From the NCBI GenBank assembly GCA_032622095.1, contig CP136064.1, positions 7,123,512 through 7,187,511 on the forward strand: DNA of 64,000 bases, in the 5' to 3' direction. Source of the DNA: Siphonodentalium dalli (taxonomy: Eukaryota; Mollusca; Scaphopoda; Gadilida; Siphonodentaliidae). Of the stretch, positions 1-64,000 are shown in pieces. The notes under the pieces were generated by a model. The model did not search any database, was not told where the DNA came from, and saw only the letters and a program-made list of their open reading frames with translations. The position numbers were made by a program, and so were the translations under genes. Each line of letters begins with the position of its first letter. Position 1 is the stretch's first letter.

Positions 1-167
1 ATGGTAATTATTTCGGTATTGATAAGAACAATATGAACTGAGCCAGACATAGACAATTTTAATCCTAAAACATAAGAACTGAGAACACGTAAGAAATCCT
101 TACCAAATGTCCTTATGGCAGTGGTATCTCAGCGGAGCGATGGGAAATAACTCTGCCTGGAGTTTGG
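1..167 (+). repeat. Dispersed repeat, left part (inverted partner at 62700-62865)
   Basis: This stretch is the reverse complement, with scattered substitutions, of 62700-62865. Position 1 pairs with 62865 and about 167 with 62700. The match breaks after 'ctggagtttg' at 167 and resumes at about 440-600 against 62560-62668. The left copy is therefore interrupted by about 270 bp. The repeat is not coding. Its family is not recognised. Confidence 0.8.
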
Positions 168-439
168 TTTCCCTATGGAGATGGGTGATATAATGGCATG
201 TAATGTTAACGCCTTTTTGCAGGGTATGCTCATAGGCTACACTGGTGTAAATAGGGTTCGGAGTGACATCTATATACGACCCAAAGCGTCCGGCTTTTGT
301 TCGTTATTATCTCTACGGGAGTAGCTATAGTATGTTACACTGGTGTAAATAGGGCTCGGATGCGGGATGAGAGAATACAATAGACACTGGGCCCTGATTG
401 GTCAATAGCCTTGTGTGCTTTTTGCATAACAAAATCGTC
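168..439 (+). mobile_element. Insertion carrying a single 36-bp monomer
   Basis: Comparison with the uninterrupted inverted copy shows that this segment is extra in the left copy, where the partner has only about 31 bp (62669-62699). It starts with a 'GTTTCCCT' flank, holds one satellite monomer (175-210), then 'GCCTTTTTGCAGGGT'. It also contains two copies of 'ACACTGGTGTAAATAGGG' near 239 and 339. The part at 268-312 is the reverse complement of 28214-28255. The exact right border is uncertain and no target duplication was found. Confidence 0.55.
175..210 (+). repeat. Lone monomer of the 36-bp satellite
   Basis: One complete unit, starting 'ATGGAGATGGGTGATA' and ending 'GTTAAC', is identical in type to the units of the large array. 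It is flanked on the right by 'GCCTTTTTGCAGGGTATG', which closely matches the sequence after the big array (6936-6955). Confidence 0.92.
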
Positions 440-818
440 ACACCTCTTTACTATGATTTCCCATTGGTAAAATAGCCATTGGCACAGGAATTAACCCTTT
501 GTAGTGAAGTTTGAATTTTTTGGTGTGGTCTAAAATATGACAGTATTTATTTTATGCGGTTCTGACCCTAGTTACGAAAACAATGATTTAAAGGCGAATT
601 CCCTGCTAGACGGACATGATTTTTGTTTGCGTAAAAAGTTTCCCCAAATGTCAATTTTTCAGATTTAAAGAAAATTTTGGACCCTAAATTTATATTGCCA
701 ACAGTATACGCTAAAACATTAGCACTGAGTCCTATGGAAAACATTTACACCAGTGTAACCACAACGCGCATATCAAAGCGAGGAATAGGTTTCCCTCTTC
801 TGCACTGGGCCAGAGACT
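440..818. other. Rest of dispersed repeat, then non-coding flank of the array
   Basis: Positions 440-600 align in reverse complement with 62560-62668, including 'AAATAGCCATTG' and 'ATGACAGTATTT'. 'ATTTACACCAGTGT' at 744-757 is the exact reverse complement of 'ACACTGGTGTAAAT' near 240. From about 787 a 'GGTTTCCCTC' flank precedes the first satellite unit, as it does before the lone monomer. There is no gene here. Confidence 0.6.
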
Positions 819-3522
819 ATGGAGATGAGTGATATAATGGCATGACTATGGAGATGGCTGATATAATGGCATGTAATGTTAACATGGAGATGTCTGATAT
901 AATGGCATGTAATGTTATGGAGATGGCTGATATAATGGCATGTAATGTTATGGAGATGGCTGATATAATGGCATGTAATGTTATGGAGATGGCTGATATA
1001 ATGGCATGTAATGTTATGGAGATGGCTGATATAATGGCATGTAATGTTAACATGGAGATGGCTGATATAATGGCATGTAATGCTATGGAGATGGCTGATA
1101 TAATGGCATGTAATGTTATGGAGATGGCTGATATAATGGCATGTAATGTTATGGAGATGGCTGATATAATGGCATGTAATGTTAACATGGAGATGGCTGA
1201 TATAATGGCATGTAATGCTATGGAGATGGCTGATATAATGGCATGTAATGTTATGGAGATGGCTGATATAATGGCATGTAATGTTAACATGGAGATGGGT
1301 GATATAATGGCATGTAATGTTATGGAGATGGCTGATATAATGGCATGTAATGTTAACATGGAGATGGGTGATATAATGGCATGTAATGTTATGGAGATGG
1401 CTGATATAATGGCATGTAATGTTATGGAGATGGCTGATATAATGGCATGTAATGTTAACATGGAGATGAGTGATATAATGGCATGTAATGTTAACATGGA
1501 GATGGGTGATATAATGGCATGTAATGTTAACATGGAGATGGGTGATATAATGGCATGTAATGTTATGGAGATGGCTGATATAATGGCATGTAATGTTAAC
1601 ATGGAGATGGGTGATATAATGGCATGTAATGTTATGGAGATGGCTGATATAATGGCATGTAATGTTATGGAGATGGCTGATATAATGGCATGTAATGTTA
1701 ACATGGAGATGAGTGATATAATGGCATGTAATGTTAACATGGAGATGGGTGATATAATGGCATGTAATGTTAAAATGGAGATGGGTGATATAATGGCATG
1801 TAATGTTATGGAGATGGCTGATATAATGGCATGTAATGTTAACATGGAGATGGGTGATATAATGGCATGTAATGTTATGGAGATGGCTGATATAATGGCA
1901 TGTAATGTTATGGAGATGGCTGATATAATGGCATGTAATGTTAACATGGAGATGGGTGATATAATGGCATGTAATGTTAACATGGAGATGGGTGATATAA
2001 TGGCATGTAATGTTAAAATTGGAGATGGCTGATATAATGGCATGTAATGTTATGGAGATGGCTGATATAATGGCATGTAATGTTAACATGGAGATGGCTG
2101 ATATAATGGCATGTAATGTTATGGAGATGGCTGATATAATGGCATGTAATGTTAACATGGAGATGGGTGATATAATGGCATGTAATGTTAACATGGAGAT
2201 GGGTGATATAATGGCATGTAATGTTAACATGGAGATGGGTGATATAATGGCATGTAATGTTAACATTGGAGATGGCTGATATAATGGCATGTAATGTTAT
2301 GGAGATGGCTGATATAATGGCATGTAATGTTAACATGGAGATGGCTGATATAATGGCATGTAATGTTAACATGGAGATGGCTGATATAATGGCATGTAAT
2401 GTTATGGAGATGGCTGATATAATGGCATGTAATGTTAACATGAAGATGAGTGATATAATGGCATGTAATGTTAACATGGAGATGGCTGATATAATGGCAT
2501 GTAATGTTAACATGAAGATGGGTGATATAATGGCATGTAATGTTAACATGGAGATGGCTGATATAATGGCATGTAATGTTAACATGGAGATGGGTGATAT
2601 AATGGCATGTAATGTTAACATGGAGATGGCTGATATAATGGCATGTAATGTTAACATGGAGATGGCTGATATAATGACATGTAATGTTAACATGGAGATG
2701 GCTGATATAATGGCATGTAATGTTAACATGGAGATGGGTGATATAATGGCATGTAATGTTAACATGGAGATGGGTGATATAATGGCATGTAATGTTAACA
2801 TGGAGATGGCTGATATAATGGCATGTAATGTTAACATGGAGATGGCTGATATAATGGCATGTAATGTTAACATGGAGATGGGTGATATAATGGCATGTAA
2901 TGTTAACATGGAGATGGGTGATATAATGGCATGTAATGTTAACATGGAGATGGGTGATATAATGGCATGTAATGTTAACATGGAGATGGCTGATATAATG
3001 GCATGTAATGTTAACATGGAGATGGGTGATATAATGGCATGTAATGTTAACATGGAGATGGGTGATATAATGGCATGTAATGTTAACATGGAGATGGGTG
3101 ATATAATGGCATGTAATGTTAACATGGAGATGGCTGATATAATGGCATGTAATGTTAACATGGAGATGGGTGATATAATGGCATGTAATGTTAACATGGA
3201 GATGGCTGATATAATGGCATGTAATGTTAACATGGAGATGGGTGATATAATGGCATGTAATGTTAACATGTAGATGGCTGATATAATGGCATGTAATGTT
3301 AACATGGAGATGGGTGATATAATGGCATGAAATGTTAACATGGAGATGGGTGATATAATGGCATGTAATGTTAACATGGAGATGGGTGATATAATGGCAT
3401 GTAATGTTAACATGGAGATGGCTGATATAATGGCATGTAATGTTAACATGGAGATGGGTGATATAATGGCATGTAATGTTAACATGGAGATGGGTGATAT
3501 AATGGCATGTAATGTTAACATG

Positions 3523-4993
3523 TAGATGGCTGACATAATGGCATGTAATGTTAACATGGAGATGGGTGATATAATGGCATGTAATGTTAACATGGAGATG
3601 GCTGATATAATGGCATGTAATGTTAACATGTAGATGGCTGATATAATGGCATGTAATGTTAACATGGAGATGGGTGATATAATGGCATGTAATGTTAACA
3701 TGGAGATGGCTGATATAATGGCATGTAATGTTAACATGGAGATGGGTGATATAATGGCATGTAATGTTAACATGGAGATGGGTGATATAATGGTATGTAA
3801 TGTTAACATGGAGATGGCTGATATAATGGCATGTAATGTTAACATGGAGATGGGTAATATAATGGCATGTAATGTTATGGAGATGGCTGATATAATGGCA
3901 TGTAATGTTAACATGGAGATGGCTGATATAATGGCATGTAATGTTAACATGGAGATGGGTGATATAATGGTATGTAATGTTAACATGGAGATGGCTGATA
4001 TAATGGCATGTAATGTTAACATGGAGATGGGTGATATAATGGCATGTAATGTTAACATGGAGATGGCTGATATAATGGCATGTAATGATAACATGGAGAT
4101 GGGTGATATAATGGCATGTAATGTTAACATGGAGATGGGTGATATAATGGCATGTAATGTTAACATGGAGATGGGTGATATAATGGCATGTAATGTTAAC
4201 ATGGAGATGGCTGATATAATGGCATGTAATGTTAACATGGAGATGGCTGATATAATGGCATGTAATGTTAACATGGAGATGGGTGATATAATGGCATGTA
4301 ATGTTAACATGGAGATGGCTGATATAATGGCATGTAATGTTAACATGGAGATGGCTGATATAATGGTATGTAATGTTAACATGGAGATGGCTGATATAAT
4401 GGCATGTAATGTTAACATGGAGATGGGTGATATAATGGCATGTAATGTTAACATGGAGATGGCTGATATAATGGCATGTAATGTTAACATGGAGATGGGT
4501 GATTATAATGGCATGTAATGTTAACATGGAGATGGGTGATATAATGGCATGCAATGTTAACATGGAGATGGGTGATATAATGGCATGTAATGTTAACATG
4601 GAGATGGGTGATATAATGGCATGTAATGTTAACATGGAGATGGGTGATATAATGGCATGTAATGTTAACATGGATATGGCTGATATAATGGCATGTAATG
4701 TTAACATGGAGATGGCTGATATAATGGCATGTAATGTTAACATGGAGATGGCTGATATAATGGCATGTAATATTAACATGGAGATGGCTGATATAATGGC
4801 ATGTAATGTTAACATGGAGATGGGTGATATAATGGCATGTAATGTTAACATGGAGATGGGTGATATAATGGCATGTAATGTTAACATGGAGATGGGTGAT
4901 ATAATGGCATGTAATGTTAACATGGAGATGGCTGATATAATGGCATGTAATGTTAACATGGAGATGGCTGATATAATGGCATGTAATGTTAAC
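3523..4993 (+). repeat. Higher-order copy 1 inside the 36-bp array
   Basis: This block is repeated at 5465-6935 with a constant 1942-bp shift (53 units of 36, one of 33 and one extra base). Rare markers are shared at the same offset: TAG at 3523/5465 and 3631/5573, 'GACATAATGG', 'GGTAATATAATGG', the 'GATTATAATGG' insertion at 4501/6443, and 'GGATATGGCTG'. I noted only an isolated substitution (ATG to ACG near 5715). The duplication is recent. Confidence 0.9.
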
Positions 4994-5464
4994 ATGGAGA
5001 TGGCTGATATAATGGCATGTAATGTTAACATGGAGATGGGTGATATAATGGCATGTAATGTTAACATGTAGATGGCTGATATAATGGCATGTAATGTTAA
5101 CATGGAGATGGGTGATATAATGGCATGAAATGTTAACATGGAGATGGGTGATATAATGGCATGTAATGTTAACATGGAGATGGGTGATATAATGGCATGT
5201 AATGTTAACATGGAGATGGCTGATATAATGGCATGTAATGTTAACATGGAGATGGCTGATATAATGGCATGTAATGTTAACATGGAGATGGGTGATATAA
5301 TGGCATGTAATGTTAACATGTAGATGGCTGATATAATGGCATGTAATGTTAACATGGAGATGGGTGATATAATGGCATGAAATGTTAACATGGAGATGGG
5401 TGATATAATGGCATGTAATGTTAACATGGAGATGGGTGATATAATGGCATGTAATGTTAACATG

Positions 5465-6935
5465 TAGATGGCTGACATAATGGCATGTAATGTTAACATG
5501 GAGATGGGTGATATAATGGCATGTAATGTTAACATGGAGATGGCTGATATAATGGCATGTAATGTTAACATGTAGATGGCTGATATAATGGCATGTAATG
5601 TTAACATGGAGATGGGTGATATAATGGCATGTAATGTTAACATGGAGATGGCTGATATAATGGCATGTAATGTTAACATGGAGATGGGTGATATAATGGC
5701 ATGTAATGTTAACACGGAGATGGGTGATATAATGGTATGTAATGTTAACATGGAGATGGCTGATATAATGGCATGTAATGTTAACATGGAGATGGGTAAT
5801 ATAATGGCATGTAATGTTATGGAGATGGCTGATATAATGGCATGTAATGTTAACATGGAGATGGCTGATATAATGGCATGTAATGTTAACATGGAGATGG
5901 GTGATATAATGGTATGTAATGTTAACATGGAGATGGCTGATATAATGGCATGTAATGTTAACATGGAGATGGGTGATATAATGGCATGTAATGTTAACAT
6001 GGAGATGGCTGATATAATGGCATGTAATGATAACATGGAGATGGGTGATATAATGGCATGTAATGTTAACATGGAGATGGGTGATATAATGGCATGTAAT
6101 GTTAACATGGAGATGGGTGATATAATGGCATGTAATGTTAACATGGAGATGGCTGATATAATGGCATGTAATGTTAACATGGAGATGGCTGATATAATGG
6201 CATGTAATGTTAACATGGAGATGGGTGATATAATGGCATGTAATGTTAACATGGAGATGGCTGATATAATGGCATGTAATGTTAACATGGAGATGGCTGA
6301 TATAATGGTATGTAATGTTAACATGGAGATGGCTGATATAATGGCATGTAATGTTAACATGGAGATGGGTGATATAATGGCATGTAATGTTAACATGGAG
6401 ATGGCTGATATAATGGCATGTAATGTTAACATGGAGATGGGTGATTATAATGGCATGTAATGTTAACATGGAGATGGGTGATATAATGGCATGCAATGTT
6501 AACATGGAGATGGGTGATATAATGGCATGTAATGTTAACATGGAGATGGGTGATATAATGGCATGTAATGTTAACATGGAGATGGGTGATATAATGGCAT
6601 GTAATGTTAACATGGATATGGCTGATATAATGGCATGTAATGTTAACATGGAGATGGCTGATATAATGGCATGTAATGTTAACATGGAGATGGCTGATAT
6701 AATGGCATGTAATATTAACATGGAGATGGCTGATATAATGGCATGTAATGTTAACATGGAGATGGGTGATATAATGGCATGTAATGTTAACATGGAGATG
6801 GGTGATATAATGGCATGTAATGTTAACATGGAGATGGGTGATATAATGGCATGTAATGTTAACATGGAGATGGCTGATATAATGGCATGTAATGTTAACA
6901 TGGAGATGGCTGATATAATGGCATGTAATGTTAAC
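5465..6935 (+). repeat. Higher-order copy 2 inside the 36-bp array
   Basis: This is the second copy of the block described at 3523-4993. Upstream of it a smaller 252-bp (seven-unit) duplication carries a TAG unit followed by a TGA unit at 5069/5121 and again at 5321/5373. This shows ongoing unequal exchange inside the array. Confidence 0.88.
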
Positions 6936-6959
6936 ACCTTTTGTTGCAGGGTGTGATCA
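6936..6959 (+). other. Conserved right flank of the 36-bp array
   Basis: 'ACCTTTTGTTGCAGGGTGTG' follows the last GTTAAC. The lone monomer at 175-210 is followed by 'GCCTTTTTGCAGGGTATG'. The shared flank shows that the array and the lone monomer belong to the same parental element. It is interrupted at 6960 by a MITE. Confidence 0.7.
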
Positions 6960-6961
6960 TA

Positions 6962-7172
6962 CAGTAATGCCCTAATTAATCGACTCCTTAACCACAGCAG
7001 AATTATGGGTAACTTTTCAGGATTTAGTCCGAAATATGGCTTATCATTCATCGGAAAGCTCTCACCCGATAGCTTTCCGATGAATGGCAACGAGCCATGT
7101 TTCCGACTAAATCCTGAAAAGTTACCCATAATTATGCTGTGGTTAAGGAGTTGATTACTTAGGGCATTACTG
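6962..7172. mobile_element. Palindromic MITE, TA target duplication (copy 1)
   Basis: The 211-bp foldback element begins CAGTAATGCCCTAAT and ends with the inverted end GGGCATTACTG, flanked by TA on both sides (6960-6961, 7173-7174). Most of the element is self-complementary, with an internal hairpin around 'GGAAAGCT'. A second copy is at 33509-33676. TA duplication and CAG termini fit a non-autonomous Tc1/mariner-type element; the superfamily is an inference. Confidence 0.88.
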
Positions 7173-7174
7173 TA

Positions 7175-7953
7175 GTAAGGATGGTTCGGGGGGTGGGTAT
7201 TGGCGTGAAGGGCCGAATCGTTATAATTAATGTTACAGAGCGTGTATTAGTCATTTGTCATTTTTTATCAATGTGATGATAGCAAATAAGAGCACTCACG
7301 CCGTGATAGTGTTGTGTAGTTGAGTGAATGCATAAAAAGATAATTTATAAGTCTTATATTTCAACTTTTATAGACATTTTTCGTTCTGCAGCGCACTGGG
7401 GGTTGTGGTCGGAGACGGCCGAGTCGGCCGCGTTTCGTTAATTAGGTGTTGGTTGTTATTGTTATTTTACACGGAATAATGAGCTGGTCATTCGTGAAAC
7501 CAATATATTTTATATTATATAATTACAATCATGGGTATATAATATATGATGTTGAGCGCGTTGCCATTTTTTAAATTGGTTTTTATTGTAATGTTTCTGC
7601 CTTTGTCATGCGTTGTCGAATATTATCAAATTAGGTGCGCTATCCACGTAACTAATCATTATTATTGGTCTGACAATGCACGGATGAAATTAACAGCACA
7701 GCTATGGGGAATTGAGGTCAGTATTGCCTCCAGTTGGAGGCGGCGTTTACACATCACAGGTCCGTGACATTTGAATATGTTCTAAACAGTGATTTTGCAC
7801 ATGCAAACATGTTGAATCCGGGACCACTCTCCGAGACACAAACACCATCACCATGCTGATCGATATGTATACCGCTCTATGTTGCACGTGGCAAGAAAAT
7901 AATGTGATTCGCTCAATTGACTTAAGTAACAACTTAAGTTTGTGTCACACGTA
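7175..7953. other. No gene seen
   Basis: A+T-rich DNA with short open frames only (for example 7546-7767). These have no recognisable domain, no splice context and no repeat-independent support. Confidence 0.5.
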
Positions 7954-8143
7954 GTTCGTTGGGGATCAGTTAATTCATGGCGGGGATACTGGTCTCATAT
8001 ATCGGTCACATGATCGATTTTAGAGGGGATACTGGTCTCATATATCGGTCACATGATCGATTTTAGACACCACGATTCAGGGTTCTCAGGAATCCAACCA
8101 TTCGGGTGCACTCATGAATCGAGTTTATAGTGTACTACCAGTG
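7954..8143 (+). repeat. Dispersed direct repeat, copy 1
   Basis: Copy 1 starts 'GTTCGTTGGGGATCAG' and ends 'GAGTTTATAGTGTACTA'. Copy 2 is at 8740-8886. Within copy 1 a 43-bp segment ('GGGGATACTGGTCTCATA') is tandemly duplicated at 7982-8024 and 8025-8067; copy 2 has it once. It is not coding. Confidence 0.85.
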
Positions 8144-8638
8144 TGACATTCACGAACTCACTCACCAACATTATATATATTTTTTTCGATTCGCGAGCCC
8201 GATTGCTCCAAGTGTAGGAGCCATACGATAAGGAGAAATTCGGCGACAATTGGCCAGTAAATATAACACTTTGACTATAGAGTTTCTCTTGTCGGCTAAA
8301 TCTACAAAGAAAATAAAACTGACATTCGTGTTAGGCCCACTCAGCGAGGATCAGTGATGGAGTCTCTATACACAGAACATTATCTATTTATTTATTGTCC
8401 CCCCCCCCGTCCCAATTTTTTTCTTTGTCCAAATTTTCCCCAATTGTTGATGCATGTATTTCTTATTAGATGTAACCCTTGCATAACTTATTAACTTTGT
8501 CTTATTTGTAAATATTGTAAGCCACCGTCCACAGGTGGAGGTCAATAAATAAATAATAAGCCTCGCTCGGTATAAAACAGTTGGTGGATACGAGCGCAGG
8601 GGTGACAGTCCGGTCTGTTTCCCGACAATAATACTAAA
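8144..8638. other. No gene seen; short poly-C run
   Basis: A run of C lies at 8400-8408. A 126-codon minus-strand frame (8384-8764) runs across the poly-C, unique DNA and the adjacent hairpin repeat. It looks accidental. Confidence 0.5.
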
Positions 8639-8717
8639 CCCACAGAGAGCCCCAAATATACTGGAGCAGACGACACTCAGTAGTATATGATTCGATATGT
8701 GTGAGGCTCCCTGTGGG
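8639..8717. repeat. Hairpin module (copy 1)
   Basis: An imperfect palindrome starting CCCACAGAGAGCC and ending GGCTCCCTGTGGG. The interior contains GAGCAGACGACACTC. The same module is at 20908-20986 and, in reverse orientation, inside piggyBac-like MITEs at 37098-37177, 38688-38766 and 40209-40289. Confidence 0.8.
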
Positions 8718-8739
8718 CAACTAATGTTAAACCGAACGA

Positions 8740-8886
8740 GTTCGTTGGGTATCAGTTCATTCATGGCGGGGATACTGGTCTCATTTATCGGTCACATGAT
8801 CGATTTTAGACCCAACGATTCAGGGTTCTTGTGAGTCCAACCACTCGGGTGCACTCACGAATCGAGTTTATAATATACTATCAGTG
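8740..8886 (+). repeat. Dispersed direct repeat, copy 2
   Basis: Single-unit version of 7954-8143, about 90% similar by eye. The hairpin module at 8639-8717 lies between the two copies. Confidence 0.85.
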
Positions 8887-9723
8887 GAGTTATTTTATTA
8901 TGAAATAAGCCCTTTGTCGACTTCTACCGGATTTTTCCGTTTAATGACGCGGACCACAGTGAAAACACATTATAAAGAGCGTACATCTTGTAAGTCGATT
9001 TAGTTTCATACAGAGCGTAATTCAGATTCAAATAATGCCGATATGGACTTATTTGTGTTTTTTAAATGAGTTCAATATGAGCTTATTTTCAGGAGAACAG
9101 GCTGGAATATAATAATAATAATGACCAGTTTTATATAGCGATTAACAAATTACTTGCTCTAACACGCTTGGTACAATATTACCCCAGTCATTTGTAAAAG
9201 CCAACCAATGAACCGACTGCAGCCATTGCAGGCGCTGCTCTAGTTTGATCAGAACATGCTCTGATACTCATCAGTATGACACGCTGACTGGTACTCTTTT
9301 AACGCATGAGTGATGCGAAGCCGATACAGTACGAGCGATCTTGCTCAAGGGTCACAACTTGGTGCGTGTATTGAAACAGCGATAATTAGGACGTCGCTCA
9401 AAGCGACCAAGCCACTGCTATGTGGAGACTCAATGACCGGCGACGCGCTGCGAACCCATATCGATGTATTCACCTAATGCGCACGAGTGTAGACTATAAA
9501 CGATATATGATCCTACGGAGGATAACATAGGTTTTGATATGCGATCTTTATCTGCTTTTAGTGATTTTATATGAAGGGTAATAACTCTATAAAGAATGTC
9601 CCTTTACTAAATAACGCCGAGTTGTATGAGAAATTACAACACCACAATAGAACAACTCTGGTGAAATATAAGTCCAATTTTTCTATAGTGTGGCTGGGCT
9701 TGGGGAGGTTTGGGTACGCTCTT
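8887..9723. other. No gene seen
   Basis: Non-coding, A+T-rich. A short (ATA)n tract lies near 9110-9120. No domain or RNA gene was recognised. Confidence 0.5.
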
Positions 9724-9792
9724 TAAAACACTTCTTCAAATATTTCCGTTATTTCGTCAAAAACACTTCTTCAAATAGCTCCGTTATTTAGT
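9724..9792 (+). repeat. Short tandem duplication (about 38 bp x2)
   Basis: The phrase 'AAACACTTCTTCAAATA' followed by 'TCCGTTATTT' occurs twice in a row. Confidence 0.8.
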
Positions 9793-9815
9793 TAATAAAC
9801 ATATTTTATTATTTT

Positions 9816-9897
9816 AGGATCACATATCAAAATGAGAGGATATGGTGATCCCCTTTTCATGGGATCACCATATCCTCTCATTTTGATATATGATCCT
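9816..9897. repeat. Near-perfect 37-bp-arm palindrome
   Basis: Arms 9816-9852 and 9861-9897 are reverse complements with one mismatch (C/T), separated by an 8-base loop. Related fragments ('GGAGGATCACATAT', 'ATATGATCCTACGGAGGAT') lie at 9968-9985 and 9507-9530, so this is part of a small local repeat family. A DNA or RNA cruciform/hairpin is possible; no function is claimed. Confidence 0.9.
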
Positions 9898-9984
9898 GCC
9901 TTCACGGAGCCACAAGTGACTCCTGAGACGAGGATCACACATTATATGATGCCCTATCCTATGGAGGATCACATATTGTTTGAT

Positions 9985-10045
9985 ATCTACACCCGTGCGC
10001 GAATACAAGTCCGACGCGCTAACCACTGGACCACGGATCTCACAC
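9985..10045 (-). other. tRNA-like (Pol III A-box) sequence, probable SINE remnant
   Basis: The minus strand reads 'TGGTCCAGTGGTTAGCGCGT', a good match to a tRNA D-arm/A-box. The would-be anticodon stem does not pair and the B-box is degenerate, so this is not a functional tRNA. A decayed tRNA-derived SINE head is the likeliest explanation. Confidence 0.4.
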
Positions 10046-10093
10046 TGCGCTCGCATTCACCAACTGGGTTTATATCGGGCGAAGCTACATTTA

Positions 10094-10525
10094 CAGTACC
10101 AATCAAAAGAAGTGGTATATTAAGCGCGCTATTTTCGCGTTCAAGATCGCAATAATATTGCAAGTGGAAATGCTTATAAGCGCACCGCTTGCGATATTAT
10201 TGCAATATTTTGCGCTAAATATCGCAATATTTCGCGCTTAATATTGCGAAATCTTGCACTCGAAATTATGACATTTAAATAAAATTTGCTTCTTCTATAC
10301 TGTTTATTGCATAAATAGAGACAATTTTTTAGATTTGTATATTATTATAGTTGTAAATACTATATGTACACTATATGTACACTTTATGCACATAAATTTT
10401 GCTCGCTTAATATCGCAATAATAAGGGCGACAATTTTTTGGTATTGCGCTATAATCGCACCTTATTCGAAATTAGTCGAGTTCAATGTCGCAATAAAGGC
10501 GCGCCACTTATTCTGACTGGTACTG
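10094..10525. mobile_element. MITE with TA target duplication
   Basis: It begins CAGTACCAATCAAAAGAAG and ends with the inverted CTGACTGGTACTG; TA flanks both ends (10092-10093, 10526-10527). The interior is rich in 'GCGATATTATTGC'-type palindromes (10140-10260, 10405-10510). It is 432 bp with no coding potential. TA duplication and CAG ends again suggest a Tc1/mariner-like non-autonomous element, in a family distinct from 6962-7172. Confidence 0.82.
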
Positions 10526-11140
10526 TACATGTGGTTGTCGATCGGATGGACATCGCCGTTTTATAGGATTATAGGATTATTCCATCAGCCGATTATATAT
10601 ATAGATTGATCACTATTTTTGACCACCGGTTGCATAAAAACATGCGCATAGCATACATGGATGTAGTAGTTTGCTCGCTTAAACGGACATGGCGCATTCG
10701 AACCTCCAAATTGCGTGTACCTAATTTGGAGGGACGGATACGATCGGTCGATAATAACACGAAATACTTATTTACCGGTTGTATATGCTCTGAAAAACAC
10801 TTGCCAAATTCACAACCATTTTCCAGCCGTTTTCAATTTTTCGCTCGAAGTCGATCAGACAAACGCTCCTTATTTCTTCCATATCAGGAATAGACTATCA
10901 CGGAACGCTCTTTTCTGTTCCATGTCGAGCAATTACTGTTTTTCTTTTTGGCATCCAAACACCGTGTTCACAGTTACTTCAACCCGTCTTTTAAGGTTAC
11001 ATAATGCTCGTAGGGTAATTAAGATATTTATCGACCTATTTCGATACCGGAAAAAATCCAACAGCGAATACTATTATGTTTATTTTTGAGGGCAAACCGA
11101 CATGCGGGCTTTTGACTTAAGTTTGTGTTACAATATATAT
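10526..11140. other. No gene seen; small hairpin at 10703-10732
   Basis: A perfect 10-bp stem (CCTCCAAATT / AATTTGGAGG) lies at 10703-10732. The phrase 'AACGCTCCTTATTTC' near 10864 belongs to a motif repeated elsewhere in the window. Overlapping short frames at 10606-11089 have no recognisable domain. Confidence 0.5.
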
Positions 11141-11149
11141 TGACTAGCC

Positions 11150-11500
11150 GATGAGCCCGACGTTGTCCGGGCTATTCAAAAACCAAAGTTCAAGTCGATA
11201 GCTCCACCCGTTTCCGAGATCTGGTCTGCGCATGCGCGAAGCTTGCGTCGCACGGGCTCGGCGACCCGATAAAAATCGTATCCGGGGCAAGATACATTCA
11301 CATAGCAAATTTCAAGTCGATAGCTCCACCCGTTTCCGAGATCTCGTGACATTCTCGTCTGCGCATGCGCTGCACGGGCGTCGCACGGGCTCGTCAATAC
11401 GACAAGGATGACCGCCTGGTCAAACTACACACAGGTACCAAGTTTCGTCCCGATCGGTCGAAACGACAGCACAACACGCATTTTTTGTTTTTCATGAATT
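11150..11500. repeat. Interspersed repeat with internal duplication
   Basis: The phrase 'GTCGATAGCTCCACCCGTTT' followed by CCGAGATCT occurs at about 11192 and 11313, each followed by 'TCTGCGCATGCGC' and 'GTCGCACGGGCTCG'. It is G+C-richer than its surroundings. It resembles the 'caagtttcgtcccgatcggt' type of 3' sequence found in many non-autonomous elements. The family is not identified. Confidence 0.5.
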
Positions 11501-11839
11501 AATTCATGGTACCCGTCCCTCAAAGACTGACCCGATGAAAAATTCCCCTGTTCCTAGGACATATATGACACAACAACCCATTCTGCCTTTTTAATCGAGA
11601 TAATTGCATTCCGCGTTTCGTTTTGCATCCGTATTTTACGCATGGGTAGCCGTTTAGCAGCTTCGATTGTAATAAAGAGCGTTGATCCTTAACACCTCCG
11701 AATATGGTCAATATAAAGATCGTTGATGCCTTAACCTCCGAAGTGGCGTTTGCGGTGATTTTGATGATTGTGAGTGGAGAATCGGTGCTCAGAGCTTGTC
11801 CGAAATGCGACGTCGACGATTCCCGTGGGATTTTACCTT

Positions 11840-11925
11840 TAGATAGGAAGTTTGGTCTTGATCGGTGCAGCCGTTTTCGATTCTATAAAGGACATACAGA
11901 CAGACAGAGGTCTTCAAAATATATA
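11840..11925 (+). repeat. Possible retroelement 3' tail
   Basis: 'GATCGGTGCAGCCGTTTTCG' followed by 'ACATACAGACAGACAGA' has the form typical of RTE-like or SINE 3' ends. Assignment is by pattern only. Confidence 0.35.
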
Positions 11926-12011
11926 TGAGATGTGGATCCATAGATTCGTGGTAGAGATAATGGTCTCGTGCAATGTATATCAGTCACATAATTGGTTTAG
12001 GCACGCTGATG

Positions 12012-13593
12012 AGTCAGAATTCTACATAGGGCGCTCAGCCATAGTCTATTTGGAGACTATTATGCATATAACTTAAACCTACGATCGTGTCAGAATTCTA
12101 CATAGGGCGCTCAGCCATAGTCTATTTGGAGACTATTATGCATATAACTTAAACCTACGATCGTGTCAGAATTCTACATAGGGCGCTCAGTCATAGTCTA
12201 TTTGGAGACTATTATGCATATAACTTTACATAGGGCCCCCAGCCATAGGCTACATGTATTTGGAAACTATCATGCATATAACTTAAACCTACGATCGTGT
12301 CAGAATTCTACATAGGGCGCCCAGCCATAGTTTATTTGGAGACTATTATGCATATAACTTAAACATACGATCGTGTCATAATTCTACATAGGGCGCTCAG
12401 CCATAGTCTATTTGGAGACTATTATGCATATAACTTTACATAGGGCGCCCAGCCATAGTCTATTTGGAGACTATTATGCATATAACTTTACATAGGGCGC
12501 TCAGCCATAGTCTATTTGGAGACTATTATGCATATAACTTTACATAGGGCGCTCAGCCATAGTCTATTTGGAGACTATTATGCATATAACTTTACATAGG
12601 GCGCCCAGCCATAGTCTATTTGGAGACTATTATGCATATAACTTTACATAGGGCGCCCAGCCATAGTCTATTTGGAGACTATTATGCATATAACTTTACA
12701 TAGGGCCCCCAGCCATAGGCTACATGTATTTGGAAACTATCATGCATATAACTTAAACCTACGATCGTGTCAGAATTCTACATAGGGCGCTCAGCCATAG
12801 TTTATTTGGAGACTATTATGCATATAACTTAAACCTACGGTCGTGTCAGAATTCTACATAGGGCGCCCAGCCATAGTCTATTTGGAGACTATTATGCATA
12901 TAACTTTACATAGGGCCCCCAGCCAGTATCTATTTGGAGACTATTATGCATATAACTTTACATAGGGCCCCCAGCCAGTATCTATTTGGAGACTATTATG
13001 CATATAACTTTACATAGGGCCCCCAGCCAGTATCTATTTGGAGACTATTATGCATATAACTTTACATAGGGCCCCCAGCCAGTATCTATTTGGAGACTAT
13101 TATGCATATAACTTTACATAGGGCCCCCAGCCAGTATCTATTTGGAGACTATTATGCATATAACTTTACATAGGGCCCCCAGCCAGTATCTATTTGGAGA
13201 CTATTATGCATATAACTTTACATAGGGCCCCCAGCCAGTATCTATTTGGAGACTATTATGCATATAACTTTACATAGGGCCCCCAGCCAGTATCTATTTG
13301 GAGACTATTATGCATATAACTTTACATAGGGCCCCCAGCCAGTATCTATTTGGAGACTATTATGCATATAACTTTACATAGGGCCCCCAGCCAGTATCTA
13401 TTTGGAGACTATTATGCATATAACTTTACATAGGGCCCCCAGCCAGTATCTATTTGGAGACTATTATGCATATAACTTTACATAGGGCCCCCAGCCAGTA
13501 TCTATTTGGAGACTATTATGCATATAACTTTACATAGGGCCCCCAGCCAGTATCTATTTGGAGACTATTATGCATATAACTTAAACCTACGGT
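12012..13593 (+). repeat. 52/76-bp minisatellite array
   Basis: The unit 'ACATAGGGC...TTTGGAGACTATTATGCAT' is 52 bp; a longer 76-bp form adds 'AAACCTACGATCGTGTCAG'. Up to about 12910 the units are mixed and contain the dyad TAGTCT/AGACTA. From about 12905 to 13580 some 13 almost identical 52-bp units carry CAGTATC instead. It abuts the next array directly. Confidence 0.95.
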
Positions 13594-13595
13594 CG

Positions 13596-13949
13596 ACGCA
13601 TCGAAGGTGCAGCTCAGAGAGTCAGAGGTCAGAGGTCGGCCGACGAAGGTGCAGCCCAGAGAGTCAGAGGTCGGCCGACGAAGGTGCAGCTCAGAGAGTC
13701 AGAGGTCGGCCGACGAAGGTGCAGCCCAGAGAGTCAGAGGTCGGCCGACGAAGGTGCAGCTCAGAGAGTCAGAGGTCGGCCCACGAAGGTGCAGCTCAGA
13801 GAGTCAGAGGTCGGCCGACGAAGGTGCAGCTCAGAGAGTCAGAGGTCGGCCGACGAAGGTGCAGCTCAGAGAGTCAGAGGTCGGCCGACGAAGGTGCAGC
13901 TCAGAGAGTCAGAGGTCGGCCGACGAAGGTGCAGCTCAGAGGTCGGCCC
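13596..13949 (+). repeat. 35-bp minisatellite array
   Basis: About ten copies of 'CGACGAAGGTGCAGCTCAGA' followed by GAGTCAGAGGTCGGC. Because 35 is not a multiple of three, the same peptide-like motifs appear in all three frames. It ends directly against a tRNA-like segment on the minus strand. Confidence 0.95.
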
Positions 13950-13982
13950 ACTAACCAACTGAGCTATTTACTCCTCCACCGG
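13930..13982 (-). other. tRNA-like A-box segment joined to the 35-bp array
   Basis: Minus-strand 'TAGCTCAGTTGGTTAG' is an exact Pol III A-box (TRGCNNAGYNGG). It is preceded by a plausible acceptor half (GGAGTAA) and followed by 'TGGGCCGACCTCTGAGC', which is also the satellite sequence. No proper anticodon arm or B-box is present, so it is not an intact tRNA gene. It may be a tRNA-derived SINE head whose body was amplified. Confidence 0.45.
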
Positions 13983-15124
13983 AAACTACGACGGTTTGGT
14001 ATTTTAGCGATAACACGCGAGTTTTAAAAAGATACTATCGTATAAACGGCTGGAATCGATTGGAATTTAAACAGGTGACACAATTTCAAACAAGTATACG
14101 AAATGTAGTATTGTAATTAATGCACAAAAGCACAGGAAGGAAATACTTTAACTTCCAGCATAGCGAAATCTCAAACGGAATCCACGAATTTATCTTCATC
14201 ATCAGGTCGTCGCGAACACACAACGCTCGATCCGAGAAGAAAAATCGATATGAGTGAACAACGTCGATTGTCCTCGACAAATTTCTGCATTGAATAAAAT
14301 AAAACTCTTGAATATTTTATATAGTCGCAACGAGGAATTTCTATTTTCAATTGGAAGCGAGATTAATGGGGGGTAGAGAGCCAGGGAATATATTGGTCAT
14401 TTGTCGTGGTGCGATTGTTTTCTTTTTCGTTCATATATTGATTGTTTGGCCTGCAATATTGATTAGTAACCCAATTAAATTGACTAGTAAGAAGTAATTA
14501 AGAAACAGAAGAGCCCGATATTGTCTCCCGTTGTTCCCTGAGATTTGCGTTTGTGTATACAATTTTCGCGTAATAAACGTATAGATTAAACTGTTATCGA
14601 CCGCGGGAGAGTACTAGTCATGTTTAATGATGAGCATGCGGGATAAACGGCGACCCCCGCTGTTATCGTTATGTGGATTCCGATCCGTGACATATGTCGG
14701 GCTGTGTTTTCATTCAAATCAAACCGACGTTAGGTTTTAATTCGAATGACTACGGATGGCAGAATGGCGTGTTTCTGACAAGCCGGCGGACGCATTAGCT
14801 GTATTTCCTGTGTTTCCTGACATTTCCTGGTATTTTGTCCTGGAATATTGTTTCATAACGACAATCGCTGATATAATAATGTTCTATATTCGTAATCCCT
14901 CCCCCGTAAATCTGATCACGTATGTTATTGACCGCGGCGTGTATTGGTTCAAAAAGTTAAAAGTCGCCCACTCTTAATTGAATGCGGTGTTGATCATGAT
15001 ATTCGCTATCTCAGAATAGTTGCTTCAGTTATAACACATTATTTCATATAGTATTCAGATTATAGTGTATTAAAGAACACGTTTGAATCGACAAATGTCA
15101 CCCGAAAGTTACTAATGTGTGTGA
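13983..15124. other. No gene seen
   Basis: Non-coding DNA. Short frames (for example 14756-14977) have no recognisable features. Confidence 0.5.
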
Positions 15125-15495
15125 TATTAAATTTGCTATATAGTTTTGCTCATATGCCAAACATAATCAGCGCGTAAATAGTATATTGTCGTCAAGAGTG
15201 AATCAAGACGTACGATGGTGTACGCAAACAAGAGCTGGCTACAGAGGTGTTGCTTCTGTTTACATAACACAGCGCATTTCTATTGGTTAATCACACACAA
15301 ATGATATAAACGCTCTTTATTATTTCCAAATCAGGAAAACAGTAACAAATAACGCTCTTTATGTTTACCATATCCGGATCTACCCAAATAACCAGGTTCT
15401 GTAACGTTTTTGCTTTTGTTTACACAACAAAGGAAAATCATTTGACAATAACATACTGTTTATGCCATATTTCTGATAGGTATGAGAACAAGGTA
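15125..15495 (+). repeat. Dispersed repeat, inverted partner at 63465-63830
   Basis: The reverse complement of 63465-63830 aligns along the whole length. Shared phrases include 'GCTCATATGCCAAACATAAT', 'CGTACGATGGTGTACG', 'CAAATGATATAAACGC' and 'AACATACTGTTTATGCCATA'. It contains two 'AACGCTCTTTAT' motifs. It is not coding. Confidence 0.88.
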
Positions 15496-15952
15496 TGTCT
15501 ATATTTTACTATTCTTTCTGTTTATGTTGGTTTTTGACGGGGGTGAATATTTTAATAGCATACCCATCGCCAACACCGACCGTATTTTTAAATGAAAAGA
15601 ATTATAAATATAATTTACAGAATAAATACTATAGTAATATAAGAAATATTATAATGGTTGTAATCGCGTAGTATATTTTATTGCACTCCCAATGTCTTAT
15701 TTGTGCGAAATACAGCAAAATACAGAATAAATGAAACGTTCAATAACAAAATGTGTATTGTTCTTGAACAATACAAACCTATTATATCAACAACGTCACT
15801 GGCGACGTCAACTTTAACAGAAAATGTCTTCGCTACATTATGGGGTATAGTCTACATTAAGCACATGTTTGTTCAATTAAATACAACAATAAATGTTAGC
15901 ATGTTACAAGCTGCAATCTTCAGATTGTGCAATAAATATTGAACAACACAGT
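15496..15952. other. No gene seen
   Basis: A+T-rich DNA. A 79-codon frame at 15703-15942 shows no recognisable domain. Confidence 0.45.
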
Positions 15953-16051
15953 TGTGTGAACATGTTAACGTTATTGCACTCGTTTGTCCGGTTCTCGTTT
16001 TACCATCGCGTCACAACAAACTCGTGCAATAACGTTAACCAGTTCACACAC
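15953..16051. repeat. Inverted repeat with about 26-bp arms
   Basis: 'GTGTGAACATGTTAACGTTA' at 15953 onward pairs with 'TAACGTTAACCAGTTCACAC' near 16030. Arms are 15953-15979 and 16024-16051 with a loop of about 44 bases. Confidence 0.8.
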
Positions 16052-16086
16052 TTTTGTCGTTCTATCTATTTATTCTCAACCAAATG

Positions 16087-16612
16087 ATCCATGTTCATCA
16101 GCCCTTTAACAGTGTTGATCTGATCCATGTTCATCAGCCCATTAACCGTGTTCATCAGCCCATTAACCGTGTTCATCAGCCCATTAACCGCGTTCATCAG
16201 CCCATTAACCGTGTTCATAAGCCCATTAACCGTGTTCATCAACACATTAACCGTGTTGATCTGATCCATGTCCATCAGCCCATTAACCGTGTTCACCAGC
16301 CCATTAACCGTGTTCATCAGCCCATTAACAGTGTTCATCAGCCCATTAACCGTGTTGATCTGATTCATGTTCATCAGCCAATTAACCGCGTTCATCACCC
16401 CATTAACCGTGTTCATCAGTCCATTAACCGTGTTCATCAGCCCACTAACCATGTTCATCAGCCCATTAACCGTGTTCATCAGCCCATTAACCGTGTTCAT
16501 CAGCCCATTAACCGTGTTCATCAGCCCATTAACCGTGTTCATCAGCCCGTTAACCGTGTTCGTCAGCACATTAACCGTGTTCATCAGCCCATTAAACGTG
16601 TTCATCTGATTC
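16087..16612 (+). repeat. 21-bp minisatellite array
   Basis: About 24 copies of 'CCCATTAACCGTGTTCATCA' plus G, punctuated every few units by a variant with 'GTTGATCTGATCCATG' (16117, 16255, 16355). The period is a multiple of three, giving open frames on both strands. These are not considered genes. Confidence 0.95.
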
Positions 16613-17019
16613 ATTTCTTTTCACAGTAGCTATACGTCGTTGGACGCTTTTCCGAAAATGTGGAAAATGAAAAACGCGGCACGAATTTTGAGCGTTCGGT
16701 TCAGTGGAGCATCGTAAAATCACGAACACGGCTAATATTCTATGGTAGAAGTATAGAACACGCTCCGCAATGAACAGAAACACGCAATATAATCATCAAC
16801 TACTATATGAAATATTCAAGAGTTTTAGAGGGGAAGTAATTATTATTGTGACAAATGATCAATATCAAAATGACATTATTGGGTATATCTATATATGGGT
16901 CTATAATTTATTAGGTAAATTTGGTTTTCAACACTGTCTTGTTTCAGTGGAACGGATCCCTCCCCCATTTATTGTTTTGGAATTATACACATATATTATA
17001 CGTGTTGCTTGTATGTTTC
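16613..17019. other. No gene seen
   Basis: Non-coding DNA between two arrays. No recognisable domain in the short frame at 16770-17123, which runs into the next array. Confidence 0.5.
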
Positions 17020-17213
17020 TGCGGGGCGCTTGTTTGTGTGTGTGGGTGCTTGTGCGTGTGTGTGTGCCGATGCGCTTGTATGTGTGTGCGGAGGCACTTG
17101 TATGTGTGTGCGGAGGCGCTTGAATGTGTGTGCGGAGCCGCTTGTATGTGTGTACGGATGCGCTTGTATGTGTGTACGGAGGTGCTTGTATGTGTGTGTG
17201 GAGGCGCTTGTGG
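17020..17213 (+). repeat. 22-bp minisatellite, left part
   Basis: Units of the type 'GTATGTGTGTGCGGAGGCGC'. The array is interrupted at 17214 and continues at 17416. Confidence 0.92.
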
Positions 17214-17415
17214 TGTAAACAATATTTATTTCTACCCTCAATTAATACATGTATACATTAAATAAGACATTGAACAATGTGAGTTAAATTAAATGACAGG
17301 TTAGAAGAAAAGGAGGGTGAAGAGGATCTAACAACAAGCGGGTCACCGCTTATTTGAAGTTATCTCCTCGGAAAAGAAAACCAAGCAGAATAGTATGTAG
17401 AAGGAGCGTATGGCA
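17214..17415 (-). mobile_element. LINE 3' end fragment inserted in a minisatellite
   Basis: It starts 'GTGTAAACAATATTTATTT', the same terminal phrase as at 45830. Downstream 'ACAACAAGC ... TTATCTCCTCGG' matches 'ACAACAAGC ... TTCCTCTCCTCG' near 45925. It is read as the 3' end of a minus-strand non-LTR element, 5' truncated, that landed in the 22-bp array. It has no coding part. Confidence 0.6.
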
Positions 17416-17638
17416 AGAGGCGCTTGTATGTGTGTGTGGGTGCTTGAATGTGTGTGCGGAGGCGCTTGTATGTGTGCGCGGAGGCGCTTGTATGAGTGTA
17501 CGGAGGCGCTTGTATGTGTGTGTGCGAAGGTGCTGTATGTGTGTGCGGAGGTGCTTGTATGTGTGTGCGGAGGCGCTTATATGTGTGTCCGGGTGCTTGA
17601 ACGTGTATGCGGAGGCGCTTGTATGTGTGCGGAGTGGA
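17416..17638 (+). repeat. 22-bp minisatellite, right part
   Basis: Continuation of the array at 17020-17213, with the same unit and more variation in length. Confidence 0.92.
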
Positions 17639-17679
17639 TTAAATATTCGACCCGATGCATGTCAATAACTAGATTAATC

Positions 17680-18225
17680 CACGAATCTCTACTCGGATAC
17701 GCACCATGCCAAGACTCTCTACTCAGGCTACGCAACATACCACGGATATCTACTCTGGCTACACACCATGCCACGAATCTCTACTCTGGCTACACGCCAT
17801 GCCACGAATCTCTAATCTGGCTACACACCATGCCACGAATCTCTACTCTGGCTACGCATCATACTTACGCACCTTGTTACGAATCTCTACTCTGGCTCGC
17901 ACATACCACCGATATCTACTCTGGCTACACACCATGCCACGAATATCTACTCTAGTAGGACACCATGCCATGAATCTCTACTCTGGCTATGCCATGGCAT
18001 GAATCTCTACTCTGGCTACGCACCATGCCATGAAGCTCTACTCTGGTTACGCACCATGCCATGAATTTCTACTCTGGCTACGCACCATGCCATGAATCTC
18101 TACTCTGGCTACGCACCATGCCATGAATCTCTACTCTGGCAACACATGGTGCCACGAATCTCTACTCTGGCAACACATTGTGCCACGAATCTCTACTCCG
18201 GTTATTCATCGTGCCACGAAGGAAC
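17680..18225 (+). repeat. 31-bp minisatellite array
   Basis: About 17 copies of 'GCTACGCACCATGCCATGAA' followed by TCTCTACTCTG. The left units carry ACACACC and CCACGAA variants; the right units are more uniform. Confidence 0.94.
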
Positions 18226-18832
18226 GTTAAAACGTTCCCAGGATTTGAACTGGTGAAATATTATCTGTACGGATGTATATCCAGAGCAGAGTTGCATGGC
18301 ATTATATATACTCAACAATCATTTGTAGCCTCGAATCTTCTTTAATATGCCTAGCAGACAACCTCCCCTTTCTATTTACACCCATACATTTATGCACCAC
18401 CTTCATTATGTGAGGAAATTATATGACGGATAGGTTGTAAGCCATTATTTCGTTCACTATACTTACGTTGACAAGTATATATTTCTTTCACTATACTTAA
18501 GCTCACTATACTTATGTTTCACTATACTTCTGTTGACAAACGGAAAGACCAGTACTCCATTCTGACTTGTTATTGTCATTCCGGACGGCTAGGTGTGATT
18601 TTCGTTGACCCGGGCAGATGTGTCACCTTGTCAGGCACCCACTTACCTGTATTGGTTAACTCATATAACTGGTGGACTATGATATCTAAGGATGTATAGC
18701 CAGAGCAGAGATGCATGGCATTATATATACTCAAGAACCATTAATAAATTATTCATGTCATAGGAGTAAAACTTGATCGGTAAGACTTCATAAATATATA
18801 CTCGCAATACCACCCGCGTGAATGCGATATAT
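18226..18832 (+). repeat. Non-coding DNA with a 60-bp direct repeat
   Basis: 'GGATGTATATCCAGAGCAGA' followed by GTTGCATGGCATTATATATACTC (about 18268-18325) recurs at about 18685-18744, with about 90% identity. Nothing else was recognised. Confidence 0.7.
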
Positions 18833-19115
18833 CAGGCAGCCCACACATGGTATCACCGACTGCGGGGTAGTGGTTCAAACAGGCAGCCCACACATGATAT
18901 CACTGACTGCGGGGTGGTGGTTCAAACAGGCAGCCCACACATGATATCACTGACTGCGGGGTAGTGGTTCAAACAGGCAGCCCACACATGATATCACTGA
19001 CTGCGGGGTAGTGGTTCAAACAGGCAGCCCACACATGATATCACTGACTGCGGGGTAGTGGTTCAAACAGGCAGCCCACACATGATATCATTGACTGCGG
19101 GGTAGTGGTTCAAAG
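18833..19115 (+). repeat. 47-bp tandem repeat, six copies
   Basis: Unit 'CAGGCAGCCCACACATGATA' followed by TCACTGACTGCGGGGTAGTGGTTCAAA. Copies are nearly identical except the first and last. Confidence 0.95.
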
Positions 19116-19403
19116 GTTGAAGTCAATGTATCATAGTGCAATGATATAATTATCCGATAATTGATCATTACAGGCAGTGTTATCGGCTAGTGTTATCGGC
19201 TAGTGGTTAGGGACTCTAAAACGCATTAATCACACGAACGTATAGTATAGTATAGATCACATGCATGATATATATATAATAGATGGCTGAATCGGGTGGT
19301 AAACGTAATGATGTCGATGATCGGAGGGTCATTTTTCACTGTATGTATCTAGTGTATGTAATTAATGTGTCTTATAATGTATGTTATGTAAAACCGATAT
19401 CTG

Positions 19404-19603
19404 CCTCGGTCGGTCTCTCTCTCTCTTTCTCTCTCTCTATCTCTTTCTTCCTCTATCTCTCTCTTTCTCTCTCTCTGTCTATCTATCTCTTTCTCTCTCT
19501 TTCTCTCTCTAACTATCTCTCTTTCTCTCTCTTTCTCTCTATCTATCTCTCTCTAACTATCTCTCTATATATCTCTCTCTTTCTCTCTCGCTTTCTCTCT
19601 CAT

Positions 19604-19639
<36 letters not shown>

Positions 19640-19735
19640 TCCTCTCTTTATATATATATTTCTCTCTCTCTCCGCCATCTCGCTCTAGCATCTTGCTCTC
19701 TCTGTTTCTATCTATCTCTCTCCCTTAATTCCCGT
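19404..19735 (+). repeat. CT-rich low-complexity tract
   Basis: Imperfect (CT)n with interspersed TATCT and TTTCT. It gives an artificial Leu/Ser-rich frame at 19283-19771. Confidence 0.93.
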
Positions 19736-20656
19736 TCTGCCACATTACACCCATATCTCGGTCCCATATAGGCATATATGTAACAACATATACCTCAGGT
19801 GATACATCCGCCCCAGATGAGAGGACTTTAAAGAAGCTGTTCGCTTGTTGTCCAATCCTCGTTCTTAATCTATATGTATCTCTATGTGTATTATGTTTGT
19901 CCGATTTTGATTGCGAAATAAATATTTTTTACTCCGATTCATTCGCGCTGCCACTTTTGCCAATGGCAAAAGTAATTTACATTTGGCAAAATAATTTGGC
20001 AAGTCAATTTTGATTCCTCAAGAAAGTATATTAATATTTGTCAATCAATACCACTCATTTCAGGAAACTCTTTCATTATTAATGGTATTAGTGGTGATTT
20101 ACACATGTATAATGTTATGAAAAGTTAACACCTCCATCAAGATGCAATGAATCTGATATCATTAGAAACGACGGGTGGAGGGAATGCTAGCATGTCTGGT
20201 TGTGGTGTTTACATATATAGCTAATCCTCTTTGTTTCGATGTGCTACAATTGCATTGTTATGTTGTTGGTTTATTGTTCTATGATAAACCCAAGTATATA
20301 GAGGCGAGAATTATCAATAACTATATAACTGCTTTCCTGTCGATATCAAAGGTTGCTCAAAAATCAAAGAAACATTGTTGTAGAAACTGATAGCATTTGG
20401 CAACTCATAACCGCATTTGGCACAAATTATTTTCATTTAGCAAAATATTTGGCAAAAGTAAATTTCGGGCCAGCGCGAACCCTGATGAACACTCACAGAT
20501 CAATGTTCCGCCTTTTCTGCCATATACATTGTTACTTCAGTTAAACATATATTTACATTCGCGACAAGGTTGAACATAGGCTCCAAGTCGTCAACATCAC
20601 ACCATGTTACCGCCAATCTACAACAATACCGTATAATTATGTTCTGCCGACAGTCC
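19736..20656. repeat. Non-coding DNA with TTTGGCA-rich repeat
   Basis: Clusters of 'ATTTGGCAAAA'/'CATTTGGCA' at 19960-20005 and 20395-20475, the second followed by 'CCAGCGCGAACCCTG'. A related segment with TTTGGCCA and 'ACAGCGCGAACACTGG' is at 34127-34250. This is a decayed interspersed repeat; no gene was seen. Confidence 0.5.
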
Positions 20657-20699
20657 TGGTCATTCTTAGAAATTTGACATTTATTCCTAAGAATGATCA
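20657..20699. repeat. Hairpin, 13-bp stem
   Basis: TGGTCATTCTTAG (20657-20669) pairs with CTAAGAATGATCA (20687-20699) across a 17-base loop, with one G-T type mismatch. Confidence 0.75.
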
Positions 20700-20907
20700 G
20701 TAGAAAATCTCAAAATCTCCTATCTCTCTTGACACAAATGACGTCGTGAAAAAAGCAGGCCCGCTTTAGGCGATGAAAAGGTTGTCTTGGTGTCCTTTAT
20801 GTTGACGGCTCCAGACGTAACAATGGGGTATGTTGCGCAGGTCTCTGACCAATCATCGACGCGGTTTCTTACAGGAGGCGGAACATCGTTACGTTTGTAG
20901 ATATCTA

Positions 20908-20986
20908 CCCATAGAGAGCCCCACATAGACTGGAGCAGACGACACTCTGTAGTGCATGCTTCCATCTGTGTGAGGCATCCTGTGGG
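20908..20986. repeat. Hairpin module (copy 2)
   Basis: 'CCCATAGAGAGCCCCACATA' through 'GAGGCATCCTGTGGG' is homologous to 8639-8717, including GAGCAGACGACACTC. Confidence 0.8.
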
Positions 20987-21295
20987 TTACTAACACATTA
21001 AAGAGCATGGCTCCAGGCAAATTTTAACGAAACCTATTTTACTTTTTATTTATGTTTTTGCTGTTGTTTACAAACTCTTCTGGAGCGAAAGTGCCACACG
21101 AGAGAGGCTACCTTGTTTAATTTAGAATTTATTTCCATTTATTTCATATTATTTTGATTTTTAGACGGGCGGTAATTATTATTTGATAAATTTCAATAAC
21201 AAAATGACATGATTAGGTTTATTTATAGGTACAGTTTATATGTCATATTTGGTTTTCAGCACTTGTTTCGTCGGTGGAACGGAGCAAAAACGATA

Positions 21296-21557
21296 TTAAC
21301 CCTTCCATGACTGCAGCTTCCCGTGATTTTGCGAAAACCCTGTGACAATGCATTCTCTTATATATGCGACTCTACCACAGGGAGCCTCGCATATATAAGA
21401 GAATGGATGGGCCTAACAATATTTACCATGACCTTGTAAGTCAGTGCATTATCTTATATATACCAGGCTTCATATGGGAGACTCGCACATATAAGAGACT
21501 ACACTGGCACATGTTATTTAATGCTGCACAAGCGCGGCTCCCACATGGAAGGGTTAG
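21296..21557. mobile_element. piggyBac-like MITE, degenerate right end
   Basis: It begins TTAACCCTTCCATG and ends CATGGAAGGGTTAG, so the right TTAA has become TTAG. The interior has two palindromes of the 'CTCTTATATATGCGA' type (21351-21405, 21446-21500). TTAA flanks followed by CCC...GGG termini are the hallmark of piggyBac-type elements. There is no transposase. Confidence 0.75.
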
Positions 21558-21999
21558 GTGATATTATATCTGTTGTAGCTACTGAAGGTTTGGAGTCATA
21601 AATACATCTTTAAACCCATATTTACACATATTGGTGCATTGGAACCTGCACCATGAAAGCCAATAAACATTGGAATGCTATACACGATAGGAACGACGGT
21701 ATTTTCATCCATTTCTCCTGCACAATCAATTTCACCACACCAAGGCTCAAACATTCATCCCGTGAATGGGACCTGGACTACTATACTTGGTTAATGACGG
21801 AAGTTATATGATCGATTCGCTGAGCTTCTGTGAATATACTAATGAGTCGCATCAAATGCATCCTCGCAATTTTTAAAGAAGTTGCTTCAGTTTTGACACC
21901 GAATTATTCAAAATTTTCTCAGGCATTATCCAGATAACCAGGCACATAATATATCGAAATTACTTCCAATCCGGGACGTGGCGACATAGGGCGAGGGGT

Positions 22000-22476
22000 T
22001 TAACCCTTTCAGTGCCAGGTCCGATTTTTGTATCAACCCATATACCGTGCCAATTCATTCTCTTATATATGCGAATCGACCATAGGTCGCCTCGCATATA
22101 TAAGAGAATGCATTGGCCTAACAATTTTTCATCATTTGTTATTATTTTTTACAATTTTAATAATTTTTTCTCATATTCTTTAACAGACTTATTTTGTAGG
22201 TTTAGTGCCAGGGAATCTTACGTTTTTCATGGGCATCAAAATTATTACTATGAATATTTGGTGATAGTTTTGAGTTATAACATGCCCCTAAGGTTTTATC
22301 CAGTTTGTTTTTAAATTCGCTATAGCATGCTTAAGCATACCCAAAAAAATTCAACCCAATAAAATCTAAAAACAACAAACAAAACATTTTTTTATTTTTT
22401 TTTATTTTTTTAGGGCCGATTTTACATACCGTAAATTAGGGCCGATAAGATCGGCCCCTGGCACTGAAAGGGTTAA
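22000..22476. mobile_element. piggyBac-like MITE, CAGTGCCAG subfamily
   Basis: TTAACCCTTTCAGTGCCAG on the left and CTGGCACTGAAAGGGTTAA on the right form perfect 19-bp inverted ends including TTAA. The interior carries the 'CATTCTCTTATATATGCGA' palindrome at 22055-22110 and GGCCGAT-rich inner sequence near the right end. It is 477 bp and non-coding. Confidence 0.88.
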
Positions 22477-23430
22477 GGGTTGTGGTAAAAAATTTGGATA
22501 GTACGTAAAACTTCCCGGATTCAACTGTGTATGGTAAACATTGATCTTATGTAATTAAAGATGCACATAATGTTTGGAACCTTGATTCTGCAAATATTAC
22601 ACATCATCGACAACTTTAGCTGGTTTAATAAGCGTATTTAAATTTCAGCTGAAGACTAAATTTAATTTATTAATATTTATCACCATTGTATTTATCTAAA
22701 TAAAACCAATGTACCGAAAAAAGTCGTGCCTAGTATCGTTGCTTCGTCTCGTTTTAAGTTGAACATTGTTATTAAACATACCCGAATAATAGGTGTGTCT
22801 TTATATTTGTTTTACTCGCATGTCACATGTAGTACGCCATGGCAGAGGAGAGTTACGATCTTTATCTATTCCTCTCGCCCGTGCAACGAGTTTTCGCTTC
22901 GGAGGCCTGACTCACGATTTTCACTCCCCGACGAAGCTCTTGCATGTTATGTGTTGATAACATGGATGTTTGCATGGATTTTGTTGTTTCATCTCCTGTT
23001 ATTTATTCTTTTTAATCAATAAAAGAAAATCGACAGTTCGAAATTTCATGCATAAAACAACATCCAAAACTATGCGGAAATTGTTTGTTCTGTTAGTTTG
23101 ATTATGCATACTATGTATTCAGTATTACATTTGTTGTATTTAATTTGAGCAAATATTTCATTTTAAAAGGCAACAAACGGAACATGTCTTATCTTAGGCG
23201 GGGTCGTGTTGAAAATTGCTAACAGTTGGATTGTTCAGAGGTACCAGTGGGAAATTTCAACATAATGCAATGGGTGCAAATGGAATATCCCAGACTTGGA
23301 AACTTCGGTGTGTTTCAATGTGGTGAGGTGGTGTAAATTTAAAGTTGGACATCAAACGCAGGCTGAACACTTTTCGTACTTTCGGTCAATTGTTTGAACT
23401 GAAAAGGCCATCAGTCGGACAATTTTCAAC
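22477..23430. other. No gene seen
   Basis: A+T-rich DNA. A 98-codon frame at 22726-23022 ends in a hydrophobic stretch but has no recognisable domain, start context or neighbouring exon. Confidence 0.45.
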
Positions 23431-24352
23431 CATATGGTATTAGAAGCCCCCACCCCCACCATATGGTATTATGTCGACAACGAGAGACAACCATATGGTA
23501 TTAGGTCGACAACGAGAGACAACCATATGGTATTAGGTCGACAACGAGAGACAACCATATGGTATTTGAGGCCCCCACCCCACCCCCACGACAACGAGAG
23601 ACAACCATATGGTATTAGGTCGACAACGAGAGACAACCATATGGTATTAGGTCGACAACGAGAGACAACCATATGGTATTAGGTCGACAACGAGAGACAA
23701 CCATATGGTATTAGGTCGACAACGAGAGACAACCATATGGTATTAGAGGCCCCCACCCCACCCCCACGACAACGAGAGACAACCATATGGTATTAGGTCG
23801 ACAGCGAGAGACAACCATATGGTATTAGAGACCCCACCCCCATGGTATTAGGTCGACAGCGAGAGACAACCATATGGTATTAGAGGCCCCCACCCCACCC
23901 CCACGACAACGAGAGACAACCATATGGTATTAGGTCGACAACGAGAGACAACCATATGGTATTAGAGACCCCACCCCCATGGTATTAGGTCGACAGCGAG
24001 AGACAACCATATGGTATTAGAGGCCCCCACTCCCTTGGTATTAGGTCGACAGCGAGAGACAACCATATGGTATTAGAGACCCCACCCCCATGGTATTAGG
24101 TCGACAGCGAGAGACAACCATATGGTATTAGAGACCCCACCCCCATGGTATTAGGTCGACAGCGAGAGACAACCATATGGTATTAGAGGCCCCCACCCCA
24201 CCCCCATGGTATTATGTCGACAGCGAGAGACAACAATATGGTATTTATTAGAGGCCCCCACCCACCCCATGGTATTAGGTCGACAACGAGAGACAACCAT
24301 ATGGTATTAGAGGCCCCCACCCCACCCCCATGGTATTATGTCGACTGCGAGA
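23431..24352 (+). repeat. 32-bp minisatellite with C-rich interruptions
   Basis: Basic unit 'GTATTAGGTCGACAACGAGA' followed by GACAACCATATG. Many units carry an extra 'AGGCCCCCACCCCACCCCCA' segment or a 'GACCCCACCCCCATG' variant, producing a two-tier pattern. Each unit contains ACCATATGGT and GTCGAC palindromes. Confidence 0.95.
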
Positions 24353-24770
24353 GACAGTTAGAAAGCTCAAGGTACCAGCAGGAAAATTCCAGCCAGGGGA
24401 GGGGCGTGCCAATGAAGTTTCCAGTACTTGGACATTTTGATCCGGATCAAGGGCTGCAATTGGAAATTCCAAATTGGACATACCCACAACGGAGACTTAA
24501 CACCTTAAAAATAATCGGCGGAAAAGCTCGATCATTTTTGGCCCGTTTTCGCCATGGGTCGCTAAATGCGATCGTCGGAAATCAAACCCCCCCCCCCCCC
24601 ACTGCGTTTTTTCGTATTTTCCCCTAAACTGGCATCAGGTCGGAATTTCGGGCGGGAATCTGACCCTCAAACCACGTCTCTGAGACCAGCGGCGCAAATT
24701 AATGTACGTTTCCCCGAGAGTTCGAAATTGTTCACATCTTAGGAATTGCGGGTGGATATTATGAGTTTAA
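24353..24770. other. No gene seen; poly-C tract
   Basis: A C run lies at about 24586-24600. The frame at 24214-24627 runs out of the satellite and is considered accidental. Confidence 0.5.
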
Positions 24771-24774
24771 ACTA

Positions 24775-25278
24775 TCACTCCAATCACCCTCCTCCTGACG
24801 ATGTCCCACATACTCCAGTCACCCACCCCCTGGCGATGTCCCACATACTCCAATCACCCCGGGCGATATCTCACATACTCCAATCACACCCAATGGTGAT
24901 GTCCCACATACTCTCATCACCCCGGCGATGTCCCACATACTCAGATCACCCCGGCGATGTCCCACATACTGAAATCACCCCCTGGCGATGTCCCACATAC
25001 TCTAATCACCCCCGGCGATGTCCCACACACTCTAATCACCCCGGCGATGTCCCAAATACTCCAATCACCCCATGCGATGTCCCACATATTCCAATCACCA
25101 CCGGTGATGTCCCACATACTCCAATCACCACATGGAGATGTCCCACATACTCCAACAACCCCCCCCCCCCCGTCGATGTCCCACATACTCCAGTTACCCA
25201 CCCGGCGATGTCCCACATACTCCAGTCACCCCACCGCCTGGCGATGTGCCACACACTTTAATCATCCCGGCGATGCCC
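24775..25278 (+). repeat. 29-bp minisatellite array
   Basis: About 17 copies of 'GATGTCCCACATACTCCAAT' followed by CACCCCGGC, with length variants of 28-33 bp and one C-homopolymer expansion near 25160-25170. Confidence 0.94.
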
Positions 25279-26409
25279 CTTGCTTCGACTTGAATTCACA
25301 AACGCTCAGAATATGACTATCATTCCATTGAGATCTGGAGTTATCACCCCTGAGTTAAATATTGCGATCTGGAGTTATGACAGAAAAAAAAAACATTCGT
25401 CCAATTCACACACAATTCGCTTTGTGTAAATTTGCTCTTGGACGGCCAATCTCGCGATTTCTCGGGTCCCGCGGGATTGATCTCAGTGACGTGTTTCGCA
25501 CCTTTCCGTCAGTTTTCGACATTCACGATGGCAGCCGGGAGCCGTTTCCGTCTAGATTCGTGCATGGCAGATGATGTCGTCTGCTTTATTGAATCACGCG
25601 GGGCGGAGATAATGTCTCTTGTGTAATTGTAATGCCAAGTCCCCGACACATGACGAATGAATGCAACTTGTTTTATAAATTTAAATTGCTCAATCAATTC
25701 TCAAAAGAACGAGATGCTAAAGTCCCAAGATCACAAGCGCCGGCCATGATAACACTGTGTTAATACTACGCGGTCTGGTGTTATCACTCGTTTATCATGG
25801 ATAATGACCCGTGACATCAGCTGAATGTCAACATGTTCTTCTTCTTCCGTTTACTTCCGTTTCCGCCAACAGGCTGATGGTTATGACTAAAAATAATTTG
25901 GCAACGGATGGCGATACTTTCTCTTCATGAATACGATTTGTAAAATAATTTGAATGATTTGAATTTGAATTTGGAGTGTCATGATTGGTTGATTTGATTC
26001 TTTACTGAGCATAGGAGTGTCATGATTGGTTGATTTGATTCTTTACTGAGTAGAATGGGTTTTCGGGACGTCCATTGTGGACATAGTTGGTTCATCGTCC
26101 TCAACTCATCGACTTAAATAATGATGACTAGTTCAGTTCGTTTTTCATGGCCCGCGCTTGTGATATTGGGACTTGCTCGTTTTTCTTTACAATTGACACT
26201 ATACAACTATACCATTTGTATATGCCATAAAATAGTCACATCGTGCTCATGAGCCCATTAATACATGCAGTGTAGAAGGTTTTGATAGTCACATATCGAC
26301 GTCCATAGGCCAATGTTTTCTCTTATACATGCGAGACTCTCATATATGCATATGTAACTTCCAATTCGCCATCAGAATATTGTTGAAAATGGCGTTAAAT
26401 GTTCTTTCA
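25279..26409. repeat. Non-coding DNA with a 42-bp duplication
   Basis: 'GAGTGTCATGATTGGTTGAT' followed by TTGATTCTTTACTGAG occurs twice in tandem at about 25973-26050. A worn fragment of the piggyBac-MITE palindrome ('TTCTCTTATACATGCGAGAC') lies near 26316-26340. No gene was seen. Confidence 0.55.
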
Positions 26410-26578
26410 ATATGCTAGCTGAATGTAAGTATTAGGAATGGATGATGCTATCTGAGTGTAAGTATTAGGAATGGATGATGCTATCTGAGTGTAAGTATTA
26501 GGAATGGATGATGCTATCTGAGTGTAAGTATTAGGAATGGATGATGCTAGCTGAGTGTAAGTATTAGGAATGGATGAT
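26410..26578 (+). repeat. 33-bp minisatellite, five copies
   Basis: Unit 'CTATCTGAGTGTAAGTATTA' followed by GGAATGGATGATG. The first and last units carry CTAGCTG. Confidence 0.95.
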
Positions 26579-26617
26579 GATTTTGTTTCGTTCCTTGGAG
26601 TATTGATACACGGTGGT

Positions 26618-26733
26618 CTCAAACTATAACATACTAAGTCAACGTGCGTCCATACTCGAAGGAACGCAAGCAAATCAAACTATGACATACTAAGTCAACG
26701 TGCGTCCATACCCGAAGGAACGCAAGCAAATCA
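26618..26733 (+). repeat. 56-bp tandem duplication
   Basis: 'CAAACTATAACATACTAAGT' through GAACGCAAGCAAAT occurs twice with two substitutions. Confidence 0.93.
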
Positions 26734-27130
26734 AGAACATTTTAATTAAGTTGAGGGGGTGAGACACCATCTTGCCACTCTACTGTGTGGAGGGAATTGG
26801 ATGAAAACACACACACACGCACGCGAATAAAAATAAGTTTCCCCATAGAGTGTCATAAACAAAACGATAAACACAAACTCAGTCTAACCACACTGGCGCC
26901 GCAGGAGAAATTCCACGAATATAGCTATATGTAGTTGGACTGAGTTTGTGTTTTTTTTACGTTTTACTATATACTTTCTGTCTGGAACCATATTTTGATT
27001 CTGGGCTCTTTTTTATTTTGTTTCACAAGATTCGCTTGGCCATGTGTGTCTCGTCTAACAAAATGTCAGTTTTTGTGAATGAATTTTGGAAGGTCTCTCG
27101 AAAACCTATGTTCATGTATTCATGGCTTGA
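26734..27130. other. No gene seen; short (CA)n
   Basis: A small CA-repeat lies at 26806-26822. No recognisable gene. Confidence 0.5.
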
Positions 27131-28080
27131 TGTTACGATCACTATATGTGTGGCACTGAGCGAATTAAGTTACGATCACTATATGTGTGGCACTGAGCGA
27201 ATTAAGTTAAGATCACTATATGTGTGGCACTGAGCGAATTAAGATCACTATATATGTGGCACTGAGCGAATTAAGATCACTATATGTGTGGCACTGGGCG
27301 AATTAAGATCACTATATGTGTGGCACTGAGCGAATTAAGATCACTATATGTGTGGCACTGAGCGAATTAAGTTAAGATCACTATATGTGTGGCACTGAGC
27401 GAATTAAGATCACTATATGTGTGGCACTGAGCGAATTAAGATCGCTATATGTGTGGCACTGAGCGAATTAAGATCACTATATGTGTGGCACTGAGCGAAT
27501 TAAGATCACTATATGTGTGGCACTGAGCGAATTAAGATCACTATATGTGTGACACTGAGCGAATTAAGATCACTATATATGTGGCACTGAGCGAATTAAG
27601 ATCACTATATGTGTGGCACTGAGCGAATTAAGATCACTATATGTGTGGCACTGAGCGAATTAAGATCACTATATATGTGGCACTGAGCGAATTAAGATCA
27701 CTATATGTGTGGCACTGAGCGAATTAAGATCACTATATGTGTGGCACTGAGCGAATTAAGATCACTATATGTGTGGCACTGAGCGAATTAAGATCACTAT
27801 ATGTGTGGCACTGAGCGAATTAAGATCACTATATATGTGGCACTGAGCGAATTAAGATCACTATATGTGTGGCACTGAGCGAATTAAGATCACTATATGT
27901 GTGTCACTGAGCGAATTAAGATCACTATATGTGTGGCACTGAGCGAATTAAGATCACTATATGTGTGGCACTGAGCGAATTAAGATCACTATATGTGTGG
28001 CACTGAGCGAATTAAGATCACTATATGTGTGGCACTGAGCGAATTAAGATCACTATATGTGTGGCGCTGAGCGAATTAAG
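27131..28080 (+). repeat. 32-bp minisatellite array (about 29 copies)
   Basis: Unit 'GATCACTATATGTGTGGCAC' followed by TGAGCGAATTAA. A few units near the left end carry an extra GTTA. It is very homogeneous, with scattered single-base variants. A lone diverged unit lies at 29401-29430. Confidence 0.96.
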
Positions 28081-28199
28081 ATTCTTGCAGATGTCGCGAG
28101 TATTTATCTAGATACGTTTTTACATCGAGATTCTGAATTTCTGACAGAACTGAACAACGTGATTATATAATGCAGGTTACGATGCTACAGATGTTGATC

Positions 28200-28990
28200 T
28201 CACAATAACAATTATAACGAAACAAAGCCGGACGCTTTGGGTCGTATATAGACTATATCTTATTTTGTGATGTCACCAATTATTATCTAATACGACGCTG
28301 TTGTTTTGATTTTCGGAGCGCGAATGTCGCACAGTAGATCGGTGGGCTTAAAGCATTAATATCGTAATCGGCTGTCAAGAGGCCAACCCAAATCAGTCGA
28401 CGTGCAACATTCTCATATTTATATAAACGTCATAAAATCATTTAGTTGTTTTTATTTATAAGGAAAAGTAGGTCCATAATGAATTTCTAACGGGTCTACT
28501 CCGACCCTCTACTAGATCAAATCATCGGACCCTAGGAAGTTTTAATATTTTTTTAAATAAATCAAAATCACCACAACTCAACACGATCTACGTGTATCTC
28601 AAAGCTTTATTTTCCAACTGATGCACAGCAGTTGATCAATACTACATGGTCCTGTAGATAGTATACCGTGCGAAAGGAAATAAGATCATATATAATATGG
28701 ATTTGATTGTTATCACAAGTCTTCATACTTACATGCATCTGATAATCCATATATATCCTATTTTATGAATAGAATGAAAACACATACTTATGATCAAAGC
28801 AGAAGATACATTCAGTTCCACGCGAATTCGGTCAATGGTTAAAGGTACACGATGACATTGTTTGTCGACTATCGTTGAAATCGACATGATGACATGTTAT
28901 GAAATGAACATCCTGAGTATCTGAAGCGGAGAGCTCCCCAGCACGCCAAGTATTATAATGGTTAGTTTCAGTCCAGACACTCTCGACAAC
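28200..28990 (+). repeat. Dispersed repeat, inverted partner at 57425-57930
   Basis: The reverse complement matches 57425-57930 in blocks: 28200-28385 with 57745-57930, and 28665-28990 with 57425-57740. About 280 bp at 28386-28664 has no counterpart. Its beginning (28214-28255) is also found in reverse complement at 268-312. It is not coding and its family is not recognised. Confidence 0.8.
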
Positions 28991-29400
28991 ATATATAACT
29001 ATTTATAATTACCCCACCAAACATAAGTCTTATGCATGTGAATCTTATTTGGTTGGAGTCTATAACGTGATTTTGACACGAATTGTTTTAAACGCTTTTA
29101 GCTTTGGTTCCTTAATTACGCTTGCGTATGATCATATTAATATATGCTTAACAACCACGGTCCAATATGGCCAGAAAATGAAAGCATTTATATATAACGA
29201 CAACGGAGGGGTTGAATGAAAACACACACATGACGAAGCGAATCTTGTGACAGAAAATCTAAAAGAACCGGAGATTAACAATCTGATTCATTACGCTGGC
29301 TACATCACCAACAGTGACGCGATGACCGGGGTTTGGGGTGTCTAAACCCGCAACTTTGGTCAAATTTTCCAACAGTTGGAAATATCATGCCTGATATTAT
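28991..29400. other. No gene seen
   Basis: Non-coding sequence with no recognisable feature. Confidence 0.5.
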
Positions 29401-29430
29401 GAACACTATGTGTGTCATTGAGAAAATTGT
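29401..29430 (+). repeat. Relic 32-bp unit beside the 40-bp array
   Basis: 'GAACACTATGTGTGTCATTG' followed by AGAAAATTG aligns with the 27131-28080 unit (about 80%) and lies immediately before the first 40-bp unit. Confidence 0.6.
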
Positions 29431-30090
29431 ATGGTATGTTATGTAACCAATATGTCGTTTGTGAAGTTTTATTATGTGTATGTGGTATATTTAATTTTGT
29501 GTAACCAATTTGTCGTGAGTGTAAGTTTTATGGTATGTTATGTAACCATTATGTCGTTAGTGAAGTTTTATGGTATGTTATGTAACCATTATGTCGTTAG
29601 TGAAGTTTTATGGTATGTTATGTAACCATTATGTCGTTAGTGAAGTTTTATGGTATGTTATGTAACCATTATGTCGTTAGTGAAGTTTTATGGTATGTTA
29701 TGTAACCATTATGTCGTTAGTGAAGTTTTATGGTATGTTATGTAACCATTATGTCGTTAGTGAAGTGTTATGGTATGTTATGTAACCATTATGTCGTTAG
29801 TGAAGTTTTATGGTATGTTATGTAACCATTATGTCGTTAGTGAAGTTTTATTGTATGTTATGTAACCATTATGTCGTTAGTGAAGTTTTTTGGTATGTTA
29901 TGTAACCATTATGTCGTTAGTGAAGTTTTATGGTATGTTATGTAACCATTATGTCGTTAGTGAAGTTTTATGGTATGTTATGTAACCATTATGTCGTTAG
30001 TGAAGTTTTATGGTATGTTATGTAACCATTATGTCGTTAGTGAAGTTTTATGGTATGTTATGTAACCATTATGTCGTTAGTGAAGTTTTA
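29431..30090 (+). repeat. 40-bp minisatellite, left part
   Basis: Unit 'TATGGTATGTTATGTAACCA' followed by TTATGTCGTTAGTGAAGTTT. About 14 near-identical copies follow two or three divergent ones. The array is interrupted at 30091 by a LINE fragment and resumes at 30913. Confidence 0.96.
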
Positions 30091-30912
30091 TATATATATA
30101 TATATGCCTTTATTTCCTCCAATCATGAAGAGCGCTTATATAATTTATACATACAGTCATAAATGTTAACATTAAAATACACAATGGTAAGTTAAGTAAA
30201 ATTTTACAGTTTATAAGACATTCATTCATCAATGTTCATACACCCGTCTCATTCACTCTGTGGTTCGTGCCAATAAAGTAAGAATATATAAGTAAGGAGT
30301 AAATTAGTATTATATTTCGTTATTATTGGCTTTTCCATACACATTACAGGGTTGGTAGATCCCACGTCTATGTGGTTGGGGTGAGTGGGATATCAATTAT
30401 ATCGGTTGTTGTCAATGGGGACGCTTGTTGCATTCTCTGGGGTTAAATGACAGATGGTAACTCGGTGTCATTGGAGTAAAGTTGACGAGTACTTTTTCCA
30501 TAATAAGGAAGTCCTTTTGACAAGAAACACTATGAAATCATTCAGTGAATCGATGTGACGGCTGACTACTGACTACCATTAACTGTTCTCGGCTGGGCAT
30601 CTCATCGATAGCCAAAAAGCACGCGATGCTGAAGTTATTAAGAATGGAATACCATATATCATTCCTTATTATGATCAAGGTGTTATTAGAACAGTGAATA
30701 ATGACATGTTCGACAACATTGTTATACGTTGAGCTGCATAGGTGGCACTTTCCCAGTTCCGGGATCATAGATTGTGCAAGAAGCTTGCCCACAATTATAC
30801 ATTCTTTTTTCAGAAAAGGAGAGGTTCGACATAAATTCCAAAGTGCTGATACATTTAAGGTTGTATAGCAGTTTGAAAATGAGGTGAGTGACACGTCCTG
30901 TTCCATTCTGTT
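30091..30912 (-). mobile_element. 5'-truncated LINE fragment inside the 40-bp array
   Basis: An 822-bp insertion splits the minisatellite. On the minus strand it carries the end of an open frame (30906 to the stop at 30538-30540), then about 445 bp of 3' untranslated sequence ending in a (TA)n tail at 30090-30104. A 3' simple tail, 5' truncation and placement inside a regular array fit target-primed insertion of a non-LTR retrotransposon. Confidence 0.72.
30538..30906 (-). pseudogene. C-terminal fragment of a LINE ORF2-like protein
   Basis: This 122-codon frame contains a C-x2-C...H...H/C cluster ('CHLCSSTYNNVVEHVIIHC', about residues 54-72) followed by a 'NDIWYSIL' stretch. This resembles the cysteine/histidine-rich end of CR1/Jockey-group ORF2 proteins, and the larger LINE at 46.9-48.9 kb has a comparable cluster in its last 50 residues. 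No reverse-transcriptase motif remains because the element is truncated at 30912. The frame ends in TGA at 30538-30540. Function is lost. The family call rests on the motif and the insertion context. Confidence 0.55.
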
Positions 30913-31225
30913 TATGGTATGTTATGTAACCATTATGTCGTTAGTGAAGTTTTGTGGTATGTTATGTAACCATTATGTCGTTAGTGAAGTTTTATGGTAT
31001 ATTGTGTAACCATTATGTCGTTAGTGAAGTTTTATGGTATGTTATGTAACCATTGTGTCGTTAGTGAAGTTTTATTGTATATTATGTAACCATTATGTCG
31101 TTAATGAAGTTTTATGGTATGTTATGTAACCATTATGTCGTTAGTGAAGTTTTATGGTATGTTATGTAACCATTATGTCGTTAGTGAAGTTTTATGGTAT
31201 GTTATGTAACCATTATGTCATTACA
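30913..31225 (+). repeat. 40-bp minisatellite, right part
   Basis: About eight more copies of the 29431-30090 unit. They are slightly more divergent than the left-hand copies. Confidence 0.95.
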
Positions 31226-31532
31226 TGCTTTATGATTTTGTTCGAGCTACTTTTTTCACAACGAGATTGTGGTAGAACTCAACAGCATAATTACATGATG
31301 CATATGACGACGATAAAGATGTTGATCTTAGAGTGAACGCATCCTTCACAGTAACGACCTCACTATAATAGAGACTCACTCAACAGACTACGGTGCCACG
31401 CGGATTCGTCGATTCAACACAATAAAACCATCTCCGCAGAACGAGAGCTACGACCAGCATAATGATTACCTGCGAGCGGTAATACACGGTGATTACACTC
31501 GATCGACGTTTTACCGTAAAGCCGGGACCATG
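31226..31532. other. No gene seen
   Basis: Non-coding DNA between the array and the palindromic element. Confidence 0.5.
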
Positions 31533-31540
31533 TTAGGTGG

Positions 31541-31794
31541 CAAGCCTTGAAATAGCGTGTCTGTCATTTGCAGAATGAGGTCCCCAGAGGGTGAATTTAG
31601 TGATGCTACCCCGCATAGCGGGCTAGCATCACCAAATTCACCCTCTGGGAACCCCATTCTGCTGAGGTGTAAGCAGAATGAGGTCCCCAGAGGGTGAATT
31701 TGGTGATGCTAGCCTGCTATGCGGGGTAGCATCACTAAATTCACCCTCTGGGGACCTCATTCTGCAAATGACAGACACGCTATTTCAAGGCTTG
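31541..31794. mobile_element. 254-bp near-perfect palindrome with 8-bp target duplication
   Basis: CAAGCCTTGAAATAGCGTG at the left is matched by its reverse complement at the right. Almost the whole 254 bp folds on itself, and each half contains a further nested hairpin (GGTGAATTT ... AAATTCACC). TTAGGTGG flanks both sides (31533-31540 and 31795-31802), a perfect 8-bp target duplication. This length is typical of hAT-type elements; the terminal CAAG is not the usual CAG/TAG form, so the superfamily is tentative. Confidence 0.88.
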
Positions 31795-31802
31795 TTAGGT
31801 GG

Positions 31803-32026
31803 TCCGTTTACGCATGGCTCCGAGGCACACTCAGATATCTCGTCTATTAAGTTGACCGGGCGCTATTGAATGGTTCACCATTAGCACAGTTTATCCTGAG
31901 ATGACAATTGGTAGGTCAGACTGAGCGATGATGGGTCTGCCATTAAGCTTTATCTAAGTCCGATTGTAGAATTAATCGCGCTGCTTTGGAATTGCCTGAC
32001 AGACATTAATTTCATTGTACGTTTCC
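31803..32026. other. No gene seen
   Basis: Short non-coding interval. Confidence 0.5.
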
Positions 32027-32925
32027 CATGCAGCCCGTGTCGTCACATCAACTCGCATGGGAACGCATTAAACGTGGGTGCATTCCAGAGGGTTTGAATG
32101 CACCCCGTGCCGTCACAGCAACATTCATTGGGACGCACTAGCACTTGCAATGGGTGTATATCATAGGTTTTCCATGAAGCCCGCGTGCCGTCACCGCGAA
32201 GCCCATGGGGAATATACTATAACTTGGGTGTATATCATTGGTTTACCATGCACCCCGTGCCGTCACAGCAACTTTCATTGGGACGCGCTTGCACTTGTAA
32301 TGGGTCACATTATATCATAGGTTATCCATGCATCCCGTGCCGTCACAGCAACATTCATTGGGACGCACTAGCACTTGCAATGGGTGTATATATAATAGGT
32401 TTTCCATGAAGCCCGCGTGCCGTCACCGCGAAGCCCATGGGGAATATACTATAACTTGGGTGTATATCATTGGTTTACCATGCACCCCGTGCCGTCACAG
32501 CAACTTTCATTGGGACGCGCTTGCACTTGCAATGGGTCACATTATATCATAGGTTATCCATGCATCCCGTGTGGTCACAGCAACATTCATTGGGACGCAC
32601 TAGCACTTGCAATGGGTGTATATATAATAGGTTTTCCGTGAAGCCCGCGTGCCGTCACCGCGAAGCCCATGGGGATATACTATAACTCGGGTGTGCACCC
32701 CGTGCCGCCACAGTAACATTCATTGGGACGCACTATTTCTTGCAATGGGAGATACACTATAACTTGGGTGCATATCACATGTTTTCCGTGAAGCCCGAGC
32801 CGTCACGGCAACTTTCATTGGGACGCGCTAGAACGTTCGGTGAGTGTTTTCCACGAAGCCAGTGCAGTGCAGTCACAGCATCTCTCAAAGGGACGTACTC
32901 GAACTTGGGTACATGCTGAAATGTA
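32027..32925 (+). repeat. About 77-bp / 232-bp higher-order minisatellite
   Basis: The basic unit is about 77 bp and carries 'CCGTGCCGTCACAGCAACAT' and 'TTCATTGGGACGC'. Three sub-types (ATGCACCCCGTG, ATGCATCCCGTG, ATGAAGCCCGCG) repeat together every 232 bp between about 32100 and 32680. Outer units are diverged, and an isolated relic ('ACCGTGCAGCCCATACCG') lies near 33221. Confidence 0.93.
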
Positions 32926-33506
32926 TCTGCAGTGTGAAGATGAATGTGAATTTTCGAGATCTTCGTGCCCAAGGCACTATACATGCACTTCAGACTACAT
33001 TGTGTTGTTTTAGATTAATTTAGTTTATTTAGATTAGTATTCCGTTATAGTTTTAACAGCCACAAACCATATCACGAATTTGAATTCGCAAACAACGAAA
33101 AATGTTTGGACAAATACGATGAGCAACGTGTTGCTGATATTTGTAATTTAACACTAGATTCCTCGACCATTATTTTACCGAATCGACAGTTTAGACACGA
33201 ACTCGATATAAATCATAGATTTACCGTGCAGCCCATACCGCCATAGAAAATATCCAAGTGTGATGGTCCGTTTTTTATTATTATCTGAACATTTCCTAAG
33301 TGAACTACTCGTCAATGAGTATTAAGCAAAGAAAAAAAAGTATAACACAAAATTTTTTAAATATGCAAAGATATATCGCGTATACATGAAGTCGGTGGCG
33401 AGGTGGCACAAGTGTGGCTATCAAAGTATCAATTTAAGTCAATGTCGGCCAGTTCTGGCTATTCATGTAGTGAGGCCATTTCCAATGTGTCTCTCGGAAA
33501 TTTAGC
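32926..33506. other. No gene seen
   Basis: Non-coding DNA with a relic satellite unit near 33211-33250. Confidence 0.5.
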
Positions 33507-33508
33507 TA

Positions 33509-33676
33509 CAGTAATGCCCTAATTAATCGACTCCATAACCACAGCAGAATTATGGGTAATTATTCAGGATCGAGAGCTTTCCGATGAATGGCAACAAGCC
33601 ATATTTCCGACTAAATCCTGAATAATTACCCATAATTCTTCTGTGGTTATGGAGTCGATGAATTAGGGCATTACTG
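33509..33676. mobile_element. Palindromic MITE, TA target duplication (copy 2)
   Basis: Same family as 6962-7172: CAGTAATGCCCTAAT ... GGGCATTACTG, with TA at 33507-33508 and 33677-33678. It is 168 bp, shorter because one internal hairpin arm is missing. Confidence 0.9.
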
Positions 33677-33678
33677 TA

Positions 33679-35752
33679 CATGAACTACTGGTTTATCTGA
33701 TTTATGTGATTATAATTACACAGAATGTTTGTTTAATGTGTGCGAATTTCGTTTCAGGTAACAACTCCCATAGCGCATCTGAACAAATGTTGAAGGAGAG
33801 TAAAATCAGAAAGGAAATACAAGTAACAGCCATAGCCAAAGCATAACAGGTCATCGCCTCCGCGATGAAAACAATCTGACTTTGATTTTCACCGGGGTTT
33901 TTGCATATCGTCGAATGTGAAATCCCGCCGTATTTTGTATTAATGCTTTACATGAATTGATCTGTCTGTGCGATATCACGCATACCAATGTTCGTATAAT
34001 ATTGTTTTTAAAGTTGTTTTTGTGTTGTTTTAGTTATGTTTTTATTCTGAGTAAAAAATTAAGTTTAAAACAAATATTTTAATCATTAATTGTGAAGCTC
34101 CGAGAAAATGAGGATTTAATTTGGCCACAGTTTTTTTTAATTTGGCCAAAAAACATTTGGCCAAATTTTTTTTCATTTGGCTAATAAAATATTCATTTGG
34201 CTAAACTTTTGGCCACAAATTTTGTTCGGTACAGCGCGAACACTGGAACTACATCTATGTTTTTCCAACTATACATGTGCGTAACAGTGCAACAAGTTGT
34301 TGGCGGGATTGGCATGCATGGTAATTTTTCTTGAGATAGCTCCTATACGGACCGAATCAAATGCACTATACAAATTAAAACAAATATTCCTCATTCCCGA
34401 CATCCCGGTTTTTGCTAATGTTTCATAATGATGTGGTTTCTGATGTCCACAGTATCGATGTTGACTATATGGCGCGTGATATTTAGAATAGGAATATCAC
34501 ACTGTGTTGACACATTATATTTACTGACAGATATTGGCCGAGAAAAGCATATAATATTAGTGTGTATTGAGGACCTTGTGTATTTATTATTTGATGTCAT
34601 TTCTGTGCGCTCTTAGCGGACAAATTCTATTGATTTTACGTTAGATGTGTCTGGGTGTTGATCCAGAGCTTGACTGTGTGTGGTACATTAGTTAACAATT
34701 TACAACAAACATGGCGAACATTGACGTTTCATTAATGCGATTACTACTCGAGGGTTTGTATAATTTTGGAACATGTGGCACAAACAGTTTTAAAGAATAC
34801 AAATCACGATCTACATGTAGGCTTCTAGAATGGAGATATCGGCAACAGACATAGTCGATACAAAGCCAAATAAATACTTTTTTGGGAGTATAATACCCAC
34901 ATGGAACATGCAATCTTACGTATACAACGGCGATAAGATTTTCCGGCCACTTTAAGACCTCGACTATAGCGGAACCAATCAAATTCCTCTCAAGGCTGGA
35001 ATATGGATATGCACATGGTGTCAGATAGATTCAAACGACACACAGCACGTGGTTCCCTATAGTGAAAGTTAATGATATTGATAGGAATAATATTGGTTTA
35101 CATCGAAGTACGATTATCGAACTTTTCTATCAAACTACGTGCAGGGCTTACCTACCTTGATGACTCGGTGAGACCGCTGCTACCGGCGACATTTCACCCA
35201 CATTTTGTGGACTTCCGCGATATTAAAATATATACTAAGCGAACAGAGCAACATGCTGCCCTTGTTAAGCAAACAAAATATCGAACACAATTTGTATAAA
35301 TTTTGAACCTTTCGTTTGAAAAGTCCCAATAAAACCGAAGAACTATATTTCGAAACGGTGTGATTAGGTTCTCCGATTATTTTATCACCACAAAAGTATA
35401 AACGCACGTATAAGACATTGTCACAACTCGAACGGCAAGTCAAACACAAGACTTATAATTTGCTGCAATTTTGACGAGCAGCTTGCGAAAATCATCAACA
35501 AAACTACCGCTCTGATCTTCCATTCTGTCATTATGTTTTAGTGTGGAAATTGGGAATTGTTCCCAAAGCACATAGAAAATTTGACTTTGGAGGGATCGAG
35601 TTTCGAAAGAGTGAGAAAGGAAGTATGACTGGTGCTCTCTGGTAGAGATTGCTTCTCTATAGCTTTACGCCCAGATCCAGTGGCGGGATTTTTCGTCAAT
35701 TTTAATCGACATTATCATACAAATCAATACAAAATGCTACATTTATCGGGAA
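33679..35752. other. No gene seen; TTTGGCC-rich repeat at 34127-34250
   Basis: 'AATTTGGCCAAAAAACATTT' and further TTTGGC phrases, ending 'CAGCGCGAACACTGG', are related to 20395-20490. The remaining DNA has only short frames (34692-34982, 35072-35299) with no recognisable domain. Confidence 0.5.
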
Positions 35753-35898
35753 GGGTAATATCATATGATCATATGGAGTATTATAATCTAGAGTTATGTT
35801 AAAATACCAACGTAATAATATTATGGGTAATATCATATGATCATATGGAGTATTATAATCCAAGAGTTATGTTAAAATACACACATAATAATATTCTG
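35753..35898 (+). repeat. 73-bp tandem duplication
   Basis: 'GGGTAATATCATATGATCAT' through AATAATATT is present twice. Each copy has the palindromic core ATCATATGATCATATGA. Confidence 0.93.
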
Positions 35899-36005
35899 GG
35901 TAAATGATTTGTGTTTATTTACGCTCAGAGAAGACAAGATCTGCTACGAAGTCGAGCGGTCAAATGAGTTGAAAATATGTAAACATTGTGATCTAATATA
36001 TATTT

Positions 36006-36392
36006 TGGGACTTCTGTCTGCCTGTCTGTCTGTCTGTCTGTTTGTTTTTTAGCAATGGCCGGGAAAACTGCCGGACGGATTTCGACGAAATTTTATACGT
36101 ATGGGTACTTTTGTCCAGGGAGTGTTTTGCACGGGTCAAATAGTGACCCCGACCTGACCTTGACCTTCAAAGTGGTCAATTCAATGTCAAATCGCGCCTT
36201 TCGACGGATTTCGACGAAATTTGATACCGAGGGTTACTTTTGTCCGGGGAGTGTTTTGGACGGGTCAAATCGTGACCCAGACCTGACATTGACCTTCAAA
36301 ATGGTCAATTCAAGGTCAAATCGCGCCTTTCGGTGGATGAGAGCAGAGGGGAAACAGTCCGGACGAAGTCGGATCACCCTGCTAGTAAGATA
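36006..36392. repeat. Interspersed repeat with tandem module and (CTGT)n
   Basis: (CTGT)n at 36014-36043 is followed by two copies of a module of about 138 bp: 'GGATTTCGACGAAATTT', 'TTTTGTCC', 'GGGAGTGTTTTG', 'GACCTTGACCTTCAAA', 'CAATTCAA', 'TCAAATCGCGCCTTTCG'. This pattern is typical of abundant invertebrate interspersed repeats. The 121-codon frame across it is not considered a gene. Confidence 0.65.
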
Positions 36393-36579
36393 TATTTCTT
36401 GCGTTAAATTACTTCTTTGAGTTGTCAACTCTCGTGGAGTTTAGAACAAATATATGGTTTTATAAGGAATAAACAGGGTTGTTTTTACAATTGTGACATT
36501 TTATTACCGTCAATTGGTGATTTAAGATTAACAGTACTTTACGCTTAATGTTCGTTATATAAGAGTATAAGGCAGCCGT

Positions 36580-36705
36580 ACATGCAATCCAGTGCGGATG
36601 GACTTATGCAATACCGCTAGGTACACCCACAATCCAGTGCTGGTGGACTTTATTCAAGACGGCTTGGTATACACTCACAATCCAGTGCTGGTGAACTTAA
36701 TAACT
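36580..36705 (+). repeat. Degenerate tandem repeat, three copies
   Basis: 'CAATCCAGTGCTGGTGGACTT' type phrases recur at about 36590, 36632 and 36678. Confidence 0.7.
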
Positions 36706-36917
36706 ATTACATAATGCACATGTCTAATACCAGAGTCACCGGGCCCATATACCTCGAGGAAAAAGAACCAATATGAGATACGATTTGATATGGAGTGCAG
36801 AACGTCTCCAATGGACCAAAATCACTACGAATCAAAACAACGGCCTCAATAGAATACGTTCGACCGCCGTCATGTGACGTCATATATGGCAGGTGTCATA
36901 CGAGAGCTACCCACACG

Positions 36918-37483
36918 CCCAAATAAAGCTTCAACAGCCTAAAATACCCTGTGCCAATGCATTCTCTTATATATGCGAGTCGACCATAGGTCGCCTCGCA
37001 TATATAAGAGAATGCATTGGCCTAACAATTTTTTATCATTTTTTTTTAAATAAATGTTTCTTACAATTTTTAGGACATAAAATAAAAACATCCATTACCC
37101 TGCAGGGAGCCCCACACATATATAGAAGCATATAGAAGAGTGTCGTCTGCTCATGTTTGTCTGGGGCTCTGTATGGGTGAAATAATAAAATTGTTAAAGA
37201 ATACAAGAAAAAATTATTAAAATTGTAAAAAATTGTTAGGCCAATGCATTCTCTCATATATGCGAGGCGACCTATGGTCGACTCGCATATATAAGAGAAT
37301 GCATTGGCACAGGGTAAACAAAATCTCGACTGTTGGGTAAAGGGTTAAGAACAATACCAATCACGATATTATATTTGCCGTAAAAGTCCTACAATAACGT
37401 TGTTTCTTGGCACATTGGAGATGAACGGGTGTGGTTTACAACTTCCATATATGGTGCTTCCTAATTCAATTTGGAATTCCCAA
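36918..37483 (+). repeat. 566-bp duplicated segment bounded by 17-bp direct repeats
   Basis: This segment is a copy of 38508-39073 (about 2% divergence by eye). It contains most of a piggyBac-like MITE, lacking that element's first 36 or so bases, plus 135 bp of ordinary flanking DNA beyond the right TTAA. CGAGAGCTACCCACACG lies immediately on both sides (36901-36917 and 37484-37500). It did not move by the MITE ends. Confidence 0.82.
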
Positions 37484-37500
37484 CGAGAGCTACCCACACG

Positions 37501-38471
37501 TCATTTGTACTCGGTTAGAACTATATAAACCCGATGATGCTTGACTTTGTACCGATGCATCATGGGAAATCACATGACCTAGATGTCTTAGTCAGGTGTT
37601 CACGCTTGGCAGGGTCGCCATTATGGTTTTATTGGCAATTCCACTCATCTTGCTCTAAGACTCCCATGAGACGGATAAAAACGTGACGAATGTGGCTTCA
37701 CAGGCGCTTTGATTATAGACTATAAATTATGCATAATTCATATCAATTATGATAACAGAGGTCACAATTTGTTCGCTATCAAATGATTCTTCACGGCGGA
37801 TATCAGCTTTTGTGTATACATGAGTGTCCGGCAGTCGGCACATGCACGTGGTCAGCAGTAGAGTGATGGTTGACCGCTGATGTACACGTATATGGGAAAT
37901 CTTTGACCACAATATAATTATAATAGTGCGTTCGTGTGCCATCCCATATGGCTAGTCTGTGCATGTATAATTCATTTTCATCTTTATAAATTTTGTTCCA
38001 ACCCGGTCCCTTTTTGCAGCCTCATGTCACCTCATAGCATATTCAAAGCTGTTACATACCTTAAACATTACTGTTAAACTCTTGTTTTGTCTGACAATGT
38101 ATACCTGTACCTGTGTACACTAGTTATCAAATGCACTCGAATCTAATCTAAAATCATCCAATCTAATCTACAATCAACGCACGTGTATCTTCAAAATTGT
38201 ATTTATTCTGAGCGACAATTTAATCCATGGATAAATAATTGATTGCACAATCATGAGATCGGGTCCGACACATAATATCGAGGCCTCGACGAAATATTTA
38301 ACCCCATGAAACCACCATCTGTATTTGACCATAAAAAATCGGACACGGAGCCCATTAGAGGTACATAATCCGAATCGATCGTCCCCGTATCATCCAGTTA
38401 CAACAACAACAACGACGGAAGTTCACCAAAACCCGATTTAGTTATAAACATTAGTTTATTACCAATAAATA
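37501..38471. other. No gene seen
   Basis: Non-coding DNA; short frames such as 37727-37942 show no domain. Confidence 0.5.
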
Positions 38472-38937
38472 TTAACCCTTTACCCAACAAACCGGCCAAA
38501 AACGCCCAAATAAAGCTTCAACAGCCTAAAATACCCTGTGCCAATGCATTCTCTTATATATGCGAGTCGACCATAGGTCGCCTCGCATATATATAAGAGA
38601 ATGCATTGGCCTAACAATTTGTTATCATTTTTTTTAAATAAATGTTTCTTACAATTTTTAGGATATAAAATAAAAAACATCCATTACCCTGCAGGGAGCC
38701 CCACACATATATAGAAGCATATAGAAGAGTGTCGTCTGCTCATGTTTGTCTGGGGCTCTGAATGGGTGAAATTATAAAATTGTTAAAGAATACAAGAAAA
38801 AATTATTAAAATTGTAAAAAATTGTTAGGCCAATGCATTCTCTTATATATGCGAGGTGACCTATGGTCGACTCGCATATATAAGAGAATGCATTGGCACA
38901 GGGTAAAAAAAATCCCGACTGTTGGGTAAAGGGTTAA
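38472..38937. mobile_element. piggyBac-like MITE, complete copy
   Basis: TTAACCCTTTACCCAACA at the left and its exact reverse complement at the right give 18-bp inverted ends including TTAA. Inside are two ATTCTCTTATATATGCGA palindromes (38547-38610, 38835-38896) and the hairpin module 38688-38766. It is 466 bp with no transposase. TTAA plus CCC...GGG ends indicate a piggyBac-type element mobilised by a transposase encoded elsewhere. Confidence 0.9.
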
Positions 38938-39541
38938 GAACAATACCAATCACGATATCATATTTGCCGTAAAAGTCCTACAATAACGTTGTTTCTTGGC
39001 ATATTGGAGATGAACGAGTGTGGTTTACAACTTCCATATATGGTGCTTCCTAATTCAATTTGGAATTCCCAACAAGTGTATTCACGAATGTAAACACATT
39101 ATATTTCCATGTGTAGCAACATGGTGCCATACAACATGCATATTTGCATGGATAAACATGATTATCGATTCATAAATAAGTATAATGCATGTATCCGCAC
39201 GTTAACTATATCTCAACATACCGTATTCTTGTTGATGGCGATACTTTCATCGTTATTTTATTCAGAATTAATTTGCTATCGCCACCATGCGCTGATCGTA
39301 TACCGAGCAGTGATATTACGTGACCTCTCGTAACGGCGTGAGCGCATGTCTGAACTATTTCTTTTAGAATTTTTGAAGTCAGCTGATTTTTGCCAGGGGA
39401 AAAATAACATATTTCAAAAATAAATATCTAATAACTTTAATGGATGGGTTCCTCGACTCGAATCAAATATATGTGTTTATGGCCATGTATCGACTTTCAA
39501 TTTTAAGATATGTTTTGAATTTTGTAAAATAAGAAATGCCA
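38938..39541. other. No gene seen
   Basis: 38938-39073 is the donor flank also present at 37348-37483. The rest is non-coding. Confidence 0.5.
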
Positions 39542-39569
39542 ATGGCCGCCTCTTATAAAAGGCGGCCAT
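39542..39569. repeat. Perfect 10-bp-stem hairpin
   Basis: ATGGCCGCCT pairs with AGGCGGCCAT across CTTATAAA. Confidence 0.85.
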
Positions 39570-39574
39570 GATTC

Positions 39575-39772
39575 CGTCGCGCCTAAGAGTCCAAGCTTCC
39601 GTCGCCCCTAAGCGTCCATACTTCCGTCGCCCCTAAGCGTCCATGCTTTCGTCGCACCGTAAGCGTCCATGCTTCCGTCGCCCCCTAAGCGTCCATGCTT
39701 CCGCCCCCCCTAAGCGTCCATGCTTCCGTCGTCCCCTAAGCGTCCATGCTTCCGTCGCCCCTAAGCGATATA
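39575..39772 (+). repeat. 25-bp minisatellite array
   Basis: About eight copies of 'CGTCCATGCTTCCGTCGCCC' plus CTAAG, with small length variants. Confidence 0.93.
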
Positions 39773-39995
39773 ATGAACTTCTGTGATCGTTTTCGACGTA
39801 ATACTTGGATAATTTGGCCGCAAAATACACCTAATAATATTTGCTTTTGAAATTTTCCGGGTTAGAAATAGGACGATAAATACTTGAACTACCTTTCTGT
39901 GATCATTATATGTCCCAGAAAGACGAATTGGGGTCATAAAAAATACAACATTGGACACGATGTTGGGTCCCAAACAAAATAGCCATTTGCACATA

Positions 39996-40289
39996 TTAAC
40001 CCTTTACCCAACAAACCGACAAAAAACGCCCAAATAAAGCTTCAACAGCCTAAAATACCCTGTGCCAATGCATTCTCTTATATATGCGAGTCGACCATAG
40101 GTCGCCTCGCATATATAAGAGAATGCATTGGCCTAACAATTTTTTATCATTTTTTTTAAATAAATGTTTCTTACAATTTTTAGGACATAAAATAAAAAAC
40201 ATCCATTACCCTGCAGGGAGCCCCACACATATATAGAAGCATATAGAAGAGTGTCGTCTGCTCATGTTTGTCTGGGGCTCTGTATGGGT
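39996..40289. mobile_element. piggyBac-like MITE, right end missing
   Basis: The left end TTAACCCTTTACCCAACA and interior match 38472-38766, but similarity stops after the hairpin module at about 40289. The segment to its left (39880-39930, 'CTACCTTTCTGTGATCATT') is partly repeated to its right (40317-40365). Confidence 0.85.
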
Positions 40290-40629
40290 GGAACAAACAA
40301 CACAAGATATATGTGAACTACTTGCACTACCTTTCTATGATAATTTTATGTCCCAGAAAGACGATGTTAGTCTATCACTGATATGGTAGAAATAAAGAGC
40401 GTTCTGTGTTAGTCTATCTCTGATGTGGTAGAAATAAAGAGCTTGTACTTCACTAATGTGCGAAAACAGGTGGATAATGGTAGGTATATTTCAGAGCAGT
40501 CTTGTTGAAACTAGACCGTGTTTCATTTCAATCAACTTTTCATACAGGGGAAATATTATGGCAGGACAAATTGTATTTCGATTTTGAGACGCGCAGTAGT
40601 GCACTTGGCTACACAAAACTATTTATAAG
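40290..40629. repeat. Non-coding DNA with a 40-bp tandem duplication
   Basis: 'GTTAGTCTATCACTGATATG' followed by GTAGAAATAAAGAGC occurs twice at 40375-40443. It contains two 'AAATAAAGAGC' motifs of the recurrent type. Confidence 0.7.
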
Positions 40630-40815
40630 TAAAAAGGGGGCATAACTGCGCCAAAATTCATCAGTAACTGACCGAAATTAAACTTGAACTATTATGGTTA
40701 TTCCTCGAACCAATTTTGTTTCTACCGGATAAATTGAACAGGAGTCAACGTTCGGACAATGAATGGGACGGACAGATGGACGCCCCGACGTACGGGCGAA
40801 AGGAGGCACCTGATT
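40630..40815 (+). repeat. Degenerate SINE-like repeat (copy 1)
   Basis: 'GGGGGCATAACTGCGCCAAA' leads, through about 130 bp, to 'GGGACGGACAGATGGACG'. The order 'gggcataact...' then GACGGAC-rich tail is characteristic of an abundant mollusc-type interspersed repeat. A second copy lies at 50905-51112 on the other strand. Confidence 0.5.
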
Positions 40816-41225
40816 ACAACAGTCCTCCAAAATTTCCGGGGAACCAATTAGTTTATCTTTGCTCGATATGAATATAAAGGGGTACGAGTCATTGGCTTGC
40901 ATGTCTGTAAACATTTAATTTACAAGTATAGAAGTTTGAAATTACGGACCGATAGTTCAACAATATAAAGTACTCACCTGTTATTTTAGAAGTTCATAGA
41001 TGCTCCAGTTACCTGATATCAGGAATGAAATAATCGATGTACGAAAAACTTCGCAGACTGAGAACGCGCGAGTGTCGTATCGAACAAAACGATGCAAAGT
41101 CGCTGTCACATAATGCGTATGTGACGCGGCTGCCTGGTGTACAAGGCTGACATTAACAATACGATATTGTAAACTGCGCTGGAATAGCACCGGCGTGCTG
41201 CTATCCCACATTAGAAGTCGCGACA
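40816..41225. other. No gene seen
   Basis: Short open frames only (40678-40914, 40981-41211 minus strand), without recognisable domains. Confidence 0.45.
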
Positions 41226-41384
41226 GGGTTTCCAGTCGATTGCGGGAAACTCACAGGCAAATGTATAGAGTGAATACTTCACATATAAATTCAAGCCTTA
41301 CAGGTGGTTATCTCTTAAGCAAGGTTTCAGTCGATGGCGGAAAAACCCACGCAAAAGCGTAGGATGAATACCAACGCGTACTGT
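41226..41384 (+). repeat. Proto-units preceding the 28-bp array
   Basis: A phrase of about 50 bp ('TTTCCAGTCGATTGCGGGAA ... GAATAC') occurs at 41228 and again at 41319. Each is followed by a sequence like the satellite unit: 'ATTCAAGCCTTACAGGTGG' at 41289 and 'ATTCAACCGGTCAGGTAGG' at 41393. This suggests a parent repeat of about 95-105 bp. Confidence 0.65.
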
Positions 41385-44300
41385 AATGATTTATTCAACC
41401 GGTCAGGTAGGGATAGCTGCATTCAACCGGCCAGGTGGGGATAGCTGCATTCAACCGGCCAGGTGGGGATAGCTGTATTCAACCCGCCAGGTGGGGATAG
41501 CTGTATTCAACCGGTCAGGTGGTGATAGCTGCATTCAACCGGTCAGGTGGTGATAGCAGCATTCAACCGGACAGGTGGGGATAGCTGCATTCAACCGGTC
41601 AGGTGGTGATAGCTGCATTCAACCGGCCAGGTGTGGATAGCTGCATTCAACCCGCCAGGTGGTGATAGCAGCATTCAACCGGACAGGTGGGGGTAGCAGC
41701 ATTCAACCGGACAGGTGGGGATAGCTGCATTCAACCGGTCAGGTGGTGATAGCAGCATTCAACCGGTCAGGTGGTGATAGCAGCATTCAACCCGCCAGGT
41801 GGTGATAGCAGCATTCAACCGGTCAGGTGGTGATAGCAGCATTCAACCGGACAGGTGGGGATAGCTGCATTCAACCGGTCAGGTGGTGATAGCAACATTC
41901 AACCGGACAGGTGGGGGTAGCTGCATTCAACCGGCCAGGTGGGGATAGCTGCATTCAACCGGTCAGGTGGGGATAACTGCATTCAACCGGCCAGGTGGGG
42001 ATAGCTGTATTCAACTGGCCAGGTGGGGATAGCTGCATTCAACCGGTCAGGTGAGGATAGCTGCATTCAACAGGTCAGGTGGGGATAGCTGTATTCAACT
42101 GGCCAGGTGGGGATAGCTGTATTCAGCCGGCCAGGTGGGGATAGCTGCATTCAACCGGTCAGGTGAGGATAGCAGGATTCAACCGGTCAGGTGGGGATAG
42201 CTGCATTCAACCGACCAGGTGGGGATAGCTGCATTCAACCGGCCAGGTGGGGATAGCTGCATTCAACCGGTCAGGTGGTGATAGCTGCATTCAACCGGTC
42301 AGGTGGGGATAGCTGCATTCAACCGGCCAGGTGGGGATAGCTGCATTCAACCGGCCAGGTGGGGATAGCTGCATTCAACCGGTCAGGTGGTGATAGCTGC
42401 ATTCAACCGGCCAGGTGGTGATAGCTGCATTCAACCGGTCAGGTGGGGATAACTGCATTCAACCGGCCAGGTGGGGATAACTGCATTCAACCGGCCAGGT
42501 GGGGACAGCTGCATTCAACCGTCCAGGTGGGGATAGCTGCATTCAACCGGGCAGGTGGGGATATCTGTATTCAACCGGGCAGGTGGGGATAGCTGGATTC
42601 AACCGGCCAGGTGGGGATAGCTGCATTCAACCGGTCAGGTGGTGATAGCTGCATTCAACCGACCAGATGGGGATAGCTGTATTCAACCGGTCAGGTGGGG
42701 ATAGCTGTATTCAACCGGCCAGGTGGGGATAGCTGTATTCAACCGGGCAGGTGGGGATAGCTGTATTCAACCGGCCAGGTGGGGATAGCTGCATTCAAAT
42801 GGCCAGGTGGGGATAGCTGTATTCAACCGGTCAGGTGGGGATAGCTGCATTCAACCGGCCAGGTGGGGATAGCTGCATTCAACCGGCCAGGCGGGGATAG
42901 CTGCATTCAACCGGCCAGGCGGGGATAGCTGCATTCAACCGACCAGGTGGGGATAGCTGCATTCAACCGGCCAGGTGTGGATAGCTGCATTCAACCGACC
43001 AGGTGGGGATAGCTGCATTCAACCGGCCAGGCGGGGATAGCTGCATTCAACCGACCAGGTGGGGATAGATTCATTCAACCGGCCAGGCGGGGATAGCTGC
43101 ATTCAACCGGCCAGGTGGGGATAGCTGCATTCAACCGGCCAGGCGGGGATAGCTGCATTCAACCGACCAGGTGGGGATAGCTGTATTCAACCGGTCAGGT
43201 GGTGATAGCTGCATTCAACCGGTCAGGTGGTGATAGCAGCATTCAACCGGACACTTGGGGATAGCTGCATTCAACCGGTCAGGTGGTGATAGCAGCATTC
43301 AACCGGACAGGTGGGGATAGTTGCATTCAACCGGTCATGTGGGGATAGCTGCATTCAACCGGCCAGGTGGGGATAGCAGCATTCAACCGGCCAGGTGGGG
43401 ATAGCTGCATTCAACCGGCCAGGTGGGGATAGCTGCATTCAACCGGACAGGTGGTGATAGCTGCATTCAACCGGCCAGGTGGGGATAGCAGCATTCAACC
43501 GGCCAGGTGGGGATAGCTGCATTCAACCGGCCAGGTGGGGATAGCTGCATTCAACCGGCCAGGTGGGGATAGCTGTATTCAACCGGGCAGGTGGGGATAG
43601 CAGCATTCAACCGGCCAGGTGGGGATAGCTGCATTCAACCGGCCAGGTGGGGATAGCTGCATTCAACCGGCCAGGTGGGGATAGCTGCATTCAACCGGAC
43701 AGGTGGGGATAGCAGCATTCAACCGGCCAGGTGGTGATAGCTGCATTCAACCGGCCAGGTAGGGATAACTGCATTCAACCGACCAGGTGGGGATAACTGC
43801 ATTCAACCGGCCAGGTGGGGGTAGCTGCATTCAACCGGCCAGGTGGGGATAGCTGCATTCAACCGGCCAGGTGGGGATAGCTGTATTCAACTGGCCAGGT
43901 GGGGATAGCTGCATTCAACCGGTCAGGTGGTGATAGCTGCATTCAACCGGTCAGGTGGTGATAGCTGCATTCAACCGGCCATGTGGGGATAGCTGCATTC
44001 AACCGGTCAGGGGGGGGTAACTGCATTCAACCGGCCAGGTGGGGATAGCTGCATTCAACCGGCCGGGTGGTGATAGCTGCATTCAACCGGCCAGGTGGGG
44101 GTAGCTGCATTCAACCGGTCAGGTGAGGATAGCTGTATTCAACCGGCCAGGTGGGGATAGCTGCATTCAACCGGCCAGGTGGGGATAGCTGCATTCAACC
44201 GGCTAGGTGGGGATAGCTGCATTCAACCGATCAGGTGGTGATAGCTGCATTCAACTGGCCAGGTGGTGATAGCTGCATTCAACCGGTCAGGTGGGGATAG

Positions 44301-45708
44301 CTGCATTCAACCGGTCAGGTGGGGATAGCTGCATTCAACCGATCAGGTGGTGATAGCTGCATTCAACTGGCCAGGTGGTGATAGCTGCATTCAACCTGCC
44401 AGGTGGGGATAGCTGCATTCAACCGGCCAGGTGGGGATAACTGTATTCAACCGGTCAGGTGGTGATAGCTGCATTCAACCGGCCAGGTGGTGATATCTGC
44501 ATTCAACCGGTCAGGTGGGGATAGCTGCATTCAACCGGCCAGGTGGGGATAGCTATATTCAACTGGCCAGGTGGGGATAGCTATATTCAACCGGCCAGGT
44601 GGGGATAGCTATATTCAACTGGCCATGTGGGGATAGCTATATTCAACTGGCCAGGTGGGGATAGCTATATTCAACCGGCCAGGTGGGGATAACTGCATTC
44701 AACCGGCCAGGTGGGGATAGCTGCATTCAACCGGCCAGGTGGGGATAGCTGCATTCAACCGGTCAGGTGGGGATAACTGCATTCAACCGGCCAGGTGGGG
44801 ATAGCTGCATTCAACCGGCCATGTGGGGATAGCTATATTCAACTGGCCAGGTGGGGATAGCTATATTCAACCGGCCAGGTGGGGATAGCTATATTCAACT
44901 GGCCAGGTGGGGATACCTATATTCAACCGGTCAGGTGGGGATAACTGCATTCAACCGGCCAGGTGGGGATAGCTGCATTCAACCGGCCAGGTGGGGATAG
45001 CTATATTCAACTGGCCAGGTGGGGATAGCTATATTCAACCGGTCAGGTGGGGATAGCTGCATTCAACCGGTCAGGTGGTGATAGCTGCATTCAACCGGTC
45101 AGGTGGGGATAACTGCATTCAACCGGCCAGGTGGGGATAGCTGCATTCAACCGGCCAGGTGGGGATATCTGCATTCAACCGGCCAGGTGGGGATAGCTAT
45201 ATTCAACCGGTCAGGTGGGGATAGCTATATTCAACCGGTCAGGTGGGGATAGCTATATTCAACCGGCCAGGTGGGGATAGCTATATTCAACCGGCCAGGT
45301 GGGGATAGCTATATTCAACTGGCCAGGTGGGGATAGCTATATTCAACCGGTCAGGTGGTGATAGCTGCATTCAACCGGTCAGGTGGTGATAGCTGCATTC
45401 AACCGGTCAGGTGGTGATAGCTGCATTCAACCGGTCAGGTGGGGATAGCTGCATTCAACCGGCCAGGTGGGGATAGCTGCATTCAACCGGCCAGGTGGGG
45501 ATAACTGCATTCAACCGGCCAGGTATGGGTAGCTGCATTCAACTGGCCAGGTGGGGATAGCTATATTCAACCGGTCAGGTGGGGATAGCTGTATTCAACT
45601 GGCCAGGTGGGGATAGCTATATTCAACCGGTCAGGTGGGGATAGCTGTATTCAACTGGCCATGTGGTGATAGCAGCATTCAACCGGTCAGGTGGTGATAG
45701 CTGCATTT
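41385..45708 (+). repeat. 4.3-kb 28-bp minisatellite (about 154 units)
   Basis: Unit 'ATTCAACCGGCCAGGTGGGG' followed by ATAGCTGC. Variation is concentrated at a few positions: (C/T/A/G)CAGGT, GTGG(G/T)GAT, and the ending AGCTGC/AGCTGT/AGCAGC/AACTGC/AGCTAT. Variants are regionally clustered, for example AGCTAT mainly from 44540 to 45640. The period is not a multiple of three and no long frame arises. Confidence 0.97.
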
Positions 45709-45828
45709 TCAATGTTTGATAGGTGCTGACTGCATTATACAATAAAACTAACTGACAAAGTGTCTATAACTTTATATGATGTTTTTGGTATATACATTGC
45801 TGTAGAGCTAGATTGGTGCGTATATAAT
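45709..45828. other. Short unique spacer
   Basis: A+T-rich DNA between the 28-bp array and a LINE 3' fragment. Confidence 0.5.
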
Positions 45829-46020
45829 TTGGTGTAAACAATATTTATTTAAACAAATCAAACATTTTACACAAACACAATACACATATAGATAAACAGT
45901 GATTTAGAAAGAAGATTAGACAACAAGCAAATTGCTTTTTTAAATTCCTCTCCTCGTGGAATAAATGTTACCTCGTGTGACGGAAATATCACTTGAGGTA
46001 AATAAAGACGGGATCTATAC
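45829..46020 (-). mobile_element. LINE 3' end fragment
   Basis: 'GTGTAAACAATATTTATTTA' and the 'ACAACAAGC...CCTCTCCTCG' block match the insertion at 17214-17415. It is read as a minus-strand non-LTR 3' end, heavily 5' truncated. Confidence 0.5.
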
Positions 46021-46088
46021 TTTTTGTTTGATTGGAATGTTATTACATATTTAGAATTGAGATATGGGTAATACGGGAGTTAAGGGAG

Positions 46089-46232
<144 letters not shown>

Positions 46233-46486
46233 GTTTGGCACAACATTCATTAGATACAACACAACACCATTCTTTCAGTGGGGGAATCACTTGCAGGTAA
46301 GCGTCACGACCACGGAGGATAAAAAGCGTTTCATACATAGGGCAAATGGAATATAGCCGCGTCGCCCGAAGTGACCTATGAGAAACGGCCACTATCTAAA
46401 ATAAACATCTGTACCGCCAAAAATATTTCGGAATTTAATCTGTTTGGAAGTTCGTGAGATCCGTACAATAGGACATCGGTTGTTAG

Positions 46487-48958
46487 TTTAAACATATTTA
46501 TTTGTCTAATTTATATAACACATGATATATGACACATACATTGTTTATACAGACAATGGGATTGGAGGACAAGTGCTGACTCACTAATGTGTACCCCCTC
46601 TCCCATATGTTATTACACTGAAAAATAAATAATTGGTAATGGCAAAGCAACATGACTAGCAAAAACAAGTTGAACATATATACATATCACCGGTCACCCC
46701 ACCCCTGAGTTTGTCATAGGTTTGTATAAGTGTTTGATTTAAAGTCGGGTTTCTTTGTTTCGTTTGCTGGCTTGTACGTATCATTATTTAGCAGAGTTAG
46801 TCAAAAGAATCCTGATTTGTCTCGCGTATGAATGACTGTACAGCTAAGAAAATTTTCATGTTGTCACAATAAGGAAGTTCAGGATCTCCAAAAAGCTAAA
46901 TCTTTAATGAATAAATGTTGTAAGGAAGTAATTTATTGAATAGACGGATTCTTGGGATTGAATGTAGGTGGCAATCAAAGAAATAATGAAAGGCATTTTC
47001 TTCACCGTTTCCACAGGTGCAGTCTTTTGAATTTGCAATGTGATTTAGAACCTTATCTGATAGCAAGTTGCTACATTCACATCGTAATCTACAGTGAAAT
47101 ATGTTTTCATTCCGCTTTCCGACAGAATAGTACTTTGGTGGTTTGGGTGTTATAGGTTTAATTTTGTTTACATAACAAAGGTGGCGGAGATCTCGAGTCT
47201 CAATTTTGGTTGCATTCCAGTTTTTTACACACGTTGGCATGAATGTAGACTCCATTCGAAAATGGATAAAGTTTGACGCAAATCTCGTATCATGATCAAT
47301 TATGTCAGAAAATTTGGGTGGAAGTAAGTCGACTAAATATTTGGGCACTTTGTGATTGACGATGTTATGAAAAAGTGAAAAACGCTTTAATTGCCTTCTA
47401 TCTGAGAGTGTTTCCCAACCCATTTCGGTTAGTAGACGTTTGTGGGATACTGATCTCGTGCAGCCACTTATTATTCGTGCAGCCTCGTATTCTACATCAT
47501 CAAGTTTTTTAAGTAACTTATCTGGTGCTCCGGCCCAGACACTACTCGCGTATTCCATGATTGGACGGACGTGTGATAAATAGAGGATTTCAATAGTTTT
47601 GCGGTTCAAAATATACTTCAGTCTTCGTAGTTGGGATAGTTTAGCATAAGCTCTGGTACATACATTTTCTATATAACTGTCCCATGTTAAGTTGTCATCT
47701 ATTTCCATACCTAGATGCGTGTGTTGTTTAGAATATTCGAGTTGCAGTCCATTAAAGACTATATTAGGTCTCTCAGGGCTTTATGAACTTGTAAAAAATA
47801 GTAATTTTGTTTTAGAATTATTGAATTTCACTAGCCATGTATCGGCCCACGTTTTTATGTTTTCCATGTCTTTATTTACACTTTGTTCAAGGTTTTGAAT
47901 GTCCGTATCGGAATTTATGAGGCATGTGTCGTCCGCGTATAATCTAACATTCGATTTAATATTGTCTGCAATATCATTTATGTAGATTAAAAAGAGCAAA
48001 GGGCCGACCACAGACCCTTGGGGGACCCCTGCCTTTATTGGAGAATATTTTGAAAAGCTAGAATTTATTTGCACCCTTTGCTGCCGCCCTTCGAGATAAT
48101 TTCGGAACCATTTTAGCAGAGTGTCTGTTATTCCATAGTGATTTAGTTTAAGTAAAATACCTTGGTGCCATACTTTGTCAAAAGCTTTCGAGATGTCACA
48201 GAAAACAGCGCACGTGCTTTATTCATTGTCTACAGCGTGGTGTATATTGTGAAATATTTCAATAAGTTGTTGTTCAGTACTGTGACCTGGTATAAAACCG
48301 GATTGGTATTTGTATAATAGGTTGTTTATATTTAAATGATTAAAGACTTTGTTGAAGACTACCTTTTCTAGTATTTTACCAACACAACTTATTAATGAGA
48401 TGGGACGATAGTTGTTTGGATCATGACGGTCACCATTTTTAAATATTGGTATTATGTTTGCCCTTTTCCATGCTTCGGGGAAACAGCAGCTCTTAAAAGA
48501 TTTATTAAAAATATAACGTAAGGGTTTACTGATGGAGCTGCGTGTTTCCCTGAGCAATTTATTGTTTATCCCATCAGGACCGTTTGCCTTTTTAATAGGA
48601 AGACATTTTAGGATTTCAAAAATTTCATTTTCATTTGTCTTAATTTCATTTAAAAACGCATGAGTTATATCTGAAAAGATCGGTGGCTCCCTTGTGTTAG
48701 TTTCTAGTGTGCTGTGTTTAGTGAATATCGCATTGAGGACTTCCGCCTTTTGTATATCATCTTCTATATCTGTATTGCCCGATTTCAGTATAGGAATTGT
48801 ATTATCGGTCGAAAAATTACTTAGTAGTTGTTTGACAGTGGTCCAGACATCGGTTGTTATCATACTCACGGGTAGGTTACTTAGAAGTTCTGATCTAATT
48901 GTGGAGTAAAGAGGGCATATATAATTTGACGACGTACATGTATAGTACCATGAGTTGT
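46487..48958 (-). mobile_element. 5'-truncated non-LTR retrotransposon (CR1/L2/Jockey group)
   Basis: A minus-strand element whose coding part is at 46896-48958. The 3' untranslated region runs down to about 46487, where 'GTTTAAACATATTTATTTGT' resembles the terminal phrase of the fragments at 17214 and 45829. The endonuclease half and ORF1 are absent and the element ends near 48958. No clear target duplication was found. Confidence 0.8.
46896..48958 (-). pseudogene. Reverse-transcriptase ORF2 fragment, two in-frame stops
   Basis: One reading frame of about 687 codons covers most of a LINE reverse-transcriptase domain and the C-terminal region. In order: 'KANGPDGI' (about 48590), 'NNYRPISLIS' (about 48405), 'QSGFIPGHSTEQQL' (about 48280), the 'FCDISKAFD' catalytic aspartate motif just after the first stop, 'AGVPQGSVVGPLLF' (about 48030), the YADD active site (about 47938), 'LYLSHVRPIMEYASSVW' (about 47560) and a C-terminal Cys/His cluster ending 'AFHYFFDC' (about 46950). 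The motif style is that of the CR1/L2/Jockey group. The frame is broken by TAA at 48219-48221 and TAA at 47781-47783 but has no frameshift, so it is young or only lightly decayed. The N-terminal endonuclease is missing. The terminal stop is TAG at 46896-46898. As it stands the protein is dead. Confidence 0.92.
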
Positions 48959-49129
48959 TAACCGCGATCGAACTGCCGGCCGCGAGTACTGTGAAACATC
49001 TCCAATTTATTTCTGTTTTTATTCGTTTTCGGATGCTGGACTACATATTACGTTCGACACTCTACACCAATTCACATTAAACCGACTCACATTCGTCATG
49101 CATCACATTATACATGCACAAAACACAAA
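48959..49129. other. Short unique spacer
   Basis: Non-coding DNA between the LINE and the 56-bp array. Confidence 0.5.
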
Positions 49130-50825
49130 ACACGTGTGTGATACTGGTCGCCAGAATGTGTGTGTTACTGGTCGCCAGTTTATGCCGCGGTGTCACGGGG
49201 TAAGGATATAACGTGTGTTACTGGTCGCCAATTTATGATACTGTATGATGGCGTAAGGACAGCACGTGTGTGTTACTGATCGCCAGTTTATGGCACGGGT
49301 GTCGTGTCATGGCATAAGGGCAGCAGGTGTGTGTTACTGACCGCCAGTTTATGGCACGGGTGTCATGGCATAAGCCTTAAGGGCAGCAGGTGTGTGTCAC
49401 TTGTCGCCAGTTTATGCCGCGGTGTCCTGGGGTAAGGATAGAATGTGTGTTACTGGTCGCCAATTTATGATACGTGTATGATAGCGTAAGGACAGCACGT
49501 ATGTCACTGGTCGCCAGTTTATGACACGGGCGTCATGGCGTAATGGCAGCACGTGTGTGTCACTGATCGCACTTTCTGACACGGGTGTCATGGCGTTGTT
49601 ACAGCACGTGTGTATGTGTTACTGGTCGCCAGTTTATGACACGTGTATCGTGGCGTAAGGCCAGAATGTGTGTTACTAATCGCCAGCTTATGACACGTGT
49701 GTCATGGTGTAATGGCAGCACGTGTGTCACTGAACGCACGTTCTGACACGGGTGTTATGGCGTTAGGACAGCACGTGTGTGTTACTGATCGCCAGTTTAT
49801 GACACGGGTGTCATGGAGTAAGTGCAGCACGTGTATGTTACTGGTCGCCAGTTTATGACACGGGTGTTATGGAGTAAGGACAACACGTGTGTGTTACTGG
49901 TCGCCAGTTTATGACACGAGTTTAATTGGTAAGGACATCGCGTGTGTGTTACTGATCGCCAGTTTATGACACGGGCGTCATGGCGTTAGAACAGCACGTG
50001 TGTGTTACTGATCGCCAGTTTATGACACGGGCGTCATGGCGTTAGAACAGCACGTGTGTGTTACTGGTCGCAAGTTTATGGCACGGGAGTCATGGCTTAA
50101 GGAAAGCACTTGTGTGTTGCTGATCGCAAGTTTATGGCACGGGTGTCATGACGTAAGGACAGCACGTGTGTGTTAATTGTCGCCATTTTAGGATAAGGGT
50201 GTCTTGGCGTAAGGAAGATACGAGTGTGTGACTGATCGACAGTTAATGGCACTGGTGTTAGGACGTAAGCACAGCACGTGTGTTTCTGATCGCCAGTTTA
50301 TGACACGGTGCGATGATTGCGTAAGGACAGCTCAAGTGTGTTACTTGTCGCCTGTTTATGACACGGGTGTCATGACGTAAGGACTGCACGTGATTGCTAA
50401 ATTTGCCAGTTTATGACACGCCGTCGGGTATCATGACGTAAAGACAGCACATTTGCGTCATTGGGCGCCAGTTTATTACACGGACGCGATGGTGTAAGGA
50501 CAGCACGTGTTTGTTACTTGTCGCCAGTTTATGACACGTATGTCATGCCGTAAGAACATTACGTATACATGTGTGTTACTAGTCGCCAGTTTATGACACG
50601 GGTGCGATGGCACGTCTGTGTTGCTGATCGCCATATTATGGCACGTATGGGGTAATGACAGCGCATATGTGTTACTGGTCGCTAGCTTATGACACGGGTG
50701 CGATGCCATAAGAACCGTACGTGTGTGTTAATGATCGCCAAGTTATGACACGGGTGCGATTGCGTATGGGCAACACATGTGTGTTACGGGGCGCCAGGTT
50801 TTTGCACGTATGAGGTAAGCACAGC
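49130..50825 (+). repeat. Divergent 56-bp minisatellite (about 30 units)
   Basis: Consensus 'GTGTTACTGATCGCCAGTTT' followed by ATGACACGGGTGTCATGGCG and TAAGGACAGCACGTGT. Units differ by substitutions and small indels and are far more diverged than in the other large arrays. Most keep a CACGTG palindrome and the dyad GACAC/GTGTC. Confidence 0.93.
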
Positions 50826-50904
50826 AGACCTAATGCCTCGAGTGTTATCCGTATAAATGTATGCGTTTACAAGAGTACCATGCATGAACTCCGACATTTG
50901 TCCC

Positions 50905-51112
50905 CGATATGAGCGGTGTCCATCTGGCCGCATTCGCATCCGTCTGTGTGGACGTCCGACCGTCTGTTCGTCTGAAACTTTGTTGTGCGGGTGATAACTT
51001 GAATAACATTAGACATAAGTTGATAAACCATGGGATGTGCACTTCATATGAGAATGCCCGGATCATGTTCTTTTTTGGATCTAATCCCATAATTTCTGGC
51101 GGAGTTATGCCA
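50905..51112 (-). repeat. Degenerate SINE-like repeat (copy 2)
   Basis: On the minus strand 'GCATAACTCCGCCAGAAATT' is followed, about 150 bp on, by 'ACAGACGGTCGGACGTCC'. It has the same architecture as 40630-40815 on the plus strand. Small open frames across it are not considered genes. Confidence 0.5.
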
Positions 51113-51466
51113 GCTTTCGACTTATAATATGCTGATTATTATTCTGGTATCTATTAACAAAACAAATTGGAAGCGAAGTTTTATTGACTGACCATTCACA
51201 GAATAACGATTTCCATTTCTAAAAAGCCACTGGTCAAATAAAGCCACCTTATTCGGGGGGCGTGGCCAATGCCAATTATATGTACGTCGTGTTGCTTCAT
51301 CGTTTCGTATCACACATCCTTAAACCTGTTTAAAATGTTATGCTCTGGTAACGCTAACACGATCTGATCTGTATAGCTTGAGATCCGAGTTCCGTCTGCT
51401 GGCACCGAGTGTTTTAATAGAATATTTTCGATAAAGTCACGATTCCATGGTCCCCATATAGAATGC
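51113..51466. other. No gene seen
   Basis: Non-coding DNA; a 63-codon minus-strand frame (51122-51313) has no recognisable domain. Confidence 0.5.
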
Positions 51467-52364
51467 TTAAAGGTGGATTATCTCTTTGTAAACATGTATT
51501 ATATAGTTACAGTGGTATTAAATATTAGATCTGAATCGAAGACTCCTGTCCGGAAAAGATTCTATCAATTAATATTTATTTTATTTCGAATATTTTCTGG
51601 TCTAAAAATGTGTGGTTGTTTAGCTAACGAACAATAGTATAGTGGTTAGTGTTAACAGAGACCAGAAATTTTATTGTGTAATTTTGTTACAAATAAACAT
51701 TAATTATACTCATTATCGCTTATAACTATGGAAAAAAAACAATACAACAATTCAATCTGGGAAATTTGACATTCGGTACGTAGCCATAGGAACAGCCTAA
51801 TGCCCTATATCGCTATATGGTATCACCCGAATGGTCTGTTCTAAAAATAGACAAATAAACGGTCCCAATAAAATATTCGAAATAAAATCAATATTAATTG
51901 ATAGAAGCCTTTCCGGACAGGGGTCTTCAGTTCATATTTAATATTTTATACCCACGCAACTATTTCAAATCTGTTATTTAACCCTTTACCCAACAAACCG
52001 GCCAAAACCGGCCAAATAAAGCTTCAACAGCCTAAAATATCTTCGGTCTGTCTCAATAGAACCATACAAATATGGATATCATTGGAACCGGCTCCTTGAC
52101 CACATTGTGATGGTTACAGTTAGCCATGTGCCATAGGTCGCCTCGCATATATAAGAGAATGCATTGGCCTAAAAAAAATCTTTTTTAACACTTTTTACCA
52201 TTTTTTCTTACATTCTTTAACAATTTTATAATTTTTAATGTGTTAAGCCAATGCATTCTCTTATATATGCGAGGCGACCTATGGTCGACTCGCATATATA
52301 AGAGAATGCATTGGCACAGGGCCATTCTGTTGGGTAAAGGGTTAAAGAGATAATCCATCTTTAA
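51467..52364. mobile_element. Foldback element with TTAA ends, containing a nested MITE
   Basis: The left arm (51467-51611) and right arm (51842-51977 plus 52346-52364) are reverse complements: 'AGGTGGATTATCTCTTT' at 51471 pairs with 'AAAGAGATAATCCATCT' at 52344-52360; 'CCTGTCCGG' pairs with 'CCGGACAGG'; and 'ATTAATATTTATTTTATTTCG' has its complement near 51880. TTAA lies outside both ends (51467-51470, 52361-52364). A piggyBac-like MITE (51978-52345) interrupts the right arm. There is no coding capacity. Confidence 0.72.
51978..52345. mobile_element. piggyBac-like MITE nested in a foldback arm
   Basis: TTAACCCTTTACCCAACA ... TGTTGGGTAAAGGGTTAA, 368 bp, with ATTCTCTTATATATGCGA palindromes at 52140-52170 and 52250-52315. 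The interior differs from the 38472 copy: it has 'TATCTTCGGTCTGTCTCAAT' as in the copy at 63916, and it lacks the hairpin module. The opposite arm of the host foldback lacks the insertion, which supports TTAA as the target. Confidence 0.9.
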
Positions 52365-52940
52365 TAGCGTATTTATTCAAATAGCGTTCTTCGACCGAAG
52401 AAGTGATTTTAGAAAGCGTTTTAAGTAGCGTTTGTTCCCAAAAGAAGAAATTTCTAAGACCGACTCAAACAATGCGCTTGTGTCAGACTGACGTTGGTGT
52501 GGTGACACCTCATTTTGGAAGACTTTTGATTCAAGTGAGAAATTGTGATAAATGTAGTGTACCACTTTCTGGTCAAAAAGATGGAGAATTTGGCTGCCTC
52601 ATCACTTCATGTTAAATTACAATTGCGACTTGATGTAAACAGTGTTTATTCCATGTAATTCAAATACGTAACAAAAAATATGAATCATGTTAAATTACAA
52701 CTGCGACTTGCGAAACGCTTCAAAATATCAAACTGTGTAGGGTCCAATTTCTATTTGTCATATCGAACTCGATATTTACCCATCATGGCCCTTGCTGGTA
52801 AAAATTATAGATTTTATGGAATGCCAACCCATGACAATACATGTAGCCCAAACTTAACACTGTCACTTTTGTACCAGTAGCGGTTGGGTGGATACTAGTA
52901 CTATTTTTTTTCATTTATTGTTTTGGCTCGACATTTCAAT
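52365..52940. repeat. Non-coding DNA with a short direct repeat
   Basis: 'CATGTTAAATTACAATTGCG' near 52607 is repeated near 52686. No gene is recognised in the short frames. Confidence 0.5.
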
Positions 52941-53474
52941 CAGCACCGGATATTTCTCTCACAAACTTGACATAAATATCGTCAAAAATTAACTTTTCAG
53001 GGTTGGACAATTTTTTTAAGTAAAATGCAACTATCATTGGTATCAAAGGTATTTATTGTTTTGGTCTATCTTAAATGTGTCACACTACGGTGTTTATAGA
53101 CCAAATTGCTCAAGATGGCTTCCAAAATGGCAACCAAATTTGTAAAAAGTTAATTTTTTACATATATCCCGAACATTATTATCTGCGTTATCCGACAAGG
53201 TAGCAAACTGTGACTCACTTGGTTATTATACGTGTTAGTTAATTAACCGACAACTACGTTCTATTCTGTTTGTCCCAGTTCCGTATGGGGCATGACAAAT
53301 TAATTTTAAAGTTGCAGTATGGAACCTCTTTTGTGATTCTGGCCATATTATTGAAAGGAAATGGGCAAAACTTTGAGACGGAACTGAGATGAACCGTAAT
53401 ATGTGGCTATTCTGGCCCATCATGATAAAACGTGATCAACTGGATAAAAGATGGATGCCAATATGGCAGCCAGG

Positions 53475-54605
53475 GAGTTACTGTATGATCATAGGTGATG
53501 TGAATATGTATACAGGGAGTTACTGTATGGTCATGAATGATGTGAATAGGTATACAATGAGTGACTATATGGTTATGAGTGGGGTGTCCATGGTGAGATG
53601 CATAGGAATATAAGGAGTGGCTGTATGGGCATGTGTGAGGTGAATCGGTATACATGTAGTGACTGTACGGTATATTGTGTGTGGCCGATGTGATCGTATG
53701 GCCATTGCTGTGGTTTATAGATATAACGAGAGTAGCTACATGGTCATCCGTGTGTTGTTTATGTATATATGGAGTGACTGTAAGGTCGTGGTGGTCGTGA
53801 TGTATATGTGTACCGTGTGTGGCTGTATTGTGACATGTGGTGTATATGTATATTTGTGCTGTCTGTATGATCATGGATGGATTGCGTAGATAAATAGGGT
53901 GTGATTTTATGGTTATGGGTAATGTGTATAGGTGCACATGGTATGCCTGTGGTCAAGATTGAAGTTATATGCATACCTGGAATAAGCTTTATGGTTATTG
54001 ACGAGCGTGTGGCTATATAGGGAGTGCCATTTTGGTAACGGGTGGGTCGTATATTTATATATGTTGTGGATGTATTATCATCGGTGGTGTATATGGTGTA
54101 GATGAATGATCATGGATGGCGTGTATGAGTATACAGTGAGTTGATTAATTGTCATGTGTGAGGTGTATATGCAAGTATGAGACTTATGAGTGGTCGTGTG
54201 TGCGGGTATTGGTATATTTGGAAGGGCTCACCATTGGTGGGTGAGGTGTATATGTATATCTGAATTGACTCTATGGTCATGGGTATGGCGAATAGATATA
54301 CATGTAGTGGCTGTATGGTCCATGGTGAGATGAATAGGTATAAAATGAGTGACTGTATGATCGTGAATGTGAAATAATATGTATACATAGAGTGACTATA
54401 TGGTCAGGTGTAGGAGTATACCTGGTGTTCATGCATGGTGATTCATGGCTGTATCGTCATTTGTGGCATGTACCGGTATAGCCAAATAAGGCTGTATGGT
54501 CAGGTGTACGTGTATAGAGTGGGTGACTATATTGTCATTTGTGTGGTGTGTATGTACATATGAGGTCATGGGATGCGTTGTACATGTATAATTTGGGTGG
54601 CTATC
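53475..54605 (+). repeat. Degenerate 43-48-bp tandem repeat, left arm
   Basis: Units contain 'GAGTGACTGTATGGTCATG' and 'GTGTATAGGTATACA'-like phrases, diverged in length and sequence. Confidence 0.8.
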
Positions 54606-54711
54606 GCTTTCCACAATAACTCAAGGATATGTTAATCAATAGAGAGGTCATGTCAAAGAGTTCTCCACCTTGATAGTGTGTGTGTACATGGGGAACTTTA
54701 AACGTGAAAAG

Positions 54712-55620
54712 CGATAGCCACCCATTACCACACAGTCATTCCATATATGCATAAACACCACATACATAACAATATTGTGACCAACTGTATACACGTACAC
54801 CTGACCCATGACCATGGATGGCCATACAGTCATGCGTCACAATGCAAGTACACCGGGTATAATCCAAAAGATGACCCATAACCATAGAGTCACTCCTTGT
54901 ATACCCATTCACCTCACCATTGGCCATACGGTCATCCCATGTATACCTATTCTCCACACACACATGGTCAAATAGACATTCAATATATACATCAACACCG
55001 CAACAATGACCATATAGTCACCTCGGGTATACATATCCACCTCACCAATGGTCATATAGCCACTCGCTTCATACACATACCCTCATCCGTGGCACCTGGT
55101 ATACTCCTTCATCTGACCTATGGCCATATAGTTACCCCGTGTGTACCTATTCAAAACATTGTATATATATTCACCTCACCCTTGGCCATGTCACTCCCTG
55201 TATCCCTATTTGTCACACAATAGCAGAATAGCCACTCAAGATATACTAATACTCCCCAGCCATGTCAGTATATTCAATCCATGTATGCATATGCACATCA
55301 TCCATGGCTATATAGCTGCTCGCTATATACACATACCCCTCGCCCATGACCATATAGCAACACATGTGTATGCCCGTATAACCTACATATGACCATACCG
55401 CAACGAGTCACCAAGCAGGAACACCGGGTATACTCATACACCTGACACATGACAATTTAGTCACTCCCTGCATAGCTATTCATTACATTTATGATCATAC
55501 AGTCACTCATTGTATACATACATGTACTCGTCTCACCATTGACCATACAATAACTCCCTGTATACCTATTCACCTTACCTATGATCATATAGTAACTCCC
55601 TGGCATTCACCCTATATCCA
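54712..55620 (-). repeat. Degenerate 43-48-bp tandem repeat, right arm
   Basis: The same repeat as in the left arm, in the opposite orientation ('TGACCATATAGTCACTC', 'TGTATACCTATTCACCTCAC'). Confidence 0.8.
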
Positions 55621-56126
55621 GTTGATATGTTTTATCATAATGGACCAGAATAGCCACATATTATGGTTCATCTCAGTTCCGTTTCAAAGTTCTGCCCATT
55701 TCCTTTCAATAATATGACAAGAATCACAAAAGAGGTTCTCTGCCAAATTTCATACTGCAACTTTAAAATGAATTTGTCATGCCCCATACGGAACTGGAAC
55801 AAACATAATAGAACGTGGTTGTCAGCTAATTAACTAACACGTATAATGACCAAGTGAGTCACAATTTAATACCTTGTCGGATAACGCAGAGAATAATGTT
55901 CGGGATATATGTAAAAAAATAACTTTTTACAAATTTGGTTGCCATTTTGGAAGCCATCTTGAGCAATTTGGTCTATAAACACCGTAGTGTGACACATTTA
56001 AAATAGACCAAAACAATAAATACCTTTGATACCAATGATAGTTGCATTTTACTTTTAAAAATTGTCCAATTGTCCAATTGTCCAATTTTTGCCGATATTT
56101 ATGTCAAGTTTGTGAGAGAAATATCC

Positions 56127-56427
56127 AATATTTCTGGTGATGTCAGTGGTGACAATAGAAACAATGATCCATGGTGCATCAGACATGTAAGTATTCAATG
56201 TATATAATACAGATTAGCCAATTGTATATATCAACCACAACTTGTAAGCCATTGCAGGACACCCTGGGACAATATTTACCATTTTTCATATTTTCGGCGG
56301 CCATTTTGGAAATGTTCTACACCAATTTCATTCCCATTGAAGTAAAACATCCGTCCAATAAAATAAAGCACATAGTTGTTGACATTCTATATTAACATCC
56401 TGTGTGGTTTGTCGTTAAAATGACTAT
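56127..56427. other. No gene seen
   Basis: Non-coding DNA with a 'TTTCGGCGGCCATTTTGGA' phrase near 56293 that is also present in the next repeat. Confidence 0.5.
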
Positions 56428-57163
56428 CAAGACCGTCTTGCAAAAAAATCGAACATTTCACCCCCTCTTTTTCAAATCCTCTTTCTGTATCTATTACTGA
56501 ACCCTCGTCAATGGCAAATGTCTTAAAATGACGCTATAATATCACGCTTGATGCCTGTCTCAAATACATTGCCATTTACTAGGATTAATGTGAAGAAAAA
56601 TGGAAGATATGGTGAGATATTAATTAAATTTCCTATTTTCGTGCATATGACGTCATTTTTCGGCGGCCATTTTGAATTGTTTTCGAAATTATTTGCCGTC
56701 ATTTTGAAGAAGGACATCATACCAACAAAATGGCATACATTTTGTCTGTGTTTTTTGCTAACAACCGATCTATTAGAACGATTAAATACAGCAAAATCGT
56801 CTTGCAAAAAAAATCGAAAATTTCACCCCTATTTTTCAAATCCTCTTTCTGTATCTATTACTGAACCCTCGTCAATGGCAAATGTCTTAAAATGACGCTA
56901 TAATATCACGCTTGGTGACTGTCTCAAAAACATTGCCATTTACTAATGATTAATATGAAGAAAAATGGAAGATATGGTGAAATATTAATTAAATTTCCTA
57001 TTTTCGTGCATATGACGTCATTTTTCGGCGGCCATTTTGAATTTTTTTCGAAATTATTTGCCGTAATTTGGAAGAAGGACATCATACCAACAAAATGGCA
57101 TACATTTTGTCTGTGTCTTTTGCTAACAACCGATCTATTACAACGATTAAATACATCTGGTCG
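56428..57163 (+). repeat. About 366-bp tandem duplication
   Basis: Two copies (56428-56797 and 56798-57163) share 'CGTCTTGCAAAAAAATCGAA', 'CCTCTTTCTGTATCTATTAC', 'GAAAAATGGAAGATATGGTG' and 'TTCGGCGGCCATTTTGAA'. By eye they are more than 95% identical. Frames across them are not considered genes. Confidence 0.92.
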
Positions 57164-57424
57164 GAGTTAGAGGAAATGGCGGCCATCTTGGATTCAAATG
57201 GCTCTAGCACCCAGTAGGGCCACCTTTATTTTTCGGTGAATTCCGGATTCTTTATCTGGATACCATAGGGAACAATAAAAATAAGGTTATTTGTAATCAT
57301 CGGGGGAGGGGGGGGTGCAGGTGGACCTTATTGGCTCCCCGACTAATATGACTTATATTGCGTGGGGTAATTATAAACAGTTATATACGTTTTCGAGAGT
57401 GGAACTGAAAATAACCGTTATATT
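57164..57424. other. No gene seen; poly-G run
   Basis: 'GGGGGAGGGGGGGG' lies near 57301-57315. Nothing else. Confidence 0.5.
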
Positions 57425-57930
57425 ACTTTGCGTGCTGGGGGAGCTCTCTGCTTGAGATACTCAGGCTATAAGGAGAAGCGTGTCCATGTTATAATGTTTA
57501 TTTCATTCATAACATGCCATCATGTCGATTTTAACGACAATCGATATACAACGTCATCATGTAACTTTCCCCATTGAACGAATTCGCGTAGAACTGACTG
57601 TATCTTCTGCTTTGTTCATAAGAATGTGTATTCATTCTATTCAAGAAAATAGTATAATCCAACTATTCAAGACAATAAGATATATGTGGATTATCAGATG
57701 CGTGTATGTACTATCCATACTAAATATTATGTTATTTCCTTTCGCACAGTATCTTGACAGCCGATTACGACATTAATGCTGTAAGCCAACGTTCTACTTT
57801 GCGACAAAAGTGGTCGCATCTCAAAACAATCGCTCCTCGTATTATCTAAAAGATTGGGGACGTCACACAATCATATAGCCTATGTAGAAAGAAAGCTTTG
57901 CTTCGTTATAACAACGGGAGATCAAAAATT
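57425..57930 (-). repeat. Dispersed repeat, inverted partner at 28200-28990
   Basis: This is the shorter copy. It matches 'GCTGGGGGAGCTCTCTGCTT', 'CATCATGTCGATTTTAACGA', 'GAATTCGCG', 'GTGGATTATCAGATGCGTG' and 'CTTGACAGCCGATTACGA' in reverse complement. Confidence 0.8.
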
Positions 57931-59044
57931 CTGGCACGCGATTGGCGTATAATATTTCAATTAAATTTACACAAATTCAAAAAATATAATACCCATGGCA
58001 TGTATAAATGTGGGTTTTCCCTAGTATGAAATGCGTTCGTGTCCAAACATTGACGGGAGAATAAGGCTGGGTATTTGCTTTCGTCAGCAGTTCAAATTTT
58101 GTGCAAAACGCGGGGTAGCGTGGAAAACGCGTGTTGAAAAGTTGAAAAAGGTGTGGCTCGGATAGTACTCATACGTGGCACAAGATGCGGGAATGGTTGG
58201 GCTTCACGACATATATGATTGCGTATGTATAGCAAATTCAGTGGGCGGGGGCAAACGTTAACCCTGCGCCTATATGGAAAACATTTAGTTCCTTCTAACC
58301 TAAAGGGAAAAAAATCGAGTTTTTCGTATTTCTGCCTATATGATGAAGAAATATGGTGGAATATCACATCATTGTTGTTAGAGTGGCGAAGCATACATAG
58401 TTAGACATTACACTACATCGGAATTTTTCACGACATGGAGAATATTTGCATCTAAAATGACCTCTGTGATATTTTCGCACATTTATCGCCATTTTGTATC
58501 TGGTGTGCTCCTTGAAGAGAGGAACCACCTCACATCGATATCTTCATCTATTGGTGGATAACTGATCATCGAAAAATACTTGATATCTCGAATATTTTTA
58601 ACGTTGTAGCTGCCGACTTGTCGACCACACGGAAATTCCTAGCTTTCCGGTACGGGGGGGGTGGGTGTAAAAATCCGCCATTTTATTCAGAAACCCGGGA
58701 AGTTCAGTTTAACGAAGCATATAATCTGAAACAGGATTAACACACATGTCTATGTCGTTCAATGCCTGCGCGCCGTGGATATTAAAGGCATCTTCTGCTC
58801 GATTAATTACCATTTTTAACCAAAATTTCCACCAATTTTGAGTCTTTGTCCAAATATGGCAAATCTCGGTATGTGGTAACCACGAGACACCCATGATTTT
58901 TTATGTTGAACTGCAGACGACGCTGATCAATTTTCAACTAATACTTCTTTGATTGATGAACGGACGTTCCCCATAATTTTCAACGACATGGACAAATTTC
59001 CGTCAAACGTTTCCCAGTAGATGAACTATCTTCTGACATATACA
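57931..59044. other. No gene seen
   Basis: Non-coding DNA, with a short poly-G run near 58657. Short frames only. Confidence 0.5.
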
Positions 59045-59584
59045 CACTGTCCAATCGGCTCGCGGAATACCAGTGTGAACGGCGGAATACCAGTGTTGTA
59101 CAGGAGAATACCAGTGTTTTTAAGCGATATGATGGTACCATAATTAGAACTGGACGGCTAAATAACATGACAAAAGACAATGGAAAGGTATGAGCGATCC
59201 ATTTTACATTTACCCAGTGGAGGGGTCACCTGGTGATGTTCAGTTCGACTCTGGGCGATCTGGCCTTCGTTTAAAGCAGAAAAATAGGGTGTACAAACTC
59301 GTAGGGTGGAGGTCAAATTTTGCCCTAATCGGTATTCTAGTGCGTTTTGTTTGATTCCTGAGCATAACTTGCGGAATTTTTTATAAAATTCCTACATCGG
59401 AATCTATTGGCAAAACGTGCACATCGAAATCACTGGCGTGTATTAGTTGGAAATACACGAAAATAAATCGAAACGAGGGGCGGTGATCACAGAAAATGGC
59501 ACGGCGAACTACCAGTGCATGCCAACGAGGGCTACCAGTGCCAAATTTTCTTTATATGGTAAGTTATATCGGGTATATGTCGGG
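59045..59584 (+). repeat. Long inverted repeat, left arm
   Basis: About 540 bp matching 61605-62146 in reverse complement at roughly 95%. The outer end 'CACACTGTCCAATCGGCTCG' holds three 'ATACCAGTGT' motifs in a row. The inner end is 'TATCGGGTATATGTCG', with two further 'TACCAGTGC' motifs. It is non-coding. Confidence 0.9.
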
Positions 59585-60333
59585 GGATGTTTTAGATTCG
59601 GTTTAAGCTATAGGAATGTCTCATCCCCTCATCAAATTTGGGCACAATCGATCTAGAATGGTACATGTGTGGGTCTCTTGATATGAAAGTTCGAAATTTT
59701 AAGTACGGCGATACTCAACATTGGTGGAACATAAAGTAACAATTTAGTTGACAAGAGTTTAAATTTCCCTTTATTCGGTATTGGCACTGAGTTAGTTCCA
59801 TATCAATTGGATTCAAACAGTTAGTTTAAACTAATGTTTAACATTTGCAAATAAGTCTATCATTAAATAGGGAAGACGTTCTAATTCTAATGGAATGATA
59901 TTTCTAATTATCGCAGCAAATGTTGCATATATGGGGTAGACTTGTTCCCAAAATTTAGAAAGTAATTGATATTATGGGGCATGCATATCTTTGCCTATAT
60001 GTTGAGTTCTTCGTCGATTTTAAGGCGTTGCCGTATGTATATGCATGCATGGATATGTGTGTGTCATTATTTGATGTATTGGATGTCTTAACTAAAGATG
60101 AATGAGTTATATATATGTGTGTATATATATGTATGTGCTGATGAATCAGTGAGTGATTGGCGAGTCGATGGTTGGCTGGATTATTTTTGGTTGATCGTTG
60201 CGTGGTGATTGGACGTATGTTGTGGATACGTGTACAAATAGATTGATATATTTTATGACTGAGTGTGCATATGGATAAATCTAGGGGTTTATTTTATGCA
60301 TACCTAATTTTCTCTTTATTTTTCTCTTTTCAG
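59585..60333. other. No gene seen before the candidate exon
   Basis: A+T-rich DNA ending in a strong polypyrimidine tract, 'TTTATTTTTCTCTTTTCAG' (60315-60333), which could be a splice acceptor. Confidence 0.45.
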
Positions 60334-60605
60334 AAAAGGAAAGCGTGGCAATCAATGGGACAAGAGGAAAAGAATAAAATTTGAAGAAAAAAAACGGAAA
60401 CGGACACGATAGTGAAAATGCGGAGCCAGATGTGACTGGGCCAGTAACACCGGGGTCACAGTCAGGTGTGCTCAGCAAGCAACTTTCATGGGCGCCCTTT
60501 AAGAGAGCGATCTATAACCGCGGGATCATCCCAGCAAGGAGAGTGCTTTTTCAACAAGGAGGCACGATGGATATTCAATACCAGCTAAAGCAACAACCGC
60601 CTTAA
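60334..60605 (+). pseudogene. Exon-like open frame after a splice acceptor, one apparent frameshift
   Basis: After a pyrimidine-rich tract ending in CAG (60331-60333), a frame from 60335 encodes a basic stretch (Lys/Arg-rich, 'KRIKFEEKK'). A second frame from about 60381 continues with an acidic/Pro-Thr-rich part and 'SWAPFKRAIYNRG' to a TAA at 60603-60605. The two frames meet at an A8 run (60386-60393) and would be continuous with one A fewer. The start and upstream exons are not visible and no family is recognised. It may be a terminal exon of a gene or transposon protein, decayed or with a sequencing slip at A8, or chance. Confidence 0.3.
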
Positions 60606-61604
60606 AAGGAACTGGATATACTTGAAAGACATAAAAACTTTTTTCGATCTGATTGCTAAAGAAAAATTCCCGATGGAGAACATTTCATTCCGTGTATTTA
60701 TCGAGACAGTTCGGTTGTTTTCCCTAAATTCAACCACGCAAATGAGATAATCCGCGGAGACAACGGCATTCTGGAAAACAGGATACAGGCTTTTTGGAGA
60801 ACAAATCAACTTGCTTATAAACAATATAAACATATAAACAAGGCAGCATAACTGATAGATGTCGCAACCAATCACCGCGGATTATATTTAAAGCAATTGA
60901 TTTATTCGCCACTCACCATTAGGCCAAACAGATTTTGGCATTTTATAATGTAATTGTTCAGCTACTGTACAAATTCGGAAAATTGCATTTAAAGTGATAT
61001 GAAACACTCCGGTAGGGTGATCAAATAGAAATGGAGAACAATCTTGTTCAAAGTAGTTATGTTTACAAATATTATATGTATATTGACAACACATATCGTC
61101 ATTCTTATATATTAATTAAATGCAGTGACTGTCGACGACGAAATCATTTTCGTTAGTTTATCGCCGATAGATGCGTCCCGAATCGAGTAGTAAATATTTA
61201 CAATTTAGCGTAGTTCTGACAATGTTTTCTATGGAGCGGTACGGTTGATTTGCTTGAAGTTTCGGTTATGTTAATATAATGCTATATACATCCCTCCAGT
61301 TGGCAGCACATTAATGCTAACTTATCAGTTTCACGCACCCGAATAAGTACACAATATGTCTTTAAACTGACGTATCCCAATAGTTTTAAGAACATCAATT
61401 CTACAAAAACGCCATATTCTGACCTGGACATCATGAAATTTGTTCTATATTTTACACTAACTTTGAGTATCGACATATATAGTTGAAGTTTCGTACTTTC
61501 CTATTATAGATCCACATATTTACCCTTCTAGATCAACTTTGTCGTTATTTTGGGAATGGTGAGGCATTTCGGGTGCCCGGTGCTCTGTATGATGCGTTCA
61601 TCGA
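60606..61604. other. No gene seen
   Basis: Non-coding interior of the inverted-repeat pair. 'ATAATCCGCGG' near 60747 and its reverse complement near 60876 form a short inverted pair. Confidence 0.45.
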
Positions 61605-62146
61605 CATATACCCGATATAACTTACCATATAAAGAAAATTTGGCACTGGTAGCCCTCGTTGGCATGCACTGGTAGTTCGCCGTGCCATTTTCTGTGATCA
61701 CCGTCCCTCGTTTCGATTTATTTTCGTGTATTTCAAACTAATACACGCCAGTGATTTCGATGTGCACGTTTTTCCAATATATTCCGCTGTCGGAATTTTA
61801 TAAAAAAATTCCGCAAGTTATGCCCAGGAATTAAACAAAACGCACTAGAATACCGATTAGGGCAAAATTTGATCTCCACCCTACGAGTTTGTAGACCCTA
61901 TTTTTCTGCTTTAAACAAAGGCCAGATCGACAAGAGTCGAACTGAACATCACCAGGTGACCTCTCCACTGGGTAAATGTAAAATGGATCGCTCATACCTT
62001 TCCATTGTCTTTTGTCATGTTATTTAGCCGTCCAGTTCTAATTATGGTACCATCATATCGCTTAAAAACACTGGTATTCTCCTGTACAACACTGGTATTC
62101 TGCCGTTCACACTGGTATTCCGCGAGCCGATTGGACAGTGTGATAT
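61605..62146 (-). repeat. Long inverted repeat, right arm
   Basis: Reverse complement of 59045-59584, ending 'CCGATTGGACAGTGTG'. It has a few substitutions and small indels. Confidence 0.9.
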
Positions 62147-62559
62147 AGTGTGGTTAAAATAACCAAGATTCCTGGAGAATGAGAACAAACAGATGTATAC
62201 AATCATTTTTATTTAGCATTGCTATGACCCAGCTTCACGCCGAGGTAGTATGGGTTACGTAGGGTCAGTTGTTCCCATCGATTAAGATATGGGCGAGCGT
62301 GATTTTCCTTTCACCACCATTGACCGACAGTTTACGCAGAGTAAATAAAGATGAACAACTCTACTATGACGAGATATCTTGTAATACTGGTTACAATGAT
62401 GTAAATATTTTCAACAGGGCTCATGGAAACCTATTAGTGCACGCATACAGTCTCGAATATAAGGCCCATGTCCTGAATATTTGTAAAATGTGAACAATTT
62501 ACATTTGGGGTATATTTGTATATATCTTGTGTGTTCGTTGTTCGTAACAATAGGATCAA
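62147..62559. other. No gene seen
   Basis: A 74-codon frame (62269-62493) has no recognisable domain. Confidence 0.45.
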
Positions 62560-62865
62560 TATCGCATTAAAATACTGTCATGTTTCACATTGCACTAACA
62601 AATTCACAACGAACGGTTCTCTTCTGTGACAATGGCTATTTTATGGGAATTGATAAAGAAGAGGTGTGCTGTATTTTTCGAAATAATGAACTCCATTGTC
62701 AAACTCCAGGCAGAAAAATCGCCCATCGCTCCGCTGAGATACCACTGCCATAAAGACATTTGGTAAGGATTTCTTACGTGTTCTTAGTTCTTATGTTTTA
62801 GGATTAAAATTGTCGATGTCTGGCTCAGTTCATATTGTTCTTATCAATACCGAAATAATTACCAT
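62560..62865 (-). repeat. Dispersed repeat, uninterrupted copy (partner of 1-600)
   Basis: It matches 440-600 and 1-167 in reverse complement with only about 31 bp in place of the 168-439 insertion. Part of it (62632-62697, 'TTATGGGAATTGATAA') is duplicated at 63067-63130. Confidence 0.85.
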
Positions 62866-63464
62866 TATTGCAAACTTGTGGTGGTCAAAATAAGATAATA
62901 GGTGACTATATATAGTTCAGACGATATGTAAAAATAGATGTATCGGTCCGCAAAGTCCCATCCATGTGGCAGTGCTATATCGCAGTGATAACGTAGAGGG
63001 CGCTTTGTGGAGTTTGCTCATTTGTAAGGCATTGTATCAACAGAGATGAGTTTTTAAAGTGGCAAAGGCTGTTTTATGGGAAATGATAAGAAGAGGTGTG
63101 CTGTATTTTTTTCGAAATAATGAACTCCATGGTAACGTATTGTATCAACAGAGATGTGTTTTTAAAGTGGCTCGATCGTCTTTTAAGTTAGATCCTTTAT
63201 AATCGTATTTAAATTCCTAAAAAACAAAGACACCGTTCAGTAGATTTGGGCCCTGTCATATCTTTCGAAATAGTTCACACATATATGTGGGTGTCACCAC
63301 CCTCTTCTGTTGGTACGCTGGATTCAGACATTTTTCAGTCATGCGGTACGCGGGATTCAAACCCATCTGTTAAAGATACGTGCGGCGTTGGCGATGGGTA
63401 TGCTGTTAAAATATTCAGCTCCGTCAAAAACTGCCATAAACAGAAAGAGTAGTAAAATATAGAT
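62866..63464. repeat. Non-coding DNA with a local direct repeat
   Basis: 'GTATCAACAGAGATGAGTTT' followed by TTAAAGTGGC (about 63031) recurs near 63141, and 63067-63130 duplicates 62632-62697. A 68-codon frame at 63246-63452 has no domain. Confidence 0.6.
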
Positions 63465-63830
63465 AGATCTTGTTCTTATACCAATCAGAAATATGGCATA
63501 AACAGTATGTTATTGTCAAATGTTTTTCCTTTGTTATGTAAACAAAAGCAAAAAAACGTTACAGAACCTGGTTTTTGTTTAGATCCTGATATGGTAAACA
63601 TAAAGAGCGTTATTTCTTACTGTTTTCCTGATATGGAAATAATAAAAAGCGTTTATATCATTTGTGTGTGATTAATCAATATAATTACGCTGTGTTATGT
63701 AAAACTTCTGTAACACGAGCAGGTTCTTGTTTACGTACACCATCGTACGCCTTGACGACGCTATATTATTTACGCGCTGATTATGTTTGGCATATGAGCA
63801 AATCTATATATATTTTAATATTCCTTCTGT
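63465..63830 (-). repeat. Dispersed repeat, inverted partner of 15125-15495
   Basis: See 15125-15495. It shares 'AGAAATATGGCATAAACAGT', 'TACACCATCGTACG' and two 'AAAGAGCGTT'/'AAAAGCGTTT' motifs. Confidence 0.88.
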
Positions 63831-63915
63831 TGATGGCGATTTGAACAAATATGAATATTTCTGCAATGAACGCCGCCCGTGCCTTTAACTGATACTCGGG
63901 ATTCATATGCCCATT

Positions 63916-64000
63916 TTAACCCTTTACACAACAAACCGGCGCAAAACGCCCAAATAGAGCTTCAACAGCCTAAAATATCTTCGGTCTGTCTCAATAACAC
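63916..64000. mobile_element. piggyBac-like MITE cut by the window end
   Basis: The left end TTAACCCTTTACACAACA is followed by 'AGCTTCAACAGCCTAAAATA' and 'TCTTCGGTCTGTCTCAATA', matching the 51978 copy. The right part lies outside the window. Confidence 0.85.

Follow-up and report, generated by a model that had tools for sequence, protein, structure and literature searches.

A lone 36-bp unit and a 172-unit tandem array with a common right edge in Siphonodentalium dalli

The lone unit and the array

In a 64,000-nucleotide stretch of Siphonodentalium dalli DNA (the window, meaning the whole stretch analysed here), the same 36-bp sequence is found once on its own, at 175 to 210 on the plus strand, and again as the unit of a tandem array with 172 members at 819 to 6935 on the same strand. 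The two lie in the same orientation with about 640 bp between them and are the sole unit-bearing places in the window. On balance we lean, though not heavily, towards reading them as a short duplicate: one copy kept its single unit, and the other was amplified in place.

Counted by unit starts, the array is made up of 143 units of 36 bp, 24 of 33 bp, four of 37 bp and one of 29 bp; TRF places it at 848 to 6936, with a period of 36, 171.0 copies and 95% matches. A 30-base core of the unit, with up to three mismatches allowed, matches 170 times in the window (the lone unit at 175 plus 169 in the array) and not once in 100 shuffles. The contrast between a single unit and about 170 copies, from which the original prediction set out, therefore stands, and the lone unit is identical to type B, the second commonest unit type of the array (55 of 172 units). 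The last unit of the array is of type A and is one base off. Unit edges are in phase at both copies, starting after CT and ending in GTTAAC before G/A-CC. The units run head to tail, fall within 10–100 bp and vary in both length and sequence, as in a minisatellite. An exact 25-base pattern of the unit had no match in viral and prokaryote contig collections, a scope that is little informative here, and six sequence motifs from the window had none in the literature searched by motif, which is the one way in which the unit was sought in print.

That the array could belong to a coding gene or to a structured RNA strikes us as very improbable. The 33- and 36-bp units are multiples of three and a frame of 1,394 aa is open on the minus strand (2260–6444), but such a frame can arise from unit composition alone, and TAG-bearing units, like the 37-bp ones, interrupt the frame on the plus strand. 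Three plus-strand units folded as single-stranded DNA do beat all of 200 shuffles (z −3.55), which would be an effect of the palindrome at the unit joints, but the minus strand of three units folds no better than its shuffles (z −0.64, 51 of 200 as good). Rfam gave no match at the gathering score over the window, and none up to E 1 in 1–1100.

Twenty-one arrays, taken from 73 partly overlapping TRF rows, cover 19,769 of the 64,000 bases. A 28-bp array of 154 copies (41393–45707) shares no unit with the rest of the window at up to E 0.001, and a 40-bp array (29500–31223) appears to be interrupted by some 820 bp of inserted sequence (30092–30910), in which one frame is LINE-like by eye and has no Pfam match. 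Three adjoining minus-strand frames are found at 46896–49040, two of them matching reverse transcriptase (PF00078); the Pfam scan covered six of 65 open frames, of which two match reverse transcriptase.

Sequences flanking the two copies

The original prediction held that both flanks are shared; this stands for the right flank and is not confirmed, in the form in which it was put, for the left. The right flank of the lone unit, GCCTTTTTGCAGGGTATGCTCATAG (211–235, plus strand), aligns with that of the array (6936–6959, plus strand, up to the target site of a later insertion) with 22 of 27 columns identical over GCCTTT--TTGCAGGGTATGCTCATAG, the differences being three substitutions and one 2-base gap. 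Unit and right flank together are identical in 57 of 63 columns, and BLAST aligns 175–234 with 6900–6961 at 90% identity (E 2e-14). The similarity ends at CATAG, about 25 bases in, where the array copy carries a foldback MITE (6960–7174, plus strand) with arms of 82 nt that are 94% complementary. This element interrupts the right flank of the array at a TA; it has a relative at 33507–33678, and both are bounded by TA at each end. Past the MITE, the similarity to the lone flank continues through CATAG only. Homology further out was not detected above chance: 235–430 against 7175–7500 was equalled by 34 of 300 shuffles, 7175–7320 against 28300–28151 (minus strand) by 179 of 300, and 235–430 against 62700–62001 (minus strand) by 210 of 300.

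When extension is anchored at the unit the right flank scores 13.5, which two of 1,500 random positions reach; these two (312 and 316) run into 331–360, a repeat of the query's own 233–262, and the next-best control scores 12.5. With the MITE junction joined correctly the anchored score rises to 15.5 from the same start, or to 16.5 if the extension starts one base earlier. In a cruder scan, which took in 40,282 positions, no control reached 12 (observed, 13.0); over 120 bases of right flank, 7 of 300 shuffles did as well. In free searches of the window the array is the best other match to 211–236 (16.5, against 14.5 for the next place), the lone copy scores 16.5 against 16.0 elsewhere when the array flank is the query, and a query of 207–262 finds the array at 19.5 but the 331–360 repeat at 26. 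Right-flank homology thus beats its controls in the anchored test, and is thinner in the unanchored searches, where its lead over the rest of the window is small.

On the left, the similarity is confined to the 9 bases GGTTTCCCT, which abut the lone unit (166–174, plus strand) and are followed by 22 extra bases at the array, where they occupy 788–796 (plus strand). As a shared flank this is weakly supported: extension anchored at the unit is matched by 370 of 1,500 controls and a 9-base match arose in the left stretch in 13 of 300 shuffles, although with one free gap of up to 30 bases only one of 400 controls is as good. The first G of the lone copy's 9-mer seems to be the last base of an adjoining repeat, whose right part (1–166, plus strand) is 95% identical to 62865–62700 on the minus strand; the full copy there, 63016–62700, has 9-bp terminal inverted repeats (CAAACTCCA). 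Since everything up to 166 belongs to this separate repeat, the genuine left-hand context of the lone unit probably lies behind it, off the window. For the same reason a collinear left match that included 65–83 and 711–729, which one of 300 shuffles equalled and which was one of eight tests, has been set aside. The minus-strand segment 62388–62865 was considered as an empty site and rejected: it matches 1–166 at 95% and 431–761 at 63% (the latter equalled by none of 300 shuffles), identities too unequal for a single pre-insertion copy.

Growth of the array and origin of the pair

The array contains long blocks that are nearly identical to one another. At an offset of 1,942 bp, 3439–4994 and 5381–6936 (both plus strand), the second copy reaching the right edge of the array, differ by one mismatch in 1,556 bp; at 1,798 bp there is one mismatch in 483 bp (2975–3457), at 252 bp, or seven units, none in 280 bp (4933–5212), and at 2,050 bp none in 244 bp (3171–3414). 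The blocks at the 1,942-, 252- and 1,798-bp offsets mean that whole-unit gains and losses are faster than substitution in the array. When each unit is replaced by its type, a 7-unit period (offset 243 bp) emerges near the left end of the array, and long blocks recur on its right. The 33-bp units are crowded at the left, with 22 among the first 48 units and two among the remaining 124, a distribution that points to a younger right part. The simplest order of growth would be one duplication of about 50 units followed by a gain of seven and a loss of three, with almost no substitutions since, although the 1,942-bp block, judged here from the assembly alone, may be an assembly artefact. Such a block pattern is the trace expected of unequal exchange, with gene conversion or a similar process as the alternative.

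How might the two copies have come about? Under the reading towards which we lean, a segment comprising one 36-bp unit, at least 25 bases to its right and perhaps some left flank would have been duplicated, leaving copies about 640 bp apart. The upstream copy would have stayed at one unit, and the downstream copy would have undergone tandem duplication and then amplification in place to 172 units by slippage and unequal exchange (or gene conversion). Later, the repeat with terminal inverted repeats would have come to lie beside the lone unit on its left and the foldback MITE beside the array on its right. The one-unit state would be ancestral here, the duplication local and unequal exchange the mechanism.

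The 57-column identity of unit and right flank, the common unit phase, the rank of the array edge as the best other match to the lone flank (query 211–236), and the large and small block duplications inside the array all agree with this history, as does the restriction of the unit to two places in the window; on simple reasoning, two places so close together and in one orientation are easier to reconcile with local duplication than with a pair of independent insertions. A second pair of paralogues nearby (7953–8143 and 8739–8886) has a 43-bp unit twice and once, respectively, with matching flanks, so that a difference in copy number between paralogues is no peculiarity of the lone unit and the array. 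Against local duplication are the weak left-flank homology and the extent of the right homology, which at about 25 bases is short for a simple segmental duplication and has a small margin over other places in the window; moreover, the upstream copy may have shrunk to one unit from several.

A bolder inference is that part of the distance between the lone unit and the array may be a later insertion that separated copies once closer together, since inverted copies of TTACACTGGTGTAAAT are present between them at 235–252 and 743–760. This motif occurs twice forward (233–262 and 331–360) and once inverted (743–760), and these may be the ends of an old repeat.

The direction could also be the reverse, although we consider this unlikely: the array would have been there first, and repair would have copied some 60 bp of its right edge to give the lone unit, as a templated insertion. 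In its favour, 167–360 is a patchwork, consisting of the unit and its flank, two 30-bp pieces 90% alike (233–262 and 331–360) and a 42-bp piece (269–310) that is 93% identical to 28252–28211 on the minus strand (score 36, reached by none of 300 shuffles). The final unit of the array is nevertheless of type A and the lone unit of type B, one base different; a random patch would, on simple reasoning, start exactly at a unit boundary about one time in 36, and the unit phase is exact; and the three substitutions and 2-base gap in the flank imply that any such copying was not recent. The 42-bp piece recurs from one copy, 28212–29033 (minus strand), of a dispersed repeat whose other copy lies at 57346–57911 (plus strand), with 77% identity over 314 aligned bases.

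Mobile elements and known satellites

A further explanation, which we likewise regard as unlikely, is mobility: both copies would belong to a non-autonomous element built around a short tandem core, with constant ends and a number of units free to range from 1 to about 170. Unit, right flank and edge phase are common to both copies, the left 9-mer is shared if one free gap is allowed (one of 400 controls as good), and passages of PMC8268682 on oyster satellites with Helitron-type ends describe everything from single monomers to arrays of 89. Against it, the 64 kb contain just two copies, separated by about 640 bp, and the subterminal inverted repeats (subTIRs), flank hairpins and left microsatellite of Helentron-type elements were not found in the stretches tested. 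It is more doubtful still that these sequences represent a new non-autonomous family of very small size, in which a 36-bp core would be present in 1 to more than 170 units, with the same ends, at dispersed loci; mobility is not supported by the 64-kb window.

Helentron-type HINEs such as Cg_HINE are marked by 5′ and 3′ subTIRs of 11–12 bp, mutually inverted, a palindrome or hairpin in the right flank, a left-flank microsatellite, many dispersed copies, and insertion at TT with no duplication of the target. At the array, comparison of 501–818 with 6937–6960 plus 7175–7450 gave two inverted 11-mer pairs with one mismatch, overlapping and AT-rich, where 40 shuffles, at up to one mismatch, averaged 1.1 such pairs and gave 5 at most; at the lone copy there is no inverted 9-mer pair between 141–175 and 211–330. 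The Helitron-like hairpin termini that had been envisaged were not borne out, there being no perfect stem of at least six pairs with a loop of 3–10 in 205–330, 6931–6960 plus 7175–7300, or 741–860. DNA folds of the lone-unit region gave z 0.62 (167–236) and z −0.78 (211–262), and no TRF array starts in 1–847 at a minimum score of 50. Pearl-type elements, or MITEs with internal repeats, are marked by terminal inverted repeats around the unit or units and by target-site duplication; no such inverted repeats beyond chance occur in the tested stretches, the left end of the lone copy being outside the window.

Tandem units, recurrent flanks and a unit number that depends on the copy are nonetheless features in which the present case resembles the Cg_HINE and Helitron satellites, as these appear in parts of PMC7492417 and PMC8268682. 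In passages of the latter on Crassostrea gigas, satellites with Helitron-type ends range from single monomers, which are common, up to 89, and CgiSat01 forms arrays with element ends that reach 89 units, as well as standalone arrays of 232. Cg_HINE monomers are mostly 140–180 bp and are flanked by subTIRs, a microsatellite and a 3′ palindrome, according to sections of PMC7492417; the unit here is 36 bp, and subTIRs, microsatellite and palindrome were not found in the flanks tested. In Tetris, a foldback element of Drosophila virilis, internal repeats (TIR-220) are similarly amplified to kb-size arrays of up to 66 copies, for which portions of PMC4079207 discuss unequal crossing over, but those units are about 220 bp and lie inside long terminal inverted repeats, none of which was found in the stretches tested around the unit here. 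Related observations are touched on in parts of PMC5139131, PMC4079207 and the review PMC9659126.

The resemblance to ordinary minisatellites is also close. Such loci have head-to-tail units, mixed unit lengths and block duplications, and the array shares all three with its 36-bp units; what sets it apart is a one-unit relative with the same right flank about 640 bp away. We modestly conclude that this is another case of the oyster-satellite kind or an ordinary minisatellite. The principle is one already documented in oysters and Drosophila, and what is added is chiefly a further case, in which the unit is shorter; relatives of one and of 172 units with a common right edge may nevertheless be a before-and-after pair for the start and growth of a tandem array.
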